Origin: Ignavibacteria bacterium
GTDB taxonomy: Bacteria; Bacteroidota; Ignavibacteria; Kapaibacteriales; Kapaibacteriaceae
NCBI GenBank assembly: GCA_947458785.1
Contig: CANGZU010000008.1
Span: 1-36,866 of the forward strand
DNA length: 36,866 nt
Reading direction: 5' to 3'
Numbering within the stretch: the first letter of the stretch is position 1; every line of letters starts with the position of its first letter. The position numbers and the translations under genes were made by a program. This document shows positions 1-36,866 of the stretch, piece after piece. The notes beneath the pieces are model-generated. The model worked only from the letters and a program-made list of their open reading frames with translations. It was not told the origin of the DNA and did no database searches.

Positions 1-1106
1 GGTGCGATAAGTGTATCGCGATAGTCAAGAAAGAGGCCATAGGTTGTCTTCGACCGCGACGCCATGTTGCCTGCGATGCTTGAGTATGTATCATCGCCAC
101 TCGCATCTATAAACAGGCTTATCATTCCATATCCACGCCGATAATCGGAGTATCCCAATGTATTGGTCGTATCTCGCGCTAGATAGCTGTCGTTGCCTTG
201 CAGGTCTACGATAATCGAAACTGCGTTGGCGTTGCCGCTACCGAGCGAGAGACTCTCGCACGTATAACGATCGTTGCCGTCTTGGTCAAACAAGAAGCCG
301 TAAGCAATATCGTGTCCGCATCCTTGTGATACGCCAAACGATGTATATGTGTCATTACCTCGCACGTCATGCAGGTAACCAGTTGCAAAATGAACACCCG
401 ATCCCTGAGCGTACTGATGTGCGACGTACTTGTCATCACCACCACGGTCGATCAAGGAACCAATACCAAACCAATATCCGGTGCCTTGTCCATAGATATC
501 GCTGATGTACGTGTCACTGCCGCTACCGTCAACAAGCACGGCAATTCCGCCAGAGGCATGAGGTCGACTGCCAAGGGCTGCACCCTGTGAGAAGGTTATC
601 TGGTGGTCATCATAACGTAGCACGTCAACAAATGGACTCGAAGCTAGGTAGGTATCATTTCCAGTGCGGTCGCTGAGCAAACCAACTCCGCCCACACCAG
701 CGAATGCCTGTGATTGGGCGTGACACCGGTACACGTCGTTTCCATCATCATCGAGTAGCATCCCGATGCCAAAAATGCCAGCCCCTTGCGAGTTCGTTCC
801 ACCAGAATAGATATCGTCACCACGTAGATCATGCAGAATACCGAAACCGAGCAATCCTGAACCTAGCGAATAGGTGCCGGCTTGATATGCGTCATTGCCT
901 GCCCGGTCGATAAGGATGCCAACGCCATTCACGCCTGCTCCAAGTGAGTAGTCACCACCCGAGTATGTGTCATCACCCTCAAGGTCAACGATAAGGCGAA
1001 CTGGATTCAATCCGCCCGAGACTTGTGGCTCATCTGTTAGCTGGTAAACATCATTGCCACCAACGTCGATGATCATCGTAAAGCGGCCCTGATACACATC
1101 GTTGCC
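1..1106 (-). repeat. Protein-level tandem repeat array, at least 12 units of mostly 26-27 aa (78-81 bp)
   Basis: Units read by hand include GDDTYSGGDYSLGAGVNGVGILIDRA, GNDAYQAGTYSLGSGLLGFGILHDLR, GDDIYSGGTNSQGAGIFGIGMLLDDD, GSDTYISDIYGQGTGYWFGIGSLIDRG, GDDKYVAHQYAQGSGVHFATGYLHDVR, GNDTYTSFGVSQGCGHDIAYGFLFDQD and GNDRYTCESLSLGSGNANAVSIIVDLQ. Confidence 0.9.
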
Positions 1107-1919
1107 GGGTCCTCCGACAGCGATACGACCATAAGGAGTGTCGAAGACAATCGTCTTGATACTATCGATCAGTACATCACGAGCACTGAGTAACTCATTC
1201 GAGATGCGAAGAAGGTCATCGTGCAGGGATGGTCCAACACGAAGCATCGTCTTGACAGAGGACACATGGATACCAGTGTATAATTTCTGCGCAGCATCGA
1301 ATGCTTCCTGCTCCTCACGATAGGCCTCCCAGACACTTACGGTTTCCGAAGACCGAGAAATGCGCCAGAGAGAATCCAGTTGTGATCGTATTCGTGCATC
1401 AGGCCATGACGAGGCGCGAAGACTTGGCGCAACAGCATCTGTTGCTTGAATGAGTAGGCCGGCATGACGCAGAAGAACGATCGATGAAGCAACATTCAAT
1501 GATGCTAGTCGGCGCTTTTCGAGTCCGAGCTTGGCAATCACAGCATCGGCCTCCGGCATATTGTCGAGAAACACCCGCTGGTACTCTCCGAGGTCGAGTG
1601 AGGCGTGTGTGAGGTCCATGACCGACGTGAGATAACCGTTCGTGTTCTGTAGGAGAAGATCAGCAATGCTCTCGCTAATGTGGATGGCTGAGTAGGGCTT
1701 ACGGAAGATGTTGTCGAGCGCTACGGTGCGATGGTTGTCACGGCTCAAAAGATCATGTGGCATGGCGAGGTCTCGCTCATGCATGCCCAGCAACGAAAGT
1801 GCTGAGTCGATCTGTCGCACGACATCTGGTGTGATGCGCCATTGAGCAAACGCAGACGGGGCTGCAATCAGAACAGCGAACAACAGAGAACAAACGCGGA
1901 TAAAATTGCAAGGTGTCAT
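1..1919 (-). CDS. Secreted repeat protein, C-terminus truncated by the window edge: signal peptide, ~270 aa unassigned domain, then tandem G[ND]DxY repeats
   Basis: Manual translation from ATG at 1919: MTPCNFIRVCSLLFAVLIAAPSAFAQWRITPDVVRQIDSALSLLGMHERDLAMPHDLLSRDNHRTVALDN..., open to position 1 (...SKTTYGLFLDYRDTLIAP). Its ATG overlaps the TPR gene stop as ATGA. Absent from the ORF track because it is not closed in the window. Confidence 0.9.
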   Translation of the reverse strand, partial: MTPCNFIRVCSLLFAVLIAAPSAFAQWRITPDVVRQIDSALSLLGMHERDLAMPHDLLSRDNHRTVALDNIFRKPYSAIHISESIADLLLQNTNGYLTSVMDLTHASLDLGEYQRVFLDNMPEADAVIAKLGLEKRRLASLNVASSIVLLRHAGLLIQATDAVAPSLRASSWPDARIRSQLDSLWRISRSSETVSVWEAYREEQEAFDAAQKLYTGIHVSSVKTMLRVGPSLHDDLLRISNELLSARDVLIDSIKTIVFDTPYGRIAVGGPGNDVYQGRFTMIIDVGGNDVYQLTDEPQVSGGLNPVRLIVDLEGDDTYSGGDYSLGAGVNGVGILIDRAGNDAYQAGTYSLGSGLLGFGILHDLRGDDIYSGGTNSQGAGIFGIGMLLDDDGNDVYRCHAQSQAFAGVGGVGLLSDRTGNDTYLASSPFVDVLRYDDHQITFSQGAALGSRPHASGGIAVLVDGSGSDTYISDIYGQGTGYWFGIGSLIDRGGDDKYVAHQYAQGSGVHFATGYLHDVRGNDTYTSFGVSQGCGHDIAYGFLFDQDGNDRYTCESLSLGSGNANAVSIIVDLQGNDSYLARDTTNTLGYSDYRRGYGMISLFIDASGDDTYSSIAGNMASRSKTTYGLFLDYRDTLIA

Positions 1920-3223
1920 CGCTTCATCATAGAAGTTATCTGTTGGGCTAGTTCAGGAGAGAGCTCTTCAAGTCGTGTATGCAGCTCCGTGATCTGTTGG
2001 GCGTCTCCTGTACGCACAAGACACCTCAAACATGCGTAGAGTACATCAGGACTTCGCGGAAACTTCTCAACTGCAACCTTAATGAAAGCGGCAGCCATAG
2101 AGCATTGATCAGCATCAAAACATGTGTTGATACGTGAGATGTGCAGTACGCTCGCAGTATCACGAAGCGCAATCGCCTGCATATGGGCACTCAGCGCCTC
2201 GCCAAGATTTCCGCTGCGCCGATGTACAATGGCGATTGAATTGTAGGCATCCGGTGCAAGCTGGGCCGAGACCAGTGCGCATCTTTTGAATGCGTTGATA
2301 GCATCTTCTGTGAAGCCCTGTTGCTCGTATGCAGCGCCTAGGTTGAAGTATGCTTCGCCATAGTTTGGCCTTAGTCCAACGGCGCGCTTGAGAGCTTTCG
2401 AAGCTACTTCGTGACGTTGCAGACGCATGTTCAGCAGTCCAAGGTTGTACCATGCCATTGGATCTTGGGGATACTTTACAGCCGTCAACGAGGCCACGTT
2501 AAAGGCGCGCGTTGAATCACCATGCTCCTGGAGCGCCCCTGTCAGCAGAAAATATGCTTCTCGATTGTTCGAGTCGAGCCGAATGGCTGCATCAAAATGG
2601 ACTATGGCTTGTGCTACCTTACCACTCGACATGCAGGATTCACCAGCGGCAACTCGATAGGGGGCTACATCAGGATATTGATCGACAAGCACTTGGTGGA
2701 GTTCGGCTGCTGCGGAAAATTGGCCCGTTTTGAAATAGCACTTTGCGAGTTCAACAAGAACACTTGGATCTGAGCGACGAAACATGACGTCTTCAAGCGG
2801 GGCAATAGCCTTTTCATATCTGCCAGCCTTCGCATAGGCAAGCCCCAGGGCCCACATCGTCTGCACAGAGTCGGGGAAGCGACGCACAGCGCCTTCCAGG
2901 GTGTTCAGGTTGGCATCACGCTGATTTGTTCGTGCGAAGCACTCTGCAAGCACGAGCCAAGCTTGCATGCGCGTCGAATCAAGGGCAAGTGAGCGATTGG
3001 CAAAGAACAGTGCTTTGTCGGACTTGTTCTGCTGAATGAGCGACATCGTGTAGATGCCGAGAAGATTAGGATCGGTCGTGTTTTCAATGTTCATCCGTGA
3101 GAGAATCCGCTCGATCTCCGACCAATTCTTGTCACGCATTGCAGACTCAAGTGAACGTTGATCTGGAGTCTGAGAAAAGACAAACGACGACGTGACGATG
3201 AGGATGACAAGAATAGTTGTCAT
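1916..3223 (-). CDS. Exported TPR-repeat protein
   Basis: Start at ATG 3223 (MTTILVILIVTSSFVFSQTPDQRS), a signal peptide that overlaps the ribD stop as ATGA. Multiple TPR-like helices, e.g. PDSVQTMWALGLAYAKAGRYEKAIAPLED and PNYGEAYFNLGAAYEQQGFTEDAINAFKRC. Confidence 0.9.
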   Translation of the reverse strand: MTTILVILIVTSSFVFSQTPDQRSLESAMRDKNWSEIERILSRMNIENTTDPNLLGIYTMSLIQQNKSDKALFFANRSLALDSTRMQAWLVLAECFARTNQRDANLNTLEGAVRRFPDSVQTMWALGLAYAKAGRYEKAIAPLEDVMFRRSDPSVLVELAKCYFKTGQFSAAAELHQVLVDQYPDVAPYRVAAGESCMSSGKVAQAIVHFDAAIRLDSNNREAYFLLTGALQEHGDSTRAFNVASLTAVKYPQDPMAWYNLGLLNMRLQRHEVASKALKRAVGLRPNYGEAYFNLGAAYEQQGFTEDAINAFKRCALVSAQLAPDAYNSIAIVHRRSGNLGEALSAHMQAIALRDTASVLHISRINTCFDADQCSMAAAFIKVAVEKFPRSPDVLYACLRCLVRTGDAQQITELHTRLEELSPELAQQITSMMKR

Positions 3224-4314
3224 CAATGGGGCATGATGCGGTAGAGATAATGCTGGTCGCATCCAACCGAACGTGTTTCGATGAGGTGCCATGTGCGAGG
3301 GTCTACGTGGAAATCCCACTCTCTGCCCATTCCGAGGGTAAGTGGAGCCATGTGAATATGCATCTCTTGAACGATACCGGCATGCATGAAGTTATCCAAC
3401 GTAACTGGCCCGCCTTCAAGCAGTATCGAACGTATGCCGCGAGCAAACAACGATCGTGCGATCTCCTGTGGCTGGATCGTGCTGCCGACGGCTGGCAGCG
3501 TTAAGAACTCACATCCAAGGTCTTCAAGTAAGGAACGTGCATAAGCTAGCTCAGGATCATCAGACGTAACAATGATCGTGCGCTGCTGACGGGCCGTTGA
3601 TGCTATCACCGAATCATGAGGTGTACGACACTGAGGGTCTAAGATGATCCGTACAGGGTCTCGCCCCTCAACGAGTCGAACATTGAGTGAAGGGTTGTCG
3701 GCAATGACCGTGCCGACGCCGATGAGCACGGCATCAAGCGATGCACGCATGCGATGCACAATTATGCGAGATTCTTCTGAAGTAAGCCAGCGACCGCTGT
3801 TCTCGGGCATTGCAATCTTGTTGTCAAGCGACGTAGCAACCTTAGCGACGATATATGGGGTCCGGCTCTTCATTGCATGAAGGAAGTACCGCGCTACCCA
3901 TTCGCAGGACTGTTCCTCGATACCAACCAGAACTTCTTTGCCAGCAGCTCGGAGCACGTCAAGCCCCTTGCCCGCAACCAATGGGTTGGGATCTTGGCAG
4001 CCGACAACGATGCGCGCTATGTTGGTATCAGCCACGGCGTGGGCACAGGGCGGCTGTTTTCCATGATGCGCGCAAGGCTCAAGCGTTACATACATCGTAG
4101 CGCCCGTGAGGTCGCAGTTTTGAGCATGATGTAGAGCATTGATCTCGGCATGGTGCTGACCATAACGCTCGTGCCAGCCTTCAGAGAGAAGCTCGTTACC
4201 ACGTGCGATCACGCACCCAACCAGTGGATTGGGGCTCACCTGCCCAGCACCGCGCTCGGCAAGTGCAATGGCATGGCGCATCCAATGATGATCTAGTTCT
4301 TCTTGAGTGGCCAT
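3223..4314 (-). CDS. ribD: Bifunctional diaminohydroxyphosphoribosylaminopyrimidine deaminase / 5-amino-6-(5-phosphoribosylamino)uracil reductase
   Basis: MRHAIALAERGAGQVSPNPLVGCVI, HAEINAL and LEPCAHHGKQPPC zinc-deaminase motifs, followed by a reductase domain (VAKVATSLDNKIA...). Confidence 0.95.
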   Translation of the reverse strand: MATQEELDHHWMRHAIALAERGAGQVSPNPLVGCVIARGNELLSEGWHERYGQHHAEINALHHAQNCDLTGATMYVTLEPCAHHGKQPPCAHAVADTNIARIVVGCQDPNPLVAGKGLDVLRAAGKEVLVGIEEQSCEWVARYFLHAMKSRTPYIVAKVATSLDNKIAMPENSGRWLTSEESRIIVHRMRASLDAVLIGVGTVIADNPSLNVRLVEGRDPVRIILDPQCRTPHDSVIASTARQQRTIIVTSDDPELAYARSLLEDLGCEFLTLPAVGSTIQPQEIARSLFARGIRSILLEGGPVTLDNFMHAGIVQEMHIHMAPLTLGMGREWDFHVDPRTWHLIETRSVGCDQHYLYRIMPH

Positions 4315-5087
4315 GTAAACGTTATCTGCGTTTGATAGGGGGCTGGCCTCGCCGGAATGATGATGTCGGCGGTGTATTGCCCTGGTGCAAGCGGTTGACC
4401 TTGCGTATCAGTGCCATCCCAGTCAAGGACATAGATTGATACTTCGCCCACAGATTCTGGGCGCACCGGTGTGATGACGGTTAGGAAAGCCATGCCCTGA
4501 TTCGACTGCCAAATGGTCTTGAATCCGGATCGGATTACGACTCGTATATCTTCGGACGACGGAAGATATTCGCCCTCGATCATTCGGTTGCGCGCTGCAT
4601 TGACGCCGATTGCTATGGATTCTTCATCGCCGGGACGAATAAATGGAGTTAGTGTTAGTGCCGAAGTATCCCGTGATATGAATTGAACTGGATGAATCTT
4701 CATGATCGATCCTTGCTCAAAACCGATTGATAGACCTGATTGCGCCAGCCGTGTTCTAATGGATACAGGAAGACGACAGCGAACGAAAGTGCTCGTTGAT
4801 CTGGTGGACACCCCAGAAGTCACGGTCTGCATGAGAATACTGTCTTTGACTCCCTCGTTGCTTTCCACGTACAAAAGTACCTGCCGATACACTCCACCAT
4901 CTGAGGCTGGTGGGACACTAGCTGTGATCAGCAATGAATCCTGAGAGTCTATGCTAAGCATGATTGGTGAGGAATCGTGGAGTTCTATCGTGGCCACGCG
5001 CTGCGATGGTTTGTGGGCCGAGGTACATCCGAGCGCAGCGAAAAGGCTCAAGGTGGCAAGCAACATCATGAATGGTGAAGCCGTCAT
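4293..5087 (-). CDS. Putative lipoprotein, function unknown
   Basis: Signal peptide with a lipobox-like LFAALGC in MTASPFMMLLATLSLFAALGCTSAHKPSQ. ATGA overlap with the upstream PNP gene, 22 bp overlap with ribD. Confidence 0.75.
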   Translation of the reverse strand: MTASPFMMLLATLSLFAALGCTSAHKPSQRVATIELHDSSPIMLSIDSQDSLLITASVPPASDGGVYRQVLLYVESNEGVKDSILMQTVTSGVSTRSTSTFVRCRLPVSIRTRLAQSGLSIGFEQGSIMKIHPVQFISRDTSALTLTPFIRPGDEESIAIGVNAARNRMIEGEYLPSSEDIRVVIRSGFKTIWQSNQGMAFLTVITPVRPESVGEVSIYVLDWDGTDTQGQPLAPGQYTADIIIPARPAPYQTQITFTWPLKKN

Positions 5088-5899
5088 ACGATCTCCTGAG
5101 TAAGCAGGGTAGTGATGATAGTACTAAGTTGATGGCCAGCGCTGGATGCAACATCAAGAACTTCATCATGTGTCACGGAACGTTGCACCGTATCGGAAAG
5201 TGTGTTTGTGACCATAGAGAATGCAAGTGTGGTCATCCCTAGGCTGCGAGCATGTCGCTGCTCACGAACAGTCGACATGCCTACGAGATCGGCACCGAGA
5301 CGGCGCAGCATGCGTATCTCTGCACGGGTCTCGTAGCTGGGTCCAAGCACCTGACAGTATGTTCCCATTTCGAGCGCAATGTGTTGTTGGGCACACGTTT
5401 CAAGAATAGATGTCTGCAGATCTTGGTCAACAAGGAGGCAGGGATCAGGGGAGCCCGTGTATCCGTGTCTCGTGCTGCCGAGAAACGTCAGGTCGATCGT
5501 ATCCGTGATCAAGGCTATGTCGCCAGGCACATATCTCCAGTGCAGGCCGCCCGCCGCGTTCGTGATGATCACTGTCCTTATGCCTGCGGCATGCAGAAGA
5601 TCGATCAGCTGCATGCATGACGTGTGCTCATGTCCCTCGTAGGCATGAAGTCGGCCGGAGCAGACGAGCACATGCCGCCCATGAAGGTCAAGCATTTCTG
5701 CGTGTGAGGCATGTCCAGCTACTGAGCTCACATCCATACCAGGCAGATCGCTATATGATACGCGGCCCATCGAACGGGCCTGCAGTGGGCAAAAGCGAAA
5801 GCCAGAACCTGTGATGATGCCGATTGTCGGATCGACGCCCAACCGCTGGCGAAGAACACGGGCTGCAAGGCTCACTTCATGTTGCTGCATTGAACTCAT
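5084..5899 (-). CDS. Purine nucleoside phosphorylase family protein (paralog 1)
   Basis: PTIGIITGSGF, VCSGRLHAYEGHE, IITNAAGGLHW, GTYCQVLGPSYETRAEIRMLRRLGADLVGMSTV. The ORF extends to 5944; the likely start is MSSMQQHEVS at 5899. Confidence 0.88.
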   Translation of the reverse strand: MSSMQQHEVSLAARVLRQRLGVDPTIGIITGSGFRFCPLQARSMGRVSYSDLPGMDVSSVAGHASHAEMLDLHGRHVLVCSGRLHAYEGHEHTSCMQLIDLLHAAGIRTVIITNAAGGLHWRYVPGDIALITDTIDLTFLGSTRHGYTGSPDPCLLVDQDLQTSILETCAQQHIALEMGTYCQVLGPSYETRAEIRMLRRLGADLVGMSTVREQRHARSLGMTTLAFSMVTNTLSDTVQRSVTHDEVLDVASSAGHQLSTIITTLLTQEIV

Positions 5900-5959
5900 G
5901 GCGTTGATAAGGGGGCAAGTTAGCCCCTTGCCGACATTTTTCACGGCGTATCTTTGCGC

Positions 5960-6835
5960 ATGATTAGAAGCATGACCGGTTACGGCAAGGCCGAGGTGGA
6001 GATCCTCGGAAGCACATGTACGATAGAAGCTCGTTGCGTCAACGGACGATATCTTGAACTCTCGACGAAATTGCCGCGGGAGTGGTCCGAAAAAGAAGGG
6101 CAGATACGGGAGATCGTGCGGGAACGCGTAACACGCGGTTCCTTAACCGTTTCAATTCGTCGCGCAGAGACGGTTGCCTCTTCGGCTATTGGTGTTAACA
6201 TGAATGCCGCCACTGCCTATGTGCAGTCGTTGCAGCAGATCAAAGCCGAACTTGGTCTCGCCGGTGAGATCCACATTGAGCATCTTGTTCACTTGCCGAA
6301 TATCTTCGAGGCTGATAACTCGTCATCCGATGATGTTGATGTATGGCCGGGCTTGCAGCCCGGAATCATCGAAGCACTTGATGCACTCAATGCGATGCGT
6401 GATCGCGAAGGGGCTGAGCTTGCGGGCGATCTCGACCAGCGGCTGACGATGATGCTTCAGAGCATCGATGTTGTAGAGCGAATGAGCGTTGAACGCATCG
6501 ATACGGAACGTGTGCGTCTGCGTGAGCGTGTTCGTCAGCTTGTCGATGATGCAATAGTTGACGAGCAACGCCTACAGCTCGAGATCATTCTGTTGTCTGA
6601 AAAGCTCGATGTAACCGAAGAGTGTGTTCGCCTGCGCAGCCACATCAAGCATTTCCGACAGTATATGACCTCCGATGAAAAAGCTGGGCGCAAGTTGAAC
6701 TTTCTGTTGCAGGAGATGAATAGGGAGATTAACACTATCGGATCAAAGTGTAATCATGCTGATATAGCCGTTATCGTGGTGGGTGTTAAAGAAGAGCTTG
6801 AGCGCATGAGGGAGCAAGTGCAGAATGTCGAATAG
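5960..6835 (+). CDS. yicC: YicC family protein
   Basis: MIRSMTGYGKAE N-terminus and C-terminal KLNFLLQEMNREINTIGSKCNHADIA...VKEELERMREQVQNVE, hallmarks of YicC. ATG at 5960 preferred over the upstream TTG. Confidence 0.94.
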   Translation: MIRSMTGYGKAEVEILGSTCTIEARCVNGRYLELSTKLPREWSEKEGQIREIVRERVTRGSLTVSIRRAETVASSAIGVNMNAATAYVQSLQQIKAELGLAGEIHIEHLVHLPNIFEADNSSSDDVDVWPGLQPGIIEALDALNAMRDREGAELAGDLDQRLTMMLQSIDVVERMSVERIDTERVRLRERVRQLVDDAIVDEQRLQLEIILLSEKLDVTEECVRLRSHIKHFRQYMTSDEKAGRKLNFLLQEMNREINTIGSKCNHADIAVIVVGVKEELERMREQVQNVE

Positions 6836-7424
6836 AAAGCATTTGATCGTGTTGTCTGCTCCGAGTGGGGCCGGCAAAACCACTGTAGCCAGGCACCTTC
6901 TGAAGACCTTCCCGGAGATGAAGTTTTCCGTGAGCGCAACTACCCGAGACATGCGCAGTGGTGAAACGAACGGGAAAGACTACTTCTTCTTGACGAGGGA
7001 TGACTTTCGTCGAAAGATCGAAGAAGGGGATCTCGTTGAGTACGAAGAGATCTTTGGGAATTATTACGGAACCCTGAAGAGCTTTGTAGCTGACTCGATT
7101 TCTCGTGGAGAATTTGTGGTCTTTGACGTAGACGTCAAGGGTGCTCTTTCGCTCCGCGCAGCATTTCCACATGACACATTGTTGTTGTTCGTGGCGCCCC
7201 CTTCCATCGAAGTGCTTGAACAGCGCCTGCGCAGTAGGCATACCGAGACAGACGAGCAAGTGCGTACGCGGCTTTCACGGGCCGAAATGGAAATGGCGCA
7301 CCAGGATATGTTTGATGTTGTGCTGGTCAACTCTGATCTTGAGTTAACCCTCAATACTGCTGAAGCTCTTATTCGTGCACAGGTCGAAGGTGCACCGCAG
7401 CAACCATCCCTCTTTGGCGAGTGA
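6825..7424 (+). CDS. gmk: Guanylate kinase
   Basis: LIVLSAPSGAGKTTVARHLL P-loop, FSVSATTRDMRSGETNGKDYFFL, GNYYGT; overlaps the yicC 3' end. Confidence 0.96.
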   Translation: MSNRKHLIVLSAPSGAGKTTVARHLLKTFPEMKFSVSATTRDMRSGETNGKDYFFLTRDDFRRKIEEGDLVEYEEIFGNYYGTLKSFVADSISRGEFVVFDVDVKGALSLRAAFPHDTLLLFVAPPSIEVLEQRLRSRHTETDEQVRTRLSRAEMEMAHQDMFDVVLVNSDLELTLNTAEALIRAQVEGAPQQPSLFGE

Positions 7425-7448
7425 GCTTGTGTCGTAACTTTGCAGCCT

Positions 7449-9902
7449 ATGAGCAAACGAGCAACTACGGTATCTACACGCAAAAATCACGATAACCTTG
7501 TAGCTGGTCTGACTGTGTCGGACATAATCAGCGACTATCGAATCGCCGTCATTAGTCGGCAGGCTTCTCTTTTAGGACGCAAAGAGGTCCTAACGGGCAA
7601 GGCGAAGTTCGGGATCTTTGGAGACGGCAAGGAAGTGGCGCAACTCGCCATGGCTCGCGCGTTTCAGCCAGGGGACTGGAGAAGCGGATATTACCGCGAT
7701 CAGACGTTTATGTTCGCAAGCGGCGAAAGTGATGTTCAGAAGTTCTTCGCGCAGCTCTATGCGCACACCGATGTCCAGGCAGAACCAGCAAGTGCCGGAC
7801 GCTCAATGAACGGTCACTTCGGCACACGACTGCTCGACGATGCAGGCCGCTGGCTGCCTCAGGTGTCTCGCAAGAACGTGTCGGCTGACGTATCTCCAAC
7901 AGGGTCCCAAATGCCAAGGCTTGTGGGCTTGGCCTACGCATCCCGACTATACAGGGAAGTTGACGTACTGAAAGATCTAACCGAGTTCTCAGCCAATGGG
8001 AACGAGGTTGCGTTTGGCACTATTGGTAATGCATCAAGCGCCGAGGGCATGTTTTGGGAAAGCGTCAATGCAATTGGAGTGTTAAAGTCGCCTGCGATCA
8101 TCTCAATCTGGGATGATGGGTATGGGATTAGCGTGCCCAATGAATTCCAGGTAACGAAGTCAAACGTAGGTGAGCTGTTGCAGGGATTTGCCCGAACGGC
8201 CACATCCACAAACGGATATGATATCCACGTAGTTAAGGCTTGGGACTATCCGGCTCTTGTTGCTGCATATGCCAAGGCTGCGGACACAGCCCGTCGTGAG
8301 CATGTTCCCCAGATCATCCATGTTATCGAGGTTACACAGCCGCAGGGCCACTCAACGTCTGGTTCACACGAGCGGTACAAGTCTGCAGAGCGCCTCGCGT
8401 GGGAATCCGAGATGGACGGTATCACGCGCATGCGTGCTTGGATAATCGCCGAGGGAATAGCAACGGAAGACCAGCTCGCGGCCATCGAACAGGAAGCAAC
8501 TGAGTACGTCAAGGACCGTAAACAAGCCGCATGGGACGCATACAGTCTGCCTCTTAAGGACGAGATCCAAGAAGCAGTTGGCTTGTTACACGCAACGGCG
8601 GAACAGCTAAAGCAGCAAGGAAGCGCGCAGACAGCCGTCGAGATCGAAGCGCTCGCAGTAGAGTTACAACGGATCCGTGAGCCGTTTCGGCGAGACATCA
8701 TGGCCGCTATGCATAGGGCCATACTAGCAGCAGCCACGTCATCCCAAGGGGCTCTGACGCAGCTCGTAGCATGGAGGCGGGCATATGATATGCGCATACG
8801 CCCCCTGTATAGCTCACATTTGTATTGTGAGACGGCGAAAAGTCCGCTTACTATGCAGACAATCGCGCCAATTCTGTCAGATGAGTCACAAGTGGTAAAC
8901 GGCTCTGAGGTCATACGAGCATGGTTTGATCATGCGCTTCGCTCAGACCCACGTGTAAGCATCTTTGGCGAGGACACTGGTTTTCTTGGCGATGTTAATC
9001 AAGGCACATCCGGCCTGCAGGCGGAATATGGTGTGTTGCGGGTAAGTGATGTAGGAATTCGTGAGTGCACGATTTTGGGGCAGGCAATCGGCATGGCTAT
9101 GCGTGGTCTGCGGCCTATCGCTGAGATTCAGTATCTCGACTATCTGCTCTACGCTTTGCAGCTCATGAGTGACGACCTAGCCACCGTGCATTGGCGCACA
9201 CGTGGCGGGCAGAAGGCACCCGTGATCGTCCGCACGCGAGGTCATCGACTGGAAGGTATCTGGCACTCGGGTTCACCGATGGCAGGGATCATCAATCTCG
9301 TGCGTGGAATCCACGTGTGTGTTCCACGAAACTTTGTACAGGCAGCGGGGATGTACCAGACACTGCTGCAGGGCGATGATCCAGCGGTGGTTGTCGAAGT
9401 GCTGAATGGATATCGACTGAAGGAGTTACTTCCGTCGAACATGGGTGAATACACCGTTGAGTTAGGTGTACCCGAAGTGCTGCGACAAGGAAGCGACGTA
9501 ACGCTTGTCACATATGGTGCTACGGTGCGCGTAGCGATGGAATCTGCCGTGGCACTAGAACGTCTGGGTATCTCGGTAGAGGTCGTAGACGTGCAGACAT
9601 TGTTGCCGTTCGACCGGCGCGGTGTCATCTGCGATTCATTGCGCAAGACGAACCGCGTACTATTCGTCGATGAAGACGTTCCTGGTGGAACAACTGCCTA
9701 CATGATGCGTGAAGTCCTGGAAGTACAAGGGGGCTACGCGTATCTGGACTCTGCCCCGGCAACACTGGCGGCCCAGGAGCACCGTCCGGCATATGGCACA
9801 GATGGTAACTTCTGGTCGAAACCAGAGGTAGAGCATATCACGGAGCGGGTCTATGAGATCATGCACGAAGCTGCGCCGCACCGTTTCCCGGCAATCTTTT
9901 AG
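7449..9902 (+). CDS. Fused alpha/beta 2-oxo acid dehydrogenase E1 component (thiamine-diphosphate dependent)
   Basis: The N-terminal half is E1-alpha-like (GDWRSGYYRDQTFMFASGE...SVNAIGVLKSPAIISIWDDGYGISVPN). The C-terminal half is E1-beta-like (IFGEDTGFLGDVNQGTSGLQAEYG...RPIAEIQYLDYLLYALQ...VEVVDVQTLLPFD). ATG at 7449; the track start at 7440 is TTG. Confidence 0.9.
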   Translation: MSKRATTVSTRKNHDNLVAGLTVSDIISDYRIAVISRQASLLGRKEVLTGKAKFGIFGDGKEVAQLAMARAFQPGDWRSGYYRDQTFMFASGESDVQKFFAQLYAHTDVQAEPASAGRSMNGHFGTRLLDDAGRWLPQVSRKNVSADVSPTGSQMPRLVGLAYASRLYREVDVLKDLTEFSANGNEVAFGTIGNASSAEGMFWESVNAIGVLKSPAIISIWDDGYGISVPNEFQVTKSNVGELLQGFARTATSTNGYDIHVVKAWDYPALVAAYAKAADTARREHVPQIIHVIEVTQPQGHSTSGSHERYKSAERLAWESEMDGITRMRAWIIAEGIATEDQLAAIEQEATEYVKDRKQAAWDAYSLPLKDEIQEAVGLLHATAEQLKQQGSAQTAVEIEALAVELQRIREPFRRDIMAAMHRAILAAATSSQGALTQLVAWRRAYDMRIRPLYSSHLYCETAKSPLTMQTIAPILSDESQVVNGSEVIRAWFDHALRSDPRVSIFGEDTGFLGDVNQGTSGLQAEYGVLRVSDVGIRECTILGQAIGMAMRGLRPIAEIQYLDYLLYALQLMSDDLATVHWRTRGGQKAPVIVRTRGHRLEGIWHSGSPMAGIINLVRGIHVCVPRNFVQAAGMYQTLLQGDDPAVVVEVLNGYRLKELLPSNMGEYTVELGVPEVLRQGSDVTLVTYGATVRVAMESAVALERLGISVEVVDVQTLLPFDRRGVICDSLRKTNRVLFVDEDVPGGTTAYMMREVLEVQGGYAYLDSAPATLAAQEHRPAYGTDGNFWSKPEVEHITERVYEIMHEAAPHRFPAIF

Positions 9903-9921
9903 CAAAAAAATTACGTTGAGG

Positions 9922-9950
9922 TTGACAGCGCTATAGTTTTTCACTAATTT
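9922..9950 (+). promoter_or_regulatory. Candidate promoter upstream of the Rrf2/cbb3 cluster (TTGACA-17 nt-TAATTT)
   Basis: TTGACA at 9922-9927, 17-nt spacer, TAATTT at 9945-9950, 45 nt upstream of the Rrf2 start. Whether this organism's housekeeping sigma factor prefers this consensus is unknown. Confidence 0.45.
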
Positions 9951-9994
9951 AGGACAACGGAGTCGTAAATCTTAATATGTTGAGTGGGGGCTGA

Positions 9995-10465
9995 ATGATA
10001 TTGTCAAAATCATGTATCTACGGGATACAATCAGCCATTTACGTGGCAGCCCATGATGCTGACGGCTACGTTTCCATTAGTCAGATAGCATCAGAGTTGC
10101 AGATATCATTTCATTTTCTGACGAAGGTTCTGCAGCAGCTCACCCAGGAGGGGATCATGAATTCCTATCGTGGGCCTCGAGGAGGAGTGGCACTTGCTAA
10201 AGGCAGCGCTGATGTATCCCTCTATGATCTTATCGCTGCCATTGACGGTACGGCAATTTTCACCGAATGCATGCTTGGTCTGCCGGGCTGTGGTGTTGCA
10301 GAGCCTTGTCCAGCCCATGATCATTGGACGAAACTGCGAGTGGAGTTGACGGGGATCGCCAAGCGATTGAGTCTTAAGGATCTCGGGGATAAGGCCAGTG
10401 AGCTCAACGTCCGCCTGGCCAAAGAGTTCAGGTACGCAACATCACAAACCAATGGCCTGAAGTAA
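9995..10465 (+). CDS. Rrf2 family transcriptional regulator with a candidate Fe-S cysteine triad
   Basis: MILSKSCIYGIQSAIYVAAHDADGYVSISQIASELQISFHFLTKVLQQLTQEGIMNSYRGPRGGVALAK is a typical Rrf2 wHTH. Cys cluster CMLGLPGCGVAEPC. Confidence 0.93.
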   Translation: MILSKSCIYGIQSAIYVAAHDADGYVSISQIASELQISFHFLTKVLQQLTQEGIMNSYRGPRGGVALAKGSADVSLYDLIAAIDGTAIFTECMLGLPGCGVAEPCPAHDHWTKLRVELTGIAKRLSLKDLGDKASELNVRLAKEFRYATSQTNGLK

Positions 10466-10468
10466 GAA

Positions 10469-12841
10469 ATGCACGCAGTGCAAAACAATACGAGTTGTCA
10501 TCATTGTGGAGGCAAGTGTGCTACTTCGTCTCCGCAGAAGGATGGTCATCAGTTTTGCTGTCAGGGGTGTTTGAGTGTCTATGAGTTACTGACACAGTAC
10601 GATTCATGCGAATACTACGAACTCGGACCGGCCTCTGGCATGCGTCCGCCTGAGGTGAAAACATCGAAGTATTCAGTTCTCGACACGTCTCCTGAACGAT
10701 CCCATGTTATTGAGTATGAAGATGACCTAATCCTCAGGGCACGCTTTGTGCTGCCATCAATGCACTGTGCAAGTTGTGTGTGGCTGTTAGAACGTCTCCA
10801 CAGGTTTGATTCGGGTATTCTCTCATCCCGAGTTGATCTACTGCGTCACACCGTGGTTGTTGAGTGTGATCGGGCGCATACCACGTTGGCAAATGTCGCA
10901 CTATTACTGGCATCGCTTGGATATGAGCCGGAGATAGACCGCACCGATAATGACCGGCGCAGTGCTGAATCCAGGTCGCGGCGCACGCTCTACTTGCGCT
11001 TGGGCGTAGCTGGCTTTGCTGCAGGTAACGTGATGATGATCGGTCTGGCAAACTACGTAGCAGGAAAGGATGGGTTTGATGCTACGCTCAAGATCATCTT
11101 TGATGTTCTCAGCATTGGTCTTAGCATACCAGTCCTGTTATACAGCGCGCAACCGTGGCTCTCATCGGCAGTCATGTCGATGCGGCGAGGTATCGTGAAT
11201 CTTGATGTTCCTGTAGCTCTGGGCATTACGACCATCTTTCTTCGAAGCTGCTACGAGATCGTAACGAGCACCAGTGAGGGGTTCTTGGACTCGTTCACAG
11301 GGCTTGTTTTCTTTCTGCTGATTGGAAAGTTGTTTCAGCAAAGAGCATTTGCATCGATTGATTTCCATCGAACGATGCGATCGTTCTTTCCTCTTTCCGC
11401 CACCAAGCAGACCGATGGCCAGCAACAGCAGGTGCATATCGATGAAATCGCGGTCGGCGATGTGGTTGTCGTTCGCAATGGGGAAGTGATTCCCGCCGAT
11501 GCGATCCTTCTGCATGAACCAGGTGTTGTTGATTATTCCTATGTGACGGGAGAAAGTACGCCCATCGAATGTGCACCTGGAAAGATGCTGTTTGCTGGTG
11601 GACGTGTGATGGGGCGATCCTTGACGTTGAGTGTGATAAAGCCAGCAAGTATTAGCTACATGGCTTCTCTGTGGACTCGATCCGACGTTCACACCGAACG
11701 CAGAGAGTATGGGAGTACAAGTGATCGATTCGGTCTAATCTTCACTGTCGTAACGATCTCAATCGCAGTCGTCGGCGGATTGTTGTGGCTTCCAGATGTC
11801 TCAATGGCGCTTACGGTTGCAACATCGGTGCTCATTATTGCCTGCCCGTGCGCTTTTACACTCTCAGCCCCAATCGTCTACGGCACAGCCATGTCCAACC
11901 TAGCTCGTTCGGGCATCTACCTGCGAACAGCGGCTATCATTGCTGATCTACAACGGATATCTGCTGTTGTCGTTGATAAAACAGGTACGCTCACTGAGCC
12001 TACTTCGGTTACCTATCATGGCACACCACTAAATCCAGAGGTTGTATCGTTTATCTCAGCGCTGGCCCTGCAGAGCTCACATCCAGTGAGCCAGGCCATC
12101 GCCCGAGTGTTGCCATCTTCAAGCGCATCAGTATCAGACGTTCTTGAAACTCCAGGTGTCGGGATCTCTGGAGTATGCGGGGATTTATCTGTGGCTCTGA
12201 TGGCGGAAAAAGCCCAACCTGCAAGAACCGGATTTAACGGACGGACCTACGTTCACGTAGGTGATGAAGTGATGGGCTACTTCTTACTCGATCATGCATT
12301 GCGACCTGAGGCGGCATCAATGATCATGCAGTTACAAAAGGACTATGATGTTCGGCTGCTAACGGGTGACACAGCACCCATCTCAAAGGAGATAGCCCAG
12401 CTATTCCCTGCTGAAGCGATCAAGCAAGGGGCATCGCCTTCGCAAAAAGTCGAATACATCGTCAAAAATCAGAAGCTGGGCAGCAAAGTTCTCATGATGG
12501 GTGACGGGCTCAATGACCTTGCGGCATTATCAGCGGCAAATGTTTCCGTAGCAGTGAGTAACAATACATCTCGTATCGTACCCGCATGTGATATCGTCAT
12601 CGATGCTAAGAACATCGGCAGCATCGCAAGTCTGCTTCGCTATGCGCACAAGCTTCGAGGTGTTGTTGGCCTTGCATTCTGGTTCACGATGATCTATAAC
12701 CTCATTGGTCTCACGTTGAGCTTGTCAGGAAATCTGTCACCAGTCATTACAGCGATCATGATGCCGTTGAGTTCTCTTCTCGTACTCGCCATTAGTGTTG
12801 TTGGCAGCAAGGTTACACATCGGAGTTTGCTATGGGCGTGA
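10469..12841 (+). CDS. ccoI: Heavy-metal P-type ATPase, cbb3 oxidase maturation (CcoI/FixI type)
   Basis: N-terminal CHHCGGKC...FCCQGC, MHCASCVWLLERL, CPCAF, DKTGTLT, MMGDGLNDLAAL; directly upstream of ccoS and ccoNO. Confidence 0.94.
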   Translation: MHAVQNNTSCHHCGGKCATSSPQKDGHQFCCQGCLSVYELLTQYDSCEYYELGPASGMRPPEVKTSKYSVLDTSPERSHVIEYEDDLILRARFVLPSMHCASCVWLLERLHRFDSGILSSRVDLLRHTVVVECDRAHTTLANVALLLASLGYEPEIDRTDNDRRSAESRSRRTLYLRLGVAGFAAGNVMMIGLANYVAGKDGFDATLKIIFDVLSIGLSIPVLLYSAQPWLSSAVMSMRRGIVNLDVPVALGITTIFLRSCYEIVTSTSEGFLDSFTGLVFFLLIGKLFQQRAFASIDFHRTMRSFFPLSATKQTDGQQQQVHIDEIAVGDVVVVRNGEVIPADAILLHEPGVVDYSYVTGESTPIECAPGKMLFAGGRVMGRSLTLSVIKPASISYMASLWTRSDVHTERREYGSTSDRFGLIFTVVTISIAVVGGLLWLPDVSMALTVATSVLIIACPCAFTLSAPIVYGTAMSNLARSGIYLRTAAIIADLQRISAVVVDKTGTLTEPTSVTYHGTPLNPEVVSFISALALQSSHPVSQAIARVLPSSSASVSDVLETPGVGISGVCGDLSVALMAEKAQPARTGFNGRTYVHVGDEVMGYFLLDHALRPEAASMIMQLQKDYDVRLLTGDTAPISKEIAQLFPAEAIKQGASPSQKVEYIVKNQKLGSKVLMMGDGLNDLAALSAANVSVAVSNNTSRIVPACDIVIDAKNIGSIASLLRYAHKLRGVVGLAFWFTMIYNLIGLTLSLSGNLSPVITAIMMPLSSLLVLAISVVGSKVTHRSLLWA

Positions 12842-12999
12842 TGCCGTTGATCATCGTTTGCAGTCTTTTTGTCGCTATGACGTTTCTTCTACTGTTCATT
12901 ACGATAACGCGTCAGGGCCAGTATGATGATATCACGACACCTGCGATCCGCATCACATTCGAAGACGAACCATTGCGGGACGAAGACCAAAAATCGTAA
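12832..12999 (+). CDS. ccoS: cbb3-type oxidase assembly protein CcoS
   Basis: Manual translation MGVMPLIIVCSLFVAMTFLLLFITITRQGQYDDITTPAIRITFEDEPLRDEDQKS*. One TM helix followed by a GQYDD motif, a CcoS hallmark. Overlaps the ccoI end; too short to appear in the ORF track. Confidence 0.9.
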   Translation: MGVMPLIIVCSLFVAMTFLLLFITITRQGQYDDITTPAIRITFEDEPLRDEDQKS

Positions 13000-13041
13000 C
13001 AACAGTTTTTATAAACGTCATTATTACAAGGGGTAGGACGT

Positions 13042-15222
13042 ATGGATGCTCTTCTGCACGAACAGCATACCGAGAAGGGGTCTCGGGAAATTGTCAGCTA
13101 CGACAATGCTATCGTGAAGTTGTTCGCGGTAGCAGCACTAGGATGGGGCTTGATTGGATTCCTCGTCGGAATCATCATCGCTGTCAAACTCTACATTCCA
13201 GAGTTTCTGGGTGGGATCGACTTTTTGGGCTACGGACGACTTCGTCCGTTGCATACCAATGCCGTGATATTTGCCTTTGCAGGTAATGCCATATTTGTTG
13301 GCGTCTACTATTCCTTGCAGCGTCTGTGCAAGGCTCGGATGTTCAGTGATCTGCTCAGCAAGATTCACTTTTGGGGATGGCAGACTATCATCGTAACGGC
13401 TGCGATCACGCTACCACTTGGTATCACGACCAGCAAGGAATACGCAGAACTCGAATGGCCTATCGATGTTGCCATAACGCTCGTATGGGTAGTCTTCGGA
13501 TGGAACATGATCGGCACCATTATGCGACGCAAGGAACGTCACATGTACGTGGCCATCTGGTTTTATCTGGCGACGTTTCTCACGGTAGCACTCCTCCATG
13601 TGGTGAATTCTCTTGCGCTACCAGTGCACCTGCTCAAGAGCTACTCAATGTATGCTGGTGTCCAGGATGCACTTGTGCAGTGGTGGTATGGACACAATGC
13701 TGTCGCATTCTTTCTCACGACGCCGTTCCTTGGGATCATGTACTACTTCATTCCCAAGGCGTCGGGGCGTCCGGTCTTTTCCTACAGACTCTCCATCATC
13801 CACTTCTGGGCGCTCATTTTCCTCTATATCTGGGCTGGTCCGCACCACCTCTTGTATACTGCGCTTCCCGATTGGGCACAGTCCTTAGGCGTTGTATTCA
13901 GTTTTATGTTGATCGCACCGTCATGGGGTGGCATGGTCAACGGACTGCTGACGCTGCGCGGTGCCTGGGATAAGGTGCGTGTTGACCCCGTACTTAAGTT
14001 CTTCGTTGTTGGTATAACAGCCTACGGTATGTCAACATTCGAAGGACCGATGATGTCGCTCAAGAACATCAACGCCCTGACGCACTATACCGACTATATC
14101 ATTGCGCACGTTCACCTAGGAGCATTGCTTTGGAATGGGGGTTTGACCTTCGCCATGCTCTACTATATCATTCCGCGTATTTACCGTACGAAGCTCCACT
14201 CCATCTCGCAAGCCAATTGGCATTTCTGGCTCATGACACTTGGCGTAGTGGTCTACGTCATCCCAATGTACTGGGGAGGTATTACCCAGTCGCTGATGTG
14301 GAAACAGTTCCTGCCAGATGGCTCATTGCAGTACAACAACTTCCTCGAAACGGTCACACAGCTGATCCCGATGTATGTGATGCGTTCCATTGGTGGTACG
14401 CTCTATCTCATCGGCGCATGCGTTGGTGTTTGGAACCTCTACAAGACTGCAAAGAGTGGCAGCCTTCTTGCCAATGAAGAGGTCTACGTCGTTAACATGA
14501 TGAAGGCCGAGGCACGATCCTCATCGGAACACAAAGAGCACTGGCACCGCGCTCTGGAAGCGAGGCCGGTGCGATTCTCTGTCTATGCCCTCGTTGCTGT
14601 GATTATCGGGGGAGTCGTAGAGTTCATACCAACAGCGATGGTTGAATCGAACATTCCTACAATCGCATCGGTAACACCATACACGCCCCTTGAACTCGAA
14701 GGCCGAGACATCTACATCCGTGAAGGTTGCTACACGTGTCACTCACAGATGATACGACCGTTTCGTAGTGAAACTGCCCGATATGGCGACTATTCTAAGC
14801 CGGGAGAGTTCGTGTATGACCGTCCATTCCAATGGGGATCCAAGCGGACTGGTCCCGACTTGCATCGCGAAGGAGGCAAGCGTCCGAACGCGTGGCACTG
14901 GAAGCACATGGAAGATCCTCGGTCAACCTCGCCCAATTCCATCATGCCGGCCTATCCATGGCTCTTTAGCTCAAAGCTTGATACGAAACATACCGAGGGC
15001 AAGATCCTGACCTTGCAGAAGCTTGGAGTGCCGTACCCAGACGGTTACGCCACACAGGCTGTTGCAGACCTCGTGAACCAGGCAAAAGAAGTTGCTGCTG
15101 GGGTCGAGGAAGGGGGCATCACAGGTGTACAAGCAGATCAAGAGATCATTGCCCTCATTGCCTATCTGCAACGTCTCGGGACAGACATTAAGAAGTCAGC
15201 ACCATCAACATCAATGAACTGA
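13042..15222 (+). CDS. ccoNO: Fused cbb3 cytochrome c oxidase subunits I and II (CcoN-CcoO)
   Basis: CcoN part: RPLHTNAVIFAFAGNAIF, WYGHNAVAFFLTTPFLGIMYY, HYTDYIIAHVHLGALLWNG. CcoO part: YIREGCYTCHSQMIRPFRSETARYGDYSKPGEFVYDRPFQWGSKRTGPDLHREGG...MPAYPWLF. One uninterrupted ORF. Confidence 0.96.
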   Translation: MDALLHEQHTEKGSREIVSYDNAIVKLFAVAALGWGLIGFLVGIIIAVKLYIPEFLGGIDFLGYGRLRPLHTNAVIFAFAGNAIFVGVYYSLQRLCKARMFSDLLSKIHFWGWQTIIVTAAITLPLGITTSKEYAELEWPIDVAITLVWVVFGWNMIGTIMRRKERHMYVAIWFYLATFLTVALLHVVNSLALPVHLLKSYSMYAGVQDALVQWWYGHNAVAFFLTTPFLGIMYYFIPKASGRPVFSYRLSIIHFWALIFLYIWAGPHHLLYTALPDWAQSLGVVFSFMLIAPSWGGMVNGLLTLRGAWDKVRVDPVLKFFVVGITAYGMSTFEGPMMSLKNINALTHYTDYIIAHVHLGALLWNGGLTFAMLYYIIPRIYRTKLHSISQANWHFWLMTLGVVVYVIPMYWGGITQSLMWKQFLPDGSLQYNNFLETVTQLIPMYVMRSIGGTLYLIGACVGVWNLYKTAKSGSLLANEEVYVVNMMKAEARSSSEHKEHWHRALEARPVRFSVYALVAVIIGGVVEFIPTAMVESNIPTIASVTPYTPLELEGRDIYIREGCYTCHSQMIRPFRSETARYGDYSKPGEFVYDRPFQWGSKRTGPDLHREGGKRPNAWHWKHMEDPRSTSPNSIMPAYPWLFSSKLDTKHTEGKILTLQKLGVPYPDGYATQAVADLVNQAKEVAAGVEEGGITGVQADQEIIALIAYLQRLGTDIKKSAPSTSMN

Positions 15223-15229
15223 GGCGTAG

Positions 15230-15448
15230 ATGTACAAGAATATTCTCGCCAACATTCCGGGCATCGAATTCTACCCAATCGTGGCGCTGATTCTCTTTTT
15301 CGGCTTTTTTAGCGCGCTTATCTACTGGTTCATTGTTGTAGACAAGCAAAAAATGACAACACTCTCTGCTAGCATACTGGAGGAGGACGCCCCAGTTGTG
15401 CACTCTCAGCCACGTGGTTCAATGCAAGGAGATTACTACCATGAATAA
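15230..15448 (+). CDS. ccoQ: CcoQ-like small subunit
   Basis: 72 aa with a single TM (FYPIVALILFFGFFSALIYWFIVV), located between ccoNO and ccoP. Confidence 0.75.
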   Translation: MYKNILANIPGIEFYPIVALILFFGFFSALIYWFIVVDKQKMTTLSASILEEDAPVVHSQPRGSMQGDYYHE

Positions 15449-16043
15449 CGACACAAAAGACAAACTGCTAGATCATGATGCAGACGGAATCCGGGAGTTT
15501 GACAACAACTTGCCACGGTGGTGGTTGTATGGTTTCTACTTCACGATTGCCATGAGCGTGATCTACATGTACTACTATCACGTTCATACCGGCTCAGACT
15601 GGAACGTTCTATGGTACGGTCCGCGCGGTTCTGAACAGGAGTATACAGCCGAGGTGAATCAAGCAGCGGCCGACCTGGCCCATGCACCGAAGGGTCCCTC
15701 CGTAACAATGACCCTGCTTACAGATGAGGCATCGCTTGAGGAGGGAGAGGAGATCTTCAATGGCGATGCGAATCTCTGTTACACATGCCATCGTACAGAT
15801 CTTGGAGGAGAGGTAGGTCCAAACCTGACAGATGAGTTCTGGTTGCATGGATGTTCGCTTGAACAGATCATTGCAAGCATTAAGAAGGGATATCCCGAGA
15901 AGGGGATGATGGAATATGGTAGCGGTGCAAAGCTTGATGATCTCAAGTTGTTACAAGTAGCTTCCTACATCGTGTCCATGCGTGGAACGAATCCGTCCAG
16001 TCCAAAGCCTGTTGAAGAGGGACGCGACGTACAATGTCAGTAG
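15441..16043 (+). CDS. ccoP: cbb3 oxidase subunit III (CcoP-like), one CxxCH motif
   Basis: MNNDTKDKLLDHDADGIREFDNNLPRWWLYGFYFTIAMSVIYMYYYHVHTG is CcoP-like. A single heme motif, CYTCH. ATG at 15441. Confidence 0.92.
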   Translation: MNNDTKDKLLDHDADGIREFDNNLPRWWLYGFYFTIAMSVIYMYYYHVHTGSDWNVLWYGPRGSEQEYTAEVNQAAADLAHAPKGPSVTMTLLTDEASLEEGEEIFNGDANLCYTCHRTDLGGEVGPNLTDEFWLHGCSLEQIIASIKKGYPEKGMMEYGSGAKLDDLKLLQVASYIVSMRGTNPSSPKPVEEGRDVQCQ

Positions 16044-17488
16044 TGGACGTTAATGAAGTTGAAGACCATGAGCGTTTTCGTGCAGAGCTAGCCAGCATTC
16101 AGCCGGACGGCAGAAGACGTTGGATATTCGCTCGAAAGCCTCGTGGTCGATTCACTCGATGGCGTGAAGTTGTCAGTGCTATACTTGTATCCTTCCTGGT
16201 CTCTGCTCCGTTTGTTCATGTTCGTGGGCATCAGTTTCTTCTTCTCAACATCATAGACCGTGAGTTTGTGTTGTTTGGGATGCCATTCTGGCCCAATGAT
16301 TTCTACCTCGTAGCAGTTCTATTCCTTACAGGCATCGTCACCTTTGTTGTCATTACTGCAAGTATTGGGCGAATATGGTGCGGATGGCTATGCCCGCAAA
16401 CAGTATTCATGGAGATGGTCTTCCGTAGGATCGAGTGGGCAATTAATGGTGGCCCCGTAGAACAGGCAAAGCGAAAACACGGTCCTTGGAATGCAGATCG
16501 GCTCTGGCGCACTGGGCTCACCATTGGTGTCTTCTTTGCCATCAGCTTTGTGATCGCCAACGTATTTCTCTCATACGTGCTGTCGAGCAATACGTTGCTG
16601 CGCTACATCTATGATGGTCCACTTGCGCACACGGAGTTGTTTGCTGGACTCGTGTTCTTCACGTTTGTGTTTTTCATGGTCTTTTATCGTTTCCGTGAGC
16701 AAGCCTGTTTGATAGCCTGTCCCTATGGACGATATATGTCGGCACTCGTAGACGAGAGCACCGTAGCGGTAACCTACGACTTCGTTCGGGGCGAGCAACG
16801 CGCTAAGTGGGGCAAGGACGATGCACAGATGCAGCGTAAGGCACTCTCCGAAGGACGTGCTATCGAACACAGGCAAGGTCATGGAGACTGCATCGACTGT
16901 CATCAATGCGTGACGGTCTGTCCAACGGGTATCGATATCCGTAATGGTATTCAACTTGAATGTGTCAACTGCACTGCATGTATCGATGCGTGTGATGAAG
17001 TGATGAACAAAGTGGGTCTTCAGCCAGGCCTGGTTCGCTATACAAGTTTGCGATCTGTGGAGGCAGGTGGTAAACATCCTTTCTTGACGCGCAGAGTTAT
17101 TGCGTACTCCATCGTCTGGGTATTGCTGATGTCGGTCGTTGGAACACTCTTCGCGATTCGCAAAGACCTAGACGTTGTTGTGTTGCGTCAAGAGGGAACT
17201 ACCTGGGTAACCTCGACAGATGGTGTTGCCAATTTTTACCGACTTCAACTGATCAATAAGACAGGCCTTCCAATGCCATACCACATTGTAATCACATCAC
17301 CGCCTGGCTACGAATTGAAGATGCTTGGGATGCCGTCTCAAATCGCTTCGATGCAGATCCTTAAGGGGCGTTTCATCATCACGCGCACCCGACAGGCTTC
17401 GGTCAGCTCCCACCAAGCCGTTGTACTGAAAGTGGTCTACGCAGACGGACAACAGCAACAAGTTGAAACGTCGTTTTTAGCCCCATAA
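16034..17488 (+). CDS. ccoG: Cytochrome c oxidase accessory protein CcoG (polyferredoxin)
   Basis: WCGWLCPQTVFMEMVFRRIEW, CLIACPYGRYMSAL, CIDCHQCVTVCPTGIDIRNGIQLECVNCTACIDACDEVM. Confidence 0.95.
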   Translation: MSVVDVNEVEDHERFRAELASIQPDGRRRWIFARKPRGRFTRWREVVSAILVSFLVSAPFVHVRGHQFLLLNIIDREFVLFGMPFWPNDFYLVAVLFLTGIVTFVVITASIGRIWCGWLCPQTVFMEMVFRRIEWAINGGPVEQAKRKHGPWNADRLWRTGLTIGVFFAISFVIANVFLSYVLSSNTLLRYIYDGPLAHTELFAGLVFFTFVFFMVFYRFREQACLIACPYGRYMSALVDESTVAVTYDFVRGEQRAKWGKDDAQMQRKALSEGRAIEHRQGHGDCIDCHQCVTVCPTGIDIRNGIQLECVNCTACIDACDEVMNKVGLQPGLVRYTSLRSVEAGGKHPFLTRRVIAYSIVWVLLMSVVGTLFAIRKDLDVVVLRQEGTTWVTSTDGVANFYRLQLINKTGLPMPYHIVITSPPGYELKMLGMPSQIASMQILKGRFIITRTRQASVSSHQAVVLKVVYADGQQQQVETSFLAP

Positions 17489-17506
17489 CTCACCAAAGGA
17501 ACGATC

Positions 17507-17938
17507 ATGAAGCTCTCCTGGGGTACATCGATCACGATAGTTTACACTGCCTTTGCTCTCGCTACGCTTGGATTCGTTGCATTTGCGATGACGCAACGGG
17601 TTGATCTCGTGCGTCCCGACTATTACGAAGAGGCGCTGCTGCATGATTCAATGCAGGTTGCTCGTAAGCGCGCAGTCGATCAGGGTAGTGTTGTGCGTCT
17701 GCACAACGACACACTTCTCCTCCTCGACTCTAGCGCTTCGCGTCTAGACGCCCCGGTAACAATTGAGTGGCTACGTGCGCAGAACCCTGCAATGGATGTG
17801 CGCTCAAGCACAACAATCTCTGCACTAACCCAAAATGGTGTCTCTACGAGGAATCTTGAACGGGGCAGGTGGACGCTGCGCTTGTCCTGGAATGTTCTCG
17901 ACCGATCATTTCAGATCGATACCACACTTTCGCTTTGA
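17507..17938 (+). CDS. ccoH: FixH/CcoH family protein
   Basis: 143 aa with an N-terminal TM, VDLVRPDYYEEALLHDSMQVARKRA, positioned after ccoG. Confidence 0.8.
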   Translation: MKLSWGTSITIVYTAFALATLGFVAFAMTQRVDLVRPDYYEEALLHDSMQVARKRAVDQGSVVRLHNDTLLLLDSSASRLDAPVTIEWLRAQNPAMDVRSSTTISALTQNGVSTRNLERGRWTLRLSWNVLDRSFQIDTTLSL

Positions 17939-17944
17939 TTAACC

Positions 17945-18658
17945 ATGCTAGAACTTACCGCCGGCGTACTGATGGGGATTGCAGGTGCGATGCACTGTGT
18001 GGGAATGTGTGGTCCACTCGTTCTCCTGACCTCCGTGAGTGCGAACAAGAGGGGATCTTGGTTGCTAGCATTACAGTATCAAGGCGGCCGGGTGATAGGC
18101 TATGTCATTATCGGACTGCTTATATCTTCAGTGATGAGAGCTATCTCGTTTGGCCAGTTTGCAACCACAATAACGCTTGTTGCAGGAACTGGAATGGTCG
18201 TTGGTGCAATGATGCAGCTCGCATTTCATAGAAGCATGCTACCCAGCACCGTTGCCAGGCCCCTGACGAGATTCATCGCGATGCTATCGGGCAAGCTAGG
18301 CAAACGTAACATCACACAAACAGCGCTTCTCAGAGGAGGCCTCAACAGTCTGTTGCCGTGTGGACTTTCAATGGCGGCATTCATGGCTTCAGTTACGCTA
18401 CCTGCTGCCTGGCAAGTGATCATGTTCATGATAGGTTTCGGTATCGGAACCATGCCTGGTCTCATTGGTGTTAGCGCTCTTGGTGGAGCATTGAGAGGAC
18501 GTTTTCTTAGGAGTATGCATGTGATGGGACCAGTTTTGGTGATCATCAGTGGTTTGCTCATACTGCTTCGCGGACTGTCTCTCGGAATTCCACTGGTGTC
18601 GCCAGATGTCAATCACATGCTTTTCCACGCACGCAGCGGCTGTTGCGTGGGCGATTAG
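17945..18658 (+). CDS. TauE/SafE-like (UreH-domain) membrane protein
   Basis: GVLMGIAGAMHCVGMCGPLVLL, QYQGGRVIGYVIIGLL, GGLNSLLPCGLSMAAF, typical of the SafE-like protein in cbb3 clusters. Confidence 0.85.
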   Translation: MLELTAGVLMGIAGAMHCVGMCGPLVLLTSVSANKRGSWLLALQYQGGRVIGYVIIGLLISSVMRAISFGQFATTITLVAGTGMVVGAMMQLAFHRSMLPSTVARPLTRFIAMLSGKLGKRNITQTALLRGGLNSLLPCGLSMAAFMASVTLPAAWQVIMFMIGFGIGTMPGLIGVSALGGALRGRFLRSMHVMGPVLVIISGLLILLRGLSLGIPLVSPDVNHMLFHARSGCCVGD

Positions 18659-18725
18659 TTGCAATTAAGACAACAATGTCCGATATTTGTTCCCGTTGTT
18701 TCATCACTATCACCAAGGTTGTTCC

Positions 18726-19133
18726 ATGAAATCATTTGCGATGGCCGTCGTTGCACTTTTCTTTTGCGTTGCAGGTATGACTGCAGCTGCTGACAAAGCA
18801 GCATTGATGGCAAAGGGGCAGAAGATCTACAACGAGTATTGCAAAACATGTCACCAGGCAAACGGTCAGGGGCTCGGTACGGTATATCCGCCGCTTGCCA
18901 AGAGTGACTATTTGAAGAACACACCAATGCCGCAGATAATCAAGGAAGTTGTCAACGGTAAAAGCGGTAAGATCAAAGTCAACGGCAAAGAGTATAATGG
19001 CGTTATGGCGCCCCTTCCAAAGAAGTACACAGACGATGACATCGCCGGCGTGATCACCTATGTCTACAACAGCTTCGGCAACTCTGGTCCTGTAGTTTCT
19101 GCGGCAGACGTAAAGAAGCACAAAAAGAAGTAA
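18726..19133 (+). CDS. Periplasmic mono-heme c-type cytochrome
   Basis: Signal peptide MKSFAMAVVALFFCVAGMTAAA, YCKTCHQANGQGLGTVYPPLAKSDYL, GVMAPLPKKYTDDDIAGVITYVYNSFGN. Start at ATG 18726 rather than the ORF start 18687. Confidence 0.9.
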   Translation: MKSFAMAVVALFFCVAGMTAAADKAALMAKGQKIYNEYCKTCHQANGQGLGTVYPPLAKSDYLKNTPMPQIIKEVVNGKSGKIKVNGKEYNGVMAPLPKKYTDDDIAGVITYVYNSFGNSGPVVSAADVKKHKKK

Positions 19134-19156
19134 CAATGAAGTTGCCAACAGCAACC

Positions 19157-19196
19157 GCCCCCTGTGAGAAACCTCGCAGGGGGCTTTGTATTTTTG
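19157..19196 (+). terminator. Rho-independent terminator after the cytochrome c gene
   Basis: GCCCCCTG (19157-19164), 12-nt loop, CAGGGGGC (19177-19184), then TTTGTATTTTTG. Confidence 0.85.
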
Positions 19197-19227
19197 TCGT
19201 TCCGTTTACCGATACCAAGGATATCTC

Positions 19228-20226
19228 ATGACCAAATCCAAGGCTTCTGTGTGTACCCCGGATCAGCAGCGAGAACTTTTGAGATTCATGTTGATGGCAA
19301 GGGAGTTCGACACGGCAATGTTGCGACTCTACCGTCAAGGCAAGGCATTTGGAGGAGTGTATTCGCAGTTGGGTAACGAGGCCGTTAGTGTCGGCAGCGC
19401 ATACGCTCTCGATCGTCGTAACGATGTCCTGTTTCCCATGCACCGCAACATAGGCGGGCACTTTGTCTTTGGGCAGTCACTGGATCAACTGATGCTCAAC
19501 CATTTGGCTCGCAACGGTAGTCAAATGCGGGGTACGGATGGAACAGGACATTATGCCGATCCGGCACTGCGCATCTATGGCAACGTATCGCACCTCGGCG
19601 CAATGATTCCCGTAGCTGCAGGGTTCTCGCTTGCCGATAAGCTTCGCGGCATTACGACGGTATCGATGACGTACATCGGCGATGGTGGTGCGCAGGTTGG
19701 AGAGGTGCACGAAGCATTGAATTTCGCATCTGTTCACAAGCTGCCGCTGATTCTGATCATCGAGAATAACCAGTATGCATACTCAACTCCAAATTCCATG
19801 GAGTTTGCCTGTGAGAACCTCAGCGATCGTGCAATTGGTTATGGCATGCATGGGGTTACCATCGATGGAACAGATGTAGAACTCGTGTATGCAACATGCG
19901 TTGAGGCCGTTGATCGAGCTCGTCGTGGTGATGGCCCTACGCTGATTGAAACACGTACAATGCGCATGCGTGGTCATGCTGAGCATGATGATTTTGCATA
20001 CGTACCAAAAGAACTGCTCGAGCAATGGGCCAAGAAAGACCCTGTAGAAACGTATATCGCCCTTCTTGACAAGCGTAAGGTCATGTCGCGTGACGAGGCC
20101 ACAGTTCTGCGGGAGCAGATCCTTGCAGACATGATCGCCGCGATTGATCGCGCACTGGAGCAGCCATGGCCTAATGCTGAAGAGGGACTCAAGAATGTTT
20201 TCATGTCAGAGCAGGTAGGAGGATAA
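19228..20226 (+). CDS. pdhA: Pyruvate (2-oxo acid) dehydrogenase E1 alpha
   Basis: MTKSKASVCTPDQQRELLRFMLMAREFD, GTDGTGHYAD, YIGDGGAQVGEVHEALNFASVHKLPLILIIENNQYAYSTP. Start ATG 19228; the upstream part of the ORF lies in the terminator. Confidence 0.92.
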   Translation: MTKSKASVCTPDQQRELLRFMLMAREFDTAMLRLYRQGKAFGGVYSQLGNEAVSVGSAYALDRRNDVLFPMHRNIGGHFVFGQSLDQLMLNHLARNGSQMRGTDGTGHYADPALRIYGNVSHLGAMIPVAAGFSLADKLRGITTVSMTYIGDGGAQVGEVHEALNFASVHKLPLILIIENNQYAYSTPNSMEFACENLSDRAIGYGMHGVTIDGTDVELVYATCVEAVDRARRGDGPTLIETRTMRMRGHAEHDDFAYVPKELLEQWAKKDPVETYIALLDKRKVMSRDEATVLREQILADMIAAIDRALEQPWPNAEEGLKNVFMSEQVGG

Positions 20227-20229
20227 ACC

Positions 20230-21201
20230 ATGATCATGACCTACCTTGAGGCAATTGCAGATGCCATTCGTGTGGAAATGCGAACCGATAAGTCCGTCTT
20301 CATGATCGGTGAAGACATTGGTGCGTACGGTGGGGCATTTAAACTCACGAAGGGATTTCTTGACGAGTTCGGTCCACAGCGGATCATCGATGCACCGATC
20401 TCCGAATCGGCCATCATCGGTGCGGCGATTGGTGCGGCACTAAATGGCATGCGTCCAATCGCAGAGATGCAGTTCATGGACTTTGTAACTAATGGTTTTA
20501 ACCAGTTGGTAACAGTTGCCGGTACGACGGCCTATCGTTGGTCGATACCTGTGCCGATGGTCGTCCGTGGCCCGTCAGGCGGTGGTGTTGGAGCAAACCC
20601 ATTTCACAGCCGTAATTCGGAAGCATGGTTTGTGCATGCGACCGGACTCAAGGTTGTTTGCCCTGCATTTCCAGACGATGCCAAGGGGCTCATGGCTGCC
20701 TCAATCAGGGACAATGATCCTGTTGTCTTCTTTGAACATAAAGGACTGTATCGCAAGATCAAGGGCGAGGTACCCGAGGGCGAGTACATTGTCCCGCTCG
20801 GTAAGGCTCGAACTGTTCGTGAAGGAAAACACTGCTCTGTTATAGCATATGGATCAGCAGTCCATATGGCCCTCGAGGCTGCCGCTATGTTGGAGAAAGA
20901 GGGAATAGACGTTGAGATTGTAGACATCCGAACTCTTGTGCCCTTTGATGAAGATTCTGTGCTGGCATCAGTTAGAAAGACCGGGCGAGCGGTGGTTGCA
21001 CATGAGGCAGTTATGACGGCTGGCTTTGGGGGCGAGATTGCTGCAAGAATCGCAGATAAAGCATTTCAGTGGCTTGATGCACCAGTAAAGCGTGTCGCAG
21101 CATTTGATAGCCCAACACCATTTGCTCCAACCCTTGAGAAAGCTGTGTTGCCAAATGCTGAAGTGCTGGCTCACACGATTCGGCGCGTTTGTTCGTTCTA
21201 G
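20230..21201 (+). CDS. pdhB: Pyruvate (2-oxo acid) dehydrogenase E1 beta
   Basis: MTYLEAIADAIRVEMRTDKSVFMIGEDIGAYGGAFKLTKGFLDEFGPQRIIDAPISESAIIGAAIGAALNGMRPIAEMQFMDF. Confidence 0.95.
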   Translation: MIMTYLEAIADAIRVEMRTDKSVFMIGEDIGAYGGAFKLTKGFLDEFGPQRIIDAPISESAIIGAAIGAALNGMRPIAEMQFMDFVTNGFNQLVTVAGTTAYRWSIPVPMVVRGPSGGGVGANPFHSRNSEAWFVHATGLKVVCPAFPDDAKGLMAASIRDNDPVVFFEHKGLYRKIKGEVPEGEYIVPLGKARTVREGKHCSVIAYGSAVHMALEAAAMLEKEGIDVEIVDIRTLVPFDEDSVLASVRKTGRAVVAHEAVMTAGFGGEIAARIADKAFQWLDAPVKRVAAFDSPTPFAPTLEKAVLPNAEVLAHTIRRVCSF

Positions 21202-21217
21202 GTTGTTGAAAAGTTTG

Positions 21218-21249
21218 CGCTTACACCGGCATAGTGTAGCGTATTTTTG
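21218..21249 (+). terminator. Candidate terminator downstream of pdhB
   Basis: GCGCTTACAC-cggcata-GTGTAGCGT imperfect hairpin followed by ATTTTTGT. Confidence 0.45.
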
Positions 21250-21277
21250 TGCTCAGTTTTCTCACTAAGGTCTGCAC

Positions 21278-21571
21278 ATGGCAAGAGTTCATTTCAGCGT
21301 TTCGTATTCGATAGCCGACGGCAAGCGCGGGGAATATTTGAATGCAATAGCAAACGTGCGTTCGTTCTACGCTAACACTGACGTTGACTTCGCGCTGTTT
21401 GAGGTAAAGGGCAAGCACAATCACTTCCAAGAGGTGTACGTGTTCCCGTCACACGAGGCGTACGAGGCATCAGATGATCCTGAGGCAACAGCTGCGATCT
21501 CTGCTTCGCTTGAGAAAATCTACTCGCTAGCCAAAGATGTTCGCTACGACGTAGCGAACGAGATTATCTAG
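21278..21571 (+). CDS. Small conserved-looking protein, possibly an alpha/beta ferredoxin-like dimer; function unknown
   Basis: 97 aa MARVHFSVSYSIADGKRGEYLNAIANVRSFYANTDVDFALFEVKGKHNHFQEVYVFPSHEAYEASDDPEATAAISASLEKI; the pattern is reminiscent of ABM/NIPSNAP-type folds, not assigned. Confidence 0.6.
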   Translation: MARVHFSVSYSIADGKRGEYLNAIANVRSFYANTDVDFALFEVKGKHNHFQEVYVFPSHEAYEASDDPEATAAISASLEKIYSLAKDVRYDVANEII

Positions 21572-21594
21572 TTTACGAGCTCGGTACGGCAGAG

Positions 21595-22728
21595 ATGAAT
21601 ATCGCATATGATGCCATCCTGCTTTTAGGACGTAGTGGCATCGAGCGCTACGCCCGTGAGCTGATTAAACATGTTGCATTGCTCGGTGATGAGCACCAGT
21701 TGCAGCTGATTTCAGGCGTAGAGTATGGCGGTGCTACACAGGAGTACTTCCGCAGCTACGGTAATATCACGACGCATTCTGTTGTTCCGCATGAACGCAG
21801 GCTCGGCGCACCTCTGCGTCTTGTGATGCGTGCTCTGCAGAAGCGAAACTTCAGCCGTGCAATTCGCAGATCAGACGTCGTGCACATGCTCGGTCCCACG
21901 AAGTTTGTGCCGAGTGGTGTGCCACTTGTTGCTACCATTCACGATCTGTTCCCCATGGACCCATCTATGGGGCTGAGTTCGGAGATGCGTCGTCGGTTTC
22001 CTGCGCGTGTGATGCGACAACTTCGCTCAGCATCGGCAATCGTTTGTCCTTCGACCTATGTTGCAGGAACGATACGTGAGGCATTCCCTTGGTACACGGG
22101 TCCTATTGCCGTAACGCCCCTTGCCGCAAGTGACGCCTTCGTTCCCACCGAGCTATCGGATTCTGTTCGTAAGCGGCATGGCATCCGCGACAGGTTTGTC
22201 CTGTTCGTTGGGCGTGTGGATCCGCGCAAGAATATTCCTCGGATGTTGAGAGCATGGTCACTCCTACCGGCGCATGTCCGCTCGAATTCGCAGTTTGTGT
22301 TGTTAGTAGCCGGCGATCAGGAATCGCTCAAGCGAATGCAGCAGGAACACGCGAGTAATCTCTCAGACCCATCAATTCGACTCATCTACGAGCTACCGTC
22401 TGACGAGATGATACAGCTTATGTCGTCTGCACGTGCATTGGTTTTCTCGACGTTGGGGGAAGGCTTCGGTCTGCCAGTTATAGAAGCTATGAAATGTGGC
22501 TGCCCCGTCATCACGTCTAACCTTACATCGTTGCCCGAAGTAGGGGGCGATGCAGCACTCTATGTTGATCCCACAGAAGAAGAGGCCATTGCAGAGGCGA
22601 TAGAGCGGGTGCTGACACAAGATGAGCTTGTAGCCACCATGCGAGCAAAGGGACTCGAGCAGTCCAAGCGGTTTACATGGCACGAGACCGCTAAAAAGAC
22701 CGTTGATGTCTACCGAAGCATCATGTGA
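21595..22728 (+). CDS. GT4-family glycosyltransferase (copy 1)
   Basis: [63 protein letters not shown]. Confidence 0.92.
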   Translation: MNIAYDAILLLGRSGIERYARELIKHVALLGDEHQLQLISGVEYGGATQEYFRSYGNITTHSVVPHERRLGAPLRLVMRALQKRNFSRAIRRSDVVHMLGPTKFVPSGVPLVATIHDLFPMDPSMGLSSEMRRRFPARVMRQLRSASAIVCPSTYVAGTIREAFPWYTGPIAVTPLAASDAFVPTELSDSVRKRHGIRDRFVLFVGRVDPRKNIPRMLRAWSLLPAHVRSNSQFVLLVAGDQESLKRMQQEHASNLSDPSIRLIYELPSDEMIQLMSSARALVFSTLGEGFGLPVIEAMKCGCPVITSNLTSLPEVGGDAALYVDPTEEEAIAEAIERVLTQDELVATMRAKGLEQSKRFTWHETAKKTVDVYRSIM

Positions 22729-23882
22729 TGTCGGAAGAGAGATTGACGATAGGGTATGATGTCAGTTCGATCTTCGGACGCAATGGTATAGCACGGTATT
22801 CGCGGGAGTTGATTCTCCAGATGATGCAACGCCGCGATGTCGTAGGCACTCACATGGTAGGAACGCGTAACCAGCAGGGAGAAATGGAGGATCTGTTTCA
22901 GGGCAAGCTGCCGGCGGGAACGGATCTTAACATGACACATGAGCGGGCACTTGGAGCCCCATTACGACGATTCGTGCGGCTCTGGAAGTCACACGAGATA
23001 CTAACACGATTTGCGGAAGATGATGTGGTCCACTACCTCGGACCCCAAAAAATCTTTGCCGATCATCAGCGCACACTATCAACGATACACGACCTGATTC
23101 CATTGTACGAGAACTATGCGGTTGAACCGGGACTTCGGTATCGCTTTCCGCGAATGATTGCTCGGCAATTGCGACATTCCTCTGCGGTTGTGTGTCCATC
23201 ACAATGGGTTGCCGATACCATTCGTGATCGTTTTCCAACGTTCACCGGTCCTATCACTGTTACGCCGCTTGCAGCTGGATCACAGTTTGTACCAACAGCT
23301 CTGACCGATGCTCTGGTGCGTTCACGACAATTGCCAGAGGACTACATGGTGTTCGTTGGACGCATCGATGTGGCCCGAAAGAATCTTGATAAGATCCTGT
23401 CGGCGTGGATGTCTCTTGATGCACGGGAACGTAATCGAACAACCTTATTGATCATCACCGATAGCAGTGATGCAGTGATCAAGCGCCTGATTGCCGAACT
23501 TCCAGTATCTCTTGATGCATCAGTGAGATTTCTGACAGCAGTATCAACCTCTGAGCTTGTGCAGATTCTCAGTAATGCTGCCGCCATGATCTTTGCATCG
23601 CAGGCAGAGGGGTTCGGCTTACCTATTCTTGAGGCAATGCAATGTGGTTGCCCGGTGATAACCTCGAATGTGACGTCGATGCCAGAGGTAGGGGGCGATG
23701 CAGCCGTCTATGTTGATCCACACAACATTGAAGTACTTCGCAATGCGATAGGAAGCCTGCTCACAGACAAGGATCTTCAAGTAAGACTGCGAAGCCAAGG
23801 CCTGGAGCGTAGCAAGCAGTTCTCATGGTTGAAGACGGCAGACATAACAATTCAAGCCTACCGAACATGTCCTCTGCGCTGA
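22728..23882 (+). CDS. GT4-family glycosyltransferase (copy 2)
   Basis: [64 protein letters not shown]; colinear homology with copy 1. The start overlaps the copy 1 stop. Confidence 0.92.
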
Positions 23883-24859
23883 TCGATCTGCCATCTCGTC
23901 CAAAGATCCTTCTAATGCGTCAAGACCGCATCGGAGATGTGTTCGTTTCGACGCCGCTGTTTCACGCCTTGCGCCAAAGATTCCCTGATGCGCAGATAGA
24001 TGTGCTTCTTTCGCGCAACAACAAGGCCGCCGAGTTTGCAATCCGATCGGTTGTTAACAACGTCCATATCCTGCGCAAGAACTCCTTGAATATGCTCCGT
24101 CTGCTCTGGAGGCTTCGTCGTGAGCGGTATGACCTGCTTGTGGATCTCAATCACAGCGCCTCAACAACTTCCAACATGCTCATAAGCAGTGCTAAGGCTA
24201 AGCATAGTATCGCTCTTGAGACCAACAAGCCGACTCCTGCCACACACATTGTACTGCAGGGAGATAGACGCACACGTCACATTGTAGATGTGCTCTGTGA
24301 CTTGTTGCTACCAATAGGAATCGTGATTCCCCAGTCAGAACGGCAACCAAGGATCATGATAAGGCAGGAGGTTCGCCAGCACGCTCGGTCAGCACTGCGA
24401 ATTCATGAACACGAGCGAATTCTCGGAGTGCAGATCTCAGGATCATCGAACGATCGAATGTATCCCGCAGAATCGTGGAGGATTGTCTTGACGCAGATCA
24501 AGAACCAGTTGCCAGATATATCCATCGTTGTCTTATCCGCACCTTCAGAATACGAGCAAGCGGCCAGGCTCGCAGAGCAGGTGGGCGCGAGGTTCGTAAA
24601 CCCCGGCAACACATATGAGCATTTTGCGGCAGCGATTGCGGAATGTGATTGGTTGGCGAGTCCCGACACAGCAGCAGTGCACGTGGCAGCGGCCTGCAAC
24701 GTGCCAAGTGTTGTGCTGTTTACCAAAGACCATCGAGGTTATCTGAATTGGATGCCCTACGGTAGCCTTTGTTGGCCAATTATCACTGAGCAAGCATCGC
24801 TGTCGGCAATTCCAACAACGGCGGTCATTGACAATGTAGGGGCGATGGTTCTTGGCTAG
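23870..24859 (+). CDS. GT9 (ADP-heptose:LPS heptosyltransferase-like) glycosyltransferase
   Basis: ILLMRQDRIGDVFVSTPLFHALRQRFPDAQIDVL, DLLVDLNHSASTTSNML, ECDWLASPDTAAVHVAAACNVPSVVLF. The start could be 23825; MSSALI at 23870 preferred. Confidence 0.88.
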   Translation, partial: SSALIDLPSRPKILLMRQDRIGDVFVSTPLFHALRQRFPDAQIDVLLSRNNKAAEFAIRSVVNNVHILRKNSLNMLRLLWRLRRERYDLLVDLNHSASTTSNMLISSAKAKHSIALETNKPTPATHIVLQGDRRTRHIVDVLCDLLLPIGIVIPQSERQPRIMIRQEVRQHARSALRIHEHERILGVQISGSSNDRMYPAESWRIVLTQIKNQLPDISIVVLSAPSEYEQAARLAEQVGARFVNPGNTYEHFAAAIAECDWLASPDTAAVHVAAACNVPSVVLFTKDHRGYLNWMPYGSLCWPIITEQASLSAIPTTAVIDNVGAMVLG

Positions 24860-24905
24860 TAAGGCTTTGGTAAATTGCCGCTCGTAATCACTTCATCGAA
24901 ATAGT

Positions 24906-26678
24906 ATGCACTTCGAACAACGCACGACAACCTGTGGCGCCTTGCGTCCAGAACATGATGGCTTGTCAGTTACGCTTAACGGTTGGGTAAACGCCAGGCG
25001 CGACTATGGCGGTGTGATATTCATTGACCTACGGGATCGTGACGGTGTAACGCAAGTGGTTGTCGATTCAGCACACACGCCCGAGCTCTCTGCGCAGATT
25101 CACGAGGTTCGTGCAGAGTATGTTCTCTGGGTGAAGGGGGCTGTGCGTATGCGTGAGAATCCTAATCCGCGCATTCCGACAGGACTTATCGAAGTACTTG
25201 TTTCAGAGGTTGGCATCATCAATCCATCGGATGTTCCTCCATTTGAGATTGTTGATGAACTAGGCACCAACGAGGAACTTCGACTCAAGCATCGCTACCT
25301 CGATCTGCGCAGGACAGTTCTTCAGAAGAATTTCATCGTCCGTAATAAGCTCGCTCAGATCACTCATAGGTTCTTTGAGCAAGAAGGATTTCTTGAAGTA
25401 GAAACACCGGTTTTGACGAAGTCTACGCCAGAAGGTGCTCGCGACTTCCTTGTTCCAAGTCGAATCAACAAGGGGCGTTTCTATGCCTTGCCCCAATCAC
25501 CTCAGTTGTTCAAACAGCTGCTGATGGTCTCAGGCTTCGATAAGTACATGCAGATCGTAAAGTGCTTCCGTGATGAGGATCTTCGTGCGGACCGGCAGCC
25601 GGAATTCACACAGATCGACGTTGAGATGTCATTCATCCGTCAAGACGATATTCTGTCGCTCACGGAACGCTTCATCCGTACGGCATGGCGCGAGATCCTT
25701 GATTATTCGGTGCCGGATACATTCCCTCGTATGACCTTCCAGTATGCAATGGAGACGTATGGAAGCGACAAGCCCGATATCCGCTACGACCTACAGCTGG
25801 TAAACGTTTCATCACGAGCGGCGTCTTGCGACTTTTCTGTTTTTCGTGATACAGTTGCCGGGGGCGGCGCCGTCATGGCTCTCAATGCAAAGGGCTGCGC
25901 TGGATTCTCTCGCAAACAGATCGACGAGCTGACCGAACACGCAAAAAAATATGGTGCTAAGGGTCTACCATGGCTCAAAGCTCAGGGTGGGGAAACAACA
26001 GGGTCGTTCTTGAAGGCTGTTACTCCTGACCAGGCCTCGGACCTGCTTAACGCATGTTCGGCAGCTGACGGTGATCTTGTGCTGTTTGTTCCGGGCGAGT
26101 GGGAGCGAGCCTGTACGATTGCTGGTGCTCTGCGCACGGAGATTGCACGCAGAACAGGTATTCTGGATGGGTTGAAGGGGACGTATTCGTTCCATTGGAT
26201 TACTGAGTTTCCATTGCTTGAATACAGCGATGAAGAATCACGCTGGATCGCCAGACACCATCCGTTTACATCGCCGCTGCCAGAGGATGTTAACCTACTG
26301 TCCACTGATCCAACTCACGCACGAGCGCTTGCACACGACCTTGTGATCAATGGCTATGAGGTCGCTGGAGGGTCGGTGCGTATTCACACGAATGCAGTTC
26401 AACAGCGCATGTTCGACCTGCTCGGATTTAGTCGGGAAGACGCCGAGTCAAAGTTTGGATTCCTGCTCGATGCACTCAAGTATGGTGCGCCCCCTCACGG
26501 AGGCATTGCATTTGGTTTTGACCGTCTTGTGATGTTGCTGTGTGGCACAGACAACATTCGAGATGTTATTGCGTTCCCAAAAACAACGTCAGGACTTTCC
26601 CTCATGGATGGTTGCCCGTCGGGAATTGACGCACAGCAACTTCGTGACGTCGGTATCGCGACAATTTCTGGAGAATGA
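24906..26678 (+). CDS. aspS: Aspartyl-tRNA synthetase
   Basis: LNGWVNARRDYGGVIFIDLRDRDGVTQVV, RHRYLDLRR-like region, FRDEDLRADRQPEFTQIDVEMSF, APPHGGIAFGFDRLVMLLCG. Confidence 0.97.
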   Translation: MHFEQRTTTCGALRPEHDGLSVTLNGWVNARRDYGGVIFIDLRDRDGVTQVVVDSAHTPELSAQIHEVRAEYVLWVKGAVRMRENPNPRIPTGLIEVLVSEVGIINPSDVPPFEIVDELGTNEELRLKHRYLDLRRTVLQKNFIVRNKLAQITHRFFEQEGFLEVETPVLTKSTPEGARDFLVPSRINKGRFYALPQSPQLFKQLLMVSGFDKYMQIVKCFRDEDLRADRQPEFTQIDVEMSFIRQDDILSLTERFIRTAWREILDYSVPDTFPRMTFQYAMETYGSDKPDIRYDLQLVNVSSRAASCDFSVFRDTVAGGGAVMALNAKGCAGFSRKQIDELTEHAKKYGAKGLPWLKAQGGETTGSFLKAVTPDQASDLLNACSAADGDLVLFVPGEWERACTIAGALRTEIARRTGILDGLKGTYSFHWITEFPLLEYSDEESRWIARHHPFTSPLPEDVNLLSTDPTHARALAHDLVINGYEVAGGSVRIHTNAVQQRMFDLLGFSREDAESKFGFLLDALKYGAPPHGGIAFGFDRLVMLLCGTDNIRDVIAFPKTTSGLSLMDGCPSGIDAQQLRDVGIATISGE

Positions 26679-26682
26679 TGAC

Positions 26683-27537
26683 GTGAGATATCGGTCGTTG
26701 ATAGCTCTGGTCCTCCTGTCCATCCTCGCATCAGTCTCGTTTGCTGTTACGGGTGAGGGCACCCGACGTAAGTTCAACGAGGTCCGTTCGAAGATCATTG
26801 ATTCCAACTGGAAGGCCCTTCCGATTGGGTCGCTTGTATCGAAGGTAGGTCTCGAGCTTCTCGAGGCACCATATGTTGGTGGCACGCTTGACGGGACCGG
26901 CAGGGAAGTATGCACCGTAGACATGTTGCGGTTGGACTGTGTGACACTCTTTGAAGTGTCTCTTAACATGGCCCGCATCATGCAGCTTGGAAAGGATTCA
27001 CTCGAAGACCTGGTCGAGGCAGTTACCTACACACGTTATCGTGATGGCATACTCTCTGATTACACTAGCCGGCTGCACTACACCTCGGAATGGATCGACA
27101 ACAACATCAAAAAGGGTGTCGTCGTAGACGTGACGTCCCAGCTTGGAGGAATACCATTTGTGCTCCAGCTAGGGTTTATGTCGCAAAATCCCAAGTACTA
27201 TCCCGCACTCGTAGCAGAGCCAAGGTATGTCGAGGTTATGCGTTCCATTGAACAACGAGTGAACGCCACTTCAAGAACGATCATACCACGGCAGAGTATT
27301 GCCAATATCGAGTCGCAGCTTCAGGACGGCGATATTATCGCTATAGCTACCTCGAAAAAGGGGCTTGATTACTCCCACACCGGCATGATTGTTCGCGATG
27401 GTGATCGTGCCCGGTTCCTGCATGCCTCATCAACAAAAAAGAAGGTAATCCTCGATGGGCCGATCTCGGAATACGTTGGACGGCTCGAATCAAATCTTGG
27501 GATTACCGTGCTTCGCCCCTTGCCAGTTGCGAGATAA
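26683..27537 (+). CDS. Exported DUF1460-like protein (NlpC/P60-related amidase-type fold)
   Basis: GTG start 26683 gives signal peptide VRYRSLIALVLLSILASVSFA. MLRLDCVTLFEVSLNMAR, GDIIAIATSKKGLDYSHTGMIV and FLHASSTKKKVILD fit DUF1460 proteins. Confidence 0.78.
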   Translation: MRYRSLIALVLLSILASVSFAVTGEGTRRKFNEVRSKIIDSNWKALPIGSLVSKVGLELLEAPYVGGTLDGTGREVCTVDMLRLDCVTLFEVSLNMARIMQLGKDSLEDLVEAVTYTRYRDGILSDYTSRLHYTSEWIDNNIKKGVVVDVTSQLGGIPFVLQLGFMSQNPKYYPALVAEPRYVEVMRSIEQRVNATSRTIIPRQSIANIESQLQDGDIIAIATSKKGLDYSHTGMIVRDGDRARFLHASSTKKKVILDGPISEYVGRLESNLGITVLRPLPVAR

Positions 27538-28261
27538 CTTGTAGGTCTTGCACTACGAGTTCACGTTGTGTCTCGAAGCGGGAACACACATCCTGTTTCG
27601 AGATCGCATGGCCAGCAGCCTCCGATAATGTTGCGCTTGTGTTGAGCAATAAGCTGCTAATCTTTGCTGCTTCGTCATCATTCCGCGCGATCACATGGGC
27701 TAGGTTCTCGTGACCCTGCTCACACAGAATGGAGCCATGCTGCAGAAGCACGCCATCCATGACCCGCTGGGCAGATCCGACAACTTTACGATTATTCCAG
27801 AGGATCTCGCTCTTGGCGTGACTTGAAAAGCAGGCCTGTCCGATTGGTTGTTGGGATGAGTAATGGGTTCGAAGATCTGACGAGAGCGACGCATGGGTAA
27901 GCGAAGGCGCAAGCTCAGCCAGGACGCGGTAGAGCAAGTCATGAACAGCTGCGTAGATATGTTGAGCTCGGCTTGCATCTGGCAGGCTCACACAGATGCA
28001 GTATGTAACCTCCTCCGCATGCAATACTGCTCTGCCGCCAGTGGGCCGGTGTACAACGTCAAGACCTAGGTCTCTAACTGCGTCTTGGTTGAGCGCATCC
28101 ACAGACTGGTGCTTGCCTAATGATACACACCATGGGCTCCAGCTGTAGAGGCGTAGTCCTGAATGAATTGTTCCCTGGCAGACCTCTTCGTGCATGGTAA
28201 GATCCATGGCCATGTTTTCCCGACCTGTGGCCGGTCCGTCAATGCGGAAGATGGGGCTCAT
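27503..28261 (-). CDS. lplA: Lipoate-protein ligase A family
   Basis: ENMAMDLTMHEEV, LRLYSWSPWCVSLGKHQ, VVHRPTGGRAVLHAEEVTYCICVSLP; RPTGGRAVLH is a lipoate-ligase hallmark. ATGA overlap with tyrS. Confidence 0.88.
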   Translation of the reverse strand: MSPIFRIDGPATGRENMAMDLTMHEEVCQGTIHSGLRLYSWSPWCVSLGKHQSVDALNQDAVRDLGLDVVHRPTGGRAVLHAEEVTYCICVSLPDASRAQHIYAAVHDLLYRVLAELAPSLTHASLSSDLRTHYSSQQPIGQACFSSHAKSEILWNNRKVVGSAQRVMDGVLLQHGSILCEQGHENLAHVIARNDDEAAKISSLLLNTSATLSEAAGHAISKQDVCSRFETQRELVVQDLQVISQLARGEAR

Positions 28262-29466
28262 GCACCAATCACGCGCAAGAAGCGCAGCTTACCAACACGC
28301 AGTATTCGCTGCTCGGAGATGTCAACGACGGCGTATGGGTCTGTGATCTTTACGGCATCAAGTGAGACCCCGCCCTGAGTAACCAATCTGCGTGCCTCGC
28401 TTTTTGATGCGGCCATCTGCGTGTCAACAAGTAATGTGATGACGTCTGTTTGTGCGTACGGTAATGACCGTTCCTCGATCACATCAGGGATGTCCTTCTT
28501 CACAAACACGCGTTCGAATTCAGCAAATGCTTCATCACCGGCGGACTGACCATGGTACCGTGCAACAATGCGTTTAGCGATATCAACCTTTGCTGCCCGA
28601 GGATGCAGTGACCCGTCCTGCAGACCCTGTTTTACCAACGTGACTTCATCCGAGGGAGCGAAGCAAGCATACTGCAGGTACCGTGGGATCAAGGAGTCTG
28701 GGATGGACATCGTCTTTCCAAACATGTCCTTGGGGCTGTCGGTAAGTCCAATGTAATTGTCGAGCGACTTGCTCATCTTCTCTACGCCGTCTGTTCCCTC
28801 GATGATAGGCATCGTTAGAATGCACTGAGGTTCTGCCCCAGAGCCGCGCATGATTTCGCGTCCAGCAAGCAAGTTGAACTTTTGGTCTGTACCACCGACT
28901 TCAATGTCTGCTTTGACGGCAACAGAGTCATAGGCCTGAATCAAAGGGTACAGGAACTCATGCAGTGAAATAGGCTCATTTGCTCTGTAGCGCTTCGTAA
29001 AGTCGTCACGTTCGAGCAACTGGGCCACGGTGTACTGTGATGTAAGGCGAATGACGTCGCGAAAGCTAAGGAGGTCGAGCCAACTTGAATTGTAGAGAAC
29101 TTCCGTGCGGTACATGTCTAGGATCTTCGCTGCCTGCATAACATACGTTGTACCGTTATGGCGTGTTTCTTCGATGGTAAGAGCAGGGCGAGTTTTGGAC
29201 TTCCCGGTTGGATCTCCAATTGTCGCTGTAAAGTCTCCAATGATTAGCACTACTAGGTGCCCAAGATCTTGAAACTGACGGAGCTTCTGCAGCACCACGG
29301 CATGTCCAATGTGAATGTCCGGCCGGCTGGGGTCTAAGCCCAACTTGATACGGAGGGGCGTGTTGTTCTTGATACTGCGCTCAAGCTTCATGATCACATC
29401 TTCTTCTGGAAGAAGATCGACCACGTTTTCCTTGATAACGGCAAGTTGTTCGTGAAGTGGTTTCAT
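28258..29466 (-). CDS. tyrS: Tyrosyl-tRNA synthetase
   Basis: LRIKLGLDPSRPDIHIGHAVVLQKLRQFQDLGH, VGGTDQKFNLLAGRE, KMSKSLDNYIGL, C-terminal S4-like domain. Confidence 0.96.
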   Translation of the reverse strand: MKPLHEQLAVIKENVVDLLPEEDVIMKLERSIKNNTPLRIKLGLDPSRPDIHIGHAVVLQKLRQFQDLGHLVVLIIGDFTATIGDPTGKSKTRPALTIEETRHNGTTYVMQAAKILDMYRTEVLYNSSWLDLLSFRDVIRLTSQYTVAQLLERDDFTKRYRANEPISLHEFLYPLIQAYDSVAVKADIEVGGTDQKFNLLAGREIMRGSGAEPQCILTMPIIEGTDGVEKMSKSLDNYIGLTDSPKDMFGKTMSIPDSLIPRYLQYACFAPSDEVTLVKQGLQDGSLHPRAAKVDIAKRIVARYHGQSAGDEAFAEFERVFVKKDIPDVIEERSLPYAQTDVITLLVDTQMAASKSEARRLVTQGGVSLDAVKITDPYAVVDISEQRILRVGKLRFLRVIGA

Positions 29467-29487
29467 ACCTGTTCTTTACACCCAATC

Positions 29488-29961
29488 CTAGTAATCAGAA
29501 GTCTTACGCTGCAACTCACGTTTGAGGTCGCGCTCCTTCGTACTGGCGCGCTTGTCATAGAGTTTCTTACCGCGCACCAATCCGAGTTCGACCTTGACGT
29601 ATGGACCCGAAAAATAGAGAGATAGTGGAACAACTGTAAGCCCCTTTTCCTCAATTCCCTCGCGCATTTTTCGCAACTCGTGCGCCTGCAGCAGTAGCTT
29701 ACGCTTGCGCAAGGGCTCGTGGTTCTCGCGGTTGCCAAAATCGTAGGGGGCGATGTGCAGACCAAGCAGGAAGAATTCGTCATTCTGGCGCGATGGGAAC
29801 ATCCCATAGGCGTCTGCGATGTTGACCTTTCCGGCTCGGAGTGACTTTACCTCGGTCCCCAACAGGGCAATGCCCGCCTCAAAGCGCTGGAGTACTTCAT
29901 ACTCGTGGAGCGCCTTGCGGTTGGTAATGATGGTTCGTATCGTTCGTTCGCTGGTCTGCAT
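29488..29961 (-). CDS. smpB: SsrA-binding protein
   Basis: RTIITNRKALHEYEVLQRFEAGIALLGTEVKSLRAGKVNIADAYG, KRKLLLQAHELRKM, GKKLYDKRASTKERDLKRELQR. Confidence 0.96.
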   Translation of the reverse strand: MQTSERTIRTIITNRKALHEYEVLQRFEAGIALLGTEVKSLRAGKVNIADAYGMFPSRQNDEFFLLGLHIAPYDFGNRENHEPLRKRKLLLQAHELRKMREGIEEKGLTVVPLSLYFSGPYVKVELGLVRGKKLYDKRASTKERDLKRELQRKTSDY

Positions 29962-29994
29962 AATAAAAAAAGCCCCACGGATGATCGCAGGGCT
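29962..29994 (-). terminator. Candidate rho-independent terminator downstream of tRNA-Ser
   Basis: On the minus strand: AGCCC...GGGCT followed by TTTTTTTATTA, between the tRNA and smpB. Confidence 0.65.
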
Positions 29995-30000
29995 CTTCAG

Positions 30001-30091
30001 CGGAGAGGGAGGGATTCGAACCCTCGGTAGCGGTTAGTACCACTACGACGGTTTAGCAAACCGTTGCCTTCAGCCACTCGGCCACCTCTCC
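30001..30091 (-). tRNA. tRNA-Ser, anticodon GCU
   Basis: Minus strand GGAGAGGTGGCCGAGTGGCTGAAGGCAACGGTTTGCTAAACCGTCGTAGTGGTACTAACCGCTACCGAGGGTTCGAATCCCTCCCTCTCCG: 7-bp acceptor stem, long variable arm, GGTTCGAATCC T arm, anticodon loop TTTGCTAAA. Confidence 0.95.
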
Positions 30092-30162
30092 TGACGGTTG
30101 GCAAAGATACGACGCGGAATGAAATCGGCAATTGTCCGTTCGTACATGTTTATTTTTGTTCG

Positions 30163-32769
30163 GTGAAATCTAGCAGCGAAACGCCGCTCATGCGGCAGTA
30201 CAACCAAATCAAAGACCGGCATCCTGATACGGTCTTATTGTTCCGCCTTGGTGATTTTTACGAGACCTTTGGTGATGATGCCATCATCACGGCAAAGGCA
30301 TGTGGGATTACGTTAACAAAGCGCAACAACGGAGCGGCGGGGGAGATGCCCCTTGCCGGGTTTCCGCATCATCAGCTGGACAATTACCTGCCAAAGCTTG
30401 TCAGCGCGGGCTATCGCGTGGCCGTTTGTGAACAACTAGAAGACCCCAAAAACGCCAAAGGTATCGTAAAGCGCGATGTGGTCGAGGTGGTAACTCCTGG
30501 CGTTGTGCTCTATGACAAACTGCTCGACAGCCGTCGAAACACCTACCTTGCTGCCTTGGCCGCACCGTTGACTGAAGCGGGACATTGGGGGCTTGCCGTA
30601 GCAGATATCTCGACAGGTGCATTTACTGCCGGAGAGATCCCCTCAAGATCCATTGAATCAGTGCTTGAGTCGTTTTCACCCGCCGAGATTATCGTCAACA
30701 AGGATGAGCGCGCAGTCTGGGAGCTGTTACTGAGTAAACAGTCCTCAAAGCCTGCGATCACGCGACGTGATACATGGCACTTTAACCGTAGCTCCTGCCA
30801 GGAGCTGCTCAACAGGCACTTCAATACGACATCTCTGAAGGGCTTCGGCATTGAAGAGCTTGAGCTTGGTATTGTTGCGGCAGGCGTGCTACTGCAATAC
30901 GTATCCGACTCGCAGAAAAGTGCGCTGTCGCAACTTCAGTCGATCAAGGCCCTTCGATATGATGACGTGATGCTCCTTGATACAGCAACAAGGCGCAACC
31001 TGCAGATACAATCACAGTCTGGCGAGCTTGGGGTCTCTGGGGCGCTCGTTGATCTCCTAGACAATACCGCAAGCCCCATGGGAGCGCGCCTGCTTCGATG
31101 GTGGATGCAGACGCCATTGACAGACCAACGGCGCATCGAGCAGCGGCTAGCGGTTGTCCGAGCTCTCGTGCAACACCGCTCGCAGATCGATTCCGTTCGG
31201 GATTCACTGCGTCGCCTGGGAGACTTGGAGCGACTCTTAACCAAGATCGTAACCAACAGAGCATCCGCTCGCGAGGTTGGAGCTTTTCGTCATGGCTTGG
31301 AAACGTTGCCAAGTATTCTAAGCTCCACGGTAGGTATCGCCTCTGATGAACTTCAGAAGATTACCGCCTCTATTGACGTTCACCATGAACTTACTCATGC
31401 AATTGGTGCGGCTCTCGTAGACGAGCCACCAGTTGCCGTTGGATCTGGCTTGATGTTTCGACAAGGCTTTGACATTGAACTTGACGAGGCATCACGAGCA
31501 CTTCACCACGGCAAGGAGTGGGTTACAGAGTACCAACAGCATCAGCGTGACGAGACAGGCATTCCGAATCTCAAGATCGGATATACCGGGGTTTTCGGAT
31601 ACTACATCGAAGTCAGTAACGCCCAACGCACGAAGGTGCCGGCGTCGTACGACCGAAGGCAGACGCTTGCCAATGCCGAACGATATACGACAATTGAGCT
31701 CAAGGAACTTGAAGGAAAGATCGCAACTGCTCAGGAGCATGTCACGCAGCGTGAAGCCTTACTCCTGCAAGACCTGCGACAGAAAATTGCTGATCATTGC
31801 CAATCACTGCAGCGAACGCTACAGCATGTTGCAATTCTTGACGTCCTGGCTTCATTTGCGCACGTAGCATACACCTACGACTACTGCGAGCCGATTGTCC
31901 ACGGTGGAACCGACCTTGTGATTGATGCTGCTCGGCATCCGGTTATCGAACGTATTCTTCCGCACGGCGTGCAGTACGTGCCCAATACCATCCGGATGGA
32001 CACGGAGCACTCTCAGGTGCATATCATTACCGGCCCCAACATGTCGGGCAAGTCCAGTTACCTTCGGCAGGTTGGTATATGTGTGTATTTGGCCCATATC
32101 GGGTGCTTCGTGCCTGCTGGCGGCGCGCACATTCCACTCACTGATCGCATCTACACTCGTGTTGGTGCGCAAGACAATCTTCTTGCGGGAGAGAGTACCT
32201 TTCTTGTGGAGATGCAGGAGTCTGCCAACATCTTGCACAACGCAACCCCACGAAGTTTGATCCTGCTTGATGAGGTGGGAAGGGGCACGGCAACATTTGA
32301 TGGTATCTCAATTGCATGGGCTATTGCTGAGCATATCCATGACCGCATCGGAGCAAAGACGATGTTTGCAACGCACTATCACGAGCTGACTGAGTTGGCA
32401 GAGCGTTGTGACAGAATTCAGAACTACCAAGTCGAAGTGCAAGAGATTGAAAATGACATCCTGTTTACGCATCGGGTGATCCCGGGTCATTCGAACCATT
32501 CATTTGGCATACACGTTGCGAAGATGGCTGGAATGCCTCATGTTGTCTTGGCAACAGCTAAGACTGTGTTACAGGCAATGGAAGGTAACAATGCCCGGCA
32601 GCAGGCAGGCCCAGCAAGTGTGGTCACGTCAGGTCAGGGTCAGGTTTCTCTTTTTGAACTTCGAGAAGACCGCATTCGGTCAATCATCACAGAACTTGAT
32701 ATCAACAACATGACGCCTATGCAGGCTCTGCAGACGCTCATGGATCTACGAAAGACAATCGATGAATGA
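30163..32769 (+). CDS. mutS: DNA mismatch repair protein MutS
   Basis: ETPLMRQYNQIKDRHPDTVLLFRLGDFYETFGDDA, ITGPNMSGKSSYLRQVG Walker A, LILLDEVGRGTATFDGISIAWA, TMFATHYHELTELA. Probable GTG start at 30163 (or ATG 30190); the longer ORF start lies inside the tRNA. Confidence 0.96.
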   Translation: MKSSSETPLMRQYNQIKDRHPDTVLLFRLGDFYETFGDDAIITAKACGITLTKRNNGAAGEMPLAGFPHHQLDNYLPKLVSAGYRVAVCEQLEDPKNAKGIVKRDVVEVVTPGVVLYDKLLDSRRNTYLAALAAPLTEAGHWGLAVADISTGAFTAGEIPSRSIESVLESFSPAEIIVNKDERAVWELLLSKQSSKPAITRRDTWHFNRSSCQELLNRHFNTTSLKGFGIEELELGIVAAGVLLQYVSDSQKSALSQLQSIKALRYDDVMLLDTATRRNLQIQSQSGELGVSGALVDLLDNTASPMGARLLRWWMQTPLTDQRRIEQRLAVVRALVQHRSQIDSVRDSLRRLGDLERLLTKIVTNRASAREVGAFRHGLETLPSILSSTVGIASDELQKITASIDVHHELTHAIGAALVDEPPVAVGSGLMFRQGFDIELDEASRALHHGKEWVTEYQQHQRDETGIPNLKIGYTGVFGYYIEVSNAQRTKVPASYDRRQTLANAERYTTIELKELEGKIATAQEHVTQREALLLQDLRQKIADHCQSLQRTLQHVAILDVLASFAHVAYTYDYCEPIVHGGTDLVIDAARHPVIERILPHGVQYVPNTIRMDTEHSQVHIITGPNMSGKSSYLRQVGICVYLAHIGCFVPAGGAHIPLTDRIYTRVGAQDNLLAGESTFLVEMQESANILHNATPRSLILLDEVGRGTATFDGISIAWAIAEHIHDRIGAKTMFATHYHELTELAERCDRIQNYQVEVQEIENDILFTHRVIPGHSNHSFGIHVAKMAGMPHVVLATAKTVLQAMEGNNARQQAGPASVVTSGQGQVSLFELREDRIRSIITELDINNMTPMQALQTLMDLRKTIDE

Positions 32770-33655
32770 AGATGTAAAAAAGCTCTGGTCACAGCGTGAC
32801 AGGGTAACGAGAGTGATGACAAAGGACGGTACATTTCGTGCTGCTTTGATCCACAATCCGAAGACTGTGCGTACGGCTCAGGAGCGTCACGGTCTCGACC
32901 CGGTGGGTTCGCTCATTCTTGCAAGAATGATAACTGGAGCAAGCTTGTTGGCATCCTATCTCAAGGGTGAAGAGCGCGTGATTCTGACGGCAGAGGGAGA
33001 TGGACTGATACGTACAGTGTGCGCTGAGGCCATGCAGATAGGCGAGGTCCGAGGATTCATTTCACAGAATAAAGCACCTGTTGAAGGTCGAGATACGCCC
33101 CTTGGCAAGGGGCTGCTGCGAGTTCAGAGAGTTGTCTATGGCGAATACGAACCGGTAACAGGTATTGTAGAGCTGCGTCGGGGAGACATCACTTCGGATC
33201 TGAGCTATTATCTCACACAATCGGAGCAGATTCCGTCGGCTTTTGTTATCGATGTTGCCTACGATAGCGACGATCTCATCCGACAGAGTGTGGGGCTACT
33301 TGTGCAGGCGATGCCGGGAGCGAAAGATGTTGACATCTTTAGCGTTTATGATGCAGTTGACTATCTCGGTCGGATGACGGAGTACACAGACAATGGATAT
33401 ACGCCAGAGCAGATCCTGCGTCAGATCATGCCGTCTGATATCGATGTTGTAGCCAGCGCACCGGTAGACTTCTTCTGTCGTTGTTCCAAGGATCGCTACA
33501 AGTCGGCCTTGCTAACACTTGGCTTGGCAGAGATCGTCGGTATGCAGCAAGATGACCACAGGGAAATGGTCTGTCAATTCTGCTCTGAACGCTATACATT
33601 GTCTGATGAAGATTTCGATCAGATGATTGCGGCGCTGCAGGCGCAGTCGAACTAG
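32762..33655 (+). CDS. hslO: Redox-regulated chaperone Hsp33
   Basis: [35 protein letters not shown]...[17 protein letters not shown], the Cys-x-Cys/Cys-x-x-Cys zinc switch. Confidence 0.93.
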
Positions 33656-34611
33656 TGTTGATTGCTCATTAGAGCGGCGATATAGGCTACATGCACGATA
33701 TCCTCGTGACTACAGCCGCGGGAAAGGTCGCAGTATGGCTTGGCTAAGCCCTGCAGGATAGGGCCAAGTGCGTGTGCTCCTGCTAGGCGTTCTGTAAGCT
33801 TGTATGCGCTGTTGCCAGCATCAAGGTCGGGAAACACAAGGATGTTGGCAGTTCCCGCAACCGAAGACGAGGGGGCTTTGCGGCTGGCAACAGACGGTAC
33901 AATGGCAGCATCGATTTGCAACTCTCCGTCTGCGACGATGTTTGGGTAGCGCTGAGTGAACTGTTCGGCTGCCATTCTGACCTTGTCCACCATTGGATGC
34001 TGGGCACTTCCGTGGGTTGAGAAACTGATGAACGCAACACGTGGTTCTTCACTACTCAGAGCACGGAGAGATTGTGCGGACGAATATGCAATGTCAACCA
34101 GCTGTTCAGTGTTGGGATCGGGCAGCACTCCGCAGTCTGCGAACAGGTAGAATTTGTCTGGCCAATCCATTAAGAAATAGCTGGACAGGGTGCGAATACC
34201 TTCTGCTAATCCGATTGTCCAGAGAGCGGCACGAATGACGTCGGCAGTTGTCGAAAGCGAACCTGCAACGGCTGCGTCTGCATGGCCTGAGTCAACAAAC
34301 CACCCTGCAACAAAGAGGGGGTCGCAAGCGTACACCCTTGCTTGGGCTTCCGAAAGCCCCTTGCTTGCCCGACGTTTCAATAGCATATCAGCAACTTCTC
34401 GCTGATGGACGGCAGGATCAACGAAATCTATCGAAGAGGAGAGCGCGCGTCCCATAGTTTGCTCAGCTCTCTGGCGAGAGACAAGAGCAGTTAATCGCAG
34501 TGAACCTTGCTGTGAAAGAACATCGATTGCTGTTAAAACACGCATGTCGGTTGCGTCAGCAAAGACAACGTGTGCATTAGATGCTCGTTGAGCGAGGCCC
34601 TCGCAGATCAT
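33652..34611 (-). CDS. pta: Phosphate acetyltransferase
   Basis: [119 protein letters not shown]. Confidence 0.93.
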
Positions 34612-35645
34612 CGTGCAACACCGAGTAGCGCCGCGGCCCGCGAGCTACGTGTGAGAGTGAACTTCTTTTCGGAAGCGTCCTCATCAAAGACAATCACCTG
34701 CGGCGAAGAACCGCCAGCCAAGCGCTGGCAGATGACCTCAGCACGGGCATCGTTGTAGGTAACGATGTCAAATGAGTCACTTTGTACAGATGAGATCCGC
34801 GAACGTGTTCGAGTGCTGACGCGCAGCAAACCCGACTGAACTGGCACGAGTGCAAACTGAGATGATGTGATGGCAAGTCCGCGAGGAAACTGCCGAGGTC
34901 CTTCAGAGGCCCTGACGGTGAGATCAAGCGTCTTGAGGACTTCGCGCGTGGTAGGGGAGATAAATGAAATTGTGGGCGTTGTTACGCTCTCGCTTGGGCT
35001 GATCTTGCCGCGGCCAAGTGAGACAACACAGAAGACATTGGCTACGGGGTCCTCTCGTACGTACCATGGGTACTCACCGACATCCATCTTGTGCACAATC
35101 TCGGTTGTTCGTGTATCAATAACGACAACGCATTGGGAATCTGGTATTGTCACACAGATCTGGTTGCCAAGACATGCAATCTGTCGTGGTTTTCCGGGGG
35201 TCTTGATGATACGTGCAACTTTGGAGGTTGTAAGGTCGATAACTCCCACGCAGCCACTCTTGGGTGAGGTGGCGTATGCTGTAGTTGCATTCGCAAAACA
35301 GATGTCGCTTGTTCCGTCAAGTTCGTTGAACGTAAAGATCGTATCAGAGTATACAAGCCGGTCTGCATCGTACACAATGATCCAAGGCCGATCAATGGAC
35401 GTGAAGTAAACATTGTTACGGAACCTTGTCATGGTAGGACTGGCCCCGAAGTCAACATCGTTGGGATTGATCTGCGAGACCTGCTCAGATGGAACAATCG
35501 TCGACGTCAAATCTTTACCACCTATCGTGGCCAACAAGCGCCATTGGTCATCGAACGAATTGATAAGGGGCTCATCCGGCGAACACGAAACGGCAAACCA
35601 ACAACATAGTACGACGAGTAATGCGCGGATAATGGTGGTGATCAT
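34608..35645 (-). CDS. Lipoprotein with beta-propeller-like (YncE/YVTN-type) repeats
   Basis: Lipobox-like FAVSC in [25 protein letters not shown]; repeated blade-like strands ([64 protein letters not shown]). Confidence 0.75.
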
Positions 35646-36460
35646 ACGATCTTGCTTACGATGTGATTGACAAGGTTCGTCATCTTCGGTTCTGCGATCG
35701 CAGCTGCTTCCAGAACATGCTCCAAACTAACTGGTTGAAGTGAATCAGGGAAACACTCATCGGTAATGATGCTGATGCCGAGCACAGCCATGCCCATGTG
35801 GCGGGCAACGATACACTCTGGTACGGTACTCATGCCAACAACATCTGCGCCAATACTTCGAAGGAATCGATACTCTGCGCGCGTTTCAAGATTCGGACCG
35901 GTTACAGCTACGTACACACCTCGATGCACCTTGATGCCGAGCTCAAGAGCAGCCCCTTCTGCAAGACTGAGTAAGTGCCGCGAGTACGGTTCGCTCATAT
36001 CAGGAAAGCGCGGGCCCAGCTCATCAATGTTCGGTCCAACCAGAGGATTATCTCCAAGTAAGTTGATGTGGTCGTCTATGAGCATGATATCGCCACGCCG
36101 ATACAGCGGATTCATACCACCGCACGCATTGGAGACAATAAGTGTTTCTACGCCCAGCATCTTGAAAACTCGTACAGGAAGTGTTATCTGCTGAAGTGTG
36201 TATCCCTCGTACTGATGGAATCTACCCTGCATAACAACAACAGGAACGCCTGCCAGTGATCCGAAGATCAAACGCCCCTTGTGTGATTCTACGGTGCTTA
36301 CAGGGAAACTCGAAATGTCTTCGTAAGGCATTGAAAAATCGACATCTACCTGAGCTGCAAGGGCTCCGAGGCCAGTTCCAAGGATGATTCCGACCTTTGG
36401 TTCTCCCTTGTAATGATTTCGGATATCATCGACGCACTGCTGGATTTGGGTAATGTTCAT
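35642..36460 (-). CDS. Purine nucleoside phosphorylase (paralog 2)
   Basis: KVGIILGTGLGALA, VVVMQGRFHQYEGYTLQQITLPVRVFKMLG, IVSNACGGMNP, YVAVTGPNLETRAEYRFLRSIGADVVGMSTVPECIVARH. Confidence 0.95.
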   Translation of the reverse strand: MNITQIQQCVDDIRNHYKGEPKVGIILGTGLGALAAQVDVDFSMPYEDISSFPVSTVESHKGRLIFGSLAGVPVVVMQGRFHQYEGYTLQQITLPVRVFKMLGVETLIVSNACGGMNPLYRRGDIMLIDDHINLLGDNPLVGPNIDELGPRFPDMSEPYSRHLLSLAEGAALELGIKVHRGVYVAVTGPNLETRAEYRFLRSIGADVVGMSTVPECIVARHMGMAVLGISIITDECFPDSLQPVSLEHVLEAAAIAEPKMTNLVNHIVSKIV

Positions 36461-36494
36461 GTTGGATCGAGATAGCCCGCGCCGTTCCGTATTT

Positions 36495-36512
36495 ATGCAC
36501 TTTGCGGTGCAT
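36495..36512. promoter_or_regulatory. Perfect inverted repeat ATGCAC-TTTGCG-GTGCAT in a divergent intergenic region (candidate operator)
   Basis: 6-bp arms at 36495-36500 and 36507-36512, between PNP paralog 2 (minus) and the 36673 gene (plus). Confidence 0.35.
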
Positions 36513-36672
36513 ATGTTCGGCCTTGCTCGGATGTAAAAAAAAGATATCTTGACTTTTGTCGGTGGAACGAAAACTAGCAGGATTTGTTTTTACTGGCAAC
36601 CAAACGTTGAAGGTTCATGCACAAGTAGAAAACCAAAAAGACATGTTACATCATCAACTCAAAGGCATTGCA

Positions 36673-36866
36673 ATGAACAATTTGCTACGAAAATTGCTCA
36701 TCTGCCTCATAGCGCTTACATCCCTCTCAGCTGTCACAATGACGGAGCTGAGAGCCCAAATGCTCATTACCGTGGGCGGCGGGCCTGGAGCTGGGGGACC
36801 GTTCTATGGACAGAACATCTATCCTAATCCTCTCATGGACTATTGGTGGACCATACGAAGCCAGTA
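36673..36866 (+). CDS. N-terminus of a secreted protein truncated by the right window edge
   Basis: Manual translation MNNLLRKLLICLIALTSLSAVTMTELRAQMLITVGGGPGAGGPFYGQNIYPNPLMDYWWTIRSQ..., signal peptide with a probable RAQ cleavage region. Open at the window end, so missed by the ORF track. Confidence 0.7.
   Translation, partial: MNNLLRKLLICLIALTSLSAVTMTELRAQMLITVGGGPGAGGPFYGQNIYPNPLMDYWWTIRSQ

Follow-up and report, generated by a model that had tools for sequence, protein, structure and literature searches.

A contig-edge gene of an Ignavibacteria bacterium encodes a beta-solenoid-like, putatively exported protein of a family undescribed in the libraries searched

The window, by which we mean the whole stretch of 36,866 nucleotides analysed here, begins within a gene on the minus strand, whose frame runs from the ATG at position 1919 to window base 3 through 639 open codons with zero stops, just as the original prediction had read it. 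Comparison with the genome's contigs places window base 1 at the end of contig C8, and the start of another contig of the same genome, C161, matches this end over 149 identical bases, an exact overlap of two contig ends whose sequence is unique within the two contigs compared. On C161 the frame continues until a stop codon, and the leftward extension that had been proposed for completing the gene thus yields a protein of 590 + 338 = 928 residues. Relatives carry the same gene order (repeat gene, then NFACT) on single contigs, therefore the join is very probably correct; since the overlap agrees with this order, an assembly artefact is ruled out. The gene is real and encodes a protein of about 928 residues, exported as judged from its N-terminus. 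Its parts and surroundings are:

3..1919, minus strand: repeat-gene frame, residues 1-639 of about 928, continuing on C161 (L002/L083)
1842..1919, minus strand: signal-peptide-like N-terminus, residues 1-26, MTPCNFIRVCSLLFAVLIAAPSAFA followed by Q, recognised from the sequence and the orthologues
1134..1841, minus strand: helical N-domain, residues 27-262, from AlphaFold2 helices of low confidence
21..1130, minus strand: predicted beta-solenoid, residues 264-633, 13 coils, from motif spacing, AlphaFold2 and coil consensus
522..662, minus strand: long coil of 47 residues (420-466) with an inserted loop, SPxxDxLRYxxH...QGAALGxRPxASGG, which carries R452
564..566, minus strand: R452 of the long coil, in 75 of 82 members
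471..476, minus strand: Y482-W483, positions 16-17 of coil 467, the W in 75 of 82 members
390..392, minus strand: H510, position 17 of coil 494, in 73 of 82 members
309..311, minus strand: D537, position 17 of coil 521, in 77 of 82 members
1..149, no strand: exact end overlap with C161, which adds a HEAT domain and then an NFACT/RqcH-like gene
1916..3319, minus strand: TPR protein that has a signal-like segment; its TGA stop and the repeat-gene ATG overlap as ATGA
3226..4314, minus strand: RibD (deaminase and reductase), a conserved neighbour

At least 12 degenerate repeats had been announced for the last ~1.1 kb, and we count 13 motifs of the form G[NDSGE]DxY, at residues 272, 288, 315, 341, 367, 393, 420, 467, 494, 521, 548, 575 and 608, with successive spacings of 16, 27, 26, 26, 26, 27, 47, 27, 27, 27, 27 and 33. 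Shuffled versions of the whole protein contained 0.14 motifs on average (at most 2 in 2000 shuffles), those of the repeat region by itself 0.24 (at most 3). The autocorrelation of the window protein peaks at 26/27: coils 315-367 have a period of 26 and the majority of the rest one of 27, with a coil of 47 residues at 420 and longer ones at 575 and 608. The consensus drawn from 557 coils reads D-x-x-G1-[ND]2-D3-x-Y5-x6-Q12-G13-x-G15-x-x-(x)-G-x-G-x-L-x-D, in which G1 and D3 are conserved at 99-100% (for D3 this is fixed by construction, the coil search key being G-x-D-x-[YFR]), Y5 at 93-98% and the Asp preceding the turn at 88-97%. Coil order is near-constant across orthologues, and matching coils are 54-68% identical between them, as against 30-37% between coils within one protein (38% and 31%, respectively, for the first full coil), which is not the pattern of an array that gains and loses repeats.

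Outside the repeats, most complete orthologues begin with a similar signal-like segment, often ending in AQ, which suggests that the protein is exported and supports the secretion originally predicted. In one relative (L067 / L011, G018:C15:184749-189620) the repeat-protein frame spans 1324 codons and reaches far upstream of this segment, presumably through fusion with the upstream gene or a lost stop. The N-domain has no match in Pfam; D50, P54, D61, R64, F72, P75, D182 and E203 are conserved in the type found in the window's own order. Between the two phyla in which the family occurs, Bacteroidota and Armatimonadota, the N-domains reach an hhalign probability of 20% over 198 colinear columns, amounting to weak homology, and those of the long and short Armatimonadota types match well (96%). 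With C161 joined, the repeats lie in the middle of the protein and are followed by about 290 residues including a C-terminal HEAT-repeat domain, a true match to HEAT_2 (PF13646; 64.9 bits in P0002, Pfam cut-off 27.7) that is limited to this domain and is found in 24 of 25 aligned sequences, the exception being the truncated window protein. The long Armatimonadota type also scores above the Pfam cut-off for HEAT, and the fusion of HEAT with this solenoid is absent from the libraries searched. Several orthologues end in a Lys/Arg-rich tail. The designation as a surface protein finds no backing here, as neither a lipobox nor the C-terminal sorting domain that was to be looked for is seen in the protein, the C-terminus being occupied by HEAT. 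In two class-mates without HEAT, a PDZ domain lies N-terminal to the solenoid (L092:5754-8129(+), L093:5798-8194(+)), scoring 35.9 bits, above the Pfam cut-off, in one and 24.2 against a cut-off of 27 in the other.

The repeats matched nothing in Pfam (E up to 10), NCBIfam or the PDB sequences and gave only chance-level matches in PHROGs, and we found no paper on the solenoid family, in keeping with the earlier reluctance to assign it to a named family. AlphaFold2, fed with a two-sequence alignment of the window protein and one relative (L032), predicts two strands in most coils, with a pLDDT mostly of 50-80 in the repeats; the mean is 48 over the whole protein and 62 over the repeats, for which pTM is 0.60. 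In Foldseek, a second model of medium confidence obtained 38 matches, all non-significant (best E 0.79), which judged by their names are nearly all solenoids. A beta-solenoid fold class, one of the two originally proposed, is likely for the repeats on the strength of these models, and the family would be a kind of beta-solenoid protein undescribed in the libraries searched.

RTX proteins (PF00353) carry tandem C-terminal nonapeptides GGXGXDXUX and leave the cell by type I secretion (PMC6473919). The likeness to them is genuine as far as the turn is concerned: the residues of L-x-D-x-x-G-[ND]-D-x-Y are spaced as in L-x-G-G-x-G-x-D-x-L, with a Gly/Asp turn followed by a strand bearing a hydrophobic residue or Tyr at the same place, and RTX domains as well as a Ca2+-dependent antifreeze beta-helix are among the weak Foldseek matches. 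However, the family has one turn per coil of 26-27 residues rather than one per nonapeptide, Dx stands in place of the RTX GG, and the repeats are central. GGxGxDx-type matches are rare, P0001 having a single one and the 82 proteins 30 altogether, versus 858 LxDxxGxDxY motifs, and neither Pfam nor tblastn against plasmids or phages gave a match. The signal-peptide-like N-terminus, moreover, would argue for Sec export over type I secretion. A resemblance to RTX that falls short of identity had been noted from the start, and it holds; membership is rejected on sequence, Ca2+ binding by itself would not restore it, and an RTX-type beta-roll, which folds upon Ca2+ binding and is secreted by a type I system, is very improbable. 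In the Ca2+-dependent beta-helical antifreeze protein 3p4g, GND-type turns are stacked along one edge, as they may be here, but the family shares no sequence match with it and the fold match is weak. An ice-binding solenoid, to which the weak matches to 5uyt and 3p4g might point, can hardly be entertained, given that these matches are non-significant and that the consensus lacks a flat Thr/Asn array. The right-handed beta-helix enzymes acting on glycans that appear in the Foldseek lists (fucoidan lyase FdlA, AlgG, PL6 and the GH87 enzyme Agl-KA), none of them significant, have in common with the family the solenoid class predicted for its repeats and the clustering of conserved residues in a few adjacent coils, but their coil consensus differs, and no match below E 0.79 with the medium-confidence model and no Pfam match connects the family to them.

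Within the window's order, 45 of 60 related genomes contain a match, mostly as one full-length copy of about 900-950 residues with 40-51% identity, and two families of the order (f2 and f7) mostly are without the repeat protein. When 396 genomes from across the phylum were sampled, a solenoid-only profile gave matches in 29, every one belonging to the same class; the other matches of the full profile in the phylum are HEAT-like regions. One relative in named records comes from an Armatimonadetes MAG (L032), and the solenoid is present in 100 of 251 sampled Armatimonadota genomes, often in two copies, a short form of about 650-780 residues without HEAT and a long form of about 850-1000 residues with it. 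Both architectures exist in both phyla, the short one also in the window's order, and the short forms of the two phyla intermingle in the tree. Neither plasmids and phages nor IMG/VR viral contigs gave a match, and a mobile or viral origin is ruled out.

The gene neighbours mostly are housekeeping genes. Members of the closest family usually show the succession PNP, lipoprotein-like protein, RibD, TPR, repeat protein, NFACT. The lipoprotein-like protein (window 4293-5087, minus strand) has an FlgD_ig match below the cut-off and adjoins RibD in most relatives examined, and two purine-nucleoside-phosphorylase-like genes lie about 30 kb apart on the minus strand (5084-5944 and 35642-36460, the second recognised from its translation only). 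As read from the sequence, the long Armatimonadota type adjoins apparent phosphoglycerate mutase and CarA genes, and the short type, in some genera, an apparent rhomboid and a CsaB-like gene. No theme is common to the window's order and the two Armatimonadota types, and a function deduced from gene neighbourhood was rejected.

A set of four residues, new here, stands out from the coil skeleton. Among 82 aligned solenoids from both phyla, which are mutually related so that counts are not independent, R452, W483, H510 and D537, picked after inspection, are all present in 73 members, the window protein included. Among these 73, the only residues other than Gly, Asp and Tyr that are conserved at 97% or more are Q404, Q445, R452, W483 and H510, and D537 is present in 73 of 73; W483, H510 and D537 occupy position 17 of three successive 27-residue coils. 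R, W and H are missing together in seven of the 82 members at two separate places in the tree, six forming one Armatimonadota clade (L150, L152, L153, L154, L155, L156) and one belonging to the window's order (L095). R and W are never missing singly, and in two other members H and D alone are absent, with R and W kept. The coil skeleton persists in members without R, W and H, hence the set is not simply required for the fold. The pattern resembles a functional site and suggests that a rigid exported solenoid bears a site for catalysis or for binding a ligand. It should also be noted that position 17 shares parity with the core Leu at 23 in the strand alternation, and the W-H-D column could therefore face inwards and be structural.

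What, then, might be the role of this protein? Export, a near-fixed length, mostly single copies and position-specific conservation speak for a defined envelope task rather than a variable adhesin. An adhesin or matrix protein at the surface whose repeat array can expand, suggested by an exported, repetitive and Gly/Asp-rich sequence, is accordingly improbable: coil order is near-constant across the order, most genomes have a single full-length copy, conserved residues are tied to particular positions, and no surface-sorting domain is seen. Doubtful, though more probable than the adhesin, is a purely structural envelope scaffold, in which solenoid and HEAT domain would form a rigid two-part spacer binding partners, perhaps the TPR protein encoded upstream, and R/W/H/D would be an internal folding ladder. 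HEAT and TPR are protein-binding folds, the two class-mates add PDZ as another binding module, and the TPR gene lies directly upstream, with the ATGA overlap, and is kept in this place in most same-family genomes examined; the parity of position 17 points the same way. However, outside the closest family no TPR gene adjoins the repeat gene, and seven members retain the coil skeleton without R, W and H.

Over such a scaffold we favour, tentatively, an exported modular protein whose solenoid serves as platform for a candidate ligand or catalytic site. The protein would reside in the periplasm or cell envelope, where the solenoid would provide rigidity; its stacked D-x-x-G-N-D turns may plausibly be held by Ca2+. 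The ligand-binding or catalytic site would be made up of the W-H-D column and of R452, which the inserted loop contributes, and the HEAT domain might dock a partner protein, a function which would be dispensable, since the domain is absent in the short subfamily. The most likely ligand, guessed from the fold class by analogy with other solenoid enzymes, would be a glycan of the envelope or the extracellular space; the family shows no homology to any enzyme. Lineages without the site would then be inactive paralogues. Rather unlikely is the more far-reaching reading that the family represents undescribed exported beta-solenoid enzymes, spread over at least two phyla, whose coil type and R/W/H/D active site would both be new and whose inactive paralogues arose repeatedly; near-universal presence in much of one order would in that case imply a target common to the cell envelope.

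Since much of one order retains the gene in most of its genomes, and about 40% of the Armatimonadota sampled carry it as well, its function can hardly be trivial. The R/W/H/D set renders an unknown repeat protein testable by mutation, with the members lacking it as natural controls, and a profile of the family would annotate many genes which currently are blank. Elsewhere in the window, a single open reading frame (13042-15222, plus strand) resembles, by its translation, a fusion of CcoN and CcoO of a cbb3 oxidase.
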